Part shown: positions 1-64,000 of the stretch, in pieces
Layout: each line of letters opens with the position of its first letter
How positions within the stretch are numbered: the first letter of the stretch is position 1
Origin: Gemmatimonadaceae bacterium
GTDB lineage: Bacteria > Gemmatimonadota > Gemmatimonadetes > Gemmatimonadales > Gemmatimonadaceae
Direction: 5' to 3'
Length of the DNA: 64,000 bases
Assembly (NCBI GenBank): GCA_020851035.1
Contig: JADZDM010000005.1
Span: 248,001 to 312,000 of the forward strand
The notes under the pieces: model-generated
Told to the model about the DNA's origin: nothing
The model's database searches: none
The model's input: the letters and a program-made list of their open reading frames with translations, nothing else
Position numbers and translations under genes: made by a program

Positions 1-1
1 G

Positions 2-544
2 CGAAAGACTCTCGCCGCTGCTGGCCTTGGTCTCGCCGTCGCCGTGCTGGCCACGCCTGCCCAGGCGCAGTTCTCGATCGGGCTCGCCGGCGGCGGTACG
101 ACGGCTTCCGGCTCGATCAACAACCGGCAGGACATGGGCTACAACGGCCTGATCGCCCTGCAGGCCGGCCTGCCGCTGATCCCGTTCAGGATCCGGGCGG
201 ACCTGCAGTACAACAGCTTCGGCGGCAGCAGCTTCTCGAATGCCTTCTCGCAGGCCACCGCCGGCACCGATGCGCGCGTGATCAGCGGCTCCATCAACGC
301 CGTCATCGGCCTGCTGCCCGGCCCCGTCAAGCCGTACCTGATCGGCGGCGTCGGCTACTACGACACGAAGTTCGACGGCACGTCGAGCAGCCGGAAATTC
401 GGCTACAACTACGGCGCCGGCGTGAGGGTGACGAAGCTCTTCATCGAGGCCCGCATGCACACGGTGCAGAACACCTCGTTCGACGTGGCCAACGGCCGGA
501 GCACGGCGAAGTTCATCCCGGTCAGCGTCGGGTTCATGTTCTGA
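2..544 (+). CDS. Outer-membrane beta-barrel protein, 5' truncated
   Basis: The reading frame is open from base 2, so the start codon lies just upstream of the window and only a few residues are missing. The visible N-terminus is the end of a signal peptide: basic RK, a hydrophobic Ala/Leu/Val core, then ATPAQAQ as the probable cleavage region. The mature part (about 155 residues) is rich in Gly, Ser, Thr and Asn, with alternating hydrophobic strands such as FRIRADLQYN and PYLIGGVGYY, and ends with VSVGFMF. A terminal aromatic after a beta strand is the usual signal for BAM-assembled barrels. Size and pattern fit the OmpA-like or OmpW-like 8-stranded family. The exact ligand or role is not visible. 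It converges on argH, with a palindromic repeat in between. Confidence 0.8.
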   Translation, partial: RKTLAAAGLGLAVAVLATPAQAQFSIGLAGGGTTASGSINNRQDMGYNGLIALQAGLPLIPFRIRADLQYNSFGGSSFSNAFSQATAGTDARVISGSINAVIGLLPGPVKPYLIGGVGYYDTKFDGTSSSRKFGYNYGAGVRVTKLFIEARMHTVQNTSFDVANGRSTAKFIPVSVGFMF

Positions 545-567
545 TCCTCTGCGTTTCTCGAGCATCG

Positions 568-721
568 TCAACTGCGTGAACGCAAAGACGCAAAGGGAAC
601 GCAAAGGACGCAAAGAACAGCAAGCATTCTGGGGGTGTGGCGCGAGATTCCGCGCTACACCCCCAAAATGCTTGCTGTTCAGCTCTTCATTCCAGCAGCT
701 TCTTTGCGTCACAGCAGTTCA
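568..721. repeat. Palindromic intergenic repeat element, copy 1
   Basis: A left flank of iterated ACGCAAAG units (about 575-614) and a right flank containing CTTTGCGTCACAGCAGTTC (703-720) surround a strong central hairpin. The outer ends resemble those of the second copy near 56790-57013: both read CAACTGC..GTGACGCAA or its complement. Both copies sit between convergent genes. The argH stop codon (719-721) falls inside the right end of the element, so the element may supply the stop. This looks like a dispersed non-autonomous palindromic repeat and not a coding region. Confidence 0.7.
615..680. terminator. Long hairpin, probable bidirectional terminator
   Basis: Left arm 615-644 begins GAACAGCAAGCATT and right arm 651-680 ends AATGCTTGCTGTTC. 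The 30-nt arms pair with two non-Watson-Crick positions around a 6-nt loop. It lies between the convergent ends of the barrel gene and argH. There is no clear T-tract, so a classical Rho-independent mechanism is not certain. Confidence 0.55.
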
Positions 722-2119
722 AGAGGCCGACGAAGCACCTGACAGAGCAGCGTGCGCCGACGCGATCTGGTCGCGGACCGCACTGACGGCGGTGCCACCG
801 GGTACTGATCGCCGATCGACGCTGGCTTGCGCCGACAGCGCGTCGAGCGTGTCGTCACCGAACGTCGCGTGCGCCGCCTTGAACGCGGACAACGGCAGTT
901 CGTGCAGCTCGAGCTTCCGTTCTTCTGCCTGTCGCACGAGCGAGCCGACGGCGCCGTGCGATTCGCGGAAGGTGACACCGCGCAGCACGAGATAGTCGGC
1001 CAGGTCGGTGGCCATCATCACCGAGGTCACGGCAGCGTTCATGCGATCCGTGCGGAACGTCAGCTCGTCCACCGCACCGGCAACGGCTGGCAGCACCAGC
1101 GACATCACGTCCACCGCATCGAACAGCGACCGCTTGTCGTCCTGCAGGTCCTTGTTGTAGCCGCCCGGCAGCCCCTTGAGCGCCATCACCATGCTGGTGA
1201 GGTCGGAGAACACGCGGGCCGCGCTGCCACGCGTGAGCTCGAGCGCGTCGGGGTTCCGCTTCTGCGGCATCATGCTCGATCCGGTCGAGAAGGCATCGCC
1301 GAACTGCACGAAGCCGAACTCGCTGGTGCCGAACAGGATCAGGTCCTCGGCGAGGCGCGAGAGGTGCGTGGCCGTCATCGTCAGCGCATAGAGCGTGTCG
1401 GCGACGAAGTCGCGATCGCCGACGGCATCGATGCTGTTCGGCGACAGCGAGGCGAAGCCCAGCTCGTCGCGCAGCAGCTCGCGCGAGACCGGGAATGCCG
1501 TGCCCGCAATGGCGCCCGAGCCCAGCGGCAGCACGTTTGCCGTGGCGGCCGCGTGGGCGAGGCGCGTGCGGTCGCGCGCGAGGGGCCAGAAGTGCGACAG
1601 CAGCCAGTGCGCCAGCGTGACGGGCTGTGCGCGCTGCAGGTGCGTGTAGGCGGGCAACAGGTCCGCCTGGTGCTTCTCGGCGTGTGCCAGCAGCACCTTC
1701 TGCACCTCGGCGATGCCGAGGTCGAGCTGCGAGATCGCGTCCAGTGTCCAGAGGCGCGTGCCGGTGGCCACCTGATCGTTGCGGCTGCGGCCCGTGTGCA
1801 GCTTGCTGGCAAGGTCACCGACGTGTGTGTGCAGCAGCCGGTCGACCATGGTGTGCACATCCTCGTCGCTCGGCAGCGGCTGCGCGCCGGCCACGAAGTC
1901 GTCGGCCACCGCGGCCAGGCCCGCGTCCATGCGCGCACCCTCGTCCTCGGTCAGGATGTCGCCGCGCACCAGCCCCTTGGCCCACGCACGCGAGAGCTGG
2001 ATGTCGAACGGCCAGAGGCGGAAGTCGACCGTGATCGACCGGTTCACCGCGTCCAGAATGGCGGAGGGGCCGCCGGCGAAGCGACCCCCCCACAGCTTGT
2101 GTGTCGGTCCGCCGGCCAC
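719..2119 (-). CDS. argH: Argininosuccinate lyase
   Basis: Catalyses the last step of arginine synthesis, splitting argininosuccinate into arginine and fumarate; cytosolic homotetramer of the fumarase/aspartase superfamily. The 466 residues match the family length. Visible signatures are HTGRSRNDQ (about 108-116), THLQRAQP (about 159-166) and the superfamily loop SSMMPQKRNPD (281-291), which carries the catalytic serine. The GTG start at 2119 directly abuts the TAA stop of argG (TAAGTG), so the two genes are translationally coupled and expressed from the argG promoter. The stop codon falls within the right edge of a palindromic repeat, which may have replaced the original 3' end. Identification is secure. 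Confidence 0.97.
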   Translation of the reverse strand: MAGGPTHKLWGGRFAGGPSAILDAVNRSITVDFRLWPFDIQLSRAWAKGLVRGDILTEDEGARMDAGLAAVADDFVAGAQPLPSDEDVHTMVDRLLHTHVGDLASKLHTGRSRNDQVATGTRLWTLDAISQLDLGIAEVQKVLLAHAEKHQADLLPAYTHLQRAQPVTLAHWLLSHFWPLARDRTRLAHAAATANVLPLGSGAIAGTAFPVSRELLRDELGFASLSPNSIDAVGDRDFVADTLYALTMTATHLSRLAEDLILFGTSEFGFVQFGDAFSTGSSMMPQKRNPDALELTRGSAARVFSDLTSMVMALKGLPGGYNKDLQDDKRSLFDAVDVMSLVLPAVAGAVDELTFRTDRMNAAVTSVMMATDLADYLVLRGVTFRESHGAVGSLVRQAEERKLELHELPLSAFKAAHATFGDDTLDALSAQASVDRRSVPGGTAVSAVRDQIASAHAALSGASSAS

Positions 2120-3394
2120 TTATGCGCCTGCGGACGTCGGCGTGTTGGTCGGCGATGCTTCCTTCGCATCGGCCGTGCCCCACGACGGCACGTACCCCAT
2201 CTCGGCGTCCTTGAGTGCGCGCACACGGTACGGCAGGCCGTAGAGGCGGATGAAGCCGCCCGCATCGGCCTGCTGGTACACGTTGTCCTCGCCGAACGTG
2301 ACGAACCGCTCGTCGTAGATCGCGTGGGCGCTCTGGCGGCCGGCGACGATCACGTTGCCCTTGTACAGCTTGAGCGTGACGGTGCCGGTGATGCGCTCCT
2401 GCGTGACGTTCACGAAGGCGTCGTAGGCATCGCGCTCGGTGGTCCACCAGCGGCCTTCGTACACCAGGTCGGCGTAGCGCGGCGCGATCAGGTCCTTGGC
2501 GGCCAGCGTGCGTCGGTCGAGCACCAGCTGCTCGAGCTCAGAGTGTGCGGCGTAGAGCAGCGTGCCGCCCGGTGTCTCGTAGACGCCACGGCTCTTCATG
2601 CCGACGAGGCGATCCTCGACCAGGTCGATGCGGCCAACGCCGTTGCGGGCGCCGATCCTGTTGCAGGCCGAAAGCAGGTCGAAGGCGCCAAGCTTCTCGC
2701 CGTTGATGCTGATGGGCGTGCCCGCCTCGAAGCCGATGGTGACGTACTCCGGCGTGTCGGGCGCCGCTTCCGGCGACACGGTGAGCTGGAACATGTCCTC
2801 GACCGGCTCCCAGTTCGGGTCCTCGAGTCCACCGCCCTCGTGGCTGAGGTGGAAGAGGTTGGCGTCGCGGGAGTAGATCTTCTCGACCGTCGCGACGATC
2901 GGCACGTTCTTCGCCTTGGCGTAGGCGATGGCGTCCTCGCGGCTCCGGATGTCCCAGATGCGCCACGGGGCGATCACCTCGAGGTCCGGGGCGAAGGTCA
3001 TGTAGCTCAACTCGAAGCGCACCTGGTCATTGCCCTTGCCGGTGCAGCCATGGGCGAGGGCATCGGCGCCGAACTGGCGCGCCACCTCGACCTGCGACCG
3101 CGCGATGAGGGGGCGGGCGATGGAGGTGCCGAGGAGATACTTGCGGTTGTAGATGGCGCCGGCGCGGAGCATCGGGAAGATGAACTCGCGGACGAAGCGC
3201 TCCTTGAGGTCCACCACCACGCACTCCTCGGCGCCGGAGGCGATCGCCTTCTCGCGCACGCCGCCGAGGTCGTCCTGGCCGATGTCGGCCGCGACGCAGA
3301 TGACACGCGATCCCGGGTAATGCTCCTTGAGCCACGGGACGATGATCGAGGTATCGAGACCGCCCGAGTAGGCGAGTGCAATCGTGTGGGCCAT
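2120..3394 (-). CDS. argG: Argininosuccinate synthase
   Basis: Joins citrulline and aspartate with ATP to make argininosuccinate, the substrate of the next gene argH. The N-terminal ATP-pyrophosphatase loop AYSGGLDTS is at residues 8-16; further hallmarks include GCTGKGNDQVRFE and the GVGRIDLVEDR segment. I chose the ATG at 3394 (424 residues) because TTTGGAG lies 6 bases upstream; a TTG at 3406 is in frame but overlaps that Shine-Dalgarno sequence. A 21-bp palindrome at 3416-3436 overlaps the likely promoter, so ArgR repression by arginine is expected. Codon use and length are ordinary. Confidence 0.97.
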   Translation of the reverse strand: MAHTIALAYSGGLDTSIIVPWLKEHYPGSRVICVAADIGQDDLGGVREKAIASGAEECVVVDLKERFVREFIFPMLRAGAIYNRKYLLGTSIARPLIARSQVEVARQFGADALAHGCTGKGNDQVRFELSYMTFAPDLEVIAPWRIWDIRSREDAIAYAKAKNVPIVATVEKIYSRDANLFHLSHEGGGLEDPNWEPVEDMFQLTVSPEAAPDTPEYVTIGFEAGTPISINGEKLGAFDLLSACNRIGARNGVGRIDLVEDRLVGMKSRGVYETPGGTLLYAAHSELEQLVLDRRTLAAKDLIAPRYADLVYEGRWWTTERDAYDAFVNVTQERITGTVTLKLYKGNVIVAGRQSAHAIYDERFVTFGEDNVYQQADAGGFIRLYGLPYRVRALKDAEMGYVPSWGTADAKEASPTNTPTSAGA

Positions 3395-3407
3395 GTGGAA
3401 CTCCAAA

Positions 3408-3444
3408 GTGAAATTTTATGCAGCTTCACTGCATAAGTTCGCAA
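3408..3444 (-). promoter_or_regulatory. argG promoter with ArgR operator
   Basis: On the minus strand TTGCGA (3444-3439) and CATAAA (3420-3415) are separated by 18 bases, a plausible sigma-70 pair. The perfect palindrome TTATGCAG-CTTCA-CTGCATAA (3416-3436) covers the spacer and -10 region. Its core TATGCA-N7-TGCATA is shared with the site upstream of argC and resembles ARG boxes known from actinobacteria. Binding by the adjacent ArgR is inferred. Confidence 0.7.
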
Positions 3445-3481
3445 AAACGGACCCCCGCCACAAGGGCGAGTTCGTCCCCGG

Positions 3482-3952
3482 TCAGCCGCGCTCGCCGGCG
3501 ATGGTGCTGAGGCGTCGCATGACGCGCAGGCGGGCATCGCCGGAGCGGCAGACGAGCAGGATCGTGTCGTCGCCGGCGATGGTGCCGAGCACGTCCGGCC
3601 AGGCCTCGCTGTCGATGGCGGCGGCCACCGGCTGGGCGCCGCCGGCCATGGTATGCAGCACCACCAGCTCGCCGGTGCCGTCCACCTTGTCGAAGAACTG
3701 CGGCAGCAGGTGGTCGAGGGCGCCGCGGTCGTCCTCCTCGGTGGCCACCCCGCCGTCGGTGAAGGCGTAGCGCACGCCGTCATCGGTCGGGATGCGTGCC
3801 AGCCGCAGCTCGTGCAGGTCGCGCGAGAGGGTGGACTGCGTCACCTCCCACCCCCGCTCCCGGAGCAGCCGGCGCAGCTCGTCCTGGCTCTGCACCGCCC
3901 GCGACTCGACGATCGCCCCGATCGCCTGGTGTCGCTCGCGCTTGTTGGCCAT
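3482..3952 (-). CDS. argR: Arginine repressor
   Basis: Arginine-responsive repressor (AhrC/ArgR family), a hexamer that binds ARG boxes when loaded with arginine. With the ATG at 3952 it has 156 residues, the family norm; an in-frame extension to 4048 would add low-complexity residues and run through the argC promoter, so I rejected it. The N-terminal winged helix contains the recognition segment TQSTLSRDLHEL (about 41-52). The C-terminal domain has GTIAGDDTIL, the arginine-binding and trimerisation motif. It lies 87 bp upstream of argG and is divergent from argC, so it can control both arms and possibly itself. Identification is secure. Confidence 0.95.
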   Translation of the reverse strand: MANKRERHQAIGAIVESRAVQSQDELRRLLRERGWEVTQSTLSRDLHELRLARIPTDDGVRYAFTDGGVATEEDDRGALDHLLPQFFDKVDGTGELVVLHTMAGGAQPVAAAIDSEAWPDVLGTIAGDDTILLVCRSGDARLRVMRRLSTIAGERG

Positions 3953-4007
3953 CGCCGCACCACCCGCGTTCCGAGGGAGCCGCACCCGCCCGGCGCGATC
4001 TTCGCCA

Positions 4008-4049
4008 TTGACGGGGGGGCAGTGAAAGAATATGCATTCAATATGCATA
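4008..4049 (+). promoter_or_regulatory. argC promoter and ArgR operator, leaderless start
   Basis: TTGACG (4008-4013), a 17-base spacer and TATGCA (4031-4036) form a sigma-70-like promoter whose expected transcription start is about 4043, exactly the A of the argC ATG. The perfect palindrome TATGCAT-TCAAT-ATGCATA (4031-4049) covers the -10 and the start codon and matches the argG operator. The combination predicts a leaderless, ArgR-repressed argCBD transcript. Transcription start and binding are inferred. Confidence 0.65.
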
Positions 4050-5017
4050 AACTCCCTGTCGCCGTGCTAGGGGCCAGCGGGTATGCCGGTCAGGAACTCT
4101 GCCGGCTGCTCGAGCGGCATCCGGACTTCGCACTCAGCCACGCCGCCGCACATTCGCGGGCCGGGGAAACGCTGCAGCTGCCCGGACGCGCTCTGACGAT
4201 GGTCGGCGTCGAGACCGTCCCGCTCGCCGAGATGGCGGTCGTGTTCTCCGCCCTGCCGCATGGTGCATCCGCCACCTGGGTCGAAGCCGCGCAACAGGCG
4301 GGCGCCAGGGTCATCGACCTCTCCAGCGACCTCCGCCCGGGGCAGGGTGCATTCGCCCTTGGCGATGTCGACGCACCGTACGGCCTGCCCGAGCTGAACC
4401 GCGACGCGATCCGGACGGCGCAGGTCGTGGCGAACCCGGGGTGCTACCCGACGGCCACGCTCCTCGGCCTGCTCCCGCTCGTCGCGCGCGACCTGCTGGT
4501 GCCCGGTGCACCCATCGTCGTCGATGCGGCGAGCGGCGTGTCCGGCGCCGGCAACGCCCCGAAGCTGGACCTCCTCTATGGCGAAGTGGCCGAGGACTTC
4601 CGCGCCTATGGCGTCGGCAACACGCACCGCCACCTGGGCGAGATGCGCGCCACGCTCGATGCCCTCGGCGCCGACGCCGACCTGCTCTTCACGCCGCACC
4701 TGCTCCCCGTGATGCGCGGCATCCTCGCGACGATCACCGTCACGCTGCGCGAGCCGCTGGTGGATCCGGGCGCGCTGTATCGCACGCACTACGCCGTCGA
4801 GCCCTTCGTCGAGGTGGCCGGCGCACCGCCGCGGCTCCGGGAGGTGGCGCACCGCAACGTCGCGCGCATCCACGCCACCCCGCTCGCACACACCCGCCAG
4901 CCGATGCTGCAGGTCTTCGTCGCGATCGACAACCTCGTCAAGGGCGCCGCCGGCCAGGCCATCCAGAACGCGAACCTGCTCTGCGGCCTCGACGAAGTGG
5001 CGGGGCTGCCGTCGTGA
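4043..5017 (+). CDS. argC: N-acetyl-gamma-glutamyl-phosphate reductase
   Basis: NADPH-dependent reduction of N-acetylglutamyl-5-phosphate to the semialdehyde, third step of arginine synthesis. The Rossmann motif GASGYAG is at residues 10-16 and the catalytic cysteine lies in NPGCYPT (Cys134); GNTHRHLGEM carries the conserved histidines. At 324 residues it is of normal length. I start at ATG 4043, which coincides with the predicted transcription start; an upstream in-frame GTG at 4022 follows a G-run but would lie upstream of that start. The TGA overlaps the GTG of argB by four bases, so argC-argB-argD form one operon divergent from argR-argG-argH. Confidence 0.95.
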   Translation: MHKLPVAVLGASGYAGQELCRLLERHPDFALSHAAAHSRAGETLQLPGRALTMVGVETVPLAEMAVVFSALPHGASATWVEAAQQAGARVIDLSSDLRPGQGAFALGDVDAPYGLPELNRDAIRTAQVVANPGCYPTATLLGLLPLVARDLLVPGAPIVVDAASGVSGAGNAPKLDLLYGEVAEDFRAYGVGNTHRHLGEMRATLDALGADADLLFTPHLLPVMRGILATITVTLREPLVDPGALYRTHYAVEPFVEVAGAPPRLREVAHRNVARIHATPLAHTRQPMLQVFVAIDNLVKGAAGQAIQNANLLCGLDEVAGLPS

Positions 5018-5775
5018 CGCGCGTGTTCAAGCTCGGCGGGAGAGTGCAGTCGGATCCGGCGCTGCCGGCGCTGCTGGCCGCCGCGTGGCGTGCCGCACCC
5101 TCGATGGTGGTGGTGCATGGAGGCGGGGACGAGGTCTCGGCGCTGCAGATGGCGTTCGGCCGCGAGTCGACCTTCGTCGACGGCCGACGCGTCACGGCAG
5201 TGGCCGACCTGGACCTGCTGCGGATGGCGCTCTCAGGCAGCGCGAACAAGCGGCTCGTGGCGGCGATGGTGGGTGCCGGCGTGCCGGCGGTCGGCATCTC
5301 CGGCGAGGATGCGGGGATGGTGCGCGCCACCGCGACGGCCCGTGCGACGATGGGCGAGGTCGGAACCCCCGACGTGGTGGACGATGCCCTGCTGCGACAC
5401 CTGCTGGCGGGCGGCTTCTGTCCCGTGGTCTCCCCGCTCGCGCGCGACGCCGGGTCACCGGCTGGCGGGGTGCTCAACGTGAATGGCGATGACGCGGCCG
5501 CGGCGATCGCCGTCGCGCTGCACGCCGCCGAGCTCGTGCTGGTGAGTGACGTGCCCGGCGTGCTGGTGGACGGCGTGCCGCAGTCGCACCTCGACGCCGA
5601 GGCCGCGCGGGCACTGATCGCGCGCGGCGTGGCGCGTGGCGGGATGGCGGCCAAGCTCGATGCCGCACTCGGCGCGCTGGCGCGTGGCGTGCGGCAGGTC
5701 CGGGTCGGCGCGGTGCTGGCGCTGACCGACGCCACGCATGGAACGGTGATCACCCTTGCCGGAGTACCCGCATGA
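5014..5775 (+). CDS. argB: Acetylglutamate kinase
   Basis: Phosphorylates N-acetylglutamate; product passes to ArgC. Amino-acid-kinase fold with FKLGGRV at the N-terminus (phosphate-binding lysine), VVVHGGGDEVS (substrate loop), NVNGDDAAAAIAVAL and LVLVSDVPGVL near the nucleotide site, and GGMAAKLDAAL close to the C-terminus. At 253 residues it is on the short side for ArgB and lacks the N-terminal helix that forms the arginine-sensitive hexamer in some family members, so feedback inhibition may be absent; this is inference. The start GTG overlaps argC and the stop overlaps the ATG of argD (ATGA). Confidence 0.92.
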   Translation: MTRVFKLGGRVQSDPALPALLAAAWRAAPSMVVVHGGGDEVSALQMAFGRESTFVDGRRVTAVADLDLLRMALSGSANKRLVAAMVGAGVPAVGISGEDAGMVRATATARATMGEVGTPDVVDDALLRHLLAGGFCPVVSPLARDAGSPAGGVLNVNGDDAAAAIAVALHAAELVLVSDVPGVLVDGVPQSHLDAEAARALIARGVARGGMAAKLDAALGALARGVRQVRVGAVLALTDATHGTVITLAGVPA

Positions 5776-7034
5776 CTGCCGCACTTGCGACACCTGTCGC
5801 CCCGTCCGCCATCCCGTCATCCGTGCCGTCCGAGGGCAGTGGCGCCGACCCCGTGACGAGCAGCATTGCGTACACCTACAAGCGATTCCCCGTCACCATC
5901 GTGCGGGGCGAGGGTGTCACGCTCTATGACGATGCCGGCACGGCCTATCTCGACTGCATGTCCGGGATCGCCACCAACGCGCTCGGCTACAACGATGCCG
6001 GCGTGAATGCCGCGATCACCGAGGCGCTGCAGACGGGGCTGATCCACCTGTCGAACCTCGTGACGAACGAGCCGGCCGAGCGGCTCGCGCACTTCCTCAC
6101 CGCGCGCACCTTCGCGGACAAGGTGTTCTTCTGCAACTCCGGCGTGGAGGCGGTCGAGGGGGCGATCAAGTTCGCGCGGCGGTGGGGGCGCAGCATCGAT
6201 GCCGAGGGGGGCAAGCACGGCATCGTGTCGGTGCGCGGCAGCTTTCATGGCCGGCTCGGTGCCGCGCTGGCCGCCACCGACCGTGCGGCGTACCGCATGC
6301 CCTTCCGCCCGCTCACGCCGGGCGTGACGATCGTCGAGCGGGACCTCGACACCCTCCGGGCCGTGCTGTCCGCGGAGTCGACCGCGGCGGTGATCATCGA
6401 GCCGGTGCAGGGCGAGGGTGGCCTGCGCCCCGTGGACCACGACTTCCTGCGCGCGGTGCGTGCGCTCACGCGCGAGCGCAACATCCTGCTCATCCTGGAC
6501 GAGATCCAGTGTGGCCTGGGCCGCACCGGCTGCTTCCTCGCGCACGAGCCGATCGGCATCAAGCCGGACATCGTCACGCTGGCGAAGCCGCTGGCCGGCG
6601 GGCTGCCGATGGGCGCCATCCTGCTGACGGCGGACGTTGCGGATGCACTGAAGCCGGGAGAGCATGGCACCACCTTCGGTGGCGGCCCGCTGGTCACGCA
6701 TGTGGCGCTGCACGTCTGCCAGCGGCTGGCCGACCCGGCGTTGCTGCTCCGCGTGCGTGAGGACGGCGCGTGGTTCGGTGCCAGGCTGGCCGCGCTCAAG
6801 AGTGCACACTCGAGCGTGCGGGCCGTGCGCGGCGTGGGATTCATGTGGGGCGTGGACGTGACCGAGCCCGCCAGCGCGGTGATCGAACGGGCGCGCGCGA
6901 AGGGCCTGCTGATCATCTCGGCTGGCGACCACACGCTGCGCATCCTGCCGCCGCTGGTGGCGACGCGCGATGACCTGGATCGCGCGGTGACGCTGCTGGA
7001 GCTCGCGCTCCGGGACGTGGCACCGACCTTCTGA
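5772..7034 (+). CDS. argD: Acetylornithine aminotransferase
   Basis: PLP-dependent class III aminotransferase converting N-acetylglutamate semialdehyde to N-acetylornithine. Visible features are the phosphate-binding region FFCNSGVEAVEGAIKFARRW, the cofactor aspartate in LILDEIQCGLGRTG, and the Schiff-base lysine in TLAKPLAGGLPMGA. Its 420 residues include about 25 poorly conserved N-terminal residues rich in Pro/Ala/Ser. It overlaps argB by four bases and ends the argCBD operon. Family members also act on succinyldiaminopimelate in lysine synthesis, which is possible here. argJ, argF and argA are not in the window. Confidence 0.93.
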   Translation: MTAALATPVAPSAIPSSVPSEGSGADPVTSSIAYTYKRFPVTIVRGEGVTLYDDAGTAYLDCMSGIATNALGYNDAGVNAAITEALQTGLIHLSNLVTNEPAERLAHFLTARTFADKVFFCNSGVEAVEGAIKFARRWGRSIDAEGGKHGIVSVRGSFHGRLGAALAATDRAAYRMPFRPLTPGVTIVERDLDTLRAVLSAESTAAVIIEPVQGEGGLRPVDHDFLRAVRALTRERNILLILDEIQCGLGRTGCFLAHEPIGIKPDIVTLAKPLAGGLPMGAILLTADVADALKPGEHGTTFGGGPLVTHVALHVCQRLADPALLLRVREDGAWFGARLAALKSAHSSVRAVRGVGFMWGVDVTEPASAVIERARAKGLLIISAGDHTLRILPPLVATRDDLDRAVTLLELALRDVAPTF

Positions 7035-7081
7035 CGACAGACCGCGCCATCGGGACCCGGCGGCCCGTGTAGCTTTCCGGC

Positions 7082-8692
7082 ATGTCACCTGCCGTCACGC
7101 GTCTCTGTCACCGCGTCGCTGCCCCGGGCGTCGCCATCCTGCTCACTGCCTTCGGGGCGGCCCGCGAGGTCGTCGCGCAGCGGCCTGCGGCGAAGCCCGC
7201 GTTGATCGTGTTCCTGACGGTCGACCAGATGACGCCGGACTACTTCGCGCGATTCGGGCGCGAGCTCACCGGCGGGCTCGGGCGGCTCCAGCGTGGTGGC
7301 GTGCTGTACACGAACGGGTACCAGGATCACGCGACCACCGAGACGGCGCCGGGGCACGCGAGCACGATGTCGGGGCGCTTTCCGTCACACACCGGCATCG
7401 TGCGCAACAACGCCGGCGTGAACGATGCCACGCATCCCGTGATCGGCGGCGGGGCGCCGGGCGCGTCGCCGTTCCGGTTCCAGGGCACGACGGTCACCGA
7501 CTGGCTGGTGGCGGCGGACCCGCGGACCCGGGTGCTGTCCGTGAGCCGGAAGGACCGTGGCGCGATCCTTCCCATCGGGCGCTCGAAGCAGCCCGTGTTC
7601 TGGTACGCCAGCGACGGGCGGTTCACCACCAGCCGCTGGTATGGGGACACGCTGCCGACATGGCTGGTGCGCTTCAACGAGCGCCGGCTGCCGCATCGCA
7701 TGGCCGGCACTGCCTGGACCCTGCTCCGTCCCGCGGCGACGTATCCCGAGCCGGACAGCGTGGGCGTCGAGAGCGGTGGCCGCGACGTCACCTTCCCGCA
7801 CCGGCTGCCGTCCGACACCGTCCAGGCGCTGCGCGCGCTTCCCGATGATCCCCGGATGGACTGGCTCACGCTGCAGGCGGCGCTGGCCGGCGTGCATGCG
7901 ATGGGGCTGGGACGCGGGCCATCCACGGACCTGCTTGCCGTCTCCCTGTCCACGACCGACGCCGTCGGGCACCGGTACGGTCCCGACTCGCGCGAGATCC
8001 ATGACCAGGTGCTGCGCCTGGACCGGTCGCTGGGCGAGTTCATCGACTCGCTCTACACGCTGCGTGACTCGTCGCGCATCGTGTTCGCCCTGACGGCAGA
8101 CCACGGTGTGCAGCCGTATCCCGAGCTGCATTTCGCCGGCCAGCCCGGTGCCACGCTGCGCGTCGACCCGGCGCCCGTGATGAACGCTGCGCTGGCGGCG
8201 TTGCGCGCGCGCGGACTCGACTCCACCGCACTGGACTTCGAGTACGGCATGGTCTTCGCGGATTCCGCTGCCTTCCGGCGCGGCGGCGTGCCCCTCGATT
8301 CCGTGCTGACCGCCATGGCCGCTGCCTTCCGCCTGGTGCCCGGTGTGGCGCGCGTGGACCGCGTGCGCGACCTCGCGCGCGCAGACACCGTGCGCGACGC
8401 GATCGCACGGCGATGGATCCACGCCATTCCGCCGGCGCTGCCGGTGGTGCTGGTCGTGTCACCGAAGCCGTACGTGTACTGGGCCGGCGTGACGTACGCC
8501 ACGCACGGCACGCCGAACGACCGCGATGCACGGGTGCCGATCCTGTTCCAGGGCCCCGGGTTCGCGCGCGGGCGGCGCATCACGCGCGCCGTGCGGGTGG
8601 TGGACATGGCACCGACGCTCGCGCGGCGCGCCGGCGTGACCCCCACCGAGCGCCTCGACGGCGTCGTCCTGCGGGATGCCTTCCGGCGGTAG
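7082..8692 (+). CDS. Secreted alkaline phosphatase superfamily hydrolase (PafA-like)
   Basis: Probable periplasmic phosphomonoesterase or phosphodiesterase of the alkaline-phosphatase superfamily. The N-terminus is a signal peptide (hydrophobic stretch about 13-35). Metal ligands and nucleophile are visible: VDQMTPDYFARF (first Asp), ATTETAPGHASTMSG with the nucleophilic Thr as in PafA, a ligand region in STTDAVGHRYGPDS, TADHGVQPYPE, and ATHGTPNDRDARVPILF with the last His. Length (536) is close to PafA of Bacteroidota. It begins 47 bp after argD on the same strand but has no arginine connection. Substrate is not predictable; phosphate scavenging is the likely role. Confidence 0.85.
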   Translation: MSPAVTRLCHRVAAPGVAILLTAFGAAREVVAQRPAAKPALIVFLTVDQMTPDYFARFGRELTGGLGRLQRGGVLYTNGYQDHATTETAPGHASTMSGRFPSHTGIVRNNAGVNDATHPVIGGGAPGASPFRFQGTTVTDWLVAADPRTRVLSVSRKDRGAILPIGRSKQPVFWYASDGRFTTSRWYGDTLPTWLVRFNERRLPHRMAGTAWTLLRPAATYPEPDSVGVESGGRDVTFPHRLPSDTVQALRALPDDPRMDWLTLQAALAGVHAMGLGRGPSTDLLAVSLSTTDAVGHRYGPDSREIHDQVLRLDRSLGEFIDSLYTLRDSSRIVFALTADHGVQPYPELHFAGQPGATLRVDPAPVMNAALAALRARGLDSTALDFEYGMVFADSAAFRRGGVPLDSVLTAMAAAFRLVPGVARVDRVRDLARADTVRDAIARRWIHAIPPALPVVLVVSPKPYVYWAGVTYATHGTPNDRDARVPILFQGPGFARGRRITRAVRVVDMAPTLARRAGVTPTERLDGVVLRDAFRR

Positions 8693-8717
8693 GCCCCCGC
8701 GGACGCCGGGGACGCCG

Positions 8718-9314
8718 GTGATCCCGATCGAGCGGGCCTTCGATGCGCTCCGCTTCGGCGCGGCGCGCACGCTGAACCTCCGCGACGGGCTGCCGACGGT
8801 GGCGCAGGCGGAGAGCCGGGTGGAGGCCTGGCTTCGGCAGTGCCAGGCCGATGGTGGCGGCGATGCGCTGGTCATCACGGGGCGTGGCCTGGGCAGCCTG
8901 GATGGCGTGGGACGCGTGCGCGAGGCCGTGCTGCGGCGCTGCACGCATCTCAAGCGGCTGAACGTCGTGACGGCGGTGCGCGAACATGGACCCGGCGCGC
9001 TGGTGGTGACGGTGGCCTCGCTGCGCGCGCTCGTCGACGCACCACGCCTCCGCACCGGGCGCAAGACGCCGGTGCAGCCGGCCGGGCCGGGCGAGCTGGC
9101 TGCGCTCCCCGACGACGTCCAGGCGCTGCTGCGCGCGGTCGCCATCCTCAGCATCGAGCGGCTCGGTGTGCGTGCGCCGGCCGCGGGGATGATCGCCGAC
9201 GAGATGCGCGCACAGTTCGGTGCGATCGCCCCCGGCATCGTCGGCGCCGCCGATCCCACCGCCGCGCTGCGCGACACGGTGACGCGACTGCTGCAGGACC
9301 TGCGCGAGGAATGA
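8718..9314 (+). CDS. Smr-like domain protein
   Basis: About 198 residues. Residues 15-95 resemble the Smr domain (the C-terminal nuclease-type domain of MutS2): LNLRDGLPTVAQAESRVEAW, then ALVITGRGLGSLDG, VREAVLRRC and GPGALVVTV, the usual beta-alpha-beta-alpha-beta order. The canonical LDLHG and HGxGxG motifs are altered (LRDG, TGRGLGS), so catalytic ability is doubtful. The C-terminal 90 residues are helical and unrecognised. I chose the GTG at 8718 because GGGGA precedes it by 5 bases; an ATG at 8676 overlaps the previous gene and would add Pro/Gly-rich residues. The function is unknown; nucleic-acid binding is possible. Confidence 0.6.
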   Translation: MIPIERAFDALRFGAARTLNLRDGLPTVAQAESRVEAWLRQCQADGGGDALVITGRGLGSLDGVGRVREAVLRRCTHLKRLNVVTAVREHGPGALVVTVASLRALVDAPRLRTGRKTPVQPAGPGELAALPDDVQALLRAVAILSIERLGVRAPAAGMIADEMRAQFGAIAPGIVGAADPTAALRDTVTRLLQDLREE

Positions 9315-9393
9315 CCCCGGTGGCGGTCGCGCGACCGTCGCCTCGACACCAGTGACACCTGTCCACCGCATCCCCTTCCCCAACCCCGCCGCC

Positions 9394-11502
9394 ATGTCAC
9401 GACCATCCCGCCTCCTGCTGCTGGCCGCCGCATTGCCCGCCGCACTCGGCGCGCAGGCGCCGCTCACCGGCTACCAGGGCACCGCCGCCAGTGCCGTGCA
9501 ACGCGACCTCGAACGACGCGCCATCGCGGTGCCGTCGGCGGATTCGTCGCGCCGCATCGCGCGCGTGCTGTCGCGCGAACCGCACGTCGCCGGCACACCG
9601 GCGCAGGAGCGCACCCGCGACTACGTCAACGGTGAACTGCGCCGGCTCGGGCTGCGTGTCGAGACCCGCAGCTACCGCGTGTACCTGCCGCACGCCACCG
9701 GCGTGCAGGTGTGGCGGGTGGCGCCCGCGCCGATGGAACTGCCGGTGGACGAGCCGGCGATCGGCAGCGATCCCGTCTCGGCGCTTCCGCAGTATCCCAC
9801 CGTCAACGGCTACAGCGCGGCAGGGGACGTGACCGGTGAGGTGGTGTACGTGAACTACGGCCTGGTGGAGGACTACGCGCGGCTGGACGCGATGGGCGTG
9901 TCGGTGCGCGGGAAGGTCGTGATCGCGCGCTACGGCCGGAGCTTCCGCGGGATCAAGGCGCGCGAGGCGGAGCAGCACGGTGCGACCGCGATCCTGATCT
10001 ACAGCGATCCCGGCGACGACGGCTACGCGGCCGGGGATGTGTACCCCGAGGGCCCGATGCGCAACGCCCGCGGCGTGCAGCGCGGCAGCGTGTACAACGG
10101 CTACGGCGATCCGTCCACGCCCGGCTACGGCGCCACGGTGAACGCGCCGCGGGTGCCGGCGAGCGAGATGGCGATTCCGCACATCCCGGTGGTGCCGGTG
10201 TCGTACGGCACCGCGGCGGCGCTGCTGGAGGGGATCCGCGGCACCGGCATCCAGCAGGGCTCGGGATGGCAGGGTGGCCTGCCGTTCCGCTATCACGTCG
10301 GTCCCGGCCCCGTGCAGGCACGCGTGCGTGTCACGCTCGACGACGCGCCGTTCAAGATGATCCACAACACCATCGCGACGCTGCCCGGGCGCGCGAGCGC
10401 CGACGAGGTGATCGTGATCGGTGGGCATCGCGACGCGTGGGGGGCGGGAGCCGGCGACAACGTGAGCGGCATCACCAGCATCCTGGAGTCCGCACGCGCG
10501 GTGGTGCGCGCACTCGACGGCCGGTCGCCGGCGCGCACGCTGGTCTTCGCCACCTGGGATGCCGAGGAGTGGGGCATGCTCGGCTCGACCGAGTTCGTGG
10601 AGGACGATTCACTGCGCCTGCAGCGCGGCGGCGTGGCGTACCTGAACCTGGACGTGAGCGCGACCGGCCTCGATTTCGGCGCCGGCGGCTCGCCGTCGCT
10701 GCGGGCACTCACGCGCGAGCTGGCGCGGGAGGTGCCGGATCCGCGCGGTGCCGGCTCGATCTACGCTGCCTGGCGCGCGCGGGCGGGCGTGTCCGACTCG
10801 ACCGAGCCGGCGATGGGTGACCCCGGCGGTGGCTCCGATTTCGCGGGCTTCTACAACCACTTCGGCATTCCGCACGCCGACTGGGGCTTCGGCGGCCCGG
10901 GTGGCGTCTACCACTCGGCGTACGACTCGAACCGCTGGATGGAGCAGTTCGGCGACACCGGCTACGTGGCGCATGCCGCGGCCGCGCGGCTGGCGGCGGC
11001 GATGCTGCTCCGCCTGGCCAACGCCGACATCGTCCCATACGACTACGCGGAGTTCGGCCGCACCATGCGGCGGTACACGGACCGGACCAGCCGGCTGCTG
11101 GCGTCGATCGGGGCCGGTGACGCGGCGCCACTGGACGCGGCCTGGGTGCGGTTCACCGACCGCGCGGTGGCGTTCAACCGCACGCGTGACAGCGTGCTCG
11201 CGCGTGGCGGCGTGGCGCCGGCAGCGTTGCGCACGGCGAACGCTGCGCTGCGCCAGGTGGAACGGCGGCTGTCGCGGCCAGAGGGATTGCGGTCGCGAAA
11301 GTGGGTGCGCGGCGTGATCTACGCGGCCGACGTGGACAACGGCTACTCGACGATGATCTTCCCGACGATCGGGGAGGCGGTGCGCGCAGGGGACGCGGCG
11401 CTGGCCCGCTCGGAACTGGCCGACCTGGTGTCGCGCATCGGCACGGCGGGGGCTGCGCTGGACGAGGCGCGCAGCGCACTGGCCCCGACCGGCGGGCGGT
11501 GA
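9394..11502 (+). CDS. Secreted M28-family zinc peptidase (glutamate carboxypeptidase II-like)
   Basis: Exported zinc aminopeptidase or carboxypeptidase. With the ATG at 9394 the protein has 702 residues and begins with a signal peptide ending near ALGAQAP; the upstream GTG (9352) would spoil it. Order of parts: an N-terminal segment, a PA domain (roughly 120-270), the M28 catalytic domain with GGHRDAWGAGAGDN, WDAEEWGMLGSTE, GGGSDFAGFYNHFGIP and YHSAYDSNRW carrying the zinc ligands and catalytic Glu, and a C-terminal helical TFR-like dimerisation domain. This architecture is that of the glutamate carboxypeptidase II/transferrin-receptor group. Its role is probably extracellular peptide degradation for nutrition. 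Confidence 0.88.
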   Translation: MSRPSRLLLLAAALPAALGAQAPLTGYQGTAASAVQRDLERRAIAVPSADSSRRIARVLSREPHVAGTPAQERTRDYVNGELRRLGLRVETRSYRVYLPHATGVQVWRVAPAPMELPVDEPAIGSDPVSALPQYPTVNGYSAAGDVTGEVVYVNYGLVEDYARLDAMGVSVRGKVVIARYGRSFRGIKAREAEQHGATAILIYSDPGDDGYAAGDVYPEGPMRNARGVQRGSVYNGYGDPSTPGYGATVNAPRVPASEMAIPHIPVVPVSYGTAAALLEGIRGTGIQQGSGWQGGLPFRYHVGPGPVQARVRVTLDDAPFKMIHNTIATLPGRASADEVIVIGGHRDAWGAGAGDNVSGITSILESARAVVRALDGRSPARTLVFATWDAEEWGMLGSTEFVEDDSLRLQRGGVAYLNLDVSATGLDFGAGGSPSLRALTRELAREVPDPRGAGSIYAAWRARAGVSDSTEPAMGDPGGGSDFAGFYNHFGIPHADWGFGGPGGVYHSAYDSNRWMEQFGDTGYVAHAAAARLAAAMLLRLANADIVPYDYAEFGRTMRRYTDRTSRLLASIGAGDAAPLDAAWVRFTDRAVAFNRTRDSVLARGGVAPAALRTANAALRQVERRLSRPEGLRSRKWVRGVIYAADVDNGYSTMIFPTIGEAVRAGDAALARSELADLVSRIGTAGAALDEARSALAPTGGR

Positions 11503-11538
11503 GTCCGGGACTGTCGGTGCCGGTGCGGCACCGCCGGT

Positions 11539-12636
11539 TCAGTCGCGGCGCCGCAGGTCGTCGAGGGTGACGGGGCGTGGCGCCGGCAGGGGCGATTCCG
11601 GCGCCACGACACGATCCGCGACGGGATCGCGTCGATCACCGATGGAGACCACGCGCTCGATCGGACGCGCATGCAGGGAGGGCGACGTGGGCGGCACATG
11701 CCCTTCCATCACGGTGCGCGGGTGAGCCGCGGCCGGTCGTCCGGCAGCGCTGCCCGGTGCGACAGCGGGTGCCGCCTCGATCCGAGCCGCCTCGTGAAAC
11801 GCCACTGGTGCCGGCGCCTGGTCCCCACCTGGCGTGTCCGCACTGTGGCTGTCCTCGGTGGGACGCAGGTCAAGCCAGGCCGGCGCCTCGAAGATCGGGG
11901 AGAGCGCGCGCAGCGGTTCGATGGCGGCGATGGCAGCGCGCCCCTCCTCCGTGCCATGGGTGCCATCTGCGCCCGTGCAGACGCAGCGATACGCGCCGGC
12001 GGGATCGATCAGTGTCGGTCCACCATCGAAGAGTGCGTCTGCCACGGCCAGCAGCGGATTCTGTCTTCCGCCCAGCGTGACGACCTGCCGTCGCAGCAGG
12101 GCATCGACGAGGTCGGGGCGTGGTGCCCCGCCCGGCAGCGACAGAAAGCGACGGCGATCCGGCGGGAGGCGATCGTCGAAAACCGTGGGCTGTGACATGA
12201 GGACGATCCCACGCATCGGCAACCCGCGCAGGAACGCCTCGGGCAGCACCTGGAGGTCGATGGCGGGGTCCTGTCCCGAGGGGCAGGCACCGACGTAGGT
12301 GAGGTGCGTCACATCGGTGCGCTGCAGGCGGAGTGCGCGCGCGAGTGCCACGGGTGCCGGCGCGACGGCAACGGTGACGTCGTCGAGGTTGGCCTCTCGC
12401 TTGCAGAGTTGCGAGAGCGCGAACGGGCATGAACACTGCACGACCGGACGGCGGCCGCGAAGCTGCGCGAGTCGCAGTGTCTCGCCGGCGACGAGTTCGT
12501 CACCGAGGCTCGCCGGCACGACCGCATCGAACCCTGCTGCCAGCGCTGCGTGCAGCAGCTGGACCGGGTGCGCAGGCGCCGCCGCGAGGAACGCGTCGTT
12601 GCCGAGGATTGCGATCGAGTATGGCGGAGCGCTCAC
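11539..12636 (-). CDS. Orphan [FeFe]-hydrogenase large-subunit-like protein
   Basis: The first ~210 residues resemble the C-terminal (H-cluster) domain of iron-only hydrogenases and Nar1-type relatives: an IAILG start, a helix with ALAAGFDAVVPASLGDEL, the segment VVQCSCPFALSQLCKRE in place of the usual SSCCP motif, VAPAPVALARAL, then LTYVGACPSG where hydrogenases have GPC(M/I)AKK. Other cysteines form RCVCTG. No ferredoxin-type N-terminal domain is present and the active-site motifs are altered, so hydrogenase activity is unlikely. The last ~110 residues are Pro/Ala-rich and probably disordered. The GTG at 12636 is preferred to an in-frame TTG at 12708 because the family begins there and composition changes upstream. 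Function unknown; Fe-S binding is possible. Confidence 0.5.
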   Translation of the reverse strand: MSAPPYSIAILGNDAFLAAAPAHPVQLLHAALAAGFDAVVPASLGDELVAGETLRLAQLRGRRPVVQCSCPFALSQLCKREANLDDVTVAVAPAPVALARALRLQRTDVTHLTYVGACPSGQDPAIDLQVLPEAFLRGLPMRGIVLMSQPTVFDDRLPPDRRRFLSLPGGAPRPDLVDALLRRQVVTLGGRQNPLLAVADALFDGGPTLIDPAGAYRCVCTGADGTHGTEEGRAAIAAIEPLRALSPIFEAPAWLDLRPTEDSHSADTPGGDQAPAPVAFHEAARIEAAPAVAPGSAAGRPAAAHPRTVMEGHVPPTSPSLHARPIERVVSIGDRRDPVADRVVAPESPLPAPRPVTLDDLRRRD

Positions 12637-13099
12637 GCGAGGCGTGCCGTGGGAGGGGATTGCAGCTGGCTTACGGCTCAGATCGGTGGCAACATGCTTG
12701 CCAACCAACCTCTACCGCAAAACTGCACCACGTGCCTCGAGGCAAATGCTGTCTAACAGCATGCCCTGATTGAACTTGCATGTGTGGAGCGTCCTCGCAC
12801 GCATCGTCGCGTGGCAATGGGATACCGCGTCCGTCAGAACGGGCTGTTGCGTCGGAACCTCAAGTTTGGCACAGCCCGTCTCAGAATCTTAAAACGTCAC
12901 GGGCTGCTTTGCATTGTTAGAGACGCCTGAATATCGCGAATTGCCTCGCCAGGTGTTTTCTCGTCGTGGGGCGATGGTTTCGCAGCGCGACCGGCTAGCG
13001 TTGGGCTGGCTCCGCGACGGCACCGCGGATCCGGGTGTACCTGGCGCGCGACCGGTCAGCGCCCGCACTTCCCTTCCGGCTCAGCCCTCGATCCGCCCC
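12637..13099. other. Noncoding stretch with lower GC
   Basis: This divergent intergenic region of about 460 bases is visibly less GC-rich than the flanks, especially 12660-12960. It must carry promoters for the flanking genes. An open frame from 12914 continues into the rhodanese gene but its N-terminal part has no recognisable protein character. I see no tRNA, riboswitch or clear operator. Confidence 0.4.
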
Positions 13100-13432
13100 A
13101 TGCCCGCTCCTGCGCTCGTCGAACTGACCCCGGCCGAAGTCCGTGAGGCCATGCGCTCCCGCCCAGACGTCACGCTGGTGGACGTCCGGGAGCCCGCCGA
13201 ACATGCGATCGCGCGCATCGAAGGTGCCGTGCTGATCCCGCTTCGCACGATTCCGCAGCAGCTCGAGGCGCTGCCGCGCGACCATGAGATCATCCTCTTC
13301 TGCCACCACGGGATGCGGAGCGAGATGGCCGGACGTTTCCTGCTGGCGCAAGGCTATGCCCGGGTGGCGCACCTTCCGGGCGGGATCGATCGCTGGAGTG
13401 ACGAGGTGGACCAGGCCGTCCCGAAGTACTGA
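13100..13432 (+). CDS. Single-domain rhodanese
   Basis: A 110-residue rhodanese module, possibly a sulfurtransferase or redox-related carrier. The fold markers are LVDVREPAEHAIARI, IPLRTIPQQL and the active loop CHHGMRS, whose cysteine would carry the persulfide; PGGIDRWSDEVD closes the domain. I start at ATG 13100 because upstream residues are low-complexity and lie in the AT-richer spacer. It is followed after three bases by the esterase gene, so the two are probably cotranscribed. Physiological partner is not evident. Confidence 0.85.
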   Translation: MPAPALVELTPAEVREAMRSRPDVTLVDVREPAEHAIARIEGAVLIPLRTIPQQLEALPRDHEIILFCHHGMRSEMAGRFLLAQGYARVAHLPGGIDRWSDEVDQAVPKY

Positions 13433-13435
13433 GGC

Positions 13436-14347
13436 ATGCTGCGGGCCATCGCCGCTGGTTCCGGGACGGCCGTGATGCTGCACGCGATGCGGTATCGCTG
13501 GCTGCTGGCACGCACCCGCGCGGCGGAGTCGGCCCGCCTGCCGGTCGGATCCGATGGCATCGTGCCCGGCGCGGAACCCTTCACGCTCCCGGGCAGCGAC
13601 AGTCATGCCGCGCTGCTCGTCCACGGGTTCGGTGACACGCCTCAGACGGTGCGGCAGCTCGGTGACTACCTCAATCGCACACACGGCTGGACGGTGCGCG
13701 GCACATTGCTGCCGGGCCATGGCCGCGACCTGCGGGCGTTCGATCGGTGCGACGCGACGGCGTGGCGGACGCATGTCCATGCCGAGTACCGGCAGCTCCG
13801 TCAGCGCTACGACACCGTGGTGCTGGTCGGGTTGTCGATGGGAGGTGCCCTGACGACGATCGAGGCGGCCGCGGATCCGTCGCTGCCGGCGCTGGTGCTG
13901 CTGGTGCCGTACCTCACGCCGCCGGCCCGTGCCGAGCGACTGGCGCCGATCGCGCCGCTCATCAACCTGATGGTGCCGTACCTCAGGGGGGGCGACCGCA
14001 ACGCCTCGATCTTCGATCCTGACGCCCGGGAGCGCTCGCTGGGCGCGGGGGCATCACCTCCCCGGCGGATTGCCGATCTCGTGGCGGTGGCGCACGACGC
14101 GCGCTTTGCCGCCGCCGACGTGCAGGCACCGACGCTCCTGATCCATTCGCGCAGCGACTACCGCATCCCGGTACCGCTGGCGGAGCGGCACCCTGGCTTC
14201 TTCACGGCGGCGCGGGTCTGCGAGCAGCGCTGGATGGAGGGGAGCGGGCACGTCATCACGGTGGATTTCTGCCGCGAGACGGTGTGGGCCGAGACCGCGG
14301 CGTGGCTTGCGCGCCACGCGGGCGCGCCGCGCCATCGCACGTCCTGA
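13436..14347 (+). CDS. Alpha/beta hydrolase (esterase or monoacylglycerol lipase-like)
   Basis: A 303-residue alpha/beta-hydrolase-fold enzyme. The oxyanion region is ALLVHGFGDTPQTVR, the nucleophile elbow is GLSMGG, the acid is in SRSDYRIPVP and the base in MEGSGHVIT, giving a complete Ser-Asp-His triad in canonical order. The LLPGHGRDLRAF segment after strand 4 is typical of bacterial carboxylesterases and monoacylglycerol lipases of the Est30 type. A hydrophobic stretch near the N-terminus could be a weak membrane anchor. The start follows the rhodanese stop by three bases. Substrate not predictable. Confidence 0.8.
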   Translation: MLRAIAAGSGTAVMLHAMRYRWLLARTRAAESARLPVGSDGIVPGAEPFTLPGSDSHAALLVHGFGDTPQTVRQLGDYLNRTHGWTVRGTLLPGHGRDLRAFDRCDATAWRTHVHAEYRQLRQRYDTVVLVGLSMGGALTTIEAAADPSLPALVLLVPYLTPPARAERLAPIAPLINLMVPYLRGGDRNASIFDPDARERSLGAGASPPRRIADLVAVAHDARFAAADVQAPTLLIHSRSDYRIPVPLAERHPGFFTAARVCEQRWMEGSGHVITVDFCRETVWAETAAWLARHAGAPRHRTS

Positions 14348-14760
14348 CGGGTCACCGGATCAGCCATCTGTTGCACCGCGGCGGCCAATCGCTTGACTGA
14401 TCGGCTGTGGCACCGCGCAAGCAAGGTTGCACAACGCCATTTCAATGCTTCAGTTCGACAAACGAGCCGAGCTCTGCCACACATGAAAGCCAGAGCCCGC
14501 TGCTCTCGCGTAAACACTTGTACACAAGGCGTTTAGGCGGCAAATCGTCCGTCGGATGCGCAGGCGCAGTATGTGGCTCCGGGCAAAAACAGTACAGGTG
14601 CCGTCAAGAAATTTGGCGGACCCTGCTGCAATTGCCCATGGCATGATCCGCGATATGGAAGGGAACGCTGAGATCCGGTCGAAGTTGCCGGGTCGCCGTG
14701 GCTGGGGGCACCGGGCGGTGTCCAGCCGCGCATCCCCTTCCCGCCCGCTCTCGGACCACT
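14348..14760. other. Upstream region of the pilus locus
   Basis: About 410 bases with no convincing gene; the start and middle are less GC-rich than the average. An interrupted palindrome CTTGT-AC-ACAAG lies at 14517-14528. The 3' part (14580-14760) would be the leader of the first pilin gene. I searched it by eye for a cyclic-di-GMP riboswitch because of the pilus context and could not find the required conserved core. Confidence 0.35.
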
Positions 14761-15252
14761 ATGCGCACCGTACGATTTGCGGCCCTTGCCGCGCTCCTCG
14801 TCCCTGCCCTTGCCCAGGCCCAGTCGGCCAACGTGGCGGCAACGGCGACTGTTGTCACGCCGCTGGTGGTGACCGGCGCCGCGCCGCTCGCCTTCGGCAA
14901 TGTCTTCCAGGGCGTGAACAAGACCGTGCTGCACAGCGATGCAGCGAGCGGCCGGTTCAGCATCGCCGGCTTCGGCACCTCGCAGGTGGCGATGACCTTC
15001 ACGCTGCCGGCCTCGCTGGCCAGCGGCGCGAACACGCTGCCGATCGACAACTGGGACATCCGCAGCAATGGCACGAACGTCACCGCCGGCGCGACGGCCC
15101 TCACGGTCGTCAGCGGCACCCCGGTGAACGCCAACCTCGTGGCGAGCAACCTGTACCTGTTCGTCGGTGGCCGCGTCGTGCCGGCCGTGGCGCAGGCCGC
15201 CGGGGCATACACCGGCTCCATCGTCCTCGCAGCCGCCTACACGGGCCTCTGA
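14761..15252 (+). CDS. DUF4402 pilin-like subunit 1
   Basis: A 163-residue secreted subunit. The signal peptide ends at ALAQAQS; the mature N-terminus NVAATATVVTPLVVTG alternates hydrophobic residues like the donor strand of chaperone-usher pilins. The body is all-beta, with GFGTSQVAMTFTLPASL and a closing VGGRVVPAVAQAAGAYTGS motif typical of DUF4402. I start at ATG 14761; the in-frame extension to 14698 would destroy the signal peptide. It is about 80% identical to the next gene, implying recent tandem duplication. It is the first gene of the pilus locus. Role as structural subunit is inferred from the chaperone and usher downstream. Confidence 0.82.
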   Translation: MRTVRFAALAALLVPALAQAQSANVAATATVVTPLVVTGAAPLAFGNVFQGVNKTVLHSDAASGRFSIAGFGTSQVAMTFTLPASLASGANTLPIDNWDIRSNGTNVTAGATALTVVSGTPVNANLVASNLYLFVGGRVVPAVAQAAGAYTGSIVLAAAYTGL

Positions 15253-15263
15253 GGAGCTGAGAC

Positions 15264-15758
15264 ATGAACGCCTCGCGATTCCTCGCCACGGCGGCGGCAC
15301 TCTGTGTCGCCGGCGCCGTGCAGGCGCAGAGCGCGTCGATCCAGGCGACGGCGACGGTGGTCACACCGCTCGTCGTCACCGGAACGGCGCCGCTGGCCTT
15401 CGGGAACGTGTTCCAGGGGGTGAACAAGACCGTGCTCCACGGCGACGCGACCAGCGGCCGCCTGAGTGTCACGGGCTTCGGGACCTCGCAGGTGGCACTC
15501 ACCTTCACGCTGCCGGCGACCCTCGCCAGCGGTGCGAACACGATGCCGATCAACAACTATGACATCCGCATCAACGGCACCAACACGCCCACCGGTGCCA
15601 CGGCGCTGGCGGTCGTGAGCGGGACGCCGGTGAACGCCAACCTCGTCGCGAGCAACCTGTTCGTGTTCGTGGGCGGGCGGGTGCAGCCGACCGCCGCGCA
15701 GGCGGCCGGTGCCTACACGGGATCGATCGTCCTCGCGGCCGCCTACACGGGGCTGTGA
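15264..15758 (+). CDS. DUF4402 pilin-like subunit 2
   Basis: A 164-residue paralogue of the preceding protein, with the same signal-peptide/donor-strand/beta-sandwich plan: cleavage near AVQAQS, then SIQATATVVTPLVVTG. GAGGAG sits 7 bases before the ATG, a strong ribosome-binding site fitting an abundant subunit. It lies 11 bases downstream of subunit 1 and its stop overlaps the start of subunit 3 by one base, so the three are cotranscribed. The region VVSGTPVNANLVASN is identical to subunit 1. Whether both are major subunits cannot be told from sequence. Confidence 0.82.
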   Translation: MNASRFLATAAALCVAGAVQAQSASIQATATVVTPLVVTGTAPLAFGNVFQGVNKTVLHGDATSGRLSVTGFGTSQVALTFTLPATLASGANTMPINNYDIRINGTNTPTGATALAVVSGTPVNANLVASNLFVFVGGRVQPTAAQAAGAYTGSIVLAAAYTGL

Positions 15759-16264
15759 TGCGGCGCCCCTGGACCACCATCCGCATGGCCGCGCTGGCGG
15801 CGGCACTGCTGGTGGCAGGGACGATGCGCGCGCAGTCCGCGACGACGCAGGCGACGGCGACGGTGGTCACACCGCTCGTCGTCACCGGCATCGCACCACT
15901 CGCGTTTGGCGTCGTGTACCAGGGGGTCAGCAAGACCATCGCGAACAACGCGGCCAGCAGTGGCCGGTTGCGCGTGACGGGGTTCGGCACGTCGCAGATC
16001 CGGCTGACGGTGACGCTGCCGGCCGTGCTCACCAATGGCGCCAGCACCATGCCGATCAACCAGTACAGCGTGCGCATCAACGGGGTGAACAACATCGCCG
16101 GTGGCCAGGTCTTCTCGCTCGTGAGCGGCAACTCGCTCGTCGGGCCGCTGACGGCCGGCAATGTCTATCTCTGGGTGGGCGCACGTGTGCAGCCGTCGGC
16201 CAGCCAGGCCTTCGGTTCGTACGCCGGCTCGCTCGTCCTCACAGCTGTCTACACGGGGTTGTGA
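15758..16264 (+). CDS. DUF4402 pilin-like subunit 3
   Basis: A 168-residue third paralogue, more diverged from the first two. It has an Arg-rich N-terminus, a hydrophobic signal core, and a mature start SATTQATATVVTPLVVTG. The LWVGARVQPSASQAFGSYAGS ending keeps the DUF4402 pattern. The ATG overlaps the TGA of subunit 2 by one base. A perfect 15-bp stem-loop follows the gene (16271-16304). It may be a minor subunit or an alternative pilin. Confidence 0.8.
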   Translation: MRRPWTTIRMAALAAALLVAGTMRAQSATTQATATVVTPLVVTGIAPLAFGVVYQGVSKTIANNAASSGRLRVTGFGTSQIRLTVTLPAVLTNGASTMPINQYSVRINGVNNIAGGQVFSLVSGNSLVGPLTAGNVYLWVGARVQPSASQAFGSYAGSLVLTAVYTGL

Positions 16265-16270
16265 ATCCAC

Positions 16271-16304
16271 GCCCTGCCGCGCGCCGACGGGCGCGCGGCA
16301 GGGC
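16271..16304. terminator. Perfect stem-loop between pilin block and assembly genes
   Basis: Arms 16271-16285 and 16290-16304 (GCCCTGCCGCGCGCC and its exact complement) enclose a 4-base loop. There is no T-tract. Its position after three pilins and before the remaining genes suits an attenuator or an mRNA-stabilising hairpin that keeps pilin output above usher output. This role is inferred. Confidence 0.5.
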
Positions 16305-16336
16305 TCGCCGTCCCACATCGCTGACTACCCGCAACG

Positions 16337-16816
16337 ATGTCCAGCATGACCGCAACACTCCGCACGCTCGTCGTGGCCGGTGTCCTGTCCCTCGCGTCTC
16401 CCGCGATGGGGCAGGCACCGCTCGTCGTGACCCCGATCCAGAACCTGTCGTTCGGCGCGTTGCTGCCGAACGTCCGCACGGTGGTGGATGCACTCCAGCT
16501 CACGCGCAGCGGGCAGATCCGCGTGCAGGCCTCCATCGGCGCCGTGTTCGAGGTGCGCTACACCCTGCCGGCCGCCATGACCAGCGGCACCTCCAGCGTG
16601 CCACTCGTCTTCGGGACCAGTGCGGCCGGCGCGGCCGCATCCGGCACGCCGGCGTCGCTGCAACGTTTCAACCCGAACGTCGCCGCCCGCTTCCGGTTCG
16701 TCACCACCGACCGCGCCACGTTGTTCCTCGGCGGCGAAGCCCGCCCGCGGCTCGGCCAGGCCACCGGGACGTATTCCGCCCCGATCATCGTCACCATCAC
16801 CAACCTCGGAATCTGA
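16337..16816 (+). CDS. Fourth pilin-like secreted subunit
   Basis: A 159-residue exported protein with signal peptide ending near SPAMGQA. The mature region begins PLVVTPIQNLSFGALLPN, resembling the donor-strand and first-strand region of the DUF4402 proteins but more divergent, and ends LFLGGEARPRLGQATGTYSAP, the same closing motif. It might be a tip, adaptor or anchor subunit. The stop overlaps the chaperone ATG by one base. An alternative ATG at 16346 would shorten it by three residues. Confidence 0.72.
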   Translation: MSSMTATLRTLVVAGVLSLASPAMGQAPLVVTPIQNLSFGALLPNVRTVVDALQLTRSGQIRVQASIGAVFEVRYTLPAAMTSGTSSVPLVFGTSAAGAAASGTPASLQRFNPNVAARFRFVTTDRATLFLGGEARPRLGQATGTYSAPIIVTITNLGI

Positions 16817-17709
16817 TGCTCCGCGCCCCGTCCACCACCGAGGCCCGTGCCCGGCGCCTGCTGCGGCACCTCGCCATCGCGTGTGTCATCGCACTGCCGG
16901 TGCAGGCCCACGCCCAGGCGATCCTCGTCGCGCCGCAGGGCGTCGTCCTCAGCAACCGCGAACGCACCGGCACCGTGGAGCTGTACAACCCGTCGTCGCG
17001 CAGCGTGGAGGTGAGCCTCCGCCCGGTCTACGGACATCCCACCACCACCCCGGACGGCGACCTCACGCTGGCGATCGTCGAGCAGCCCGACAGCACCCAG
17101 CCGTCGGCCGCCGGCTTCGTGGATGCCTTCCCGCGCCGGCTCATCCTGCAACCGAACCAGCGGCAGACGGTCCGCCTGCTCGCGCGCCCGCCGCAGGGCC
17201 TGCCCGACGGCGAGTACTGGGCGCGCCTGGTCATCGCCGCGCGTGATGCCGAGGCACCGGCCACTGCCGCCAGCGACAGCAGCAGCGTCTCGGTGGGCCT
17301 GACGCTCGAGGTCCGCACCATCATCGCGGTCAACTACCGCAACGGTGCACAGCGCACGGGTGTGCAGATCGGCACCCTGTCCGCCGCCGCGACCGACGAC
17401 TCGCTGATCGTCCGCGCCCCGATGCAGCGCACCGGCACGGCCGCCTGGATCGGCACCACGACCGTCAGCCTGCGGAGTGCCAGTGGCGCCGTGGTGGCGT
17501 CGCAGGTGATGCAGACGGCGGTGTACCAGGCCATCTCGCCGCGCTTCGCCTTCGACCGTCGCGCGCTCGCGCCTGGCGCGTACCGCGTCACGATCGACAT
17601 GAACAACGACCGGCCGGATGTCACGCAGACCACGCTGCTGCGCGCGCCGGCGCAGCATGCCGAGGTGGCCGTCACGATTCCCGCGCCGGGCAGCAACGGC
17701 GGCGGGTGA
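16816..17709 (+). CDS. PapD-like periplasmic pilus chaperone
   Basis: A 297-residue exported protein: signal peptide ending ALPVQAHAQA, then an Ig-like domain with the chaperone hallmarks APQGVVLSNRERTGTVELYNPS (edge strand) and FPRRLILQPNQRQTVRLLARPP, equivalent to the PapD segment of alternating residues that caps subunits. A second beta domain covers about 170-280. It is longer than FimC/PapD and the basic anchor residues are not at obvious positions, so it belongs to an alternative chaperone class. The start overlaps the preceding stop by one base and the stop overlaps the usher ATG by one base. Partner subunits are the upstream DUF4402 proteins (inferred). Confidence 0.75.
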   Translation: MLRAPSTTEARARRLLRHLAIACVIALPVQAHAQAILVAPQGVVLSNRERTGTVELYNPSSRSVEVSLRPVYGHPTTTPDGDLTLAIVEQPDSTQPSAAGFVDAFPRRLILQPNQRQTVRLLARPPQGLPDGEYWARLVIAARDAEAPATAASDSSSVSVGLTLEVRTIIAVNYRNGAQRTGVQIGTLSAAATDDSLIVRAPMQRTGTAAWIGTTTVSLRSASGAVVASQVMQTAVYQAISPRFAFDRRALAPGAYRVTIDMNNDRPDVTQTTLLRAPAQHAEVAVTIPAPGSNGGG

Positions 17710-20700
17710 TGCGGCCGCCCCGCCGCCCCCTCGTGACACTGGCCGCTGCACTCGTCCTCTGGGCGGGTGCAGCGGTTCCGGCGTGTGCGCAGGGCGCGGT
17801 GGAGCCGACGCTGGTGGATGTGCGGCTGGGCCAGGTGGCGTCGCTCGCGCTGCGCGCGGAGCGTGCCGGTGACCGGCTCTGGCTGCCGGTGGCCGAACTG
17901 GCGGCCGGGCTCGAACTCGAGGTGGTGTCGCGCTCGGCGTCGCGCGTCGAGTTGCGTCGCTGGCCGTCGCGTGCCCTGATCGTCCTCGACCGCGACTCGG
18001 CGCTGGTGCGACTGGGGACGCGCGTGATCACGCCGCGGATCGGTGCGCTGCGGGTGCTCGATGGTGAGCTGGGCGTCGATGCCGGCACGCTGCAGGAGGT
18101 GCTGCAGGTGTCGTTCGAGGTGAGCTGGGCGGACCTGATGGTGTCGCTGCCGCAGGTCGACTCGCTGCCGATCGGTCGTCGCGTGGCGCGCGAGAAGGCG
18201 CGCGCGCAACTGAGTGCGCGTGGCGCGCAGCAGGGGGCGACCCAGTCGGTGGCCCCCCTCGCCCGCCCGCTCGCGGCCGGTGCCGTGCTCGACTACTCGC
18301 TGTCCATGCCGCTGCTGGGTGAGCGGCGCGAGCTCGGGTGGACCGCTGCGGGTGGCGTGGACGTGCTGGGCGGCTCGCTCGAGGTGAGCACCGGCGCCGT
18401 CACGGGTGGCACACGCCTGCCGACGCTCGCCTCGTGGACCGGTGTCTGGCGGGACGGCCGGAAGCTCACGCAACTGCGCCTCGGTGATGGCCTCGGTGGC
18501 GGCCCGCAGCCGCGCCTCGGCCGCGGACTGATGCTCACGAACGCCCCGTATGCGCGACCGGCGCTGTTCGGCCTGCAGACGCTGCGTGGCGACCTCCCTC
18601 CAGGCTGGACGATCGAGGCCTACCGCAACGGTGAGCTGGTGGCCGTGGACACCGTGGGACGTGGTGCGGGATACCAGCTGCAGCTGCCGGTGCTCTACGG
18701 CGAGAACCCCGTGGACCTGCTGGCGGTCGGGCCGTTCGGGCAGACGCGCGCGCTGTCGCAGAACCTGCGCATCATGTCCGACCTGCTCCCGCGGGACCGT
18801 GCGGAGTATGCGGGGAGCCTGGCCCAGTGTCGCCTGCGACAGCAGTGCCTCGCCGCCGGCACGCTCGACATGCGCGTGGGGCTCACCGAGCGATGGACGA
18901 TGCGCGTCGGCGCCGATGCACTGGCGCGTGACACCGTCGGCTGGCGGGTGGCGCCGTACCTCTCGTTCGTGGGAGCGCCGCGCCAGTCGGTGGCGGTCCA
19001 GCTGGATGCCGCGGCGCAGTCACGCACGCGCCTGGCGCTGAACATCGAGCCGTCGCAGAAGCTGCGCCTGTCGATGGAGCGGCAGTGGTTCGGCGAGGAT
19101 CCGATCGATCCGCTGCTGGCGGCGCGGCGTCTGGCGCAGACGAGCCTGTACGCGTTCTGGCGCCGGCTCGACCGCCGCCAGACGTCGGTGGAGGCGAGCC
19201 TCGACCAGACGCGCTTCATCGTCGGTGGTGCGCTGCTGCGCGCACGCATCGGGGTGGGCACGCAGAACAGCACCTGGCGCCTGCAACCGTACGTGCGGCA
19301 CGACCAGTCGTCGCGGGCCGGATTCCGCCAGACCGCGCTCGGCCTCGAGGCGACGCTGCTGCCGGACGGCAGTCGCGGCCCGTACCTCGGCGCATCACTC
19401 CTGCGACTGCTCGGTGAAGTCGATGCGCGGGGGCGTGCGATCCGCGAGGCGGTGACGCTGGCGATGCCGCTGCCCGGCGCGTTCCGCGTGGATGGTGGCG
19501 TGGCCCTGCAGCGCGGGATCCGGGGACCGATCGCAACCCTGTCGTTCTCGCGGGACCTGAACTCGCTGCGCAGCTACACCAACGCGACCATCTCGAACGG
19601 TGCGTCGTCGGTGTTGCAGAGCGTGCAGGGATCGGCGCTGGCGGCCCCGGGGTCGCGGCGTCCGCAGTTCGTGACGGGTCCATCGCTGCAGCGCACCGGC
19701 GTGACGGGGATCGTCTACCTCGATCGCAATGCGAACGGCCTGCGCGACGCCGGGGAACCGGTCGTCCCGGACGTGATGGTGCAGGTCGGCACCGGCTTCG
19801 CGCGCAGTGACGCGGATGGCCGGTACCGCGTGTGGGACCTCGTGCCGTTCGTGCCACTGCCGGTGCAGGTCGATTCGAGCTCGCTGCCCTCCCCGCTCTG
19901 GATTCCATCCGTGGCGCACGCGAGCCTCGAGGCGGGCCCGAACCGTTTCGAGCCGCTCGACATACCGCTGGTGGCGGGTGGCGTGCTCGAGGGGCGGGTC
20001 GTGTGGCGCCGCCAGGGTGGCGTATCGCTGCCACCGGTGCCGCTGCTCGTGACGAATGCGAAAGGGGCGGTGGTGGCGCGCACGGAGTCGTTCAGCGACG
20101 GGGAGTTCGTGCTCTTCGGAGTGCGTCCCGGGGTGCTGACGGTGCGTGTGGATCCGGCGTGGCTGGTGGCACAGCGCGCCGTGGCCGACTCCCAGTCGAT
20201 CACGCTCGCCGCGCAGGACGACGGAGCGATGGCCCGGCTGGCGCCGCTGACCATCGTGCAGCCGGGGCTAGAGCACGAGTGTGCCGCCGGCAGCGGCGCG
20301 GAGTGTGGCGCCCGGGATGCTGACCTGCGCGAAAGCCGGGGAGCCGAGGGCGTCGGCCTGCTCGAGGTGCACGAGCAACTCGTCCAGCGCGGAGTCACCG
20401 GCACCAAGGGGGAACGTGAGCTCGCGGTCCCGGCAGTCGTGGGCGTTCCCGAGCGTCTGTCGGCCGCGGCGTGCCGGCGCCTCACGCGCGCGCCTGGCGA
20501 GCACCGAGACTGTGCCCTGCCCGCACCCCTGCACACGGACCCGGAGCACCGGGTGTCCCGGACCGGCGAGCACGCTGACCGACTGAAGAGTGAGCGGGCG
20601 TCCCTGAACCGTGGCGGTGGCCGCGACCGAGCCCTGCTGGGCGCCGGCGGTGCCGGGCGTTCCCGCGAACAGCAGGAGCGCAAGGCACGCAGACGCGCCG

Positions 20701-20996
20701 TGACGGCACAGGGGGAGCGGCATGTGCGGAAGTCTCGACAGCGGGACGGCTGTGCACGAGGCTCGCTGCGTCGCGGCGCTTCCGATGCCGGGCCGGGAGC
20801 CCGTGAGGGGAACTGTACTGTCCGGTCCGCTACACCGGCAAGACCCGGCCGAGTTCGACTGCCTGCACCGGCCCGCGCCGCGCCCCGGCGTGGCGTGCCC
20901 AGCCCGCAGTCCGTCGCCGGGGGGCGTCGCCCCTCCATGGCCGAGCGCAAGATCCAGCGCCGTCGCCTCCGCGTCGCCGCCGTCAAGTCGCGCTGA
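17709..20996 (+). CDS. Usher-like outer-membrane protein with SdrD/Cna-B-like domain; 3' end anomalous
   Basis: A large exported protein: signal peptide ending VPACAQG, an N-terminal domain (about 30-180), a long region of barrel-like strands with a plug-like segment LFGLQTLRGDLPPGWTIEAYRNGELV and ENPVDLLAVGPFGQ (an arrangement seen in TcfC/CS1-type ushers), then GIVYLDRNANGLRDAGEPV, a SdrD/Cna-B-like beta domain, and another beta domain. Recognisable protein ends at about 20270 with LTIVQPG. The frame then stays open to 20996, but that part is Arg-rich and antisense to another credible gene. One fewer G in the GGGG before CTAG (20265-20271) would give an immediate stop, so a frameshift or lost stop is likely. 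Confidence 0.7.
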   Translation: MRPPRRPLVTLAAALVLWAGAAVPACAQGAVEPTLVDVRLGQVASLALRAERAGDRLWLPVAELAAGLELEVVSRSASRVELRRWPSRALIVLDRDSALVRLGTRVITPRIGALRVLDGELGVDAGTLQEVLQVSFEVSWADLMVSLPQVDSLPIGRRVAREKARAQLSARGAQQGATQSVAPLARPLAAGAVLDYSLSMPLLGERRELGWTAAGGVDVLGGSLEVSTGAVTGGTRLPTLASWTGVWRDGRKLTQLRLGDGLGGGPQPRLGRGLMLTNAPYARPALFGLQTLRGDLPPGWTIEAYRNGELVAVDTVGRGAGYQLQLPVLYGENPVDLLAVGPFGQTRALSQNLRIMSDLLPRDRAEYAGSLAQCRLRQQCLAAGTLDMRVGLTERWTMRVGADALARDTVGWRVAPYLSFVGAPRQSVAVQLDAAAQSRTRLALNIEPSQKLRLSMERQWFGEDPIDPLLAARRLAQTSLYAFWRRLDRRQTSVEASLDQTRFIVGGALLRARIGVGTQNSTWRLQPYVRHDQSSRAGFRQTALGLEATLLPDGSRGPYLGASLLRLLGEVDARGRAIREAVTLAMPLPGAFRVDGGVALQRGIRGPIATLSFSRDLNSLRSYTNATISNGASSVLQSVQGSALAAPGSRRPQFVTGPSLQRTGVTGIVYLDRNANGLRDAGEPVVPDVMVQVGTGFARSDADGRYRVWDLVPFVPLPVQVDSSSLPSPLWIPSVAHASLEAGPNRFEPLDIPLVAGGVLEGRVVWRRQGGVSLPPVPLLVTNAKGAVVARTESFSDGEFVLFGVRPGVLTVRVDPAWLVAQRAVADSQSITLAAQDDGAMARLAPLTIVQPGLEHECAAGSGAECGARDADLRESRGAEGVGLLEVHEQLVQRGVTGTKGERELAVPAVVGVPERLSAAACRRLTRAPGEHRDCALPAPLHTDPEHRVSRTGEHADRLKSERASLNRGGGRDRALLGAGGAGRSREQQERKARRRAVTAQGERHVRKSRQRDGCARGSLRRGASDAGPGAREGNCTVRSATPARPGRVRLPAPARAAPRRGVPSPQSVAGGRRPSMAERKIQRRRLRVAAVKSR
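20268..20723 (-). CDS. Secreted pilin-related protein, convergent with the usher gene
   Basis: A 151-residue protein with a clear signal peptide (CRHGASACLALLLFAG, cleavage near TAGAQQ). The mature N-terminus GSVAATATVQGRPLTL resembles the donor-strand region of the DUF4402 subunits (NVAATATVV), so it is probably a further subunit of the same system. Three cysteines lie in the middle (GCGQG, HDCRDRE). The TAG stop shares CTAG with the presumed stop of the usher gene on the other strand. The ATG at 20723 is chosen because residues upstream are not protein-like. Confidence 0.6.
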   Translation of the reverse strand: MPLPLCRHGASACLALLLFAGTPGTAGAQQGSVAATATVQGRPLTLQSVSVLAGPGHPVLRVRVQGCGQGTVSVLARRAREAPARRGRQTLGNAHDCRDRELTFPLGAGDSALDELLVHLEQADALGSPAFAQVSIPGATLRAAAGGTLVL

Positions 20997-21207
20997 GACC
21001 CGGATCACCGCCGGTCGCGGATTGCCCGGGGCGCGCTGGCGTTTTCACGAACGTGTGCGCCACGGTCACGACGACCCGCGGCGGCGATATATCGTGACGA
21101 AGGTGCACGGAACCGCGCGGTGTGCGTGTGCCATTCGGCGTGCAGGCCAGCCATCTTTCGGCATTGGCGGCGAACGGATCGCGGCCTCCCTACTTCCGAG
21201 TGTGTCC

Positions 21208-21486
21208 GTGCCCGACATTTCCTGCAGCCGGTGCAGCACCACGCGCGCCGGCTTCGAGCGTCCTCCGTTTCCCGGTGCCATCGGCCAGCGCGTCCTGGGC
21301 GAGATCTGCCAGGCCTGCTGGGCCGACTGGCTGAAGCAGCAGACGATGCTGATCAACCACTACGGCCTGAACGTGATGGATCCGCAGGCGCGACAGTTCC
21401 TGGTGAAGAACATGGGATCGTTCCTGTTCCGCACCGGTGACGCCGCCGAGATCGACACGAGCAAGCAAGGGACGATCTCACACTGA
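21208..21486 (+). CDS. YggX-family iron-trafficking / oxidative damage protection protein
   Basis: A 92-residue protein. PFPGAIGQRVLGEICQACWADW followed by KQQTMLINHYGLN and QFLVKNMGSFLF is the YggX signature (LYPGELG..W..KQTMLIN..LN in E. coli). It differs in having CSRC near the N-terminus and CQAC in the body, a possible extra metal site. YggX proteins are thought to limit Fe-dependent damage to Fe-S clusters. I use the GTG at 21208; GTG 21202 would add two residues. The stop overlaps the next gene's ATG by one base. Confidence 0.85.
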   Translation: MPDISCSRCSTTRAGFERPPFPGAIGQRVLGEICQACWADWLKQQTMLINHYGLNVMDPQARQFLVKNMGSFLFRTGDAAEIDTSKQGTISH

Positions 21487-23255
21487 TGCGCCGCGACCTC
21501 CGGATCCTCGCGGCGCTGGCGCTCCTGGCCGCGCCCGGCCTGCTCGGGGCGCAGTTGCGCACCGGGGGACGGGACAGCGCCTGGGTGCAGCGCACGCTGG
21601 CGTCACTGACGCTGCGGCAGAAGGTGGGGCAGATGGTGTGGCCGAGCGTGTTCGCGGACTACGTGGCGACCACCGACACGGCGTGGGCGCGGATCGAGTC
21701 GTGGATCACGCGCGACCAGGTGGGCGGCTTCACGATGTCGATCGGCAGCCCGGTGGAGATGGCCGCGAAGCTGAATGCGATGCAGCGCCTGTCTCGCGTG
21801 CCGATGCTCGTGGGTGCCGACCTGGAGGCTGGCGCGGGCTTCCGGGCGAGTGGCGGATTCTTCCTGCCGAACGCGATCGACCTCGGCGGTGCGACGGTGC
21901 TGCCGCCGCAGATGGCGCTGGGCGCGACGCGCGACACGATGCTGGCGTACGAGTACGGCCGGGTGACGGCGGTCGAGGGCCGTGCGCTCGGGATCCACAT
22001 CGTGTACGGGCCGGTGCTGGACGTGAACAACAACCCTGGCAATCCCGTGATCAACGTGCGCAGCTTCGGCGAGGACCCGGCCTGGGTCGGCCGGCTGGGG
22101 GCCGCCTACGTGCGCGGTGTCCAGGCGCACGGGATGCTCGCGACGGGCAAGCACTTCCCGGGCCATGGGGACACCGACGTGAACTCGCACCTCGCACTGC
22201 CGGTCGTGACGGCCTCGCGGGCGCGGCTGGACTCGGTGGAACTGCCGCCGTTCCGCGCGAGCATCGCTGCCGGCGTTGCCGCGATCATGACGTTCCATGG
22301 CAGCATGCCGGCGCTCGACTCGAGCGGCATGCCGGGCACGCTGTCGCCGCGCGTGCTGACCGGGCTGCTGCGCGAGGAGATGCGTTTCCAGGGGCTGATC
22401 ATCTCGGATGCGATGGACATGCGCGGAGTGCTCGACCGCTACGGTGCGGCCGAGGCAGCCCGGCTGGCGGTGCTGGCGGGGGCTGACGTGCTGATCCAGC
22501 CTGAGAACGTGACGGCGACGATCGATGCAGTGGTGGCGGGGGTGACGTCGGGGCGGATCGCGGCGTGGCGCATCGATGCGGCGGTGCGGCGCATCCTGCA
22601 GGCGAAGGCACGGCTCGGGCTGCAGCGCGGTGTGCAGGTGGACCTTGCCGCCGTCCGACGCGTGGTCGGTGACAGCGCAAACCGACGTTTGTCGGAGCGG
22701 ATCGCGGCCCGGTCGGTGACGCTGGTGCGTGACACGGGGCGCCTGCTGCCGTTGGTGTCCAACGCGGACAGTGGGTCACGTCGTATCCTGCATGTGGTGG
22801 TTGCGCGCAGCACCAACCTCGGCGCGGGACAGGCGTTTGCGGCGGCGCTCGGCCGGCGGGCGGGGCGGGTGCGGACGGTGGTGCTGCATCCGGATGATCC
22901 GTTTGTTGATCCGGCGCGTGTCTTGACGCAAGTTGACTCTGTTGACGTGGTCCTGATGGCGTCGTACATGGCGCAGCAATGGGACCAGGCATCCGCCGGG
23001 GTGCCCGATGGGCTTGGTGCCCTAGTGCATGCAATTCAGCGGCGTGGGAAGCCGCTGGTTATGATTGGGTTCGGCAATCCGTACCTCGGGGCCCAGTTGC
23101 CCGACGTCGGATCGTACGTCATTGCGTGGAATGGCAGCCGGGCATCCCAGCTGGCTGCGGCGAGGGCGGTGTTGGGCCTCCAGCCGTTCAACCGCTATAT
23201 TCCGATCTCGATGTCGATTTCTGGCCCCGTGCCGGGAAGCGGCACCCCTCACTAG
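21486..23255 (+). CDS. Glycoside hydrolase family 3 protein (beta-N-acetylhexosaminidase-like)
   Basis: A 589-residue exported GH3 enzyme. After a signal peptide (ALLAAPGLLGAQ) comes the GH3 TIM barrel: KVGQMVWPS, VGADLEAGAGFR, NPVINVRSFGEDP, the NagZ-type loop KHFPGHGDTDVNSH with the His/Asp acid-base pair, and IISDAMDMRGV with the nucleophilic Asp. A second Rossmann-like GH3-C domain follows (about 400-580). The HxGD loop places it with NagZ-like N-acetylglucosaminidases, suggesting peptidoglycan or chitin-derived substrates. It overlaps the YggX gene by one base, yet no functional link is apparent. Confidence 0.88.
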   Translation: MRRDLRILAALALLAAPGLLGAQLRTGGRDSAWVQRTLASLTLRQKVGQMVWPSVFADYVATTDTAWARIESWITRDQVGGFTMSIGSPVEMAAKLNAMQRLSRVPMLVGADLEAGAGFRASGGFFLPNAIDLGGATVLPPQMALGATRDTMLAYEYGRVTAVEGRALGIHIVYGPVLDVNNNPGNPVINVRSFGEDPAWVGRLGAAYVRGVQAHGMLATGKHFPGHGDTDVNSHLALPVVTASRARLDSVELPPFRASIAAGVAAIMTFHGSMPALDSSGMPGTLSPRVLTGLLREEMRFQGLIISDAMDMRGVLDRYGAAEAARLAVLAGADVLIQPENVTATIDAVVAGVTSGRIAAWRIDAAVRRILQAKARLGLQRGVQVDLAAVRRVVGDSANRRLSERIAARSVTLVRDTGRLLPLVSNADSGSRRILHVVVARSTNLGAGQAFAAALGRRAGRVRTVVLHPDDPFVDPARVLTQVDSVDVVLMASYMAQQWDQASAGVPDGLGALVHAIQRRGKPLVMIGFGNPYLGAQLPDVGSYVIAWNGSRASQLAAARAVLGLQPFNRYIPISMSISGPVPGSGTPH

Positions 23256-23339
23256 AACACGGCAGCCATACCGCGCTGACTGCCACTCGGCCGCTCAATC
23301 GGAGCGTGCACGAATCCGGGCGCGAAGGACCACGTGGGA

Positions 23340-23990
23340 ATGCGCAATCTCTTCTCTCTGGATCTGGTGCTCCTCTCGCCGCGGGACGGCGAGTGGTACG
23401 TCTGCACCTCGGCAGGCGCGGCCCGTGCGCGCGCGGCGGTCCGGACACTCCCGTTCCTTGGGGTGACCAAGGCGCCGAGCGAGGCGCTGCCGGCACTGGC
23501 GAAGTCCCTGGCGACGAAGACGGTCGGGGCCGCTCCGCGGTGGATGACGCAGGTCGGGGCGTTCTCGGAGGGGACCCATCCCGCCGACACCGCCATCTCG
23601 ATCGCCTTCGTGGCCGTCTATCCCGACGGCACGGTGCACGACGACGAAGGGTGGGTGCGGGCGGAGTCGGCGGTGCTGCCGCCGCGCCAGAAGGCGCTGC
23701 TGAAGGCGACGCTCGGCATGCTGCGGCACGCGGTGGAGCACGAGCCGATCGCGTTCCACGCCCTGCCGACCACGTTCACGCTGCGGGAACTGCAGCAGGT
23801 CTACGAGCTGCTGCTGGAGCGGCCGCTGCACAAGGCGAGCTTCCGGCGGTCGCTGCACGCGGCGCACCTGGTGGAGCCGACGAAGGCCTGGCGGGCAGAG
23901 GGGCGCGGCCGGCCGGCCCAGCTCTACAAGTTCGCGCCCCGGCGGCGGCGTGGTGCCGTGCGCGGCGTGCGTTTCGAGCTGGCGCGCTGA
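23340..23990 (+). CDS. NrtR-like regulator with degenerate Nudix domain
   Basis: About 216 residues. The N-terminal ~135 residues look like the Nudix-fold effector domain of NrtR-type regulators (FSLDLVLLSPRDGEWYV, TAISIAFVAVYPDG), but no Nudix box (GX5EX7REXXEEXGU) is visible, so it should not hydrolyse. The C-terminal winged helix is FTLRELQQVYELLLERPLHKASFRRSL...GRPAQLYKF, the NrtR DNA-binding pattern. NrtR proteins control NAD or sugar metabolism genes by sensing ADP-ribose or related ligands. No NAD gene is nearby. AAGGA (23325-23329) precedes; GTG 23334 is an alternative start. Confidence 0.7.
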   Translation: MRNLFSLDLVLLSPRDGEWYVCTSAGAARARAAVRTLPFLGVTKAPSEALPALAKSLATKTVGAAPRWMTQVGAFSEGTHPADTAISIAFVAVYPDGTVHDDEGWVRAESAVLPPRQKALLKATLGMLRHAVEHEPIAFHALPTTFTLRELQQVYELLLERPLHKASFRRSLHAAHLVEPTKAWRAEGRGRPAQLYKFAPRRRRGAVRGVRFELAR

Positions 23991-24017
23991 GCGGCTGGCC
24001 GGGCGTCGCCGAGCGGC

Positions 24018-24079
24018 GGCCCGGAATGCAGCGGGGGCCGGTGATCATCCGACCACCGGCCCCCGCTGCATTCCGGGCC
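24018..24079. terminator. Perfect 26-bp inverted repeat between convergent genes
   Basis: Arms 24018-24043 and 24054-24079 are exact complements around a 10-base loop. It lies between the 3' ends of the NrtR-like gene and the cold-shock gene, so a bidirectional terminator is likely. There is no T-run on either side, unlike the canonical terminator at 29250-29290. Confidence 0.6.
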
Positions 24080-24111
24080 TGCCGTGCGGTGGCGGAGGGG
24101 AGAACCCCCGC

Positions 24112-24318
24112 TCAGACCTTCGTCACGGCGTCGGCCTGCGGCCCCTTCTGGCCCTGCACGATCTCGAACTCGACCTTGTCACCTTCAGCCAGGGACTTGA
24201 AGCCCTGGGACTGGATGGCACTGAAATGCACGAAGACGTCGGGACCACCGTCATGGGCGATGAAACCGAACCCCTTTGCATCGTTGAACCACTTAACCGT
24301 TCCCTGAATCCGTGCCAT
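24112..24318 (-). CDS. Cold-shock domain protein
   Basis: A 68-residue single CSD protein, binding single-stranded RNA and DNA. RNP1 is KGFGFIA and RNP2 is VFVHFSAI; the start [16 protein letters not shown] and the end [17 protein letters not shown] are characteristic of the CspA family. GAGGAG lies 7-8 bases before the ATG at 24318. The ~210-base spacer upstream could hold the long 5' leader common to csp mRNAs, but no structured element is obvious. Expression at low temperature cannot be inferred from sequence; several csp genes are constitutive. Confidence 0.96.
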
Positions 24319-24531
24319 GATGTGGCTCCTCGCGTCCCGCCGGTCTTGCATGAAGCGCGAGCGACGAACCGTCCCTCGAGCAGCGCCCCGACACACCAGC
24401 GGTGAAGTGTCAGGACGCGTGTGGCGCAGAGCATCGTGATGCATGAAACAGACCGCGGCGCCTCGGTGAAACCCGGGCGCCGCGATCATCACAACTCGAT
24501 TCGTTGGTGTTCGCCCGTGTGCGCCGCGGCG

Positions 24532-24744
24532 TCAGGCGGCACCAGCGATATACCGCGCCACCCGTCCACATGTTTCACATCGCAGCGTCACATGACTGCG
24601 AGGCGGCGGAGGCATTAGGGCAGGTTCACGCTCGAACTGCGCGGAAGCGCACGACGGGCAGACCAGGGGAATTCCTGTACGGTCGCTGGCAATCAGGTTC
24701 AGCGCCTGCGCAGGGTTGTACGACGCGGGCCGAGGCTTACGCAT
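24532..24744 (-). CDS. Small zinc-ribbon protein
   Basis: A 70-residue protein with two cysteine pairs, CPSC (mid) and CETC (C-terminal), spaced as in a zinc ribbon. A strong Shine-Dalgarno sequence, GGAGG, precedes the ATG at 24744 by 5 bases, which decides the start against the in-frame extension to 24876. The N-terminal 30 residues are basic and polar. No family recognised; nucleic-acid or protein binding is the usual role of such ribbons. It is in the same direction as the cold-shock gene, separated by about 210 bases. Confidence 0.65.
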   Translation of the reverse strand: MRKPRPASYNPAQALNLIASDRTGIPLVCPSCASAQFEREPALMPPPPRSHVTLRCETCGRVARYIAGAA

Positions 24745-25197
24745 GTACCCTCCGAATTGTGGTCCCTTTGGCAGATCCAGCGCCTTGTGCCAATGGGCAA
24801 TGGCAGAACAGTAACCACCTAAGGAAGGGGCGCAAAAGGGGGGCTCCAGTGACCTGGACCTCTCTTGATCGCTCATCTGGTGAGACGGTGGAAAACACGA
24901 ACAGGTCCTGTCCGGATTGGCCCCGATTCACGAACGTTCGCAGCATGCAGGCAACTGAAGGGATACTGGCGCATTACTGACGTTTTAGGTCGACTGAGCG
25001 CAGCAAACGAGTCCGACTTGGTCCGAGACGCGCCGACCTGGCGGCGATTCGTGCAGCATCGGGCGAGTGTCGGTAGAAGGCACGCGACGTTCCGGAGGAA
25101 TTCGGCGTAGCTCGCCCGCCATTCCCCGTTGTCCACACCCCTCTCCTGCCAAACTGGCGGATGTACGCGGGCGCCCGGACAAGTATCTCGGCCGCGC
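24745..25197. other. Intergenic region without recognisable genes
   Basis: About 450 bases of mixed composition between the YhaM-like gene and the small zinc-ribbon gene, both on the minus strand. Short open frames (for example 24873-25136, minus) lack ribosome-binding sites and protein-like composition. It must contain the promoter of the zinc-ribbon gene. I see no strong hairpin or RNA gene. Confidence 0.35.
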
Positions 25198-26202
25198 TCA
25201 CACCTCGTCCCAGCGGAACGGGCGTCGCCACAGGCGGCGGTCCAGCTGCCACGACTTCCGCGCCGATACCTCCTCGCCGGGCGCGAACAGCTCCACGTCC
25301 TGCACCGCCTCCGCGAACGAATCGGCCTTCGCGCTCGACTCGTCGGCCCAGTGCAGCAACTCCGCCTCGATCGTCATCGGCTGCACGGGGCTGCCGAACT
25401 CCAGCGAGCCGTGGTGCGAGAGGATCATGTGCTGCAGCTCCGTCACCTGAGCGTCGGTGAGCGTGCCGGTGCCCGCGTTCCGCGCGGCCGTCGCGCGCTC
25501 GGTGAACATCAGGCACCCGAGCACGATGTGGCCGATGAGGTGGTTCCGCGGATCGTAGCCAAGTCCCTTCGCATCGACCGTGTACGCCTCGACCTTCCCG
25601 ATGTCGTGGAGCAGCGCGCCGGCCACCACGAGGTCCACGTTCGCCTTGCGCATCGTCTTCGCCATCTGCTGGCCGATCGACGCGACTTCGCAGACGTGCA
25701 GCAGCAACCCCCCCAGCTTCGCATGGTGCCCGCGCACGGCGCCGGGCGTGCGCTCGAAACGCGCCCGGAACGCATCGTCGCCGAAGAAGAGATTCACTGC
25801 TTCCGCGAGCCGCGGCGTGGTGATGCTGCCCCGCAGCTTGTCGAGGGCGTCCCAGAGGCGCTCGGTCGCATACTCCACGCGCGGCAGGAACTCGTCGATC
25901 CGCTCGGTCCCTGCCGGCAGCACGCGCACCGGTCCGGTGATCTTGAGCTGTCGCGCCCCGGTCTTCGCGTACACCTCGACCTGGCCGATGACCTGCACCA
26001 CACGCCCCTTCTCCACACCGTCGAGCCAGGCGGCGTTGTCCTTCCACACCGGTGCCGATTGCATCGCGCCGCTCGAGTTGCCGACGGACAGCACCCAGAA
26101 CGGATCTCCGCCGCCCGTCGTGCGCTCGATGCGGTCGAGCACCAGCAACTCGGCGGAGACGGACGAACCGGTGGTCAGCGACGGGATGTTGAGGGGCGCC
26201 AT
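25198..26202 (-). CDS. OB-fold / HD-domain protein (YhaM-like 3'-5' exoribonuclease)
   Basis: A 334-residue protein. The N-terminal ~110 residues form an OB-like nucleic-acid-binding domain (SAELLVLDRIERTTGG...VVQVIGQVEVY...LKITGPVRVL). The HD domain follows: HHAKLGGLLLHVCEV, the metal-binding ALLHDIGKVEAY, GHIVLG and ILSHHGSLEFGSPV. This arrangement is that of YhaM/CbF1, a 3'-5' exoribonuclease. I start at ATG 26202 (MAPLNIPSL); the longer frame to 26448 is Arg-rich and overlaps a divergent promoter region. A different HD-type hydrolase activity is the main alternative. Confidence 0.82.
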   Translation of the reverse strand: MAPLNIPSLTTGSSVSAELLVLDRIERTTGGGDPFWVLSVGNSSGAMQSAPVWKDNAAWLDGVEKGRVVQVIGQVEVYAKTGARQLKITGPVRVLPAGTERIDEFLPRVEYATERLWDALDKLRGSITTPRLAEAVNLFFGDDAFRARFERTPGAVRGHHAKLGGLLLHVCEVASIGQQMAKTMRKANVDLVVAGALLHDIGKVEAYTVDAKGLGYDPRNHLIGHIVLGCLMFTERATAARNAGTGTLTDAQVTELQHMILSHHGSLEFGSPVQPMTIEAELLHWADESSAKADSFAEAVQDVELFAPGEEVSARKSWQLDRRLWRRPFRWDEV

Positions 26203-26361
26203 GGTGACACGGAGGGTGGGAGGGCAGGGAGAGTGGGCCGGCTCCAAGATGCCGCCGGACTGACGGGTGTGTCGAGGCGCTGGCAATCGCGTATCATCGT
26301 CCTGCTGCACGCCAGCCGCAGCACGCCGCCGCGACCCCCGCCTGCCTCCGCCCTTTGACGC

Positions 26362-26643
26362 ATGAAGCGATACCGCACCACGCTCCTCACGATCCTGTTC
26401 GTTGCCGCGATGGGGGTCCTCTTCTGGAAGAAGACCATGGGAGCGCAACTGGCCACCTGCGAGGTGTGCGTGGTGTTCAACGGGCAGCGGCAGTGTTCGC
26501 GCGCGAGTGGTGCAACGTCGGTCGAGGCGGCCCGGACGGCGCAGTCGACCGCATGCGGCCCGGTCGCCACGGGCATGAACGAGAAGATCGCGTGTGACCG
26601 GCGACCGGCCGAACTGAGGCGGTGCGACCCGCCGTTGCCGTAG
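26362..26643 (+). CDS. Small membrane-anchored Cys-rich protein
   Basis: A 93-residue protein starting MKRYRTT followed by a single hydrophobic segment (about 8-23), then a polar region with five cysteines (CEVC, QC, AC, AC, RC spread over 60 residues) that could form disulfides in the periplasm. No family recognised. It diverges from the YhaM-like gene and no Shine-Dalgarno sequence is evident, so it may be leaderless or weakly translated. A spurious frame is possible, but the signal-anchor plus Cys pattern argues for a real gene. Confidence 0.5.
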   Translation: MKRYRTTLLTILFVAAMGVLFWKKTMGAQLATCEVCVVFNGQRQCSRASGATSVEAARTAQSTACGPVATGMNEKIACDRRPAELRRCDPPLP

Positions 26644-26698
26644 CCAGCCACCGTCCCTCCCCCGTCACCTCCCGGCGCGGCCTGGGGCGGGCGCGGGA

Positions 26699-26917
26699 TC
26701 AGCTGAAGAACAGCACGTCGCCGTCGCCCTCGAGGGCGAGCTGGAGATGCGCGGCACACACGCCGCAGACGAGGTCCGCCAGCCACGCGGCGCCGGCGAC
26801 ATGGTCGGCTGGCTCGGCGGCGCGGAGCTTGAGCTTCTTGTAGGTGTATTCGCCGCACCGCGGGCAGGGCTGCGCGCGCGCGATGCGCTCGGCGCGCTCC
26901 TTCGTCACGAGCGTCAT
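26699..26917 (-). CDS. Small zinc-ribbon protein next to the SPFH gene
   Basis: A 72-residue protein: a basic N-terminal helix TKERAERIARAQ, CPRCGEY, then CGVC, a four-cysteine zinc-binding arrangement, ending ALEGDGDVLFFS. The ATG at 26917 follows the SPFH stop codon after a single base (TGAGATG), so it is translationally coupled to that gene. No characterised family comes to mind. Coupling suggests a shared function or at least shared expression with the SPFH protein. Confidence 0.68.
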   Translation of the reverse strand: MTLVTKERAERIARAQPCPRCGEYTYKKLKLRAAEPADHVAGAAWLADLVCGVCAAHLQLALEGDGDVLFFS

Positions 26918-26918
26918 C

Positions 26919-27971
26919 TCAGCTGCCGAGTCCCGGCGGGAGGTCGCCGGGAATGCGCGGCAGTGCCACCGGCGGGCGCGTGGGTTCCGCATTGGTGCCG
27001 CCGCTGGTCCGCGAGAGCATCTCACGCAGTCCACCGAGCGCACCCATCATGCCGGCCGCCTCGGCGGGCAGGAAGACCGTGCTGCCCTTGCCGGCGGCCA
27101 GGGCGGGGAGCATCTCGAGGTACTTCTGGCCCAGCAGGTACATCGCCACCTGGCCATCAGGCAGCGAGTCGGCGATGCGGCGGATGGCCTCGGCCTCGGC
27201 GGTGGCCATGGCGAGCCGGGCCTCGGCAAGTCCGTTGGCGCGCAGGATGGACGCCTCCTTCTCGCCCTGGGCCTTCTGGATCTGCGACTCGCGCGACCCT
27301 TCCGCCTCGAGGATCTGGGCGCGCTTGGTGGCCTCGGCGTTGGTGACCGCGGCGCGGCGCTCGCGTTCGGCGCGCATCTGCAGCTCCATGGACTGCTGGA
27401 TGTCCCGCGGGGGCTCGATGCTCTGGAGCTCGACACGGGTCACGTCCACGCCCCAGCCGATCGACGCCTCCTCGATGGTCTCGCGCATCCGCGTGTTGAT
27501 CCCGTCGCGGCTGGTGAGGGTGGTGTCCAGCTCCATCTCGCCGACGATGTTGCGCAGGGCGGTGCGCGTCAGCGTCTCGAGGGCGAATGGCAGGTTCTGG
27601 ACCGAGTAGGTGGCCTTCTGCGGGTCGGCGACGCGGTAGTACATGACCGCGTCGATGTCGATCGTGACGTTGTCCTTCGTGATCACCGGCTGGCTGGGGA
27701 AGTTCAGCACCTGCTCGCGCAGGTCGATGCGCGAGGTGGAGCCGCTGGTGACCTTCTTCACGCCGGAGACATCCTGGCCGAAGTAGCGGACATCGATGGT
27801 GCGGGGACGCTCGATGAACGGGATGAGCACGTTGAACCCCGACCGGGCGATCCGGTTGAACCGCCCGAGCCGCTCGATGACCATCACCTCCGCCTGCCCG
27901 ATGATCTTGAATGAGCTGGTGCCGATGAAGAGCACGACGAGCACGATGATCAGCGGAATCAACCACTCCAT
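26919..27971 (-). CDS. SPFH/band 7 membrane protein (stomatin/prohibitin-like)
   Basis: A 350-residue membrane-scaffold protein. An N-terminal transmembrane segment (about 4-22, LIPLIIVLVVLFIG) is followed by the SPFH domain with AEVMVIERLGRFNRIARSGFNVLIPFIE and TIDVRYFGQ, then a long Ala/Glu-rich coiled coil (ATKRAQILEAEGSRESQIQKAQGEKE) and a C-terminal tail. It matches bacterial slipin/QmcA-type proteins that form large oligomeric rings. No NfeD partner is next to it; instead a zinc-ribbon gene is coupled downstream. AAGGGG precedes the ATG at 27971. Identification of family is secure. Confidence 0.93.
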   Translation of the reverse strand: MEWLIPLIIVLVVLFIGTSSFKIIGQAEVMVIERLGRFNRIARSGFNVLIPFIERPRTIDVRYFGQDVSGVKKVTSGSTSRIDLREQVLNFPSQPVITKDNVTIDIDAVMYYRVADPQKATYSVQNLPFALETLTRTALRNIVGEMELDTTLTSRDGINTRMRETIEEASIGWGVDVTRVELQSIEPPRDIQQSMELQMRAERERRAAVTNAEATKRAQILEAEGSRESQIQKAQGEKEASILRANGLAEARLAMATAEAEAIRRIADSLPDGQVAMYLLGQKYLEMLPALAAGKGSTVFLPAEAAGMMGALGGLREMLSRTSGGTNAEPTRPPVALPRIPGDLPPGLGS

Positions 27972-28085
27972 TGCAGCACCCCTTCGGTGAGGACGTGTTC
28001 TGACAGGAGGGATTTTAGCGGGTGCGGGTGTGCGGTGGACGAGGCGCGGTGCGCGTGCGGCACCCGAGCCTGACCCGGATGCGCC

Positions 28086-28114
28086 GCGGGCACCGGAGCT
28101 GCCCCGGTGCCCGC
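28086..28114 (-). terminator. Stem-loop after the TolB-like gene
   Basis: Arms GCGGGCACCGG (28086-28096) and its complement (28104-28114) with a 7-base loop lie about 30 bases beyond the stop of the TolB-like lipoprotein gene. There is no T-tract, so termination is plausible but not certain. Confidence 0.45.
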
Positions 28115-28141
28115 GCAATACAGCAAGCTCTGCCGCAAAGT

Positions 28142-29236
28142 TCAGGGGATCCAGTCGGCGATGAACAGGTTGGTTTCCGTCTGCTTCTGGTCGAAGCGAT
28201 TGGAGGCCCAGATCAGCTGCTTTCCATCGGGGCTGAACATCGGAAACCCATCGAACACCGGACTGGCGGTGACCTGTTCGAGGTTCTTCCCGTCCAGGTC
28301 CACGAGGAACAGGTCGAAGTTGCCGCTGCGTGGATTCCGGTGGTTCGACGAGAAGATGATCCGCCGGCCATCGGGGGTCCACGACGGGCCGAAGTTGGCG
28401 CCGCCGAGCGCCGTGATCTGCCGGTTGTCGCTGCCGTCGGCGTTCATCACGAAGAGCTCGACCTTGCTGGGGCGGATGAAGCCCTGCGCGAGGAGCTCGC
28501 GGTACTGGCGCAACTCGGTCGTGTCGCGGGGATGATGGGCGCGATAGACGATCTTCGTGCCGTCCGGCGACCACCAGGGGCCGCCGTCATAGCCGGCCGC
28601 GGTGGTGAGGCGCTTCACGTTCGATCCGTCCACGTTCATCGTGTAGATCTCGAGATCGCCATCCTTGAGCGACGTGAACACGATGGTCCGTCCATCGGGC
28701 GAGAGCACGGCCTCGGCGGTGTAGGCGTCGTAGTGCGTGAGCCGGCGCAGGTCGGTGCCGTCACGGTTGACGGTGAAGATGTCGAACTTGTCGAGCGGCC
28801 AGACGTAGCCCTTGGACGGATCGGGCTTCGGCGGGCAGGTGCTGTCGTGCATGTGGCTGGAGCCGAAGAACAGCCGGTCGCTGCCGGGCAGGAACCAGCC
28901 ACAGGTGGTCTTGCCGCGACCGTTCGACACGCGCTGCAGCGCCGAGCCGTCGGTGCGCATGACGTACTGCTGGTCGCAGGTCCGCCCGTCGCGGGAGGAC
29001 TGGAACGTGATCCACCGCCCGTCGCGGCTGAAGTAGGCCTCGGCGTTCTCGCCGCCGTCGGTGATCTGCCGGAGGTTCCGGAGATGCGGTTCGGCGGGAT
29101 CGGCCGGCCGGGCGATGTTGACACCGGGGGCCGGTGCGGGCCTGGCGGCAGTGGAGGCCTGCCGGCGGCACGCCGTGGCAGTGAGGCACGCCGTCGCGAG
29201 CAGTGCGACGGGCAGCAGGGATCGGACGGTCGTCAT
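28142..29236 (-). CDS. TolB-like beta-propeller lipoprotein (PD40 repeats)
   Basis: A 364-residue lipoprotein: signal peptide with lipobox-like LTATAC, then a Pro/Ala linker and six or so beta-propeller blades carrying the WD40-like PD40 repeat, e.g. YFSRDGRWITFQSSRDG, VLSPDGRTIVFTSLKDG, WWSPDGTKIVYRAHHP, SWTPDGRRIIFSSNHR, MFSPDGKQLIWASNRF. Each blade ends with an I/LYVMNADG-type strand. It resembles the propeller domain of TolB but lacks TolB's N-terminal domain, so it is probably a general binding or scaffold propeller. It is not linked to tol-pal genes here. Confidence 0.85.
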   Translation of the reverse strand: MTTVRSLLPVALLATACLTATACRRQASTAARPAPAPGVNIARPADPAEPHLRNLRQITDGGENAEAYFSRDGRWITFQSSRDGRTCDQQYVMRTDGSALQRVSNGRGKTTCGWFLPGSDRLFFGSSHMHDSTCPPKPDPSKGYVWPLDKFDIFTVNRDGTDLRRLTHYDAYTAEAVLSPDGRTIVFTSLKDGDLEIYTMNVDGSNVKRLTTAAGYDGGPWWSPDGTKIVYRAHHPRDTTELRQYRELLAQGFIRPSKVELFVMNADGSDNRQITALGGANFGPSWTPDGRRIIFSSNHRNPRSGNFDLFLVDLDGKNLEQVTASPVFDGFPMFSPDGKQLIWASNRFDQKQTETNLFIADWIP

Positions 29237-29249
29237 GGAACGTGGCGGG

Positions 29250-29290
29250 AAAAAGCAGCGCGGGGCCGGGCGATCTGCCCGGCCCCGCGC
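29250..29290 (-). terminator. Intrinsic terminator of the CtpA gene
   Basis: Read on the minus strand, a perfect 14-bp GC-rich stem (29290-29277 / 29271-29258) with a 5-base loop is followed within three bases by TTTTT (29254-29250). This is the best canonical Rho-independent terminator in the window and closes the transcript of the upstream protease gene. Confidence 0.85.
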
Positions 29291-29329
29291 AAACTTACCT
29301 GATGCCAGCGACCCGCAGCGTCCGTGGAA

Positions 29330-30934
29330 CTACGGACGCCGTGCCGCTGCCGGCGGTGCGGCGGGTGCCGCCATCGTGAACAGGTCGCGCTGGCTGCCGC
29401 CCCGCTTCAGCAACTCGATCGCCTTCTGGATCTGGGGGTCCTCGACGAATCCGCGCTTGGCGACGGTGGAATCGCCGAAGAAGACACGCGCGGCGCGGTT
29501 CGCGATCAGCCGGTCGGCGTAGCCGGCGCCGGCGAAGAAGGTCGCGGAATCGACCGGCACCTTGGCGGCCACGATGCGGCGGAAGTACTCCTGGCGCCAC
29601 TCCGGGCGGACCACGAAGTCCGGCGACTTCACCTGCGGGCGCAGCTCCTCGACGTACTGCGCGAGGGTGATGAAGGCTTCCTGGAGCTTGGCGGCGATCT
29701 GCCGCGCCGCCTTCTGCTCGGCGGTGGTGAGGGTGTCCGGGCGGACGCTGATGTCCGGCGTGATGCCGCCACCGCCGTAGATCACGCGGCCGGCATCACT
29801 GCGGAACGCCGGCCGGGCGCGACGCGCGCTGTCGGTCTCCATCGAGTCCGGTGCCTCCTCCTCGACGAACCGGCCGTTCACGAACTTGCGCGGGCGCTGG
29901 ATCGAGCGGCCACTCGGCGTGAACCACTTGGCCGTGGTCATCTTGAGGGCGTAGCCGCCATCGAGGCGGTAGAGCGACTGCACCAGACCCTTGCCGAAGC
30001 TGGTGGTGCCGACGATCAGCGCGCGATCGTGGTCCTGCAGCGCGCCGGCGACGATCTCCGACGCCGAGGCCGAGCCGTCGTCCACGAGCACCACCAGCGG
30101 CATGTTCGGCAGCATCGGGTCTTCCTGCGCGATGAACTGCTGGTTCATCTCGGCGCGACCGCGATAGCTGAGGATCTCCTTGCCCCGGGGCAGGAAGAGG
30201 TTGCTCATCACGAACGCCTCGTCGAGGATGCCGCCCGGGTTGCCGCGCAGGTCGAGGATCAGCGACTTCATGCCCTGGCGCTGCAGCTGCTGGATGCCGC
30301 GGATGGTCTCGGCGGACGACGTCTCGTTGAAGCCCTGCACCGGGATGTAGCCGATGCCGGCATCGAGCATCGTCACGAACGGCACGGCGGGAATGTGGAT
30401 CGTGGCGCGCGTGAAGGTGACGTTGATGGGCTCCGTGACGCCGGGGCGGTTGAAGCGCACACGGACCCGCGTACCCGGCTCACCCTTGAGCTTCGACGAG
30501 ACCGAGTCGACGATCCAGCCGCGGGTGGCGGCCGAGTCGATCATGACGATCCGGTCGCCCTCGGCGATGCCCGCGCCCGCGGCCGGCGTGTTCGGGAAGA
30601 CCTTCACGACACTGATCGTGCCCTTGATCTCCTCGATCTGCATGCCGACGCCCGCGTAGCGGCCATTGGTGCCCTGCGTGAAGGCAGCGAACTCCTTCGG
30701 GGTGTAGAGCGTGGTGTAGGGATCGTTGAGCTGGGCGACGAGTCCGCGCGCGGCCTTCTCGTAGAGCGCCGTGGCATCGACGGTGTCGACGAAACTGTCG
30801 GAGACCTTCCGCAGCACCTGGTCGAACAGCAGGGCACCGTTGCGCGCCTCCCGGTTCTGCCAGGCGAAGCCGCCGGCAGCGAGGGGGACGGCGACGAGGA
30901 TGGCGCCCACTACGGCGCGACGCATACGCGGCAT
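29330..30934 (-). CDS. Carboxyl-terminal processing protease, S41 family
   Basis: A 534-residue CtpA/Prc-type serine protease. An N-terminal hydrophobic anchor (about 6-24) is followed by a helical region, a PDZ domain (VGMQIEEIKGTISVVKVFPNTPAAGAGIAEGDRIVMID around 95-135) and the S41 core: LILDLRGNPGG, the nucleophile in DDGSASASEIVAGAL, and the lysine base in TTSFGKGLVQS. A ~130-residue C-terminal extension lies beyond the core. GGAAGG precedes the ATG by about 5 bases. Role: periplasmic protein or lipoprotein processing; the specific substrate is unknown. A strong terminator follows the gene. Confidence 0.93.
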   Translation of the reverse strand: MPRMRRAVVGAILVAVPLAAGGFAWQNREARNGALLFDQVLRKVSDSFVDTVDATALYEKAARGLVAQLNDPYTTLYTPKEFAAFTQGTNGRYAGVGMQIEEIKGTISVVKVFPNTPAAGAGIAEGDRIVMIDSAATRGWIVDSVSSKLKGEPGTRVRVRFNRPGVTEPINVTFTRATIHIPAVPFVTMLDAGIGYIPVQGFNETSSAETIRGIQQLQRQGMKSLILDLRGNPGGILDEAFVMSNLFLPRGKEILSYRGRAEMNQQFIAQEDPMLPNMPLVVLVDDGSASASEIVAGALQDHDRALIVGTTSFGKGLVQSLYRLDGGYALKMTTAKWFTPSGRSIQRPRKFVNGRFVEEEAPDSMETDSARRARPAFRSDAGRVIYGGGGITPDISVRPDTLTTAEQKAARQIAAKLQEAFITLAQYVEELRPQVKSPDFVVRPEWRQEYFRRIVAAKVPVDSATFFAGAGYADRLIANRAARVFFGDSTVAKRGFVEDPQIQKAIELLKRGGSQRDLFTMAAPAAPPAAARRP

Positions 30935-31059
30935 GAAAACCTTCCAGCAGGAAAGGGACGGACGTCGGAGTCTTCCGAACGGCTACTGTACCGGGGGGCC
31001 GATGGCAAGTTCCGGCGGCCTTCAGGGTGTCACCGTCTACGCGTCGACATCCCGTTTCG

Positions 31060-31983
31060 TCACGTCCAGCGGTACTCCATGTACCACGAGCGACCGTCCT
31101 GCGATTCCTCGGCTGCCTGCACGATGCCCGCGGCGACGAGCATCTCGCTAGCCGGCTTGACCACCCGCAGGATGTGGCTCGGATAGCGCTGCGTGAGAGG
31201 AAGCAACTCGGCGAGCGCGTCGAGCGACACGCGCCAGCGCCCATCGGCGCCGGCGGCGAGCTGGACGGCGATGAGCCGGTAGATGCGGCGGGCGACCGGT
31301 GAGAGCAGCGCGGAGTAGCCGCCGAGTCGCAGCGACGTGACGTGGCCGGCCTCGAGGTTGCTTCGCACCTGCGGCGCCAGCGAGACGCGGGCGACACCCG
31401 GTTCGGCGGCCGTCACGCTCGGGAAGAGCGAGAGCTGGTCCCGGTCGGCTGCACGGCGTCGATCGACGGTGGCGGCGCTGAGCAGGGTGAAGGAGCCGTC
31501 CAGCGGCCGGGCATTGGCCGCGTCCCAGTATGCACCGGCGCTTTCCAGGCTGGTGCGCTCCAGCCGGGCGAGGGCTCCGCGCAGCTGCTCGTAGGTGCGG
31601 CCGTCCACGCGCCGTCCCATCGCACGCAGGAACGCGTGGAGCGTGAAGGTCAGGACGCCGTCGGCGGGACGGCCCGATTCCTGGTAGCGGTAGAGCAGCT
31701 CGATGTAGACGTCCTGGTCGAACGTGCCGGGGAGGCGGTCGCCCGGTGCCGGGAGCACGCGCCAGCGACCCCCCGACGGCGTCGTGAAGGCGATCGCACC
31801 TTCCTCGTTCGAGTCGCTGAGCCGGAAGAGCGGAAGGGCCTCGAGAGCACGATCGAGGTACACCAGCCGGCTGGCCGCCCGCCTCCGCGCGGCGGCCCCG
31901 CCGCTGCCGGCAACATCGCCACCCCCACCGGCACCGCCAGTGCCACGCGCCGCGCCCGCCGCGGCGCTGACGGGCGCCGGCAT
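31060..31983 (-). CDS. RepA-like replication initiator protein A homologue
   Basis: About 307 residues. After a Gly/Ala-rich linker come LVYLDRALEALPLFRLSDS, AIAFTTPSGGRWRVLPAPGD, then TFDQDVYIELLYRYQ, FTLHAFLRAMGR and YEQLRGALARLERTSL, matching the order of motifs in 'replication initiator protein A' (RPA family) of plasmids and secondary replicons: FPFFSL, the rule-like D-x-D-(I/V)-L segment and the helical winged-helix region. ARRIYRLIAVQLAAG fits the C-terminal part. The ATG at 31983 is used; a GTG at 32013 lies one base after the MerR-like stop and is equally possible. Whether it initiates replication of anything here is unknown. Confidence 0.6.
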   Translation of the reverse strand: MPAPVSAAAGAARGTGGAGGGGDVAGSGGAAARRRAASRLVYLDRALEALPLFRLSDSNEEGAIAFTTPSGGRWRVLPAPGDRLPGTFDQDVYIELLYRYQESGRPADGVLTFTLHAFLRAMGRRVDGRTYEQLRGALARLERTSLESAGAYWDAANARPLDGSFTLLSAATVDRRRAADRDQLSLFPSVTAAEPGVARVSLAPQVRSNLEAGHVTSLRLGGYSALLSPVARRIYRLIAVQLAAGADGRWRVSLDALAELLPLTQRYPSHILRVVKPASEMLVAAGIVQAAEESQDGRSWYMEYRWT

Positions 31984-32014
31984 GGACGGGAACTGTTCGC
32001 CGGGCGGGAACACG

Positions 32015-32566
32015 TCAGGTACGCGGATCGGAACGTCCCAGCGCAGCACGGATGGCTTCACGCATCGCGACCAGCGCATCGTCGCGGGCGCCCAGCGCGT
32101 CGGTGCGCACGTGCAGCTCGATGCCGTCTGCGACCTGCACACGCCGCCACTCGGCGATCGGCTGGGTGTCGTCCTGCCGGACCGTGAGGTCGGCGCCATG
32201 CGAGAGCGCCGGTGCGAGGGCGGTGGCAACGCGCCGCTCGAGCTGCTCGCCGCTGACGCCAGCCAACTCCTTCTTGATCACCTCGAGGGTCTGGCCCTCC
32301 CGCTGCCGGATCTTGATCGCCAGCAACTGCAGCAGGTGCCGGTAGCCGTAGGTGGCGGTGGTGCCGGCCCCTTCCGGGCGATCGAGCAGGCGCTGCGCGA
32401 CGTAGAACCGGATCGCGCGCGCGCTCGGCGCTGCGCGCGCCGAGGTGTTCGTCGGCCGGAAACCGGCGGCATCGACGAGAGCCGTGGCATGCGCGGCAAG
32501 GCCACGCGCATTCCAGGGGGCGTGCCGACTGTGGGCACGAAGCAGTGCGACCGGGGAATCGGTCAT
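32015..32566 (-). CDS. MerR-type HTH regulator
   Basis: A 183-residue protein with a MerR-like winged helix at about 40-105: SARAIRFYVAQRLLDRPEG, TATYGYRHLLQLLAIKIRQ and REGQTLEVIKKELAG, the last being the second wing helix. The C-terminal 75 residues (IELHVRTDAL...ALVAMREAIRAAL) lack metal-binding cysteines. The stop lies next to the RepA-like gene, so they form an operon; MerR-like proteins paired with replication or partition genes may autoregulate the operon. Target unknown. Confidence 0.75.
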   Translation of the reverse strand: MTDSPVALLRAHSRHAPWNARGLAAHATALVDAAGFRPTNTSARAAPSARAIRFYVAQRLLDRPEGAGTTATYGYRHLLQLLAIKIRQREGQTLEVIKKELAGVSGEQLERRVATALAPALSHGADLTVRQDDTQPIAEWRRVQVADGIELHVRTDALGARDDALVAMREAIRAALGRSDPRT

Positions 32567-32786
32567 GCGTGGGGAGACGGGCGAGGTGCGCGCACGGGAC
32601 GCCAGACGAATGCGGCGCGCGCCGTAAGAACATCCGGACGCGCCGTCACTGTCAAGCCTGTGCCGTGATGCTGGCGTCTGTGGTGCAGGGCACGGCGGCA
32701 GTGGAGGGAGTCACGAGCCATCGACGCACGCACCGATTGTCGAGGTGCATCGACGCCCGCATCATGCGCGCAGGTTCCGAACGGGA

Positions 32787-33179
32787 TCAGTCGGCGGAGG
32801 TGAGCGCGGTGGAGACGCCGTGATCGTTCGCGAGCCTGGCGATGATCGCGAGATCGACCGGCTTCTCGAGGAAGTACGTCGCATTGAGGCGGTCGGCGGC
32901 GTGCCGGTTATCGTCGTCCGGGTATGCGGTGAGGACGATGGCGGGGGTGAGCTGGTGCACGAGCCCCGCGGCAGCGAGCACCTGCAGGCCGCCGTCCCGA
33001 TGTCCGCCGAGGCGCAGGTCGGTGACGATGAGGTCGAGGGCGTGTTCAGCGAAGAGGGCGGTTTTCGCCTCCCCGAGGGTCGCCGCGGCAACGACCACGA
33101 CCTCGTCGCTGGCGAACAGGTCCACGAGCGACTCGCGGATGGAGATCTCGTCTTCGACGATCAGGACGCGTTTGGGCAT
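32787..33179 (-). CDS. Stand-alone response-regulator receiver
   Basis: A 130-residue CheY-like receiver without output domain. Acidic pair in VLIVEDEIS, phosphoacceptor Asp in LIVTDLRLGG, Thr in IVLTAYPDD and Lys in FLEKPVD are all present, so it should be phosphorylated. AGGA lies about 5 bases before the ATG at 33179, fixing the start. It sits 147 bases downstream of the NtrC-type regulator in the same direction and is the natural third member of that kinase system, perhaps a phosphate sink or a binding protein for an unseen target. Confidence 0.85.
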   Translation of the reverse strand: MPKRVLIVEDEISIRESLVDLFASDEVVVVAAATLGEAKTALFAEHALDLIVTDLRLGGHRDGGLQVLAAAGLVHQLTPAIVLTAYPDDDNRHAADRLNATYFLEKPVDLAIIARLANDHGVSTALTSAD

Positions 33180-33312
33180 GGTTTCCTGCATGGCGAGATG
33201 CGTGCCAGTCACGTCACGTATCGTAAACACAAGACAGCCAATGTGTTACCGACTAAATTGCCTGTTCGCCGTACAGGAAGTAAGACCGAAAATCGATCAT
33301 AATTCGAGAAGT

Positions 33313-33327
33313 GTCCGAAATTCGGAC
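33313..33327. promoter_or_regulatory. Palindrome at the 3' edge of the NtrC-type gene
   Basis: GTCCGAA-A-TTCGGAC, perfect 7-bp arms, adjoins the NtrC-type stop codon and lies in a less GC-rich spacer upstream of the receiver gene. It could be an operator or a small terminator; the sequence alone does not decide. Confidence 0.35.
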
Positions 33328-34649
33328 TATATCAAGCGGCGGTCGTCGGAGCGGGCGCGATGACGCAGCTTCTCATGCAGGGTCGAGCGGGCGATGCCGA
33401 GCAGTGCCGCGGCGCGCAGCCGGTTGCCCCCGGTCGCGGCGAGCGCCGCATCGATGGCGCGCTGTTCGGCGGCGGCCAGCGAGAGGATCTCATGCGGCGA
33501 GGCTGTCGCCGTCGGGAGCGGCAGGTTGAGGGCGGTGGCTGAGATCGGCCTGCCCTCGGCGAGGATCGCGGCGCGCCAGAGCGTGTTCTTCAGCTCGCGG
33601 ATGTTGCCGGGCCAGGCGTAGCGCGCGAGCGCCTGACGCGCATCGCGCGTGAGGCTCGCCCCGCGGGGAAGGAAATGGGCCACGAGCGACGGCAGCTCGT
33701 CGGGACGCTCGCGCAGCGGCGGAATCGTGATCGTGAGCACCTGCAGGCGATAGAACAGGTCGGCGCGGAATCGCCGCTCCGACACCAGCCCCTGCATCGG
33801 CTGGTTGGTGGCGCAGATGACGCGTGCCGAACTGCGGAGCTCCGCCGTGCCGCCGAGGCGGCGGAAGCGCTGTTCCTCGATCACCTTGAGCAGCTTGGGC
33901 TGCACCTCGAGCCCGAGCTCGGCGATCTCGTCGAGGAAGAGGCTGCCGTTGGCGGCGACTTCCACCAAACCGCGCTTGGACTGCCGGGCGTCGGTGAAGG
34001 CACCGCGCTCGTGGCCGAAGACCTCGCTCTCGAAGAAGGTGGCGGAGAGCGAGGCGCAGTTGATCTCCACGAAGGGCCGGTCGGCGCGTGGCGACCGGTC
34101 GTGGATGCGGCGTGCGATGTAGCCCTTGCCGGTGCCCGTCTCACCGAGGATGAGCACCGGCGCGTCGTCATTCCGGGCGGCCAGCTCGATCAGCGTGTCG
34201 AATGACGGGCGCAGCGTGGCGGATTCCGAGCGCGCCTCGTTGGCGCCGTGGGCGCGCAGCACGGCGACCTCGCGCTGCAGGCGCAGGGTCTCGAGTGCAC
34301 GCTGCACGGCATCCCTGAGCATGGCCAGGTCGACCGGCTTCTCGAGGACATCGCGTGCCCCGCGGTGCATCGCGCCGACGGCGATGCGCACGTCCGCATG
34401 GCCGGTGAGCATGATGACGGCGGCATCGGGATCCGAGTCCTGGAGCTCGGTGAGGAGCTGGAGCCCGTCGCTGTCGGGGAGGCGCAGGTCCATCACGACG
34501 ATGTCGGGCAGGAGCTGCGAGACGGCGGTCCGGGCCTCGGCTGCGGTTCCGGCGGCGGCAACCGTCGCCCCTTCGCCGGCGAAGAACTCCACCAGCGTCT
34601 CACGCACCGTACGATCGTCATCGATCACCAGGACCGAGGCGTGGATCAT
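33327..34649 (-). CDS. NtrC-family sigma-54 response regulator
   Basis: A 440-residue activator. Receiver (1-120) with VLVIDDDRT, phosphoacceptor Asp in VVMDLRLPDSDG and Lys in EKPVD. AAA+ domain with Walker A GETGTGKG, Walker B SLFLDEIAEL, and the sigma-54 contact loop reading GAFTDA in place of the usual GAFTGA. The C-terminal Fis-like helix-turn-helix is GGNRLRAAALLGIARSTLHEKL. The ATG overlaps the stop of the histidine kinase (ATGA), so it is the cognate regulator. The altered loop is known to weaken or abolish sigma-54 remodelling in some relatives, so it may not be a classical activator. Confidence 0.9.
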   Translation of the reverse strand: MIHASVLVIDDDRTVRETLVEFFAGEGATVAAAGTAAEARTAVSQLLPDIVVMDLRLPDSDGLQLLTELQDSDPDAAVIMLTGHADVRIAVGAMHRGARDVLEKPVDLAMLRDAVQRALETLRLQREVAVLRAHGANEARSESATLRPSFDTLIELAARNDDAPVLILGETGTGKGYIARRIHDRSPRADRPFVEINCASLSATFFESEVFGHERGAFTDARQSKRGLVEVAANGSLFLDEIAELGLEVQPKLLKVIEEQRFRRLGGTAELRSSARVICATNQPMQGLVSERRFRADLFYRLQVLTITIPPLRERPDELPSLVAHFLPRGASLTRDARQALARYAWPGNIRELKNTLWRAAILAEGRPISATALNLPLPTATASPHEILSLAAAEQRAIDAALAATGGNRLRAAALLGIARSTLHEKLRHRARSDDRRLI

Positions 34650-36115
34650 TGGTCGGCGCTGGCGGGCAGCATGATGGTCACGGCGGTGCCGGTCTCCGGC
34701 TGGCTCTCGATGGTGATCGAGCCGCCGTGCTCCTCGACGATGCGCTGGCAGAGGGCGAGCCCGATGCCGGTGCCGCCGCTCTTGAGCGAGAAGAAGATCT
34801 CGAAGACGCGCGGGAGCGCCTCGGGCGGGATGGCCGGCCCGGTGTTGTGGAGGCGACAGCGCCAGGCGCCGCTGCCAACGCCGCCACTGACGAGCGTGAT
34901 GGTGGTGTCGGGGGTGGCGGCGTCGATCGCGTTCCCGAGGATGTTGAGGCAGACCTGGCCGAACTGCGCGGGATCGAAATGCAGCGCCACCGGTGGGTCG
35001 CTGCGGACACGCCGGAAGCGGAGGTCCTTCTCCGACATGCGTGCGCGGTTCGCCTCGATGACGTCGTCCCAGATGGCGTCAGGGTCGCCGGCCACCGGCC
35101 GCAGGGGGAGCGGCCGGCCGTAGACGAGCAGCGAGGAGAGCATGCCGTTCAGGCGATCCACCTCGCGCAGCACGCGCCCCACGTTGCGCTCGACGGCAGC
35201 GTCGTCGCGGCTGCGCAGTCGGAGCAGCTGGGCGGCGGAGCTGATGCCGAAGAGCGGGTTGCGCAGTTCGTGTGCGACGCCGGCGGCCACCTCACCGATC
35301 GCCTCGAGGCGGCGCTTCTGCTCCACGCGGCGCACGAGGTAGGCGCGGTCGATGGCGGCGGCGGTCTGTGCGGCGATGGTCCGCAGCACGCGCTGCGTCT
35401 CGGCCAGTTCGTACGGTGCCTCGATGGCACCCAGGCGCACCGTGATGGCGCCCAGCACCCCTTCCTCGCTGATGATCGGGGTGGTGAGCTCCCGACCGGC
35501 GGCGGTGACGCGGCTGGTGACGGTCTCACCCGAGGCGAGGGCCTCGAGCCACTCGGGACGGAGGCGTGCGGCGACGGCGTCGTCGGGCTCCGTGAATCCG
35601 GCGGCCTGCACGCCGGAGAGCTGCAGTGTCTCGTCGTCGGCCACGGCGATCATGTAGGCATCGCAGCGGACCGCACGCTGGAGTTGCTGGCCCACCTCAC
35701 GGTAGACGCGGGCGAGGTCGATGGAGCTGGCGAGAGCGAGGCCGGTGGAGATCAGCGCCTCACGGGCCCGGTGCGACTCGGTGACGTCCGAGATGGTGGC
35801 GACGAAGCCGACATGCGCCGTGCCCTCCACGCACCGGGTGACCTGCACCAGCATGACCCGCTCGCCGTCGCCGGCGGAGGAGGCGAACTCCCAGCGGACG
35901 AGGGGAACGGAGGGGTCGCGGAGCGCGGCGAAGGCGCGGGCACACTGCGAGGCTCCGTCAGGGCCGCCGAGGATGCCGGCGAATGGACGGCCGACGCCGG
36001 ATCCGGGCCCGAGGCTGCCCGCCAGCGCGTTTTCCCGCTCGACCACGCCGTCGAGGTCCGTGGCGAAGATCATCATCGGTACGGCATCGAGGATCTGCTG
36101 CTCGCGGACGGACAT
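34646..36115 (-). CDS. PAS-GAF sensor histidine kinase
   Basis: A 489-residue soluble kinase (no transmembrane segment seen): PAS domain at about 5-130 (ILDAVPMMIFATDLDGVVERENAL), GAF domain at about 140-280 (SSIDLARVYREVGQQLQRAVRCDAYMIAVADD), DHp with the phosphorylated His in GVAHELRNPLFGISS, and a CA domain with N-box QVCLNILGNAIDAA and G-box SGGTGIGLALCQRIVEEHGG. It is of the NtrB-like type and overlaps the NtrC-type regulator. Start at ATG 36115 (MSVREQQIL) instead of the long extension to 36208. Signal unknown. Confidence 0.9.
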   Translation of the reverse strand: MSVREQQILDAVPMMIFATDLDGVVERENALAGSLGPGSGVGRPFAGILGGPDGASQCARAFAALRDPSVPLVRWEFASSAGDGERVMLVQVTRCVEGTAHVGFVATISDVTESHRAREALISTGLALASSIDLARVYREVGQQLQRAVRCDAYMIAVADDETLQLSGVQAAGFTEPDDAVAARLRPEWLEALASGETVTSRVTAAGRELTTPIISEEGVLGAITVRLGAIEAPYELAETQRVLRTIAAQTAAAIDRAYLVRRVEQKRRLEAIGEVAAGVAHELRNPLFGISSAAQLLRLRSRDDAAVERNVGRVLREVDRLNGMLSSLLVYGRPLPLRPVAGDPDAIWDDVIEANRARMSEKDLRFRRVRSDPPVALHFDPAQFGQVCLNILGNAIDAATPDTTITLVSGGVGSGAWRCRLHNTGPAIPPEALPRVFEIFFSLKSGGTGIGLALCQRIVEEHGGSITIESQPETGTAVTIMLPASADQ

Positions 36116-36221
36116 GGACGAAAGATAGGCCGGCGGATGGAGCGTGTGCCCCAATCCGCCGGCCCATGGGTATTTCCGCCCGCATCGGGTGCGACCCGGA
36201 GGTCGCATCCCGATGCCGGTG

Positions 36222-37202
36222 TCAGCGACCTTTCTTCTTCGCCGGCTTGCCCTTCTTTGTCGCCGCCTTCGCCGGCGCTGCCTTCCTGGCGGGAGCCGCC
36301 GCCTTCTTCGGCGGGGTCTTCTTCGCCGGTGCCGCGGCCTTCTTCACCGGCGCCGACTTCTTCGCCGGTGCCGGGGCTTTCTTCGCTGCCGCCTTCTTCG
36401 CCGGCGTCGGCTTGCCAGCCGGCGCCTTCGACTTCGGGGCGACCTTCGCAGCCGGCGCGGACTTCCTTGCCGGCGGTGCGGTCTTCTTTGCAGCGGGCTT
36501 CACCGGAGCCTTTGCCGCTGCCTTGGCGGGAGCTTTCGCTGCCGGCGCCTTGGGCGCCGGTGCCTTGGCCGCCGGAGCCTTTGCAGCCGGAGTCTTGGCT
36601 GCTGGGGCCTTCGCAGCCGGTGCCTTGGCTGCGGGCGACTTGGCCGCCGGCTTCGTGACGGGGGCCTTGGCGGCGACGGCCGGCTTGGGCGCCGGAGTCT
36701 TCGCCGCCTTCGGTGCCGGGGCAGGTGCCACGGGTGCGGGTGGTGCCTTGGGCGCCGGCGCCGGCTTCGGTGCCTTGGGTGGCTTCACCGCCTTCACGGC
36801 GGCGGAGCCACGCACGGTCGCGATCGGCTCGACGGCGGGCAGCGTCTTCCGGCCCGCGGGCGGCTCGTCGCCAAGGTCGTCGTCGAGGCCGACTTCGTCA
36901 TCCAGTCCGAGATCGTCCTCCTCGGGCGTCTCGAGGTCTTCCGTGCCGAGCTCCGCATCGACTTCCTCCTCGATCACCTCACCCGTGTCCTCCTCCTCCT
37001 CCTCGTCCTTGGCGGCATCATCGGGGTCGTCGAACAGCGACTCCCGCTTGCGCTTCAGGGTCGGGGTGAAGCCTTCCTCGTCCTCGTCCTCCTCTTCCTC
37101 CTCCTCCTCGTACATCGGATCGGAGTCGTAGTAATCGTCCTCGTCGTCGTCACGGCCGCGGAGCCGGAACTCAACGTCATCATATTTGCCGAAGCTTGGC
37201 AT
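36222..37202 (-). CDS. Histone H1-like protein with acidic N-terminus
   Basis: A 326-residue low-complexity protein with two opposite halves. Residues about 5-125 are strongly acidic (runs such as YEEEEEEEDEDEEG and EEEEEDTGEVIEEEVD); residues about 140-326 are Lys/Ala/Pro repeats of the PAAKAP/AAKKAP type, ending KKGKPAKKKGR, like eukaryotic H1 tails, HctB or AlgP. The basic half should bind DNA; the acidic half could mask it or bind other proteins. Start at ATG 37202. Bacterial H1-like proteins with such a long acidic part are unusual. Nucleoid compaction is the likely role (inference). Confidence 0.75.
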   Translation of the reverse strand: MPSFGKYDDVEFRLRGRDDDEDDYYDSDPMYEEEEEEEDEDEEGFTPTLKRKRESLFDDPDDAAKDEEEEEDTGEVIEEEVDAELGTEDLETPEEDDLGLDDEVGLDDDLGDEPPAGRKTLPAVEPIATVRGSAAVKAVKPPKAPKPAPAPKAPPAPVAPAPAPKAAKTPAPKPAVAAKAPVTKPAAKSPAAKAPAAKAPAAKTPAAKAPAAKAPAPKAPAAKAPAKAAAKAPVKPAAKKTAPPARKSAPAAKVAPKSKAPAGKPTPAKKAAAKKAPAPAKKSAPVKKAAAPAKKTPPKKAAAPARKAAPAKAATKKGKPAKKKGR

Positions 37203-37285
37203 GGCTGCCTCCAGCGCAGTCAGGAACCAGCGGGATGAGGGACCGACACACAATTGCGCACATCGGTGACGTAGCCGGAATAACA

Positions 37286-37318
37286 GCGCCGCCGCTGCAC
37301 GTCAAGCAGCGGCGGCGC
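37286..37318 (-). terminator. Terminator-like hairpin after the efflux operon
   Basis: Perfect 13-bp arms GCGCCGCCGCTGC (37286-37298) and complement (37306-37318) with a 7-base loop, followed on the minus strand by TGTTATT. It lies between the stop of the RND gene and the start of the H1-like gene, so it probably ends the efflux transcript. Confidence 0.6.
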
Positions 37319-37350
37319 GGAGTGGTGCACGGTGTGGCGATCCGGTGCCG

Positions 37351-40300
37351 TCAGTCGCCTGCGACGGGGGTCGGTGCGAGGCCTGGCGCGTGCCGCACGG
37401 GGCTCGAGCTGAAGCGGCTGCGCACGCGGCGGACGGCGTCGTCCAGGAGCGAATACACCACCGGGACCACGAAGAGCGTGAGCAGGGTGCTGGTGACCAG
37501 GCCACCGATCACGGCGCGGCCCATCGGGGCGCGCTGCTCGGCACCGGCACCGAGCGCGAAGGCCAGCGGCAGCATGCCGGCGATCATCGCGACGGTGGTC
37601 ATGATGATGGGGCGGAGGCGGATCCGGGCCGAGGCGAGCAGCGCGGTGCGCATGTCGTCGCCCTGCTCGCGGCGGTGGTTCGCGAAGTCGACCAGCAGGA
37701 TGCCGTTCTTCGTCACGAGGCCGAGGAGCATGATGATGCCGATCATCGTCATGACGTTCAGGCTCCCCTTGGTGACGAGCAGGGCCACCGCGACGCCGAT
37801 GAAGCTGAGCGGCAGGGAGAGCATGATGGCAAGCGGCTGGAAGAACGAGCCGAAGAGCGAGGCCAGGATCAGGTAGATGAAGACGACGGCCAGGATCAGC
37901 GCCTCGGCCACGTAGCCCTTGGTCTCGGTGAGGTTCTGGACGTCGCCGCCGAAGACGGTGCGGTAGCCTGCCGGGAGGCCCATGGAGTCGATGGCCACCT
38001 GCACCTTGGCCGCGACATCGCCGACGTTGTAGCCGGGGAGCACGCCGGCGCTGATCGAGACCTGGCGCTCGAGCGCCGAGCGTTCGATGGCCTGCGGCCC
38101 GATGCCGGCGCGGATGGTGGCGACCTGGCCGAGCGGGATGGTGGTGGCCAGGCCAGTCCGGCCGTCCACCCCCGACCCCGGCACCGGGAGCTCGGCGACG
38201 TCGTCGGAGGAGCGGCGGAGGGAGTCGGGGTAGATCACGACCACGTCGTGCGAGTAGCCCTGCGGATCCTCCCAGCGGGTGGCGCGCTGCCCGGTGAAGA
38301 GCGGCTGGAGGGTGGTGGCGATGGTGCCGATGCCGAGGCCGGCGGCCCAGGCCTGCTCGCGGTCCACCTGGACGTCGAGCTGCGGAATCTCACCATCGTC
38401 GCTCGAGTTCGGCTCGGCGATGCCGGTGACGTCGCGCATGGTCCGGAGGACCTCGGCGGCGGCGAGCTTGAGGCGGGTGGGTTCGGGTCCCTGGACCTTC
38501 ACGTCGATCGGCTGGCGATAGCCGCCGAAGATGGTGGGGGTGCCGGTGATGTTCGGCCGGACGCCGGGAATGCGCATCAGCTGCGGCCGGAGCTGGTTCT
38601 GGATCTCGGCCTGCGACAAGGCGCGCTGGTCCTTCGGCTTGAGCTTCACCGAGACCGACCCGCCGCTCGGGCTGCCGCGGAAGCCGCCGCCGATGTTCAG
38701 GTAGGTGGAGGCCACCTCGGGTCGCTTCTCGAGCATCTGGGCGATCTCCTGCCCCTTGCCGATGGTGTAGTCGATGGCCGAGCCGGGGGCGACGCGGTAG
38801 TTGACGTTGAACTCGCTGCCATCGACGTCGGGCATCCAGGTGAAGCCGAGCTTCGGCACCAGCAGCACCGAGCCGACGACGGTGGTGAGCGCCACGCCGA
38901 GGACGGCGAGGCGGTGGTTCAGCGCCCAGGCCAGTCCCTTCGGGTACCGGTCGGCGACGCGCTCGAACCAGTCGTTGAAGGCGAAGGCGACGCGGCGGAT
39001 CGGGTTCCTCGAGGCGCGGAGCGCGGCCTGGTTGTGCTTGTCCACCTCGGGGTCGGGCCAGATGCTGGAGAGCATCGGGTCGAGCGTGAAGCTGACGAGC
39101 AGCGAGACGAGCACCGCGAACGCGACGGTGACGCCGAACTGGAAGAAGATCTTGCCGATCATGCCGCCCATGAAGGCGACGGGGAAGAACACGGCGACCA
39201 CTGCCATGGTGGTGGCGAAGACGGCGAGGCCGATCTCGCTGGTGCCCTCCGACGCGGCGTGTTCGTGGTCCTTCCCCATCTCCAGGTGGCGCACGATGTT
39301 CTCGCGCACCACGATGGCGTCGTCGATCAGCAGGCCGATGGCGAGCGAGAGTGCCAGCAGCGTCATGGTGTTGAGCGTGAAGTTGAACGCCCACATGACG
39401 AAGAACGACGAGATCAGCGAGATCGGCAGCGCGAGGCCGGTGATGATGGTCGAGCGCCAGGAGTTGAGGAAGAAGTAGATGATGATGATGCAGAGCACGG
39501 CGCCGAGGATCAGCTCGTGCTGCACGCTGTCGAGCGAGTCGCGGATGCGCTGCGAGTCGTCGCGGATGACCTGGAGCTGCACGTCGGCCGGCAGCGTCTT
39601 GAGCAGCTCGGCGACCTGCGCGCGCACCTTGTCGGCGACTTCCACCGTGTTGGTGCCGGCGATCTTCTGGACCTCGATCGAGACGGCCGGCGTGCGGCCG
39701 AGGAAGGCGGCGCTGCGCTGCTCGGCGCTGCCGTCGACGACCGTGGCCACGTCGCTGATGCGGACCGGGGCGCCGTTGCGGACGGCGAGGGTGATGTCGG
39801 CGAAGCGGGCGGGGTCGATCACGCGGCCAGTGACGCGGATGAGCTGCTCGCGTCCGTTGCGGCGCACGCGGCCGGCGGGCACCTCGCGGTTCTCGCGCTC
39901 GAGGGCGGCGATGACGACCGGCGGGGCGATGTTGTACGCCCGCATCGCGTTCTGGTCGAGCTGGATCTGGATCTGCCGGGTGGCGGCGCCGGTGATGTTG
40001 GCGCCGCCCACGCCCGGGATCGACTCGAAGCGGGTCTTGATGACTTCCGTGGCGATGTCACTGAGCTCGCGCAGCGGCCGTTCGGCGCTGGTCATCGCGA
40101 CGGTGATGATCGGCCGGTCGTTGGGGTCGAAGCGGAGGACGATCGGGTCCTCGATGGTGGGCGGGAGCTGGCGGCGGATGCGCGCGACCTTGGCGCTGAC
40201 CTCCTGCTGCGCGGCGATCACGTCCACGTCGAGGTTGAACTGCAGGCGCACCAGCGAGCTGCCCTCGAGTGACGTCGAGGTGACCTCCTTGATGCCCTGC

Positions 40301-40521
40301 ACGGTGTTGAGCGCCTCCTCGATCGGCTTCGACACCTCGCGCATCACCACTTCCGGCGAGGCGCCGGGATACGCCGTCTGCGCGACGACAGTGGGGTAGG
40401 TGATGTCGGGGTACTCGTCGATGGCGAGGCGCGAGTAGCCGACGAAGCCGAGCACGACCAGCGCCACCATGATCATGGTGGCGAAGACCGGGCGCTTGAT
40501 CGAGACATCGGAGATGATCAT
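37351..40521 (-). CDS. RND efflux transporter, HAE1/AcrB-like
   Basis: A 1056-residue inner-membrane proton-driven exporter. Twelve transmembrane segments are expected in the usual 1+5 / 1+5 order; the start MIISDVSIKRPVFATMIM is characteristic. Porter-domain motifs (GASPEVVMREVSKPIEEAL, PGVGGANITG) and the TM4 proton-relay pair in LAIGLLIDDAIVVREN are visible, as is FMGGMIGKIFF. It is encoded last in a tolC-MFP-RND operon; its ATG overlaps the MFP stop (ATGA). Substrates may be drugs, bile-like detergents or lipids; heavy-metal type is unlikely because the HME motif is absent. Confidence 0.95.
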   Translation of the reverse strand: MIISDVSIKRPVFATMIMVALVVLGFVGYSRLAIDEYPDITYPTVVAQTAYPGASPEVVMREVSKPIEEALNTVQGIKEVTSTSLEGSSLVRLQFNLDVDVIAAQQEVSAKVARIRRQLPPTIEDPIVLRFDPNDRPIITVAMTSAERPLRELSDIATEVIKTRFESIPGVGGANITGAATRQIQIQLDQNAMRAYNIAPPVVIAALERENREVPAGRVRRNGREQLIRVTGRVIDPARFADITLAVRNGAPVRISDVATVVDGSAEQRSAAFLGRTPAVSIEVQKIAGTNTVEVADKVRAQVAELLKTLPADVQLQVIRDDSQRIRDSLDSVQHELILGAVLCIIIIYFFLNSWRSTIITGLALPISLISSFFVMWAFNFTLNTMTLLALSLAIGLLIDDAIVVRENIVRHLEMGKDHEHAASEGTSEIGLAVFATTMAVVAVFFPVAFMGGMIGKIFFQFGVTVAFAVLVSLLVSFTLDPMLSSIWPDPEVDKHNQAALRASRNPIRRVAFAFNDWFERVADRYPKGLAWALNHRLAVLGVALTTVVGSVLLVPKLGFTWMPDVDGSEFNVNYRVAPGSAIDYTIGKGQEIAQMLEKRPEVASTYLNIGGGFRGSPSGGSVSVKLKPKDQRALSQAEIQNQLRPQLMRIPGVRPNITGTPTIFGGYRQPIDVKVQGPEPTRLKLAAAEVLRTMRDVTGIAEPNSSDDGEIPQLDVQVDREQAWAAGLGIGTIATTLQPLFTGQRATRWEDPQGYSHDVVVIYPDSLRRSSDDVAELPVPGSGVDGRTGLATTIPLGQVATIRAGIGPQAIERSALERQVSISAGVLPGYNVGDVAAKVQVAIDSMGLPAGYRTVFGGDVQNLTETKGYVAEALILAVVFIYLILASLFGSFFQPLAIMLSLPLSFIGVAVALLVTKGSLNVMTMIGIIMLLGLVTKNGILLVDFANHRREQGDDMRTALLASARIRLRPIIMTTVAMIAGMLPLAFALGAGAEQRAPMGRAVIGGLVTSTLLTLFVVPVVYSLLDDAVRRVRSRFSSSPVRHAPGLAPTPVAGD

Positions 40522-41726
40522 GACTTCCCGCCTGCGATGGTGACCTTGGCGCCGTTGCCGAGCGCACCGACGTTGCCGACGATGACACGGTCGCCGGCGG
40601 CGAGTCCCTCCTTCACTTCCGCCACGCCGGCGCCGTCATCCACGACGCCGAGCGTCACGTTGCGCTTCTCGAGCGCCCCGCCGGCGATGCGCCACACGAA
40701 CGGCGGGGCGTCGGTGCCCTGGGCCTGCCGGATGGCGCCGGTGGGGAGCAGCAGCGCATTGCCGAGCCGCTCACCGATCACGCGCCCGCTCACGAAGGTG
40801 TTGCCCTTGATCAGCCCCGAGGCGTTCGGCACGCGCACGTAGACCGTGACGCTGCGCGAGACCGGGTCGACGGTGGGGCTGACGCGCGCCACGCGCGACT
40901 CGATGGTGCGGTTGTCGAGGGTGAGCCGCACGGCCTGACCCGGCCGCACGAGGTTCGCCTGGCGGGCGGGCACGTTGGCGGCCAGCTCGAGGGTCTCGTT
41001 CTTGACCAGCGTGAAAAGCGGGGTGCTGATCGAGACGCGTTCGCCCGGCTGCACCTGCCGCAGGTCGATCACGCCGGAGGCAGGGGACAACACACGCGTG
41101 TCACCGGCGACGGCGCTGGCGGTGCGGAGCCGGGCCTCGGAGGCCGCCACTGCGGCCTGGGCTGCGACCACCGCCTGCTGCGCAGCGCGGTGCTCCTGCT
41201 CGGCGATGGCGCCAGCCTTGAAGAGCGCGGCGGACTGCTCGGCGGCCCAGGTCGCCGTCTGGAGCTGCGAGCGCGCCGACTCGCGGTCGGCCTCGGCCCC
41301 GCGCCGTCCCGCTTCCTGCTGGCTGGACTCGAAGCGGGCCAGCACCTGGCCGGCGCGGACCCGCTCTCCTTCCTGCACCAGGACCGCGTTGATGTCGCCG
41401 TTGAGCCGGCTCCGGATCTCGATGGTCTCGATCGGGCGGAGGTTGCCCGAGACCGAGACCGCGTTCTCGATCACCCCGGACTTGAGGGTGGCGACGTCGG
41501 TGGCGGCCAGGACGACGCCGCCACGACCGCCGCCGGCGCCCGGTGCGCCGGGCCCGCCACCACCGCGTGCCGCACCGGGTGCGCCGCCTTTCGCCGCCGC
41601 CTCACCGCCAGCCGCGGGCCGGGCTTCTGCGGTGTCACCGGACTTCGAGCAGGCGGTCGCGAGCAGCAGCGCGGCGCAGGTGAGGGTGCGGGCTGCGGGG
41701 AGGACTTCAGCGATCCGTCGTGACAC
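40518..41726 (-). CDS. RND membrane fusion lipoprotein
   Basis: A 402-residue periplasmic adaptor. Signal peptide with lipobox-like LLLATAC, then an unusually Gly/Ala-rich linker (about 25-60), the barrel-sandwich half VSGNLRPIETIEIRSRLNGDI, an alpha-hairpin (QQEAGRRGAEADRESARSQL...AQQAVVAAQAAVAASEARL), and the lipoyl/beta-barrel region VLSPASGVIDLRQVQPGERVS. I choose the GTG at 41726, preceded by GGAG at 6 bases, which overlaps the tolC-like gene by 20 bases; longer in-frame starts exist. Bridges the RND pump and TolC-like channel encoded in the same operon. Confidence 0.92.
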   Translation of the reverse strand: MSRRIAEVLPAARTLTCAALLLATACSKSGDTAEARPAAGGEAAAKGGAPGAARGGGGPGAPGAGGGRGGVVLAATDVATLKSGVIENAVSVSGNLRPIETIEIRSRLNGDINAVLVQEGERVRAGQVLARFESSQQEAGRRGAEADRESARSQLQTATWAAEQSAALFKAGAIAEQEHRAAQQAVVAAQAAVAASEARLRTASAVAGDTRVLSPASGVIDLRQVQPGERVSISTPLFTLVKNETLELAANVPARQANLVRPGQAVRLTLDNRTIESRVARVSPTVDPVSRSVTVYVRVPNASGLIKGNTFVSGRVIGERLGNALLLPTGAIRQAQGTDAPPFVWRIAGGALEKRNVTLGVVDDGAGVAEVKEGLAAGDRVIVGNVGALGNGAKVTIAGGKS

Positions 41727-43212
41727 GATCTGCTCCACGGTCAGTGATGCGCATCGCGCCGCCATCAGGCAGCGGGATCGGGCGACCTGTCGCCCGCGCC
41801 AGGTCGGCGGCGGCGAGGAAAACGTCATAGATCGCGCGTGCGGCGTTCACTTCCGCGCGAACGAGGTTGAGCTGGGCATCGGAGACGTCGAGCGTGGTGC
41901 CGACGCCCCGGGTGTTGCGCAGCACGGCGAGCTGGTATGCCTCGGAGGCCTCGGCCACCGTCTCGCGGCGTGCGTCGAACAGCGTGCGGGCGCGCGCGAA
42001 CTCGGCCCGGGCGGCCGCCGCCTCGGTGGCCACGGCCTCGCGCACGAGCGCGAGCTGCACGTTCGACTGGTCCACCAGCGCGCGCGCGTTGTCGATGTTG
42101 GACTTCGTGCGGAGCCCGTCGAAGATCGGCCAGGAGACCTGGAAGCCGAAGTTGCGATCGGTGAACCAGCCGTTGTTCTGGCAGATGCGGGTGGCGGCCG
42201 ACCCCGCCGGACAGTTGGCGTTGTTGGCGGTGCCGAGGCGCGTCGGGAATCCGTTGCTGGCCGGCAGCGCGAGGAATCCGGAGGTGAGCGTCGCCGTCAC
42301 CGAGGGGAAGAGGTCGGCGCGGGCCACGCGCACGCCGGCTTCACGGGCGGTGAGGGTCAGTTCGGCGGCGCGGACCGCAGCGCGCACGGTGCCGGTGTTC
42401 GGCGTGGTGTCGACGGTGGCCAGCAGCTGCTGGAGCGCCAGCGTGTCCAGTTCCGAGGTGAGCACCAGCGGCTGGACGGCCGGCACGTTCACGAGGCGGC
42501 GCAGGTTGAGCACGGCCAGGGCCGAGTCGTTCTGGGCCTGCACGAGCGCCGGCTCGAGGTTCGCGCGCTCCACCTTGAGGCGCAGCACGTCGTATCGCGA
42601 GGCGCGGCCGGCGGTCTCGAGCTGCTGCGCCTGCGCGACGCGCTCGGCGGCGAGCTGGAGGTTGCGGCGCTGGATCTCGACCAGCTGACGCGTGAAGAGG
42701 GCATCGAGATAGGCCTGCTCCACGTCCACCACGACCTGGCCGCGGACTTCGGCGGTGCTGGCGCGCGCGGAGCCGCGCACGGCATTGGCGGCCTTCGCGC
42801 CGGCCACCACGCGTCCGCCGAGGAAGAGCGGCTGCGAGAGCTGGGCGTTGGCGGAATAGTTGTACGCCTGGCCGAAGACGGAGCCGACGATGGTGGCGCG
42901 GGCGTTCTCGACGACCTGCGAGTAGGTGCTGTTCAGTCGGAGCTGCGGAAGCCCCGTGGACCGTGCGACGCCGATCTGCGCGTCGGCCACGTCCACCGCG
43001 GCGGTGGCGGAGCGGACCTCCTCACCCTGGGCGAGGGCCCGGGCGATGGCGGCGTCGAAGGAGAGTGGAAGGGTATCGGTGGCGAGCCGCTCGGCGCGCG
43101 AGACTGCGGGGCGCGACTGTGCCCCCAGGGCCGCTGCGGCGGAGAGGCAGGTGATGGCGACGACAAAGCGCCCGCGGCGGTGCGCAGGGCGGATCCGGTA
43201 GGTGACAGACAT
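41707..43212 (-). CDS. TolC-family outer-membrane efflux protein
   Basis: A 501-residue exit duct. Signal peptide ending ALGAQS; two repeated OEP domains with long helices (LSFDAAIARALAQGEEVRSATAAVDVADAQ in the first; LTAREAGVRVARADLFPSVTATL in the second), and the beta-strand VSWPIFDGLRTKSNIDNARA typical of TolC barrels. First gene of the efflux operon, followed by the MFP with a 20-base overlap. A ~25-residue polar C-terminal tail follows. Promoter region lies in 43213-43284. Confidence 0.93.
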   Translation of the reverse strand: MSVTYRIRPAHRRGRFVVAITCLSAAAALGAQSRPAVSRAERLATDTLPLSFDAAIARALAQGEEVRSATAAVDVADAQIGVARSTGLPQLRLNSTYSQVVENARATIVGSVFGQAYNYSANAQLSQPLFLGGRVVAGAKAANAVRGSARASTAEVRGQVVVDVEQAYLDALFTRQLVEIQRRNLQLAAERVAQAQQLETAGRASRYDVLRLKVERANLEPALVQAQNDSALAVLNLRRLVNVPAVQPLVLTSELDTLALQQLLATVDTTPNTGTVRAAVRAAELTLTAREAGVRVARADLFPSVTATLTSGFLALPASNGFPTRLGTANNANCPAGSAATRICQNNGWFTDRNFGFQVSWPIFDGLRTKSNIDNARALVDQSNVQLALVREAVATEAAAARAEFARARTLFDARRETVAEASEAYQLAVLRNTRGVGTTLDVSDAQLNLVRAEVNAARAIYDVFLAAADLARATGRPIPLPDGGAMRITDRGADRVTTDR

Positions 43213-43284
43213 GGTCAGTGGTGTACGCCGAAAGGGGCCAAAACGTTTGCCCGCAAACGGATGGACGCCCTCGGCGGACCCCGG

Positions 43285-44358
43285 TCAGGCGGTGGCGAGC
43301 CGGCGCTTCATGACGACCTGGAGAGCCTGGACCACCTGTGGGTCGAGGAGGGCACCGGCCACCGTGCCCAGGTAGGCCAGGGAGTCGTCGGCCCGCATCG
43401 GGTCCCGGTAGGCCCGCTGGGAGGTCAGGGCATCGAAGGCGTCGGCGCCGGCCAGGATGCGGCCGCCGAGGGTGATGTGATCCCCCTTGATGCCCTGCGG
43501 GTACCCGCTGCCGTCCCAGTGCTCGTGGTGGTGGTGGATGAAGTCCAGGACATGCTCCAGATGCTGGAGCGGCTTGAGGATCTCGATCCCGATCCGGACG
43601 TGCTGCTTGACGTGCTCGAACTCCGGGACCGTGAGCGAGGCGGGCTTGTTCAGGATTTCCTCGCGGATCCCGATCTTGCCCACGTCGTGGAGGCGGCCGG
43701 CGAGCCGGATGCGCTCCACGGTGGAGTGGTCCTGCCCCATCTCGATCGCGATCTCGCCGGCGAGGTCGGCCACACGCAGGGAGTGGCCGCGCAGGTAGAC
43801 GTCCTTGGCCTCCATCGCGATGATCAGCGTCTCGACGACGCTCACCGAGAGGCGCCGGAGCGATTCCTTCTCCTGCTCCAGTTCGGCGGTGCGGAGCTGC
43901 ACCTCCTCCTGGATCCGGGCGTCGAAGCGCTCCTTCTCCATCCGCGACTGCCGTCGGGCGAGGGCGCGGATCACCGCGTCCTGCAGCGCACGGAGCTCGA
44001 TCGGCTTGACGAGGTAGTCGATGGCGCCGCCGGCCAGGACATGCGCCGCGGTGGGCGCGTCGTTCACGGCGCTGAGCATCAGCACGGCGAGGTTCGGGTC
44101 GCGCGCGAGCACCCGCGGCAGCAGCTCGGGGCCGGAGAGCCCGGGCATGCGCACGTCGCAGATCATCGCGTCGAAGTCTTCCGACTCGAACTTGTGCAGC
44201 GCATCGGTCCCATTGCCGGCGGATTCCACGCCGTAGCCGCAGCGCTGGAGGAAGCGCACCATGGCCACGCGGATCGACTCGTCATCGTCGACGACGAGGA
44301 TGCGGGCGAGCGGCGGCGGCGCCGGCTTCGGCGCGAGCGCCTGGAAAGCGGTGGTCAC
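43285..44358 (-). CDS. Receiver-HD-GYP response regulator (cyclic-di-GMP phosphodiesterase-like)
   Basis: A 357-residue RpfG-type protein. Receiver (about 18-135) with VVDDDES, phosphoacceptor Asp in AMICDVRMPGLSG and Lys in YLVKPIE; a coiled-coil linker (RQSRMEKERFDARIQEEVQL); then the HD-GYP domain with RGHSLRVADLAGEIA, GRLHDVGKIGI (HD), HHHHEHWDGSGYPQGIKG (HHExxDGxGYP) and GGRILAGADAFDAL. All metal-binding residues appear present, so hydrolysis of c-di-GMP is expected. The GTG start overlaps the stop of the upstream GAF protein (GTGA), making that protein the likely phosphate source. Confidence 0.93.
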   Translation of the reverse strand: MTTAFQALAPKPAPPPLARILVVDDDESIRVAMVRFLQRCGYGVESAGNGTDALHKFESEDFDAMICDVRMPGLSGPELLPRVLARDPNLAVLMLSAVNDAPTAAHVLAGGAIDYLVKPIELRALQDAVIRALARRQSRMEKERFDARIQEEVQLRTAELEQEKESLRRLSVSVVETLIIAMEAKDVYLRGHSLRVADLAGEIAIEMGQDHSTVERIRLAGRLHDVGKIGIREEILNKPASLTVPEFEHVKQHVRIGIEILKPLQHLEHVLDFIHHHHEHWDGSGYPQGIKGDHITLGGRILAGADAFDALTSQRAYRDPMRADDSLAYLGTVAGALLDPQVVQALQVVMKRRLATA

Positions 44359-46100
44359 TGGAGGTGCAGCGAGGAACCGATCCGGAGGGGAATGGCCAGC
44401 CGACGGATGGTGCGCCCGTCGTCGGTGCGAATGACTGATACACTAGCACCGTGGAGCTCGGCCTCCGAGGGGACGATGCCGACCGGAACGCCGTCGTCGG
44501 CGACGGTGAGGACGGCGAGCGCCCCGTCGAGCGCGGCGCGAACGTCGATCCGGCGGCGGGCGGAGGCGAGCAGGGCCGTCTCGGACGCGACGATGGCGGT
44601 GGCGAACCAGTCGCGGAGCGCGGTGGCGGTCCAGGGCACCGGCGGGAGCGCCGGGTCGATGGTGACGTTGACCGTGATCGACAGCGCCCGCTGCGACTCG
44701 GCCCGCTCACGCAGGAGCTCGGTGATGATCGGCTCGATGACCACCGGCTCGGGCGACTCGTCGGCATCGTCGGCGAGGCCGCGGAGGGTGCGGGCGACAT
44801 CGGCGGCCCGGCGGGCGCTTCGCTGGATCAGGGTGACCAGTTCCAGCACCTCGGGGGTCAGAGGCTCCTCGGCCAGGAGCTCGGCGAGCGCGCTGATGCC
44901 GGCGATGGGAGAGGTGAGGTCGTGGAGCCGGCTGGCGAGCGTCACGCGCATGGCGTGCAGCGTCTCGAGCCCCGGGTCGGTGGGGGTGCGGGCCACGCGC
45001 GTCATGAGGAGCGAGAACGCCTTGGCCAGGGCACCCGCCTGCTGCTCGATGCGTCGCATCGCGTCGGGAGGCACGGCGCGTTCCGGATCGAAGACCAGGT
45101 CCACGCGGCCGATGGCGATGTCGCCATCGACGAGGGCGATGGAGGCGCCGGGGAGGGCGGGCACCAGCGATCGCCACCCTTCCGGCACGAGCTGGCGGGC
45201 GTCGGGGAGATGCACGGCGCGACGCTGGCGGCCGAGCTGCTCGGCACGGGCGCTGTCGAGGGGGGTGCGCACGCCGCGCAGGGTGGCGAGTGCGCCGAGG
45301 GCGGCGGGGAAGCGCAGGGTGCCGTTGCTGCGGTCGCGGATGGCGATGCTGACGCCGAGGAAGGCCGCATCCTCGAGGCGCTGGATGGTGGCGAGGGCGA
45401 AGTCGTCCACCGTCACGGCCGCCGCGGCGTCGAACAGCATCGGCGTGGTGACGCTGACTTCCGGCGCAGCGGCGGGCGGTTCCGCGACCACGCGGGTTGC
45501 CGTGTCGCGGCGTCGGAGGACGAGCGTGGCGAGTGCGCCGAGTTCGTGGACGAAGGTGCCGTCGGCGACGGTGAAGAGCCGTCCGGGTCCGCCGATGATC
45601 GAGATCACGCCGACGGCGTGCTCCCCATCGACGAGGAGCGGTGCCGCGACGGCGCGGACGGGGGTGCGCGCGATGACGGTGTCGCTCCAGCGCACGCCGG
45701 TGCTGGGGTCGGCGAAGACGGCGGAGTGTCCGGAGAGGGCGCGGGCGGCGAAGGCGCGCTCGCGCGGCACGCGCGCGCCTGACTCGACGGGGATCTCACC
45801 GGCGGTGGCGACGGCGACGAGGGAGTCGGAGTCCTCCATGGTGAGTCCGACCCAGGCGCCGGCACCGTGGAGCGTCTCGACCGCCACGGTGAGGAGCCGC
45901 GCGAAGGCGGCGTGCGTGGTGGGGAGGGACTCGATCTCGGTGGCGAGCGCGCGAAGCCGGCGCGCGCGTGCGCCGTCGTCGGGCAGTCCGCCGCCGCGGG
46001 ACGCTCCGCCCGCCGGCGCATCGGCGATCGGGGCCTGCGGACTCGACAGTGGAAAGGACGAAGGGGGTACGTCGACGCCGCGGATCGGTGTGTCAGGCAT
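44355..46100 (-). CDS. GAF-GAF protein with DHp-like domain and degenerate ATPase
   Basis: A 581-residue soluble sensor-like protein. A Pro/Ala-rich N-terminus is followed by a GAF domain (about 50-200), a second GAF-like domain (about 225-385) and a DHp-like helix pair LASRLHDLTSPIAGISALAELL with HDLTSP where kinases have HELRNPL. The C-terminal region resembles a Bergerat fold (TATALRDWFATAIVASE, LAVLTVADDGVPVGIV) but lacks the N-box asparagine and the glycine-rich lid, so ATP binding is doubtful. The HDxxSP motif recalls ChpT-type histidine phosphotransferases. It overlaps the HD-GYP gene by four bases and probably signals to its receiver. Confidence 0.7.
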   Translation of the reverse strand: MPDTPIRGVDVPPSSFPLSSPQAPIADAPAGGASRGGGLPDDGARARRLRALATEIESLPTTHAAFARLLTVAVETLHGAGAWVGLTMEDSDSLVAVATAGEIPVESGARVPRERAFAARALSGHSAVFADPSTGVRWSDTVIARTPVRAVAAPLLVDGEHAVGVISIIGGPGRLFTVADGTFVHELGALATLVLRRRDTATRVVAEPPAAAPEVSVTTPMLFDAAAAVTVDDFALATIQRLEDAAFLGVSIAIRDRSNGTLRFPAALGALATLRGVRTPLDSARAEQLGRQRRAVHLPDARQLVPEGWRSLVPALPGASIALVDGDIAIGRVDLVFDPERAVPPDAMRRIEQQAGALAKAFSLLMTRVARTPTDPGLETLHAMRVTLASRLHDLTSPIAGISALAELLAEEPLTPEVLELVTLIQRSARRAADVARTLRGLADDADESPEPVVIEPIITELLRERAESQRALSITVNVTIDPALPPVPWTATALRDWFATAIVASETALLASARRRIDVRAALDGALAVLTVADDGVPVGIVPSEAELHGASVSVIRTDDGRTIRRLAIPLRIGSSLHLQ

Positions 46101-46115
46101 CGACGCCCCCCTGCA

Positions 46116-46970
46116 TCACTCGGCGAACTCGACGTTGACGGTGTGCGGAATGATGCCCGCCTCTGTCCCGCGCTGCAGGAAGAGCTGGACGGCGGCGCGA
46201 CCGGCGTCGCCGTAATCGAGCGTCCATTCGTTCACATACATGCCCACGAATGTATCCGCCTGTCCTCGATCAAGTCCACGCGCGTACTTCATCGCGTGGT
46301 CGAGAGCGGCACGACGATGCGTGAGGCCGAAGGCGATGCTGTCGCGCAGGTGCCGGCTGATCATGCCGATGAGGTCGGGGCCGAGGTCCTTGCGGATGAC
46401 GTTGCCTCCGAGCGGGAGCGGCAGCTTGGTCTCCTCATGCCACCATACGCCGAGGTCGAGCAGCATGTGCAGTCCGCGCTCGCCGTAGGTGAGCTGACCC
46501 TCGTGGATGAGCAGGCCGAGGTCGACGTGTCCATCGAGGACGGCATCCTCGATCTTGTCGAACGGCACGAAGACCGCCTCGAAGTCCGGCTCGAAGAGGC
46601 GCAGCGCGAGGTACGCGCTGGTGAGGGGACCGGGGACGGCAATGCGTGCCCCCTTGATGGCACCGGGACCGCGCTTCATGCGACCGACGACACGCGGACC
46701 GTACTTGTCCCCCATCGATGCGCCGTGCGGCAGCAGGGCGTAGTGCTCGGAGATGTAGGCGAAGGCGTGGATGGAGACGGCGGTGACCTCGAGTTCCTGG
46801 CGCCGGGCGCGCTGGTTGAGCGTCTCGATGTCCTGCAGCTCGTGGCGGTAGGCGAGCCCTTCGGTGTCGACCTTGTGCTCGGCGAGCGCGTAGAACATGA
46901 ACGCGTCGTCGGAATCCGGGCTGTGCGCGACGGTGATGGTGCGGGTGGGTTCCATGGCTTGGTTGGTCAC
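46116..46970 (-). CDS. mqnD: 1,4-dihydroxy-6-naphthoate synthase (futalosine menaquinone pathway)
   Basis: A 284-residue periplasmic-binding-protein-fold enzyme. The start ITVAHSPDSDDAFMFYALAEHKV corresponds to the family motif SPCPNDTFxF; ELQDIETLNQRA, AVSIHAFAYISEHYALLPHGASMG and GPRVVGR continue the MqnD pattern. MqnD converts cyclic dehypoxanthine futalosine to 1,4-dihydroxy-6-naphthoate. The CPN of the motif is replaced by DSD, so activity is likely but not certain; MqnA is the nearest alternative. GTG start overlaps the previous stop (GTGA); ATG 46955 is an alternative. The other mqn genes are not in the window. Confidence 0.82.
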   Translation of the reverse strand: MTNQAMEPTRTITVAHSPDSDDAFMFYALAEHKVDTEGLAYRHELQDIETLNQRARRQELEVTAVSIHAFAYISEHYALLPHGASMGDKYGPRVVGRMKRGPGAIKGARIAVPGPLTSAYLALRLFEPDFEAVFVPFDKIEDAVLDGHVDLGLLIHEGQLTYGERGLHMLLDLGVWWHEETKLPLPLGGNVIRKDLGPDLIGMISRHLRDSIAFGLTHRRAALDHAMKYARGLDRGQADTFVGMYVNEWTLDYGDAGRAAVQLFLQRGTEAGIIPHTVNVEFAE

Positions 46971-47740
46971 TTGACGTTCCGCCGCGCGCGCGCGAGTGCG
47001 CTGTCCAGGTCGACCTGGGTCACGGTGTACTCCTGCAGGTTCTTTGCCCGTTCGGCGGCGGCGGCGTCGAGGAGACGTCGGTCGAAGTCGGCCTGCGCCT
47101 TCGCGTCGCCGCGCATGCGGGCCGCGGTGCTGGCAAGGGTGAGGCCGAGGAGGTGCGTGGGCGAGGCCTCGAGGATGGTGTCGGCCTGTGCTGTGGCGAT
47201 CTCCTTCACCTCGGCGAGTTCGGCGATGCGCCCGAGCTCGAAGCGCTGGAGGACTGTGGGTGTGGGCAGGCTCTGGAACGACATGAGCGCCATCGGGGCG
47301 AAGAACTGCACCGAGTCGCGCTTGCCCTGTTCGGCGAGGGAGACGACGCGGTTGAAGAGGCGGAGGGCGCGCTCGTCGGGGGACATGGACGAGATGTCCG
47401 GTGCGCGCACCGGGCGTTCACCACCGGCGGCGGGGTCGCCGGCGAGTGGGCCGGCGGCGCCATCGGGCTGTGCGGCGGCGATGGCGTCGGGGGCAGGCGT
47501 GCGGTTGCCGCCGAAGCGCTGTCCGGCGACGAGGGCGATCAGCGCGAGGAGTGCGATCGCGGCCACGGCCCAGGGCAGGGTCTGGTTCGGGGCGGCGTGG
47601 GCGGCTGCCGGACCGGTGCGGGCGCCGGCGCCCGCGCCGGGGGAGAAGACTGCATCACCGACCGCCTGGCCGCAGCGATGACAGAAGCGCGCGCCGGAGG
47701 AAAGCTGTGCGCCGCAGGCTGCACAGAAGGCTGACGACAT
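46967..47740 (-). CDS. Zinc-ribbon membrane protein
   Basis: A 257-residue protein with an N-terminal double-zinc-ribbon knuckle (CAACGAQLSSGARFCHRCG, four cysteines), an Ala/Gly/Pro linker, one transmembrane helix (about 52-70, LPWAVAAIALLALIALVAG), and a helical periplasmic region with TPR-like character (LASTAARMRGDAKAQADFDRRLLDAA). Start at ATG 47740. First gene of the operon leading to mqnD. The zinc ribbon/TM/helical repeat plan is common in uncharacterised membrane proteins; function not predictable. Confidence 0.72.
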   Translation of the reverse strand: MSSAFCAACGAQLSSGARFCHRCGQAVGDAVFSPGAGAGARTGPAAAHAAPNQTLPWAVAAIALLALIALVAGQRFGGNRTPAPDAIAAAQPDGAAGPLAGDPAAGGERPVRAPDISSMSPDERALRLFNRVVSLAEQGKRDSVQFFAPMALMSFQSLPTPTVLQRFELGRIAELAEVKEIATAQADTILEASPTHLLGLTLASTAARMRGDAKAQADFDRRLLDAAAAERAKNLQEYTVTQVDLDSALARARRNVK

Positions 47741-47855
47741 GGAGGAATCGGGGGAGGACGAGCGCGGCGCCGACCGGCGTCGCAGGAAGGCGAGCAATCT
47801 AGTGACCTCCCCGGTTCCCTCGCTGCCGCCCGGCAGCCGGGCATAGCTTTCCCGC

Positions 47856-49217
47856 ATGACACCAGACTCTCCCGCACCGAGCATGCTGCGGACGGCCCGG
47901 CCCGACGACATCCAGGCGCTCCTCCGGGAGGAGGACATCCGTTTCCTGCGGCTGCAGTTCACGGACATCCTCGGGGTGATCAAGAACGTGGAGATCCCCA
48001 GATCCCAGTTCGCGAAGGCGCTGGCGGGGGACATCCTGTTCGACGGGAGCAGCATCGAGGGGTTCGTGCGGGTGGAGGAGAGCGACATGCTGCTCAAGCC
48101 CGACCTCTCGACCTACCGTGCGCTGCCGTTCGGGGCGGCGGGGGCGCGGGTGGCGCGGCTGATCTGCGACATTTCGATGCCGGACGGGACACCGTTCGTG
48201 GGCGATCCCCGGGGCCGGCTGCAGGCGGCGCTGGCGCGGGCCTCGGCGATGGGATTCACGATGAATGCCGGGATGGAGGCGGAGTTCTTCCTGTTCAAGC
48301 AGGATGCCACGGGCAAGGCGACGACCGACACGCACGACGTGGGCGGGTACTTCGACCTGGCGCCGGTGGACCTGGGGGAGGAGGCGCGGCGGGCGATCGT
48401 GGACACGCTGGAGCAGATGGGCTTCGAGGTGGAGGCCAGCCACCACGAGGTGGCGCACGGGCAGCACGAGATCGACTTCCGCTACGCCGATGCGCTGACG
48501 ACGGCAGACAACCTGACGACGTTCCGCTTCGTCGTGAAGCAGGTGGCACAGCGGTTCGGGCTGAGTGCGAGCTTCATGCCCAAGCCCATCTTCGGTCAGA
48601 ACGGCAGCGGGATGCACACGCACCAGTCGCTCTTCCGCGGCAGTGAGAACGCGTTCTGGGATGCGTCGGCGCCGTTCGAGCTGAGCCAGGTGGCGCTGCA
48701 CTACATCGGCGGGCTGCTGCGGCATGCGCGTGGGTACTGCGCGGTGACGAACCCGCTGGTGAACAGCTACAAGCGGCTGGTGCCCGGGTTCGAGGCGCCG
48801 ATCAACGTGGCGTGGAGCATGCGGAACCGGTCACCGATGCTGCGGATCCCGGCGCGGCGTGGCACCGGCACGCGGGTGGAGCACCGGCTGCCGGATCCGA
48901 GCGCGAACCCGTACCTGGCGCTGGCGGTGATGCTGGCGGCGGGGCTGGATGGCATTGCCACGCAGGCCGATTCCCGCGAGCCGGTGGACACGAACATCTT
49001 CGAGATGAGCCATCGCGAGAAGCGGCGGCTGCGGATCGACGACCTTCCGCGTGACCTGAACGAGGCGTGTGAGGAGCTGGAGAAGGACGACGTGATCCGG
49101 GAGGCGCTGGGGGAGCACATCTTCCAGCATTTCCTGGCGGCGAAGCGGGCGGAGTGGGGGGAGCACTCGAGCGCGATCCATCCGTGGGAGGTGGAGCGGT
49201 ACTTGATGAAGTACTGA
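47856..49217 (+). CDS. glnA: Glutamine synthetase type I, alpha subtype
   Basis: ATP-dependent synthesis of glutamine from glutamate and ammonia; 453 residues forming dodecamers. Metal and substrate motifs: FDGSSIEGF, GMEAEFFLF, HEVAHGQHEIDFRY, KPIFGQNGSGMHTHQSL, NSYKRLVPGFEAP and RIPARRGTGTRVEHRLPDP. Length and the region NIFEMSHREKRRLRIDDLP, without the adenylylation tyrosine and the 25-residue insertion of the beta subtype, put it in GSI-alpha, which is regulated by feedback and protein binding instead of adenylylation. It diverges from the mqnD operon. A second, type III enzyme lies at 58.8-61.0 kb. Confidence 0.95.
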   Translation: MTPDSPAPSMLRTARPDDIQALLREEDIRFLRLQFTDILGVIKNVEIPRSQFAKALAGDILFDGSSIEGFVRVEESDMLLKPDLSTYRALPFGAAGARVARLICDISMPDGTPFVGDPRGRLQAALARASAMGFTMNAGMEAEFFLFKQDATGKATTDTHDVGGYFDLAPVDLGEEARRAIVDTLEQMGFEVEASHHEVAHGQHEIDFRYADALTTADNLTTFRFVVKQVAQRFGLSASFMPKPIFGQNGSGMHTHQSLFRGSENAFWDASAPFELSQVALHYIGGLLRHARGYCAVTNPLVNSYKRLVPGFEAPINVAWSMRNRSPMLRIPARRGTGTRVEHRLPDPSANPYLALAVMLAAGLDGIATQADSREPVDTNIFEMSHREKRRLRIDDLPRDLNEACEELEKDDVIREALGEHIFQHFLAAKRAEWGEHSSAIHPWEVERYLMKY

Positions 49218-49306
49218 GGGGGCCGTGGGTTATCAGATCAAGTGACGTGCGATTGACAGGCAAAATGACGCATGTGATCAACCTATTTGACGCGGCTATC
49301 AAGTTA

Positions 49307-50490
49307 GGGAAGCTCTGAATAGGTGATCGCTGGACGAGCGATGTCGTACGGATCGGCGGGTTAGGACGGTTCGGTGTGGTAGTCGGGCGGTGATGGCGCG
49401 CATTTCGCACCGTCGGCGCGCCGCAGGGCGGTGTTTCGCCCCGCCGCCGCCCCGCGCGACGACACTACGTGCCCTGAGGCGACAGTTTATGGCGCACCAG
49501 ATTCACGTTCGCGAGCGCGAACGTCGTGAACACGCGCGCGGTGTTCTTCTCCAAGCCGCGATAGCGCACCTTCCCGAAGCCCCACAACCGCTTGACCACG
49601 TGGAAGACATGTTCGCAGCGCGAGCGGACCCGCGACCGCGCGCGGTTGATCGCATCCCAACGGGCCGTGCGTGGGCCTCGACGGTTGATGCGATAGCGGC
49701 CGCCGTCACGCTCCCACTGCTGCCGATCTGATTCCTTCCAGTACGCCTTGTCGCCGAAGAGGGTCGTCTCCTGGCCGTGCAACAAGTCATCCAACTGCGT
49801 GATGTCCGCCGTCGCGGCATCGGTCGTCGTCAGCGAGTGCACCAGGCCCCGCGTGTCCGTGCCGATGTGGACCTTCATCCCGAAGTACCACTGGTTCCCT
49901 TTCCGCGTCTGCTTCATCGCCGGATCGCGCGTCTGTGTCGCATTCTTCGTCGTACTGGGCGCCGCAATGATCGTCGCATCCACAATCGTGCCGGCCTTCA
50001 ACAACAACTTGTGGGCCTCGAGCAACGCACGCACGGTGTCGAAGATCTGGGCCGTCAACGCGTGCTGCTCCAGCAGATGACGGAAGCGGAGGATCGTCGA
50101 CTCATCGGGCACCGCATCCTCGCCGAGATCGACCTTGGCGAAGCGGCGCATCGACTCGCTGTCGTACAGCATGTCTTCCGCCTTCGGATCCGACAGGTCG
50201 AACCATTGCTGGAGGAAATACACCCGCAGCATCGTCTCCAACGGCAGGGGACGGCGGCCGCGACCGGCCTTCGGATAGTGCGGGGCGATCAGCGCCAGCA
50301 ACGGCGTCCACGGGATCACCCGGTCCATCTCGGTCAGGAAGCGCTCGCGGCTCGTCACCTTCCGCTTGCCGTCGTAGACCACGCTCGCCAACGTCCGCCG
50401 CTCGCTCATCTCGCGCTCCGAATCGACACGGTCAGACCCGCCGGGCTCCCGAATGCGCCATCATACTGCAAGACTTGTGCAGAGCTTCCC
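49307..50490. mobile_element. IS5-family insertion sequence
   Basis: About 1184 bp bounded by perfect 11-bp terminal inverted repeats GGGAAGCTCTG (49307-49317) and CAGAGCTTCCC (50480-50490), flanked by TA on both sides (49305-49306 and 50491-50492), a likely target duplication. It encodes a single full-length transposase in the minus direction. The element looks intact. It is inserted exactly at the stop codon of the adjacent lipoprotein gene: that TAG is made from the TA duplication and the terminal G of the element. Confidence 0.88.
49465..50409 (-). CDS. IS5-family DDE transposase
   Basis: A 314-residue transposase with the IS5 pattern: KVTSRERFLTEMDRVIPW, PLPLETMLRVYFLQQWFDLSD, the catalytic Asp in GTIVDATIIAAP, KGNQWYFGMKVHIG, the second Asp in LFGDKAYW, and Glu in RSRVRSRCEHVFHVVKRLWGF. 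YRGLEKNTARVFTTFALANVNLVR completes the family signature. All three DDE residues are present and the frame is uninterrupted, so it is probably functional. It fills most of the insertion element and carries its own start (ATG 50409). Confidence 0.95.
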   Translation of the reverse strand: MSERRTLASVVYDGKRKVTSRERFLTEMDRVIPWTPLLALIAPHYPKAGRGRRPLPLETMLRVYFLQQWFDLSDPKAEDMLYDSESMRRFAKVDLGEDAVPDESTILRFRHLLEQHALTAQIFDTVRALLEAHKLLLKAGTIVDATIIAAPSTTKNATQTRDPAMKQTRKGNQWYFGMKVHIGTDTRGLVHSLTTTDAATADITQLDDLLHGQETTLFGDKAYWKESDRQQWERDGGRYRINRRGPRTARWDAINRARSRVRSRCEHVFHVVKRLWGFGKVRYRGLEKNTARVFTTFALANVNLVRHKLSPQGT

Positions 50491-50957
50491 TAGCGCCGTT
50501 TCCACGTCATGGTCGACACCGCAAAGCGAATCCATGGGTCATCGTCAGCTGAATATGCGATGAACAAGAGTGAGGCAACCGAACCCCACTCGGTGCCGTG
50601 AGCGAAGTTTATCCAGTGGAGCGCTGGGTAGCTGGTGCCCGGCGATGGGTTACACACGCGCGCGGCTGTTCGACCGAAGATCGTATCGGTTACGACACCG
50701 CTGCACCGCTCAATCGGCCAATTGCTGAAAGTGAAGCTGACGAATTCCTTCGTGGTATCCCGCTCGCTCACGAACGACACTTCTGAAAAGTCTGGCCCAA
50801 TTGTCGTTTTCTTCAAAAGTCTGGTCGGAATCTGCAAACGCAACGGTCCGAGGTTCACGTGCTGCGTTGGCATGACTTGGGAGACACGCGCGTTGTGGGC
50901 GCAACCTCCGGCCAGAAAGCTCAGTGCAACCACCCGAAGAAGACTAGTGTGCGCCAT
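50490..50957 (-). CDS. Small lipoprotein abutted by the insertion sequence
   Basis: A 155-residue lipoprotein. From ATG 50957 the N-terminus MAHTSLLRVVALSFLAGGC contains a clear lipobox (LAGGC); the mature part is mixed alpha/beta with a second Cys pair (RCSGVV and RVCNPS) that may form a disulfide. It ends STMTWKRR. No family recognised. Its TAG stop is created by the IS5 insertion; removing the element and one TA copy restores TAA at the same place, so the reading frame was not truncated. Confidence 0.65.
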   Translation of the reverse strand: MAHTSLLRVVALSFLAGGCAHNARVSQVMPTQHVNLGPLRLQIPTRLLKKTTIGPDFSEVSFVSERDTTKEFVSFTFSNWPIERCSGVVTDTIFGRTAARVCNPSPGTSYPALHWINFAHGTEWGSVASLLFIAYSADDDPWIRFAVSTMTWKRR

Positions 50958-51748
50958 TGGTATCCGATTGAAATAGCTAGTGTGCGAGCCGTGGACGCCA
51001 ACACTTTGCAAAAGTATACGCGAAAGGACGCTTCGCTTCGGGGTCACGCGACTGGTGCGTCTGTACGTCGAGGCCACCCGGACCGCCTCAATCGCGTCCT
51101 CTAACGGCTTCGCGAGCTCGAGGTTCAATCGCGCCGTCCCGTTCAGCTACCGACCAACGTCGTCGGCGCAAAAGACGCCCGCTCGCGCAAAGAAGAGATC
51201 GCGCACGCCGTCCAGTTGGGTGCTCGAGGCCGGGCGACGCGATTGCGCGTCGCGGAGCACCTGCCTGAGCGCTTGCAATTGCGCTGTGCGCAGGGCGCGC
51301 GCCAGATCATGATTTTCGGGGATATTGCCTAGCCCGCCACGCGTGCCTTGCGACCGCGGAGCAGACTGACACACCCGGCATGCGCGAAGTTTCCGCCGAC
51401 TCCACTTCAGACGGCCTCGAAGATCCTTGGAAGCGCCCACCAAGCCAGGGCGTCAAGGCAGCACTCGTCACCGGCTCAGGCATGGGAGCTCCGCAAAGAT
51501 CGTCGAGACAGCTGGACCAAATTGACTTTCGCCGCACGACAATGCCGACGCAAGCGCAGGAGTTCGGATGGGCAACCGCACTTCCGGTCGGTCCCCGATA
51601 CACGATCTCGCTCGACGTGAATCCGCCGTCTCGGTGGCCAGCCAGCCCGGCACTGGCGAGTTTGCCGTACCCGACATGCGCGATCGCCGGTGAGCGCGGA
51701 GGCAAGCGCGGAGCAAACGGGAACCTGGCACGCCGGTCACGGACAGGC
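50958..51748. other. Accessory-looking region without clear genes
   Basis: About 790 bases, less GC-rich and with a different oligonucleotide feel from the core genes. Open frames are short, overlap on both strands and lack ribosome-binding sites. One minus-strand frame (51147-51443) has a somewhat protein-like C-terminal half and is listed separately. Adjacent to an insertion sequence, the stretch is probably decayed horizontally acquired DNA. I found no integron attC site or tRNA. Confidence 0.4.
51147..51443 (-). pseudogene. Possible fragment of a larger protein
   Basis: A 98-residue open frame. Its part NHDLARALRTAQLQALRQVL is amphipathic and looks like the N-terminal segment of larger bacterial multidomain proteins, but it stops after RAGVFCADDVGR and nothing downstream continues it in any frame. 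The N-terminal 35 residues are Arg/Lys-rich and not protein-like. It may be a remnant; a chance open frame is equally possible. Confidence 0.2.
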
Positions 51749-52303
51749 TCAGCGACCCGGCACCCGACGATTCCGCGTCCGTCGCGACGCCGTGGCCGGT
51801 TCGCGCGTGGGCGCGGGCACACGCGCCGCGACCAGGGCGGCCAGCGTGGCGTAGCGCGCCCGGGTGCGTTCCGGCTCGTCCTCATTGAAGATCACCAGCC
51901 CTCCCGCAGTGCGAACCGCCGCAAAGGGGGGCCGTGCGGCGTCGAGGAAGAGCTCGGCCGTGTCCGGCCGTGTGCCCGTCTCGAAGCGGCCGTGGAAGAC
52001 CGTGCCGAGATGGATCGCCCGCAGCGCGCGGACGGGACCGGGCAGCGTGTCGAGGAGGACGACCTCGCGGATCGTCAGCACGGGAACCTCCGCGCGGAAG
52101 ACCCGGCTCCGCACCACCAGCGCATCGCGACGGAACTCGACCTCGGCCGCCTGCAGTTCCCAGATGGTCGCCGCGCCGGCGGCGGCGGCGACCAGCACGA
52201 GCAGTGCCGCGACCAGCATGCCCGTGCGGGTCCGGCGCCGCCTCCCCGCGGACGCACCGACATGCTGCGCACTGCGCACGCTCGACGGCGGGACGGGTTT
52301 CAT
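51749..52303 (-). CDS. Membrane-anchored PH-like domain protein
   Basis: A 184-residue protein: a basic N-terminus, one transmembrane segment (about 30-50, GMLVAALLVLVAAAAGAATI), then about 95 residues resembling bacterial PH-like domains (VEFRRDALVVRSRVFRAEVPVLTIREVVLLD...LGTVFHGRFETGTRPDTAELFLDAARPPFAAVRTAGGLVIFNEDEP), and a basic tail TRRNRRVPGR. Start at ATG 52303; the frame to 52516 upstream is Arg-rich noise. The domain usually mediates membrane-protein interactions; the partner is unknown. Confidence 0.65.
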   Translation of the reverse strand: MKPVPPSSVRSAQHVGASAGRRRRTRTGMLVAALLVLVAAAAGAATIWELQAAEVEFRRDALVVRSRVFRAEVPVLTIREVVLLDTLPGPVRALRAIHLGTVFHGRFETGTRPDTAELFLDAARPPFAAVRTAGGLVIFNEDEPERTRARYATLAALVAARVPAPTREPATASRRTRNRRVPGR

Positions 52304-52543
52304 CGTGGCGACGTTACTCCTTGGCGGCACCGGCCGTGGTTTGGCCCGCCCGCGCCACGGCAGGCGGGAGCGGCTGCGTGCTGATGGTGCAAAGGTGCAC
52401 CTATTCCCGGCGCCACGCGACACCGCCACCTCGTCGGCGTGCGCAGCGGCGCGGTGTGCGCCCGGCTGTCGCTGCCTGGCGCCGCTCGAAAAGTCCGCAA
52501 CGGCGATCAAGCACACGACCCCGGCGCCACACAGATTCGTGGC

Positions 52544-53446
52544 ATGAAGCCCGACACGCGATCGTTCTACATCGAGGCGGTGCAGCGGGTGGTGTCACAC
52601 CTGGTGGCACGGCTGGACGAGTCGGCCGACCTCCACGCCCTCGCCCGACTGGCCGGCCTCTCGCCCTTCCACTTTCACCGCGTCTTCCGCGGCATGGTGG
52701 GCGAGACGCCGCTGGAACTGCTGCGCCGGCTGCGCCTGGAACGGGCTGCCTGCGCCCTGCGCGACACGTCGCTGCCCGTCACCAGCGTGGCGTTCGGCGC
52801 CGGTTACGAGACGCACGAGGCGTTCACACGCGCCTTCCGGTCCGCCTTCGGCACCTCGCCCACGGACTTCCGCCGGCAGCGCGCCCTGCGCGCCGTGCTC
52901 AGTGCACCCAGCGGCCTGCACTTCCGTGTCGGACAGGTGCAGCCGCAATTCACGCCATCCGACACCGGAGGACACACCATGCAGGTGGACATCGAGCAAC
53001 TCCCCGACCTGCGGCTGGCCGCAGTCACGCATGTCGGGCCGTATTCCACGATCGGCAAGGCGTTCGAGCGACTGGGCCGGCTGGCCGGCCCTGCCGGCCT
53101 GTTCAACGACCCATCGGCCCTGATGATCGCGCTGTACCACGACGACCCCGACGCGACACCACCGGAGGAACTGCGTTCCTGCGCGGCGGTCAGCGTGGCG
53201 GAGAGCGCCGTATTGCCGACGGGCGTCGAGGAGCTGCGGCTGCAGGGCGGGTCGTACGCGCGTCACACGCACGTCGGGGCATTCGACGCACTGAACGTGG
53301 TGTGGCCGCGGTTCCTCGGGGAGGCGCTGCCGGCCAGCGGGTACGCGCTGCTGGACGGGCCGGCCCTCGAGATCTACCGGAGCGACTTGCGTACCACGCC
53401 ACGTGACGAGGTGCGCACCGACCTGCTGGTGCCGGTGCGCGTGTAA
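52544..53446 (+). CDS. AraC-type regulator with GyrI-like effector domain
   Basis: A 300-residue regulator. The N-terminal pair of AraC helix-turn-helices is LHALARLAGLSPFHFHRVFRGMVGETPLELLRRLRLE and VTSVAFGAGYETHEAFTRAFRSAFGTSPTDFR. From about residue 145 a GyrI-like/SOUL-type ligand-binding domain follows (VDIEQLPDLRLAAVTHVGPYSTIGKAFERL, then LRLQGGSYARHTHVGAFDAL and EIYRSDLRTTP). This layout occurs in Rob and in multidrug-sensing AraC proteins. It ends exactly where the convergent YiiX-like gene ends (no spacer). No drug pump is adjacent. Confidence 0.88.
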   Translation: MKPDTRSFYIEAVQRVVSHLVARLDESADLHALARLAGLSPFHFHRVFRGMVGETPLELLRRLRLERAACALRDTSLPVTSVAFGAGYETHEAFTRAFRSAFGTSPTDFRRQRALRAVLSAPSGLHFRVGQVQPQFTPSDTGGHTMQVDIEQLPDLRLAAVTHVGPYSTIGKAFERLGRLAGPAGLFNDPSALMIALYHDDPDATPPEELRSCAAVSVAESAVLPTGVEELRLQGGSYARHTHVGAFDALNVVWPRFLGEALPASGYALLDGPALEIYRSDLRTTPRDEVRTDLLVPVRV

Positions 53447-54928
53447 TCAGCGTGGCGTGGTGTCGCCGCCGGCGAGGCGCACGAGCGTCCAGTAGGTGGG
53501 CGGGTGGCCGTGCTCGATGCCCTGGCGCCAGCTGGTGACCGCGGCGTGCAGCGCATCGGCACGGGCACGGTGCGCCGCCCCGTATGCCCGATTGCGGAGC
53601 GCCGCGGTCGCCGACATCCCCTCGGGGACGGGGCCGTGGCCGCCCAGCATCACGCGCATGGCGCTGTACGCCTTCATCACCCGCGCCAGCGGCAGCATGT
53701 ACCACGCATAGGTGAGCGACTGGCCGCGATCGGCCTCGTCGAGCATCGCGTCGGTCACGGCGTTGTCCACGTGATCCTTGAAGAGCGTCGCCGCATCGTG
53801 CCACTCGGCCACCACGTGGAGCTGCGGGTCGTACTCCAGGTCCGACGGCTCCTGGGTGGCGAAGTGCTGCACGCCGAACGCCGAGAGCCAGTGGCGGAGG
53901 CCCGGGCGTGAGATGGTGGAGATGCCGCTCCAGAGCGTGACCCCCTGCGTGCGGTAGGCCGACGAGGCGACCTCCGAGCAGAAGAGTCGCGAGGGATCGG
54001 TGTAGTCCATCGCGAAGTCGTACGGAATGTGCTCGCGCCGGGCGCGTGCGAGCGCGGCGCTGGCAGCGCGGTGCGGCAGCATCGGGTCGCGGCGGAGCGC
54101 TTGCAGGTCGGTGCGCGGGCGCAGCACGAGCACGCGCAGTTTCTTGTCGGCGAGATACTTGTCGGCTGACGCCACGGCGACGCCCGCCTCGATGTGTGCC
54201 TCGATCACCGAGACGGCGTGCGTGGCCGAGTCCACGTGCACGAGCGCCACGTGCGAGACGTTGCCGGGGTAGTCGTTGCCGCGGGCGATGAGCGCCGATG
54301 TCGGCGCGCCGCCGCGTGAGACGAGCATGTCGCCGGAGTGCAGCGTGACACCGTTGGAGACCGCCGATGGCGTGGCCGATGCCGCGATGCGGTCCGTGAT
54401 GCCGCTGGTGACCAGCGGGGTGACGGCGCCGGGCTGTTGAAGCATCACCTCCTCCACGGCGGCACGGCCCCCGTAGAGCGCGCGATAGAGCCGGTCGCGG
54501 GCGGGAGTGCCGTTCACGTCCCACGTGATCGACTGTGCCTTCACCGCCTCGCGCAGGTGCAGGTGGAGCTGCACGTAGCGCGGCACCAGTGCGGCGCAGG
54601 CGGCGACCTGTGGCGCCACCGCGAAGTACGAGGCCTCGAGGGTGTCGAGGACGCCCGCGTCGGGTGCGAGCCGGGTGTCACCGAGCTGCGCGACGACACC
54701 ATCGAGCCGGGAGAGCTCGGCCGCGGTGGCGAGGGTGTCGGCACACCCACGCGCGCGCACGGCGTCGAAGCGCTGCTCGAGCGCCTGCCACAGCGAGTCG
54801 CGGTTCCAGGCGAAGCTGCGGGCCCGCGGCGGCGCCTGTGGCACCTGCTCTTCCGGCGACGGGATGGCGAGGACGCCGAAGGCGACCGGCAGCAGCGCGA
54901 GTGCGCGGAGGATTCGGGAGCGGGGCAT
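53447..54928 (-). CDS. YiiX-like permuted NlpC/P60-type hydrolase
   Basis: A 493-residue exported protein. Signal peptide LRALALLPVAFGVLA; a helical region of ~180 residues; then the permuted papain-like core: HSGDMLVSRGGAPTSALIARG, YPGNVSHVALVHVDS (active-site His), VIEAHIEAGV, and the cysteine in LFCSEVASSAYRTQG. That order (His before Cys) is the hallmark of YiiX/YebB-like enzymes, which act on peptide or lipid amide bonds. A further ~130 helical residues follow. ATG 54928 chosen over 54952. It shares its upstream region with a divergent tonB-family gene. Confidence 0.75.
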   Translation of the reverse strand: MPRSRILRALALLPVAFGVLAIPSPEEQVPQAPPRARSFAWNRDSLWQALEQRFDAVRARGCADTLATAAELSRLDGVVAQLGDTRLAPDAGVLDTLEASYFAVAPQVAACAALVPRYVQLHLHLREAVKAQSITWDVNGTPARDRLYRALYGGRAAVEEVMLQQPGAVTPLVTSGITDRIAASATPSAVSNGVTLHSGDMLVSRGGAPTSALIARGNDYPGNVSHVALVHVDSATHAVSVIEAHIEAGVAVASADKYLADKKLRVLVLRPRTDLQALRRDPMLPHRAASAALARARREHIPYDFAMDYTDPSRLFCSEVASSAYRTQGVTLWSGISTISRPGLRHWLSAFGVQHFATQEPSDLEYDPQLHVVAEWHDAATLFKDHVDNAVTDAMLDEADRGQSLTYAWYMLPLARVMKAYSAMRVMLGGHGPVPEGMSATAALRNRAYGAAHRARADALHAAVTSWRQGIEHGHPPTYWTLVRLAGGDTTPR

Positions 54929-54959
54929 GTGCCACGAAATAAAACCCACCACGCGGCGA

Positions 54960-55001
54960 TCATGATGGTCTCATGACGTGCTCATGATCCGGCGGATCAT
55001 G
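54960..55001. promoter_or_regulatory. Phased TCATGA repeats and palindrome between divergent genes
   Basis: TCATGA occurs at 54960, 54971 and 54982, exactly 11 bp apart, followed by an inverted half so that CATGATCCG-G-CGGATCATG (54983-55001) is a perfect palindrome. Direct repeats at 11-bp spacing are the usual binding pattern of OmpR/PhoB-type response regulators. The site lies in the 196-bp gap between the YiiX-like gene and the tonB-family gene and could control both. The binding protein is unknown. Confidence 0.5.
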
Positions 55002-55124
55002 TCGCGTGCGTCATCCAGGCTTAAGGGCGCGGCAATGCGGGCGCACATCGGCGCGCAATGCACGGCGCCGATGATGGAGGGGCAGGCGGGCAGGACCTTC
55101 ATCCGACGCTCAGGAGGCCGGGCA

Positions 55125-55817
55125 ATGCTGAACCAACTGCTGGAGACGAAGCGGGTCGCGCAGCGGAAGACGGCGGGAACGGTGGTCTCGGTGGTGCTGC
55201 ATGTGGTGGTGATCGGTGCAGCGGTGCAACTGTCGCACGCGGCGGCCGTGGCGCTCGAGGCGCCGACGGTGGTGCCGGTGCACTTCCAGCCGGTGGCGCC
55301 GCCGGCGGCACCGCCCCCGCTGTACACGGCACGTGGCAGCAGGTCCGGCGCGGCCGGACCGGTGACCGTGGTCTTCACGGCGCCGACCACTGTGAGTGTG
55401 GAGATCCCGCCGGTGGACCTTGACGCGGCGCCTTCCGACACGGCGGCATTCGACTCCTCGCGGCCGGTGGGGACAGGTGGTGACGGCACCGACCCGGCGA
55501 CCTCGGCATCGAGCGGGCCGATGACCCTGCGGGAAGTGGACAAGGCGGCCGCCGCCGTGCCCGGCACGGCCACACCGGCCTACCCGGAGATACTCAAGGC
55601 CTCGGGGGTGGAGGGCGAGGCGCTGGTGCGTTTCGTGGTGGACACGGTCGGTCGGGCCGAGGCGGGGAGCTTCGTGGTGCTGGAGGCGTCGCATGAGGCG
55701 TTCGGGGCGGCGGTGCGGGCGGCGCTGCCGCGGATGCGCTTCCTGCCGGCCGAGTCAGGCGGGCGGAAGGTGCGCATGCTGGTGCAGCAGCGGTTCGCGT
55801 TCGCGCTGGAGCGCTGA
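55125..55817 (+). CDS. TonB-family C-terminal domain protein
   Basis: A 230-residue inner-membrane protein. AGGAGG 7 bases before the ATG at 55125 fixes the start. Topology: short cytoplasmic basic N-terminus, one transmembrane helix (about 20-38, VVSVVLHVVVIGAAVQLSHAA), a Pro/Ala-rich periplasmic stretch, and a C-terminal TonB-like domain (TPAYPEILKASGVEGEALVRF...ALPRMRFLPAESGG..VRMLVQQRFAF). Proline spacer is short, so it may not span the periplasm like classical TonB; such proteins occur as TonB paralogues and as parts of other envelope machines. No ExbBD in the window. Confidence 0.82.
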   Translation: MLNQLLETKRVAQRKTAGTVVSVVLHVVVIGAAVQLSHAAAVALEAPTVVPVHFQPVAPPAAPPPLYTARGSRSGAAGPVTVVFTAPTTVSVEIPPVDLDAAPSDTAAFDSSRPVGTGGDGTDPATSASSGPMTLREVDKAAAAVPGTATPAYPEILKASGVEGEALVRFVVDTVGRAEAGSFVVLEASHEAFGAAVRAALPRMRFLPAESGGRKVRMLVQQRFAFALER

Positions 55818-55882
55818 GTCCGAAACCGGCGGGGAGCGGCGATCGTACCACCAGCGTCGCTCCCTGCCTGTGGAGGCACCCC

Positions 55883-56770
55883 ATGCGTCGTACTGCCCCG
55901 CTCGTCCTCTCGACCGTCGCCTTCCTGGCGTCGGCACCCTCCGTTGCCGCACAGGTCCGGGCGGCGGCTGCCGCGCCCGCTGCGACGACAGCGCTCGCGC
56001 CGCGCGCGATGCCCACCGGCCGCTACGAGTTCACGCGCACCGACGACGACGGCGACGTCACCACGGGCGCGGTGGTGTGGAGTGGCCAGCAGCTGCGCAT
56101 CGACCTCGATCGCAATCGCAACCGGAGCCGTCGCGGCAATGCGAATGCGGCCGTGTCGAACCGCCGCGGCGAGTACACGCTGGTGGACTTCGCGACCAGC
56201 ACGGTGCGCACGGTGAAGCCGGAGGAGCGGGAGATCAGCGAGATGCCGCTGGCGACCTTCGAGCAGATCATCGGCAAGGCGCTGGGCATGGTGGGCAGCG
56301 TGGTGCAGATGCAGGTGCGTGACGCCGGGATCCTGGCGAAGGAGGTGGGGCCGGGCGGCCAGGTGGCAGGTGTGGCGACGGAGCAGTTCCGCGTGATCGA
56401 GGAGTACAACGTGCGCATCGGCGTGTTCGGGATGAACGCCGAGGAGAAGCACCATCGCGTGGTGACCGACTACTGGGTACCCACCGAGGCGTCGCTGCCG
56501 CGCAACCCGTTGTTCGAGCTGCTGATGCGGAGCGCGAGCGCGGTGGCGCAACAGGATGCGGTGCACCAGGTGAACGTGAGCCGTGCGCGCAGTGCGCTCT
56601 TCCGCGGGGCGCCGGTGAAGGTGGTCGTGACCGTGCACGAGTCGGGTGAGGCCCAGAAGCGCTCGGCGATCGAGATCACCTCACTCACGCCGCAGGTGCC
56701 GGATGCGGCGCTGTTCGCGGTGCCGGCTGGCTATCGCGTCAAGAAGAACGACCTCTCGTTCTCGCTCTGA
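55883..56770 (+). CDS. Secreted protein of unknown function (DUF4412-like)
   Basis: A 295-residue exported protein with signal peptide ending ASAPSVAAQV. The mature part is beta-rich and charged: MPTGRYEFTRTDDDGDVTTG, QQLRIDLDRNRNRSRRG, YTLVDFATSTVRTVKPEEREISEM, TEQFRVIEEYNVRIGVFGM, then DYWVPTEASLPRNPLFELL and IEITSLTPQVPDAALFAVPAGYRVKK. The 'outer-membrane-lipoprotein-like beta sandwich' pattern with a closing VPAGYR motif is common to DUF4412-type proteins of unknown role. It follows the tonB-family gene by 65 bases. Confidence 0.65.
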   Translation: MRRTAPLVLSTVAFLASAPSVAAQVRAAAAAPAATTALAPRAMPTGRYEFTRTDDDGDVTTGAVVWSGQQLRIDLDRNRNRSRRGNANAAVSNRRGEYTLVDFATSTVRTVKPEEREISEMPLATFEQIIGKALGMVGSVVQMQVRDAGILAKEVGPGGQVAGVATEQFRVIEEYNVRIGVFGMNAEEKHHRVVTDYWVPTEASLPRNPLFELLMRSASAVAQQDAVHQVNVSRARSALFRGAPVKVVVTVHESGEAQKRSAIEITSLTPQVPDAALFAVPAGYRVKKNDLSFSL

Positions 56771-56789
56771 GTGCCGTGTTGCTCGAAGC

Positions 56790-57013
56790 GCAACGGCGGT
56801 GACGCAAGGGCGCAAAGGGCACACAGCGGTCGGTGCGGAACGGCGATGGCCGCTTCGCGCGATGAGCCACGGAATCGTAGGGAACCGCGGTGGTTGCTGC
56901 AGTTCCCAGGGCAATCCGATGCCCCGCGCTGCGCCGACGCCGGAGACGCGTCAGAACCCAGTGCGTCCTTCGCGTTCGTCGCGTCCCTTGCGCCGTTGCG
57001 TCACGGCAGTTGC
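56790..57013. repeat. Palindromic intergenic repeat element, copy 2
   Basis: Left arm (about 56790-56820) GCAACGGCGGTGACGCAAGG and right arm (about 56981-57013) CTTGCGCCGTTGCGTCACGG are inverted relative to each other with a few mismatches and enclose about 160 bp of unrelated sequence. The GACGCAA/GCGCAAAGG units match copy 1 at 568-721. Again the element separates convergent genes, supporting a role in termination or a preference for such sites. It lacks the perfect central hairpin of copy 1. Confidence 0.6.
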
Positions 57014-57030
57014 CCTTCGCCGGGAGCGCC

Positions 57031-58725
57031 TCAGCGCGCGCGGTCGAGGGCGTCGGCGAGGACGGCGTCGTGGCCGTAGACGTCGTTGAAGTAGCGCAGG
57101 GAGCCGTCCGGCTCGGCGACGGCGGTCTGGTAGACGATGAGGACCGGGATCGGCCGCTGGACGCGGACGTAGCGCTCGATGCCGGCGTTCATGGCCTCGG
57201 TGATCTTCGACTCCGTCCAGGCGGGCTGGTTGGCGAGGACGTACTTCGCCATGGCCATGGGGTTGCCGAGTCGCACGCAGCCGTGGCTGAAGTCGCGGCG
57301 GTTGCGGGCGAAGAGGCTGCGCGAGGGGGTGTCGTGCAGGTAGATGTCGTACGGGTTGGGCAGCAGGAACTTGACGCGGCCAAGGGAGTTCGCGTCGCCG
57401 GAGCGCTGGCGCACGAAGATGCCGGTGCCGATGCGGGCGATGTTGCGGGCAGAGGCCTCGACCACGCGCCCGCCCGGGGTGGTGAGCTCGTAGTTGTTGC
57501 GCGCGATGTAGCCGGCGTTGGCGGTGGCGGCGGGGAGGATCTCCTTGAGCATGATCGACTTCGGCACATGCCACTGCGGGCTGAACACCACCTGCGTCAT
57601 GTTGGCGGCGAAGACCGGGGTGGCGTTGGAGTCGGCGCGGCCGATCACGACGTTCATGCTGAGCGCGTCGGCGCTGTCACCCTGGAAGCGTCCGTAGGTG
57701 TGCAGCCGGAACTCGGGCAGGTTCACCACCAGCGGATCGTTCGAGAAGGTGCGTGGCAGCCACCGCCACCGCTCGATGGCCATGGCGATCCGGCTGGCGC
57801 GCTCGTCGTAGGCGTCCATGAGGGCATCGAACACGGGCGCCGTGAGGGTGCCGGTGACGCGGCCCTTCTTCAGCTTGCGGTTCTGGAAGCGTGAGACGGC
57901 GTCGGCCATCGGGCGCGTGTACACGCCGTGGACGGATGCGGCGTCGAAGCTGGCGGGCAGTTCGCCAAGCCGCACGAGCACGCGGGCGAGGGGCTGCGCA
58001 TCGGCGTATCGGCCGCCGGCACTGATCGGGCGGGCGGGGGCCATGGGGCGCTGTTCCGCGGTGTCGGCATCCTGCCGGCGTGCGTCGGCCAGAGCGCTGA
58101 CCAGCATGCCATAGGAGCGGGTCTGTGGCTCCAGCGCGCGGAAGGTGTCTCCGGCGGCAGCGCCGCTGGCGAGGGCGGTGCGCAGGGCGGCCAGGTCCAG
58201 CTCCGCCGGCGCGAGCGACCACTCGGCGTGGATGCGAGTGGGGTCGATGCGGCCCTGGCGGTGCAGGTAGGCGTGGCGGGCCACGGCGATGTCCATCGCC
58301 AGGTCGAAGAGGCCGAGCGTGGCGGCGTCGGTGGTGCCGGAGAGCCTGCGCGCCTCCGCCTCGAGGCGGTCGGCGTCGGCGCGTTCGCCCCGGGTGGACT
58401 CCACGTCGTCGCGGATATGCGCGAGCACCGGCTGGATCGCGGCACTGGCGGTGCCGGCGGTCGACCAGCGAAGCGCGGGGGCGCCGGCGCGGGCGTCACT
58501 GACGGCACGCTGGACATCCGCGAAGCGCCCGCCGTCGCCCAGCCACGGATGGCTGGCGAGCAGCAGGGAGACCTGGACCGTGTCGGGCCTGGCCTGGGCG
58601 CCGAGGACCTGCGGGGCGTGCAGGGCGAGCGCGGCACACGCCAGCAGGCGAAGCCGGGGGGCGAATCGGGCGGGGGCGTGGGCGGGCGACACCGGGGAGG
58701 GCTTGGAGGGTTGGAACACCTTCAC
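57031..58725 (-). CDS. L,D-transpeptidase, YcbB/LdtD-like
   Basis: A ~564-residue exported peptidoglycan cross-linking enzyme. A signal peptide (RLRLLACAALALHAPQVLG) precedes an N-terminal domain, a peptidoglycan-binding-like segment (LVRLGELPAS...ASVHGVYTRPMADAVSRFQNR, about 250-290) and the YkuD domain with WRWLPRTFSNDPLVVNLPEFRL, MNVVIGRADSNATPVF, and the catalytic SHGCVRLGNP (Cys about 495). This is the LdtD/YcbB layout, forming 3-3 cross-links. GTG 58725 is used; GTGs at 58719 and 58761 are alternatives. The stop lies just outside the second repeat element. Confidence 0.88.
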   Translation of the reverse strand: MKVFQPSKPSPVSPAHAPARFAPRLRLLACAALALHAPQVLGAQARPDTVQVSLLLASHPWLGDGGRFADVQRAVSDARAGAPALRWSTAGTASAAIQPVLAHIRDDVESTRGERADADRLEAEARRLSGTTDAATLGLFDLAMDIAVARHAYLHRQGRIDPTRIHAEWSLAPAELDLAALRTALASGAAAGDTFRALEPQTRSYGMLVSALADARRQDADTAEQRPMAPARPISAGGRYADAQPLARVLVRLGELPASFDAASVHGVYTRPMADAVSRFQNRKLKKGRVTGTLTAPVFDALMDAYDERASRIAMAIERWRWLPRTFSNDPLVVNLPEFRLHTYGRFQGDSADALSMNVVIGRADSNATPVFAANMTQVVFSPQWHVPKSIMLKEILPAATANAGYIARNNYELTTPGGRVVEASARNIARIGTGIFVRQRSGDANSLGRVKFLLPNPYDIYLHDTPSRSLFARNRRDFSHGCVRLGNPMAMAKYVLANQPAWTESKITEAMNAGIERYVRVQRPIPVLIVYQTAVAEPDGSLRYFNDVYGHDAVLADALDRAR

Positions 58726-58811
58726 ATGAAAGATACGGGCGGAGCGCCACGTCAGTAGCACCCCGCCCGCAAACTGCCCGCATCAGGTCACGCCGGTCCC
58801 GGCGCGTGGGC

Positions 58812-61025
58812 TCACACGGGGAAGAGGATCTCCCGGTACTTCGGCAGCGGCCAGGCGCTGTCGTCGACGATCACCTCGAGGGCGTCACAGATCTCGCGGA
58901 CCGACTCGGCGGCGCCGGTGCCCTTGCTGGTGAGCAGCTTGGCCTGGGCCGTGAGCTCGTCGTGCATGCCGTCGGCCTTGGTGATCACGGTCCCCAGGAC
59001 ATCGCGGCGTGACTGGAGGGTGGCGATCATGTCACCGATCCGGTTCGCCTCGACCACCTGCGGGATGCTCTTGATGCCGGCCGCCTTGGCCGCCGCGGCG
59101 GCCTGCGACAGCTCGCCGTGGTACTTGAGCGTCGCCGGCAGGATGAGCGTGTCGACCATCTCCTTCATGGTGTGGAGCTCGATCATCACGTCCTTCACGT
59201 AGCGCTCCATGCGCACGTGGAAGCGGCTCTCGAGCTCGGCCTCGGAGAGGATGCCGAGCGACGTGAGCGTCTTGCGCGACTGCGCGGTGACGAGCTGCTC
59301 GAGCGCCTCCGGCGTCTTGCGGAAGTTCGGCAGGCCACGCTTCGCGGCCTCCTTCACCCATGCCTCGGAGTAGCCGTTGCCCTCGAAGCGCACCGCCCTG
59401 GTCTCACGGAACGCCTCGCTGACGACGGCGAGCACGGCATCGTCGACGCTGGTGGACTTCTTGATCAACTTCTTCAGCTTGGCGGTGAGGTCGGCGATGG
59501 CCTCGGCGGCGGCGGCGTTGAGCAGCATCACGGGGAAGGCGATGGACTGCGACGAGCCGACGGCGCGGAACTCGAACTTCATGCCGGTGAAGGCGAAGGG
59601 CGAGGTGCGGTTGCGATCGGTGTTGTCCTGCGCGATCTCGGGGAGCTTGTTGACGCCGAGGTCGAGCATGCGCTGCGCGGCGGTCTTGCCACCGGTCTTC
59701 CCGTCGGCGATCTCGTTGATGACCTTCGTGAGCATCTCGCCCATGAAGATGGAGATGATGGCCGGCGGGGCCTCGTTGGCGCCGAGGCGGTGTTCGTTGC
59801 CGCTGGTGGCGATGCCGGCGCGGAGCAGGCCGGCATGCTTGTGCACGGCCTTCTGCACGGCGGCAAGGAAGAGCAGGAAGCGCACGTTCTGGTGCGGCGT
59901 CTTGCCCGGCTTGAGCAGGTTGAAGCCGTTGAGTTCCGGGTTGCTGGCGGCGATGGCGAGCGACCAGTTGCAGTGCTTGCCCGAGCCGTTGATGCCGGCG
60001 AACGGCTTCTCGTGCAGCAGCGCCTGCAGGCCGTGGCGGAGCGCGACCTTCCGCAGCACCGACATGACCATCTGGTTGTGGTCGACGGCGACGTCAGTCT
60101 CTTCGTAGTGCGGCGCCATCTCGAACTGGCATGGCGCGACCTCGTTGTGCCGCGTGGTGATCGGCACGCCGAGCTTGTAGAGCTCGTGCTCGACCTCGGC
60201 GATGCAGGCCTGGACGCGCTCGGGGATGCCACCGAAGTAGTGGTCCTCGAGCTGCTGGCCGCGCGGCGGCGGGGCGCCGACGAGCGAGCGTCCGCCCATG
60301 ACGAGGTCGGGGCGCATGGCGAAGAAGGCGCGGTCGATCAGGAAATACTCCTGCTCGGTGCCCATGGTGGTGTAGACGCGCTGCACGCCGGTGTCGCCGA
60401 GGACCTCGAGGAGCTCGATGGCCTTCTGCGAGAGGATGTCGGTGCTGCGGAGCAGCGGCGTCATCTCGTCGAGCGCCTCCCCGTTGTAGCCGATGAAGAC
60501 GGAGGGCACGCAGAGCGTCTTGACGCCGGCGGTCTCGATGATGAAGACGGGGCTGGCGGGGTTCCAGGCGGTGTAACCGCGGGCTTCCCAGGTGGCGCGG
60601 AGGCCGCCGGACGGGAAGCTCGAGGCGTCGGGCTCGGACTGGATGAGCTGCGCCGCGCTGAACGTCTCCAGCGGCGTCATGGCGTCATCGAAGCTGAGGA
60701 AGGCGTCGTGCTTTTCGGCGGTGGAGCCGGTCTGCGGCTGGAACCAGTGGGTGAAGTGGGTGACGCCGAGGGCCATCGCCCATTCCTTGATCGTCTGGGC
60801 GACGACGGGAGCGATGTCGGTGTCGAGCTTCTTGCCGAGGCGGATGGACGCGGAAAGCTTGGCGTACACGTCGGGCGGGAGCTTGGCGCGCATCTGCCGG
60901 GCGCCGAAGGTCAGGCTGCCGAAGTACTCCGAGGTGCGCGGCGGCAGGCCGGCATTCTCGGTCTGGGTGGGGCGGGTGGCGATGGCCCGGAGGGCGGAGG
61001 TGCGCGGGGAGTTGGACGATGACAT
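58812..61025 (-). CDS. glnN: Glutamine synthetase type III
   Basis: A 737-residue GSIII, much longer than GSI. Start region SEYFGSLTFGARQMRAKLP and SVFIGYNGEALDEMTPLLRS are GSIII-specific; catalytic motifs are MGTEQEYFLIDR, TTRHNEVAPCQFEMAP, KPFAGINGSGKHCNWSL, and EHRLGANEAPPAIISIFMGE. GSIII usually supports ammonium assimilation under nitrogen limitation. It lies in the same direction as the deoxynucleoside kinase, with a spacer holding duplicated motifs (61081-61131). Together with glnA at 47.9 kb the organism has two unrelated GS classes. Confidence 0.95.
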   Translation of the reverse strand: MSSSNSPRTSALRAIATRPTQTENAGLPPRTSEYFGSLTFGARQMRAKLPPDVYAKLSASIRLGKKLDTDIAPVVAQTIKEWAMALGVTHFTHWFQPQTGSTAEKHDAFLSFDDAMTPLETFSAAQLIQSEPDASSFPSGGLRATWEARGYTAWNPASPVFIIETAGVKTLCVPSVFIGYNGEALDEMTPLLRSTDILSQKAIELLEVLGDTGVQRVYTTMGTEQEYFLIDRAFFAMRPDLVMGGRSLVGAPPPRGQQLEDHYFGGIPERVQACIAEVEHELYKLGVPITTRHNEVAPCQFEMAPHYEETDVAVDHNQMVMSVLRKVALRHGLQALLHEKPFAGINGSGKHCNWSLAIAASNPELNGFNLLKPGKTPHQNVRFLLFLAAVQKAVHKHAGLLRAGIATSGNEHRLGANEAPPAIISIFMGEMLTKVINEIADGKTGGKTAAQRMLDLGVNKLPEIAQDNTDRNRTSPFAFTGMKFEFRAVGSSQSIAFPVMLLNAAAAEAIADLTAKLKKLIKKSTSVDDAVLAVVSEAFRETRAVRFEGNGYSEAWVKEAAKRGLPNFRKTPEALEQLVTAQSRKTLTSLGILSEAELESRFHVRMERYVKDVMIELHTMKEMVDTLILPATLKYHGELSQAAAAAKAAGIKSIPQVVEANRIGDMIATLQSRRDVLGTVITKADGMHDELTAQAKLLTSKGTGAAESVREICDALEVIVDDSAWPLPKYREILFPV

Positions 61026-61323
61026 GTGCGAGCGGGTGATGAGGACGAAACGCTCTCGAGGCGGACGTTCTGGTGTACCTGATTTCCTGTCAGAACTGCA
61101 AATCTAAGTGGAGATGGCGCCGATTTCCTGTGCCGGAACGCCCGACTGTGCATCTGAGGCTGCAGAATCTGCTGGAAATGTCGTACAGTAGAGTTCGTCA
61201 GACAAGGGCAGAACGGGTCTGAGTCAGATCGGGTGGGCCGACTCAGAGTCGTGGTTGGGTGGTCGACTCCGAGTGGGGCTGGGAGCGGGGGTGGCTCCGC
61301 GGGCGCGCTGGGTGCGCCGCCGG
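61026..61323 (-). promoter_or_regulatory. glnN upstream region with repeated motif and hairpins
   Basis: About 300 bases between the kinase stop and glnN. GATTTCCTGT occurs twice in direct orientation (61081-61090 and 61122-61131, 41 bp apart), 56-106 bases upstream of glnN, a candidate regulator site. Further upstream CTGAGTC (61219-61225) pairs with GACTCAG (61240-61246), and CGACTCAGAGTCG (61239-61251) is palindromic; these may end the kinase transcript. The region is less GC-rich than the genes. No regulator can be assigned. Confidence 0.45.
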
Positions 61324-61998
61324 TCAACCGGGCCAGAGCTCGGTCTGCGGGAGCTCGGGTTCGAGGCGACGCCGGATCGCCGCGGCGATGGAGTCGACGG
61401 CCTCGGGGTCGGTGACGAGGTCGTAGTCGCGGATGTCGAGCCGGAGGACGGGGCAGCGCCCAAAGGCGGCGATCCAGCGCTCATAGCGGGCGTGCAGCGC
61501 CCCCCAGTAGGCCGGCGGCATGTCGCGCTCCGCCTCGCGCCCGCGCTGGGTGATGCGGGCGGTGATGTGGTCCAGTGCGCCGTGCAGGTAGATCAGGAGG
61601 CGGGGTGGCCGCGCTGCCGGGCCGGTGAGCAGCTCGGCATACAACCGGTCGTACAGCTCGAACTCGTCGCGGGTCATCACGCCCGATTCGAACAGGCCGT
61701 GGGCGAAGATCTCGGCGTCCTCGTACCAGGTCCGGTCCAGGATCCAGCCGCCGCCGCGCTTGCGCATCATGCGCATGGCGTGGAAGCGGGTAGCGAGAAA
61801 ATGCAGCTGCAGCCGCAGGGCGTAGCGTTGCTGCGCCCCGGGCTCGGGTCCGTAGTACGGGGTCAGCCAGGGATTGTCGTCGTCCACCGATTCGAGTGCC
61901 ATCTGCAGGCCGAACCGGGCGGCCAGCGCGCGCGTGAGCGTGGTTTTGCCGGTGCCGACCATGCCGGCAACGGCGAGGAGCATGCTCTTCGGCGGCAT
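61324..61998 (-). CDS. Deoxynucleoside kinase
   Basis: A 224-residue salvage kinase phosphorylating deoxynucleosides. P-loop AGMVGTGKTTLTRAL (near residue 12-26), DDDNPWLTPYYG (substrate region), LQLHFLATRFHAM, the DRS-type motif LDRTWYEDAEIFA, and the lid-like region ITQRGREAERDMPPAYWGALHARYERW. This fits the dGK/dCK/dAK family of bacteria. Start at ATG 61998; ATG 61983 is also possible. Base specificity is not predictable. It is upstream of glnN in the same direction but probably a separate unit. Confidence 0.88.
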   Translation of the reverse strand: MPPKSMLLAVAGMVGTGKTTLTRALAARFGLQMALESVDDDNPWLTPYYGPEPGAQQRYALRLQLHFLATRFHAMRMMRKRGGGWILDRTWYEDAEIFAHGLFESGVMTRDEFELYDRLYAELLTGPAARPPRLLIYLHGALDHITARITQRGREAERDMPPAYWGALHARYERWIAAFGRCPVLRLDIRDYDLVTDPEAVDSIAAAIRRRLEPELPQTELWPG

Positions 61999-62154
61999 CG
62001 AACGCGGGGGGCCGGGGTGCAGGAGGGGCAGCGTGCGCACGAGGGGGTGTTTCGCGCACGCGAAGGATATCGTCACATGGCTGCCGGCGTGCCCTTGTCG
62101 CACGGAGGGAGCGGAACGACCTTTCCTGTCCGCCGGTCAGCCGGTGGCAGCGCC

Positions 62155-62226
62155 GGCGCGATAGCCAAGTGGTAAGGCAGCGGTCTGCAAAACCGCTAAT
62201 CGCGGGTTCGATTCCCGCTCGCGCCT
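62155..62226 (+). tRNA. tRNA-Cys(GCA)
   Basis: Full cloverleaf: acceptor GGCGCGA pairs with TCGCGCC, D-arm AGCCAAGTGGTAAGGC, anticodon stem/loop GCGGT-CTGCAAA-ACCGC with anticodon GCA, and T-arm GCGGG-TTCGATT-CCCGC. The discriminator is T, as expected for cysteine. CCA is not encoded. A strong hairpin follows at 62240-62272. Confidence 0.96.
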
Positions 62227-62239
62227 CTGTGTCGTCATG

Positions 62240-62272
62240 GAAGCACCCGGCAGCCTGGCTGCCGGGTGCTTC
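62240..62272 (+). terminator. Hairpin terminator after tRNA-Cys
   Basis: Perfect 15-bp arms GAAGCACCCGGCAGC (62240-62254) and complement (62258-62272) with a 3-base loop, 14 bases after the tRNA. No strong T-run follows (TCGTGCCTT), but stability and position favour termination or 3'-end definition. Confidence 0.65.
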
Positions 62273-62309
62273 GTGCCTTGTCGGGCCGGCGACATGATCG
62301 CGGTCACCG

Positions 62310-62375
62310 GCAGGGTAGCCGAGTGGTGGGAACGGGCGTAGCGTCGTCGCGTCGCCCGCACGATCGACACCCTGC
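62310..62375 (+). pseudogene. tRNA-like remnant
   Basis: GCAGGGT (62310-62316) and ACCCTGC (62369-62375) are exact complements that could be an acceptor stem, and AGCCGAGTGGTGGGAAC directly after the first arm reads like a Leu/Ser tRNA D-arm. The interior has no T-loop motif and no anticodon arm, and the total of 66 bases is too short. It may be a decayed tRNA from a former array with tRNA-Cys, or a chance hairpin in the leader of the next gene. Confidence 0.25.
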
Positions 62376-62385
62376 CCACCCGACC

Positions 62386-64000
62386 ATGTCCATCACCGCC
62401 GCACGCCACTCCGCCGGTGCCGCCCTCGCGCTGGCCGTCCTGACCACACCGCTGGCCGCACTGCCGTTCCAGGTGCCGACCGCGCCGCCGCGTGCCACCA
62501 TCGCGTCCGACAGCCTGCCGCAGACGCGCCGCCAGTCGGGAGGCCGGCCGGCGACCGCTGCGGCGCTCCGACCGGTGGTGGACACGGGCGCGGCGGCGGG
62601 ACCGTCGCTGGCCGGCCTCACCTGGCGGAGCATCGGGCCGGCGACGATGTCCGGGCGCATCGCCGACGTGGCGATCCATCCGAAGACGCCGCGCACCTGG
62701 TTCGTGGCGGCGGCCAGCGGCGGCGTGTGGAAGACGACCAACGCCGGCACCACGTTCACGCCGGTGTTCGATGCCCAGTCCACCTACTCGATCGGTGCGA
62801 TCACGATCGATCCGGTGAACCCGAACGTGCTCTGGGTGGGCACCGGCGAGAACAACTACCAGCGGGCGGTGGGCTACGGCGACGGCGTGTTCAAGTCGGT
62901 GGATGGTGGCACGACGTGGAGCAACGTGGGGCTGAAGGCCTCGGAGCACATCGGCCGCATCGTGATCGACCCGACGGATCCCGACGTGGTGTACGTGGCG
63001 GCACAGGGGCCGGCGTGGCGCGGCGGCGGCGAGCGTGGCCTGTACCGGACCGGCGACGGCGGCCGCACCTGGACACGCATCCTCGGCGGCGGCGAATGGG
63101 TGGGCGTGAACGACGCGCAACTGGATCCGCGCAACCCGAAGATCCTGCTCGCCACCACGCAGGTGCGACAGCGCCGGGTGTGGGGCCAGGTGAGCGGAGG
63201 GCCCGAAAGTGCGATCCATCGCTCCACGGACGGTGGTACGACCTGGACGAAGGTGACGGGGGGGCTGCCGACGGAGGAGATGGGGCGCATCGGGCTGGCG
63301 ATCAGCCCGAAGGATCCCGACGTGGTGTACGCCGTGATCGAGGGGGGCGGCGAGCGAGGTGGGGTGTACCGCTCCACCGACATCGGTGCGAGCTGGAGCC
63401 GCATGGGCGGCGCCAGCACGAGTGGCCTGTACTACGGCGAGATCACGGCCGACCCGCACACGGTGGACCGCGTCTACCTCGTGGACACCTACAATCTGGT
63501 GAGCGACGACGCGGGGCGGACGTTCCGGCGCCTGGGCGAGCAGTACAAGCACGTGGACAACCACGTGATCTGGGTGGATCCCGCCGATGCGAACCACTAC
63601 CTGGTCGGCAGCGACGGGGGACTCTACGAGTCGTTCGACCGGGCGGCCACGTGGAAGTTCTTCCCGAACCTGCCGCTGGCGCAGTTCTACAAGGTGGCGG
63701 TGGACAACAGCGAGCCGTTCTACCGCGTGTACGGAGGCACGCAGGACAACGCCACCTTCGGCGGGCCGTCGCGCAACAACACGCTGCATGGCGTGGCCAA
63801 CAGCGAGTGGCAGATGGTGGTGTTCGGTGACGGGTTCTCGGTGCAGGTGGACCCGACGGACCCGAACACGGTGTACGGCGAGTGGCAGAACGGCGGGCTG
63901 GTGCGGCACGACCGGCGCACGGGGGAGAACACCGGCATCCAGCCACAGGTGAGCCCGGGTGAGGCACCGAACCGATGGTACTGGGATTCGCCGCTGCTGC
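62386..64000 (+). CDS. Secreted BNR/sortilin-like beta-propeller protein, 3' truncated
   Basis: The frame is open from ATG 62386 to the window edge (538 codons visible). A signal peptide (GAALALAVLTTPLAALPF) is followed by a linker and repeated propeller blades with Asp-box or BNR-type motifs: GVWKTTNAGTTFTPV, GVFKSVDGGTTWSNV, GLYRTGDGGRTWTRI, AIHRSTDGGTTWTKV, GVYRSTDIGASWSRM, LYESFDRAATWKFF, interleaved with DPxxPxVVYV strands. This is the sortilin/VPS10-like group of bacterial exported glycosidase-like proteins, usually 900-1100 residues. Possible role: binding or cleaving glycans or peptides at the cell surface; not specific. Confidence 0.85.
   Translation, partial: MSITAARHSAGAALALAVLTTPLAALPFQVPTAPPRATIASDSLPQTRRQSGGRPATAAALRPVVDTGAAAGPSLAGLTWRSIGPATMSGRIADVAIHPKTPRTWFVAAASGGVWKTTNAGTTFTPVFDAQSTYSIGAITIDPVNPNVLWVGTGENNYQRAVGYGDGVFKSVDGGTTWSNVGLKASEHIGRIVIDPTDPDVVYVAAQGPAWRGGGERGLYRTGDGGRTWTRILGGGEWVGVNDAQLDPRNPKILLATTQVRQRRVWGQVSGGPESAIHRSTDGGTTWTKVTGGLPTEEMGRIGLAISPKDPDVVYAVIEGGGERGGVYRSTDIGASWSRMGGASTSGLYYGEITADPHTVDRVYLVDTYNLVSDDAGRTFRRLGEQYKHVDNHVIWVDPADANHYLVGSDGGLYESFDRAATWKFFPNLPLAQFYKVAVDNSEPFYRVYGGTQDNATFGGPSRNNTLHGVANSEWQMVVFGDGFSVQVDPTDPNTVYGEWQNGGLVRHDRRTGENTGIQPQVSPGEAPNRWYWDSPLL

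Follow-up and report, generated by a model that had tools for sequence, protein, structure and literature searches.

Sensory [FeFe]-hydrogenases of groups C and D are described as comprising an N-terminal 2x[4Fe-4S] part, an H-domain and a C-terminal four-cysteine Fe-S domain (PMC8163306, PMC13104023), and most are reported to be without the cysteine C299 (PMC8163306, PMC10055695). In TamHydS, H2 is reported to leave the C-terminal cluster unreduced (PMC13104023), and the articles consulted call signal relay in the sensory hydrogenases of these groups unresolved. The HydDB table links group C to histidine kinases (C1), chemotaxis and phosphatase, and names [NiFe] 2c as the one group linked to a diguanylate cyclase (PMC5037454). 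Nar1 is presented as a homologue of [FeFe]-hydrogenases that lacks the 2Fe subcluster, occurs in hosts without maturases and binds [4Fe-4S] at a site homologous to [4Fe-4S]H (PMC12621388).

The protein described here is encoded in a 64,000-nucleotide stretch of a Gemmatimonadaceae genome, referred to as the window. It has the H-domain fold and the missing C299 in common with the group C/D sensors TmHydS and TamHydS. Their layout of 2x[4Fe-4S], H-domain and four-cysteine Fe-S domain is found in the multidomain relatives of the window protein but not in the protein itself, which, unlike group C/D members, has no ferredoxin, C-terminal Fe-S or output domain, no maturases, no L2 lysine, a rearranged L3 and a disordered tail (with a transmembrane helix in many homologues). 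With the eukaryotic, NARF-like Nar1/IOP1/CIAO3 it shares a non-catalytic character, a cubane site, here with a predicted cluster, and the absence of maturases. Nar1, however, carries four further cysteines for another [4Fe-4S] site near its N-terminus, whereas the window protein has no cysteine in residues 1-66 and is bacterial. To our knowledge, non-catalytic relatives of [FeFe]-hydrogenases are known mainly from eukaryotes (Nar1).

The gene and its H-domain fold

The gene, its parts and its neighbours are listed below in window coordinates; f1 is the window's own family, whose homologues are single-domain proteins, and f2 a sister family of the same order.

12636..11539, minus: the gene, GTG start, 365 codons plus stop
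11851..12636, minus: degenerate [FeFe]-hydrogenase H-domain, residues 1-262, from the AlphaFold2 model and the PF02906 matches of homologues
12433..12435, minus: C68, extra lineage cysteine (C-x-C-P), C in 28/31
12430..12432, minus: S69, where CpI has its catalytic proton-shuttle cysteine, C299
12427..12429, minus: C70, first conserved cysteine, 31/31 single-domain homologues
12283..12285, minus: C118, second conserved cysteine (G-x-C-P; L2 motif), 31/31
11983..11985, minus: C218, third conserved cysteine (L3), 31/31
11977..11979, minus: C220, fourth conserved cysteine, relocated, 31/31 in f1 and 0/52 in f2
11908..11919, minus: E-P-(P/L)-R motif ending the domain, common to the multidomain sister proteins
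11542..11850, minus: Pro/Ala-rich disordered tail, residues 263-365, pLDDT mostly <60, no transmembrane helix
11644..11700, minus: short conserved tail motif HVPPTSPSLHARPIERVVS, from a three-way alignment within the genus
9352-11502, plus: M28 peptidase, flanking the gene on one side
12914-13432, plus: rhodanese, flanking the gene on the other side
13436-14347, plus: alpha/beta hydrolase, adjoining the rhodanese

The original prediction had placed a gene in this interval, and had read its product as an orphan derived from the catalytic domain of [FeFe]-hydrogenases; an open reading frame is present there on the minus strand, and the motifs quoted for it (VVQCSCP, APAPVALARAL and LTYVGACPSG) occur in H-domain order. 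Upstream of the GTG the same frame stays open as far as a TTG at 12708, and the GTG start and the N-terminus are common to two congeners.

As a single sequence the protein has no Pfam match, a PDB search with it gave nothing useful, and the NCBIfam model FeFe_hydrog_B1 scores it at E 0.035. The PF02906 profile has no match at E<=10 in the whole genome of the window, so that routine annotation overlooks the gene. Homologues give a different picture: 15 of the 22 f1 homologue domains match PF02906 (best E 6.8e-9), and a joint profile of 37 sequences (22 from f1 and 15 from f2) matches HydA in the PDB at E 1.1e-5, as against E 0.2 for the f1 profile alone. Comparison by hhalign of the 22 single-domain f1 sequences with the 15 GGDEF-type f2 sequences gives a probability of 99.9 and an E of 9.3e-36 over 260 columns.

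An AlphaFold2 model built with the 37 sequences has a pLDDT of at least 90 at 207 of 365 residues, nearly all within the first 260, and mostly >85 up to residue 260. Its top Foldseek matches in the PDB are [FeFe]-hydrogenases (1.4e-6). Against CpI of C. pasteurianum (4xdd_A), VIA-align yields a Z of 17.8 and an rmsd of 3.9 over 263 aligned residues at 11% identity, covering model residues 2-272. Among 999 chains 74 reach a Z of at least 8, the interval from 5 to 8 is empty, and all 50 of the matches listed are [FeFe]-hydrogenases or complexes containing one. Membership of PF02906, as a profile match together with the H-domain fold, is thereby reached through homologues and model and not through the single sequence. 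The proposed descent was accordingly borne out by both the profile search, which is significant once homologues are included, and the structural comparison, which returns the hydrogenase domain. The likeness to the H-domain is homology and not chance, and the case for the fold and for descent from the [FeFe]-hydrogenase domain is strong.

Domain residues 1-244 have a dN/dS of 0.17-0.20 in three congener pairs (Nei-Gojobori), values that are only rough because the dS of these pairs, 1.0-1.4, is near saturation. They indicate that the H-domain is under purifying selection. Across 22 single-domain sequences 27 columns are invariant.

Distribution, locus and multidomain relatives

A homologue was found in 34 of 60 relatives: 17 of 36 f1 genomes (the window's own included), all 17 f2 genomes (two of these matches, in G046 and G057, being weak) and none of 7 in family f3. 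The protein is therefore no orphan. For comparison, 97 H-domain rows were assembled (31 from f1, 52 from f2, 12 from families f7 and f9, and 2 from f11). Some matches were left out of these rows, among them the G046 and G154 genes and, in G057, G059 and G267, fragments or second copies.

The f1 homologues lie mostly at one shared chromosomal locus. In the window the gene stands alone, and the genes flanking it are all on the plus strand. In a comparison of 22 loci, members of the peptidase family turn up at 11 and members of the hydrolase family at 15, so that the gene has a constant chromosomal position within f1. These neighbours are unrelated enzymes on the opposite strand, and we found no functional link to them. 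Paralogues elsewhere (L013/L060, L062, L066, L033 and L034) have no neighbour family in common, counting families present in at least three genomes.

Further along the plus strand of the window are two tandem, closely similar and apparently secreted proteins (14698-15252 and 15264-15758) whose matches to DUF4402 stay below threshold (E 3.2e-4 and 4.7e-5), followed by ORFs of 666 aa (no Pfam match) and 1096 aa (one weak match); together these are perhaps a surface or fibre operon.

The f2 proteins combine ferredoxin, H-domain, Fe-S domain and GGDEF. All three scanned match PF02906 (2e-9 to 7e-22), PF04060 (FeS) and PF00990 (GGDEF), and two have Fer4 domains, the third being cut at its N-terminus. 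By motif, the ferredoxin part is present in 51 of 52 f2 proteins (the exception is truncated at a contig end) and 11 of 12 from f7/f9, and the FeS part in 52/52 and 6/12; neither part was found by motif scan in the 31 f1 proteins, and the window protein has no such Pfam domain, as the original prediction had said of ferredoxin domains. The GGDEF motif is present in 52/52 f2 and 10/12 f7/f9 proteins, the remaining two of the latter (L109 and L111) reading GGDEL and GGDEM, and in 0/31 f1 and 0/2 f11 proteins. With the f2 proteins (L018-L030 and others) the window protein shares a homologous H-domain and the motifs (P/E)(D/E)RRR..S..GG and EPPR; they differ from it in being multidomain, in their diguanylate cyclase output and in the CxxC of L3.

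The f2 gene is preceded by a sigma-54 activator, whose family occurs in 12 of 13 f2 loci compared, and a gene for a MASE9-HD protein lies downstream in f2 neighbourhoods. Directly behind the f2 gene in 8 of the 13 loci is a conserved protein of ~240 aa without a Pfam match (L037:11051-11773, plus), a possible partner. We found no published name for the f2 proteins. Among the matches listed, keyword searches gave no paper on GGDEF-linked relatives of [FeFe]-hydrogenases, an absence that is no proof of their being unpublished, and none on such relatives in Gemmatimonadota; for [FeFe]-hydrogenase together with this phylum a single paper was listed, on sediments.

In f11 the protein L114 consists of Fer4, PF02906 (6e-47), FeS, HisKA and HATPase. 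L114 and L115 (genomes G060 and G065) resemble C1 members, on the domain scan in the case of L114, and are apparently genuine H2-sensing histidine kinases of the group C1 kind. HydG and HydF of G060 lie ~4 to 7 kb downstream of the sensor gene of this type, on the same contig. Proteins L102-L113 and 27 of the 52 f2 proteins are GGDEF receptors with the hydrogenase fold and none or one of the four cluster cysteines, and may be regarded as putative cluster-free pseudo-hydrogenase sensor domains. In L108 (G202), an open frame of 1247 residues, the GGDEF-type protein is joined by a long poly-Ala stretch to unrelated outer-membrane-like sequence, perhaps an assembly or frame artefact.

Cysteines, maturases and tail

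HMMER aligns C70 to the second cysteine of SCCP in a hydrogenase; we take it to be cubane ligand C300 of CpI, with the preceding residue at C299 (CpI numbering). In all 31 single-domain proteins the C299 position holds S, A, V, I or H, never C. The position of C68 is S in all 52 f2 sister proteins. The catalytic-loop lysine of L2 is missing, residue 121 being A or G in 31/31 single-domain proteins; f11 relatives keep it three residues past the cysteine (PCIAKK). C218 is also a cysteine in all 25 four-cysteine f2 proteins and in both f11 H2-sensor relatives. Spacing in L3 is CxC in f1, which mostly has GCxCxG, and CxxC in the four-cysteine f2 proteins (PCEGC, once PCDGC), and the glycine-rich L3 motif around the 2Fe subcluster of hydrogenases is lost in f1. 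Three of the four invariant f1 cysteines thus occupy ancestral cubane ligand positions and the fourth has moved. E240 and R243 are kept in all 31 single-domain and all 52 f2 proteins. The claim that cluster ligands and catalytic residues are altered is right for the catalytic cysteine and lysine, which are gone, and only partly so for the ligands, because conservation across homologues leaves all four cubane-site cysteines invariant, one of them relocated.

Among the f2 proteins 25 of 52 have all four cysteines, 18 none, nine one, and none two or three, the all-or-none pattern that a shared metal site predicts; these rows are not independent, since on the tree f2 divides by cysteine content only once. 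All 12 f7/f9 proteins are without any of the four. We infer that the four invariant cysteines of f1 would bind a [4Fe-4S] cluster alone, corresponding to the cubane portion of the H-cluster.

HydF was not found above cut-off in any of the 60 relatives, the window's own genome included. In a second set it was found in 2 of 15 genomes, exactly the two of f11, which serve as a positive control. HydG was absent from all 28 genomes of f1, f2, f7 and f9 examined, again with the window's own among them, and was found only in f11 (above cut-off in G060, and as a partial frame below cut-off in G065). The lack of maturation genes, previously noted for the neighbourhood, thus holds genome-wide for HydF and HydG. 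Because these maturases and the catalytic residues are missing, the window protein can hardly be a hydrogenase.

Following the E-P-L-R-A motif are 121 residues with 17% P and 17% A, in keeping with the Pro/Ala tail of ~110 residues originally described. Tail dN/dS is 0.31-0.59 in three congener pairs, faster than the domain yet not free, and HVPPTSPSLHARPIERVVS or close variants with few changes are present in all three genus members. A hydropathy scan shows a strongly hydrophobic transmembrane helix in the tails of 12 of 22 f1 proteins, a count unaffected by an overcounted tail length in L008, where the motif pattern matched early. The helix ends at most nine residues from the C-terminus in eight proteins, and 144-212 residues follow it in four (L013, L016, L062 and L066), the part beyond it in L062 and L066 ending in a charged, coiled-coil-like helix. 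Ten of 22 f1 tails contain PR(A/T)Y, in most cases with basic residues after it. In the three members of the window's genus the same scans found neither the tail helix nor PR(A/T)Y.

Function and descent of the family

The reading that we prefer, with a probability of about 0.5, is an H-domain protein without catalysis whose ancestor was a group C-type multidomain sensor and which, with the cubane only, signals redox or Fe-S status. Such a repurposed Fe-S or sensor protein had been suggested before and fits best, the closest multidomain relatives being receptor-like with GGDEF output. The retained cubane site suggests a [4Fe-4S] cluster supplied by the general machinery, as in Nar1. Ordinary ISC/SUF proteins would insert this cluster at the four cysteines, and its presence or redox state would set the conformation of the H-domain. 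The flexible tail would then relay the state of the domain to a bound partner, which homologues with a tail helix would meet at the membrane and members of the window's genus in the cytosol; what is signalled would be the status of redox, O2 or Fe-S clusters, not H2. That the switch is read through the tail is argued from the signalling relatives, and the sigma-54 activator and MASE9-HD protein encoded next to the f2 gene are evidence of signalling ancestry. Judged from its sequence, the window protein is thus probably a [4Fe-4S]-binding signaller of redox or Fe-S status that needs no maturases.

Several observations count against this reading. The CxC of L3 differs from hydrogenase spacing, and the neighbouring rhodanese, alpha/beta hydrolase and M28 peptidase are silent on redox or c-di-GMP. 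The gene is absent from 19 of 36 f1 genomes and therefore dispensable; the 27 f2 and 12 f7/f9 proteins without the cysteine set indicate that the fold can serve without a cluster; and the window's own genus is without a membrane anchor.

The main rival is cluster traffic of the Nar1 kind, in which the H-domain loads a cluster and hands it to clients, the tail recruiting these or the membrane. A cubane site without maturases is the very combination of Nar1, and the near-invariant extra C68 could permit cluster transfer. Patchy presence (17/36 genomes), however, ill suits a house-keeping assembly factor, there is no ferredoxin-like second site, and the nearest relatives bear a signalling output domain, so we regard a carrier or assembly factor as unlikely. 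Similarly doubtful is a protein-binding scaffold without Fe-S chemistry, its four cysteines binding zinc or forming disulphides. CxCP and CxC pairs also fit such chemistry, and the 27 cysteine-poor f2 proteins keep the fold without a cluster, but three of the four cysteines are at ancestral cubane ligand positions, and all four persist in 31/31 sequences despite fast evolution (stem of 1.9 changes per site). That the gene is functionless and decaying, as its absence from many relatives and the long branches might suggest, is very improbable given the low dN/dS of the domain, the intact frames, the 27 invariant columns and the synteny across the family. A working H2 sensor or hydrogenase with a full H-cluster has the fold, the cubane ligands and the frequent lack of C299 in group C/D sensors on its side, and is scarcely credible in a genome without HydF and HydG and a protein that has lost the L2 lysine and the glycine-rich L3 loop.

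The f1 domain shares descent with the ferredoxin/H-domain/Fe-S/GGDEF protein of f2 and has lost the flanking domains. In a quick tree f1 forms one group of 31 (SH-aLRT 99), whose position relative to f2 and f7/f9 is left unplaced, with a warning of long branches. Constraining f1 to group with the four-cysteine f2 proteins raises the likelihood by 20.6 over that of the free quick tree, and the AU test does not reject this grouping (p-AU 0.88). The simplest order consistent with the data, resting on an outgroup of two (f11), leads from a kinase-type H2 sensor to cubane-only GGDEF receptors, with the cluster subsequently lost in two lines and the other domains in the window's line.

More broadly, and tentatively, a group C-type H2-sensing histidine kinase may have been rebuilt stepwise, its H-cluster replaced by a maturase-free [4Fe-4S] cluster and its output by a diguanylate cyclase. 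Two lineages would then have emptied the fold, and the window's lineage would have kept the cluster and a disordered, often membrane-anchored tail with no other domain. We consider this account somewhat short of an even chance. If true, the hydrogenase fold is a reusable sensor module for a signal other than H2. The family would be a bacterial one with the cubane site only, in genomes free of HydF, and the phylum also has apparent full H-cluster sensors and predicted cubane-only and cluster-free GGDEF receptors. Together they form a natural series for asking what an H-domain senses after its H2 chemistry is gone, and how sensory hydrogenases relay their signal.

Follow-up and report, generated by a model that had tools for sequence, protein, structure and literature searches.

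The operon and its boundaries

The window, meaning the whole 64,000-nucleotide stretch of DNA that was analyzed, carries six genes in the order pilA, pilB, pilC, pilD, chaperone and usher, with a convergent gene on the opposite strand at their end.

pilA, 14761..15252, plus strand: secreted DUF4402 pilin with N-terminal donor-strand extension, from the open reading frame and its translation; mature start QSANVAATATVV
pilB, 15264..15758, plus strand: secreted DUF4402 pilin with donor-strand extension; mature start QSASIQATATVV
pilC, 15758..16264, plus strand: secreted DUF4402 pilin with donor-strand extension; mature start QSATTQATATVV; its ATG overlaps the pilB stop (TGATG)
pilD, 16337..16816, plus strand: DUF4402-like subunit lacking the N-terminal extension; mature start QAPLVVTPIQNLSFG; proposed tip (first-exported) subunit
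chaperone, 16816..17709, plus strand: putative periplasmic pilus chaperone, PapD-like and very divergent
usher, 17709..20267, plus strand: predicted outer-membrane usher (AlphaFold2 model, FimD/PapC matches), with its end set by relatives
usher reading-frame tail, 20268..20996, plus strand: 242 read-through codons antisense to a secreted gene, probably not usher
secreted protein gene (151 aa), 20268..20723, minus strand: convergent with the usher; uncertain whether it belongs to the system

Spacing between the genes is tight, with a TGATG overlap at each of the pilB/pilC, pilD/chaperone and chaperone/usher junctions, and a scan for promoters and terminators found none. A preliminary description of this DNA had listed three DUF4402 pilins, a pilin-like fourth protein, a PapD-like chaperone and an usher-like barrel in tightly overlapping genes, and each lies at or next to the position it had been given. 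It had also called for a survey of synteny, and related operons do keep the order pilin-pilD-chaperone-(pilin)-usher.

The usher reading frame extends to 20996 (1095 aa), whereas the ushers of relatives stop about 850 residues in, which corresponds to position ~20267 of the window. Because no relative has the last 242 codons, we rejected them as a new usher domain. A +1-frame TAG at 20269-20271 overlaps the stop of the antisense gene in a shared CTAG, and codon-position GC content between 20271 and 20720 favors the antisense frame over that of the usher. The tail is therefore probably not usher sequence, and we propose that it arose from a one-base frame change near the GGGG at ~20263 or from a lost stop. 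The antisense product, found in only one other member of the genus, had been described as a fifth secreted protein with a similar mature N-terminus. Its likeness to the pilin profile holds for the signal peptide and the first ~20 mature residues but not for the rest of the protein, and a full fifth pilin is unsupported beyond that portion.

Pilin subunits and a candidate tip

Taken singly, PilA, PilB and PilC score 22.6, 24.5 and 24.2 bits against DUF4402, all slightly below the curated cut-off of 25.2 bits, and PilD gives a weak 14.4 bits. Homology of the pilins to DUF4402 is nevertheless not in doubt, since, among 41 pilins aligned from some 20 related operons, 40 match the model (best E 8e-9). 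PilA and PilB are 79% identical. The absence of disulfides that had been noted for the subunits stands for the window, where the mature pilins and the chaperone contain no cysteine, but does not extend to the wider family, in which 31 of 125 parsed mature pilins have one.

The pilC-pilD pair was modeled from a 17-row alignment of pilin-pilD tandems, in which stops were replaced by glycine solely for the purpose of modeling; this alignment replaced an earlier pilin-pilD version. A pilin-stop-chaperone read (L040), meant for modeling a chaperone-subunit pair, was abandoned, as chaperones had been aligned on top of the pilin. The two-subunit model has a pLDDT of 80.9, with both domains mostly above 90, and places the extension strand at residues 25-36. 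Its best structural matches are CfaE, FimG, CsuA/B, CupE, PapE and FimA (Z 7-9), with Z of about 8.5-9 for CfaE, FimG and CsuA/B. Archaeal cannula subunits score equally well, however, which means that the matter could not be settled by the subunit fold alone. Together, model and sequences point to a pilin fold of the incomplete Ig-like type that bears a donor-strand extension at its N-terminus.

This extension is present in PilA, PilB and PilC and missing from PilD. Across parsed related operons the distance between the mature N-terminus and the LxFG motif has a bimodal distribution (19-30 versus 7-17 residues), and exactly one short, extension-less subunit occurs in 39 of 44 operons, with extension calls that rest on a regular expression for the signal cleavage site. 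Within the extension, hydrophobic and polar residues alternate across about five pockets. In donor-strand exchange, a single extension-less subunit is the mark of the tip. We thus propose PilD as the candidate tip, or first-exported, subunit; as a pattern in sequence only, these features support donor-strand complementation among the subunits. Five of the 44 operons, as parsed, break the rule. Inspection suggests wrong cleavage or motif calls in four of these (L038, L094, L095 and L101), which leaves L105 as an exception. In two-domain proteins of this genome's second operon and of L104, an extension-less domain leads through a donor-strand-like linker into another DUF4402 domain; the window operon contains no receptor-binding adhesin domain. 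Given how nearly strict the rule is, the tip subunit could be named from sequence alone, and such a tip would offer a simple test case for how a chaperone-usher fibre starts without a lectin-type adhesin.

The chaperone

Single-protein searches of the operon against Pfam and NCBIfam returned no PapD match and no usher match. PapD_N is matched by three of 20 aligned members of the chaperone family (best 2.5e-4), and homologous chaperones from Pseudomonadota pass its cut-off. By homology only, the gene product would be a periplasmic chaperone of the two-domain PapD-like type. In CsuC, a chaperone of the archaic class, the carboxylate anchor consists of an Arg in strand F1 and a Tyr and an Arg in domain 2 (PMC4654587). 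The family alignment has an invariant EYWxR in what is likely strand F1 and an invariant Tyr/Arg in domain 2, as placed from sequence.

The usher

The AlphaFold2 model of the usher (pLDDT 87.1, pTM 0.71) predicts a signal peptide, an N-terminal domain (~30-150), a barrel (189-645) with a plug (~278-364), and two C-terminal domains. The barrel has 6 + 18 = 24 strands, and an insert of ~85 residues between strands 6 and 7 would form the plug. The presence of a barrel and a plug in the 17709 product had been set beforehand as a test that could refute the chaperone-usher reading, and the model contains both. The accompanying statement that the usher lacks an obvious PapC/FimD layout is contradicted by the same model: each of the top 17 Foldseek matches is to FimD or PapC (best E 1.5e-26), and VIA-align superimposes barrel and plug on these proteins with Z 21-22 over 355-360 residues at 4.8 A, or 611 residues with the C-terminal domains included. 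In FimD the N-terminal domain binds the chaperone; here a folded domain is predicted at ~30-150, and the VIA-align alignments begin only at ~182. The C-terminal domains contain SdrD_B-like and CarboxypepD_reg-like stretches, in agreement with the SdrD/Cna-B-like domain first reported, and two cysteines, C374 and C380, are conserved in the usher.

Sequence comparison reveals far less of this. Against E. coli FimD, hhalign gives a nonsignificant E of 0.12, with the correct diagonal at the barrel LGDG motif, and profile searches of the PDB with the chaperone, pilin and usher alignments matched only Cna-B/SdrD-like domains. It could be argued from the missing Pfam usher match, and from the name "carboxypeptidase regulatory-like domain-containing protein" that NCBI gives to homologues, that the product is a barrel with Cna-B-like domains that has no relation to ushers, and that the DUF4402 proteins act independently at the surface or in the matrix. 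We regard this as very improbable, given the FimD/PapC fold with its plug in the canonical place, the Foldseek matches, and the full co-occurrence of DUF4402 with the chaperone (see below).

Proposed assembly of a surface fibre

Usher model, pilin fold, homology and co-occurrence provide independent evidence for all three component types of the chaperone-usher pilus with DUF4402 subunits that was originally put forward, and PapD_N, Usher and SCPU are matched in some family members. Judging from sequences and models, the operon very probably uses donor-strand exchange to build a thin surface fibre, held together non-covalently, on this soil-type bacterium. The building principle would be that of E. 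coli pili, with parts so divergent that standard databases miss the pore and the subunits.

Signal peptides, visible in the sequences, would take the subunits and the chaperone into the periplasm. There the PapD-like chaperone, as in its family, would lend a strand to each incomplete Ig-like DUF4402 subunit, and loaded chaperones would dock at the usher, whose predicted 24-strand barrel is closed by the plug between strands 6 and 7. Lacking an extension, PilD could receive a strand and have none to give, and so would go first and become the tip. PilA, PilB and PilC would then add at the base, the alternating pattern of each N-terminal extension entering the groove of the subunit ahead to build the shaft. 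The putative use of such a fibre is likely attachment or biofilm formation.

Alternatively, the chaperone and usher might export a non-fibrillar coat of the capsule-like or polyadhesin Caf1 type and form no discrete pili. Flexible coats of this kind share the donor-strand chemistry, the tip has no adhesin domain, subunit types are few, and one pilin touches Caf1 at E 0.06. We consider a coat unlikely, as the set of three similar but different shaft subunits plus a dedicated subunit without extension has the organization of a tipped fibre.

Relation to known chaperone-usher classes

The classical systems (type 1 Fim, P/Pap) share the usher architecture, with 24 strands, a plug between strands 6 and 7 and two C-terminal domains, and the window subunits fit the FimG/PapA fold. 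However, sequence identity is ~12-13%, the window operon has no two-domain lectin adhesin, and its chaperone has no detectable similarity to FimC (hhalign E 0.19, not significant, single comparison). For the alternative (alpha) systems, CFA/I and ECP, no structure matches the subunit better than the CfaE pilin domain (Z 9.0), which ties with others, but similarity to EcpB is likewise undetectable (E 0.08, not significant, single comparison), and the operon has no large two-domain minor pilin. Since FimC and EcpB are among the sequences of alignment A9, the hhalign result obtained with it was left out of the evidence.

Among known classes, the archaic (sigma) pathway of Csu and CupE comes closest, although several of its defining features are missing. 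An archaic operon in the same phylum (L116), whose usher passes PF00577, aligns by profile with all three components: its SCPU pilin over the whole length of the pilin profile (hhalign E 2.5e-6), the chaperone (4.7e-5 and 6.3e-4) and the usher (2.2e-6). These values are much better than those of the single comparisons with FimC, EcpB and FimD. The subunit fold also matches CsuA/B and CupE, and SCPU (PF05229) is touched, below threshold, by six of 41 pilins from relatives. It is thus a serious possibility, if somewhat short of an even chance, that the system is simply a divergent archaic one, in the class of Csu pili, and no separate branch. On the other hand, PF00577 finds an usher in only two of 298 Gemmatimonadota genomes, and the window usher falls below its cut-off. 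The window subunits belong to DUF4402 and have no cysteines, with no SCPU match among them or in the genome, the proposed tip consists of just one pilin-like domain without extension, and the two domains at the C-terminus of the usher score as SdrD_B and CarboxypepD_reg.

We lean, if only slightly, toward a separate cross-phylum branch of chaperone-usher systems outside the classical, alternative and archaic classes, characterized by a DUF4402 shaft, a single-domain pilin-like tip that lacks a donor strand, and an usher that standard models miss and that ends in Cna-B/SdrD-like domains. In Gemmatimonadota, such a branch would be the principal chaperone-usher system.

Distribution and annotation

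Of the 298 Gemmatimonadota genomes, 60 have a chaperone homologue, and every one of the 51 with DUF4402 belongs to these 60 (Fisher p about 1e-48; n=298). About one fifth of the sampled genomes, many from uncultured bacteria, would thus carry a chaperone-usher system overlooked by current annotation. DUF4402 would gain a likely function as a pilus subunit, and proteins labeled "carboxypeptidase regulatory-like" would gain one as outer-membrane ushers.

The preliminary description had also suggested an undescribed system in this phylum. "DUF4402" has no match in the open-licence literature, in keeping with the first part of that suggestion, but the system is not confined to Gemmatimonadota, because the three-part operon also occurs on Pseudomonadota plasmids of Polaromonas, Sphingopyxis, Pseudoalteromonas and Novosphingobium (usher E 3e-61 to 8e-82, chaperone 5e-18 to 2e-23, pilins 5e-5 to 2e-12). 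A plasmid search with PilB gave no match. One paper that names both Gemmatimonadota and chaperone-usher leaves the pathway out and does not show the phylum.

One chaperone label aside, the annotation of the plasmid operons makes no mention of pili, and their usher homologues bear only the carboxypeptidase regulatory-like name. Sequence identity to the window system is low and, where annotated, the gene order is the same; the chaperone motif is GEYR in four of the five Pseudomonadota chaperones (AEFR in that of Pseudoalteromonas) as opposed to GEYW in those of Gemmatimonadota.

Structure of the operon and its usher

On the evidence of sequence and modelling, the operon in the window is very probably a chaperone-usher system, and a genuine, divergent one, for a predicted fibre. 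The window covers 64 kb of the 591-kb contig C5 (genome 4.97 Mb, 34 contigs); among named relatives, Gemmatimonadota MAGs stand closest, first of all a Gemmatimonadaceae MAG with 73% usher identity.

Genes of the operon and the convergent gene
14761-15252, +, pilA, DUF4402 pilin
15264-15758, +, pilB, DUF4402 pilin
15758-16264, +, pilC, DUF4402 pilin
16337-16816, +, pilD, weak DUF4402 subunit, proposed tip
16816-17709, +, chaperone
17709-20267 (open frame to 20996), +, usher
20723-20268, -, antisense secreted gene

The tight overlap of these genes, part of the preliminary description, is borne out by TGATG overlaps at three junctions. Signal peptides, judged by eye, are clear in all four pilins and the chaperone, and the mature proteins contain no cysteine, in keeping with the proposal that the subunits lack disulfides.

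Single-sequence Pfam and NCBIfam searches recognised neither the usher nor the chaperone of the window. Counted over 20-41 relatives, family matches are weak but fall where expected: PapD_N in 3/20 chaperones (2.5e-4), Pfam Usher in 2/21 ushers (0.0014), SCPU in 6/41 pilins and DUF4402 in 40 of the 41.

The usher had been thought to lack an obvious PapC/FimD layout, a view that its predicted structure contradicts. The model, built on a 35-row alignment (pLDDT 87.1, pTM 0.71), contains both the barrel and the plug that were looked for in the 17709 product: by DSSP-line count, 6 strands, an insert of ~85 residues (~278-364) and then 18 strands, for a total of 24, with the predicted plug between strands 6 and 7. 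FimD and PapC ushers likewise have 24 strands and a plug between strands 6 and 7. Foldseek ranks 1-17 are all FimD or PapC (best E 1.5e-26), and VIA-align gives Z 21-22 for barrel plus plug and reaches the last C-terminal domain, the N-terminal domain lying outside both alignments. A cysteine pair, C374/C380 (window about 18828-18848), is invariant in 35 ushers and lies in the turn joining barrel strands 7 and 8, where it probably forms a surface-exposed disulfide loop.

Proposed donor strands and tip, and the subunit fold

From the mature start to the LxFG motif there are about 22-24 residues in pilA-C and 11 in pilD. Among 44 fully parsed non-redundant operons this distance is bimodal (7-17 versus 19-30 residues), and exactly one short subunit occurs in 39/44. 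The short subunit's gene usually directly precedes the chaperone gene; in a few loci, such as L040 and L065, it follows it, so the one-short-subunit rule holds per operon and not by the place of the gene. Hydrophobic residues in the long subunits alternate over positions -20 to -12 counted from the motif (frequencies 0.47, 0.68, 0.75, 0.78 and 0.89, against 0.25-0.47 at intervening positions), the pattern that would be expected of a donor strand. In L025, a second operon of the same genome, and in the related locus L104, one protein carries an extension-less domain joined by a donor-like linker to a further DUF4402 domain, and reads as a tip with its own donor strand built in. We infer that pilD is the tip subunit. 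In L052 (2105-3019; identical to L079 4395-5309), a pilin without its last strand is joined in frame to the pilD signal peptide, which may reflect a deletion or an assembly collapse.

pilC and pilD share one frame with two TGA codons between them, so that reading the stops as glycine gives a single two-domain chain, as is possible in 16 relatives as well. In the tandem model (pLDDT 80.9, pTM 0.64), two beta-sandwich domains are predicted with confidence, and the pilC extension forms a strand of 12 residues (25-36). The model matches pilus subunits best, among them CfaE, FimG, CsuA/B and CupE (Z 7-9); archaeal cannula proteins score equally, and the subunit fold alone is thus not decisive. In model m5e65534a72ef, compared with 9h8b, 9bab and 7wwo, the DUF4402 fold matches archaeal cannula subunits and also the Thermus protein TTHA1873 at Z 7-9, a hint that fibre-forming proteins may belong to a broader fold group.

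Relationship to known classes

A true archaic operon is present in another Gemmatimonadota genome: L116 (G128:C1:3702500-3715500, 4107-7821) encodes an SCPU pilin, a PapD_N chaperone and an Usher, each above cut-off. Such operons are rare in the phylum, PF00577 matching 2/298 genomes, with L116 the one above cut-off. Compared one to one with the window family, L116 gives single-pair values of 2.5e-6 for pilins, 2.2e-6 for the usher and 4.7e-5 and 6.3e-4 for chaperones, the 2.2e-6 and 4.7e-5 having been obtained with profiles that include Pseudomonadota relatives; E. coli EcpB, FimD and FimC give 0.08-0.19 (also single-pair), leaving L116 the best likeness among these comparisons. Tested for SCPU and PF00577 membership, the window family falls outside both, and for this reason we do not file the operon as archaic. 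Its sequences suggest that it would work like a chaperone-usher pilus whose nearest class is the archaic one. An account of archaic and alternative systems names the carboxylate-anchor residues of the chaperone (PMC4654587).

'DUF4402' was found in no open-licence paper searched, subscription journals lying outside the scope, and the novelty of the operon is accordingly provisional. PMC4793230, which names both Gemmatimonadota and chaperone-usher, excludes the pathway and does not display the phylum.

Distribution

The chaperone profile matches 60/298 phylum genomes and DUF4402 51/298, and all 51 DUF4402 genomes also have the chaperone (Fisher p about 1e-48, a value that overstates independence because the genomes are related). 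The usher matches 43/99 relatives, the weakest matches spanning only the Cna-B-like part. Five Pseudomonadota plasmids carry homologous operons, two of whose chaperones pass the PapD_N cut-off. The survey of synteny proposed at the outset found the gene order kept in the four that are annotated: DUF4402, then chaperone, then the usher homologue, annotated as a 'carboxypeptidase regulatory-like' protein. The value of the finding lies in this spread across phyla and in the fact that standard annotation does not see the operon.

The second, distant chaperone-usher operon of the source genome is L025 (G000:C6:80001-98000).

Features of L025
6271-12655, operon: two divergently transcribed DUF4402 pilins, chaperone, usher and two-domain tip-like protein
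12567-15491, directly after the operon: 974-aa ORF with PKD, Big_1 and Laminin_G_3, possibly an adhesin

The usher 3' end and the antisense gene

Aligned usher relatives end ~850 residues in, at window position about 20267, and the reading frame beyond runs antisense to the convergent secreted gene; we treat 17709-20267 as the usher proper. The usher frame has lost its stop (20263-20996): a TAG at 20269-20271, +1 relative to this frame, overlaps the stop codon of the convergent gene in a common CTAG, which suggests either a frame shift by one base within the final codons or an overlap that the convergent genes acquired recently. If the GGGG at about 20263 were one base shorter, the usher would end at this TAG, and the extra base may be real or an assembly error.

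The antisense secreted protein and its homologue (L026 5636-6079, +) are restricted to two genus members, and their cysteines are conserved. The pilin-like mature N-terminus ascribed to this protein stands, with the look of a pilin donor strand, whereas the rest of the body is unlike a pilin; the protein may act as a subunit for capping or anchoring.
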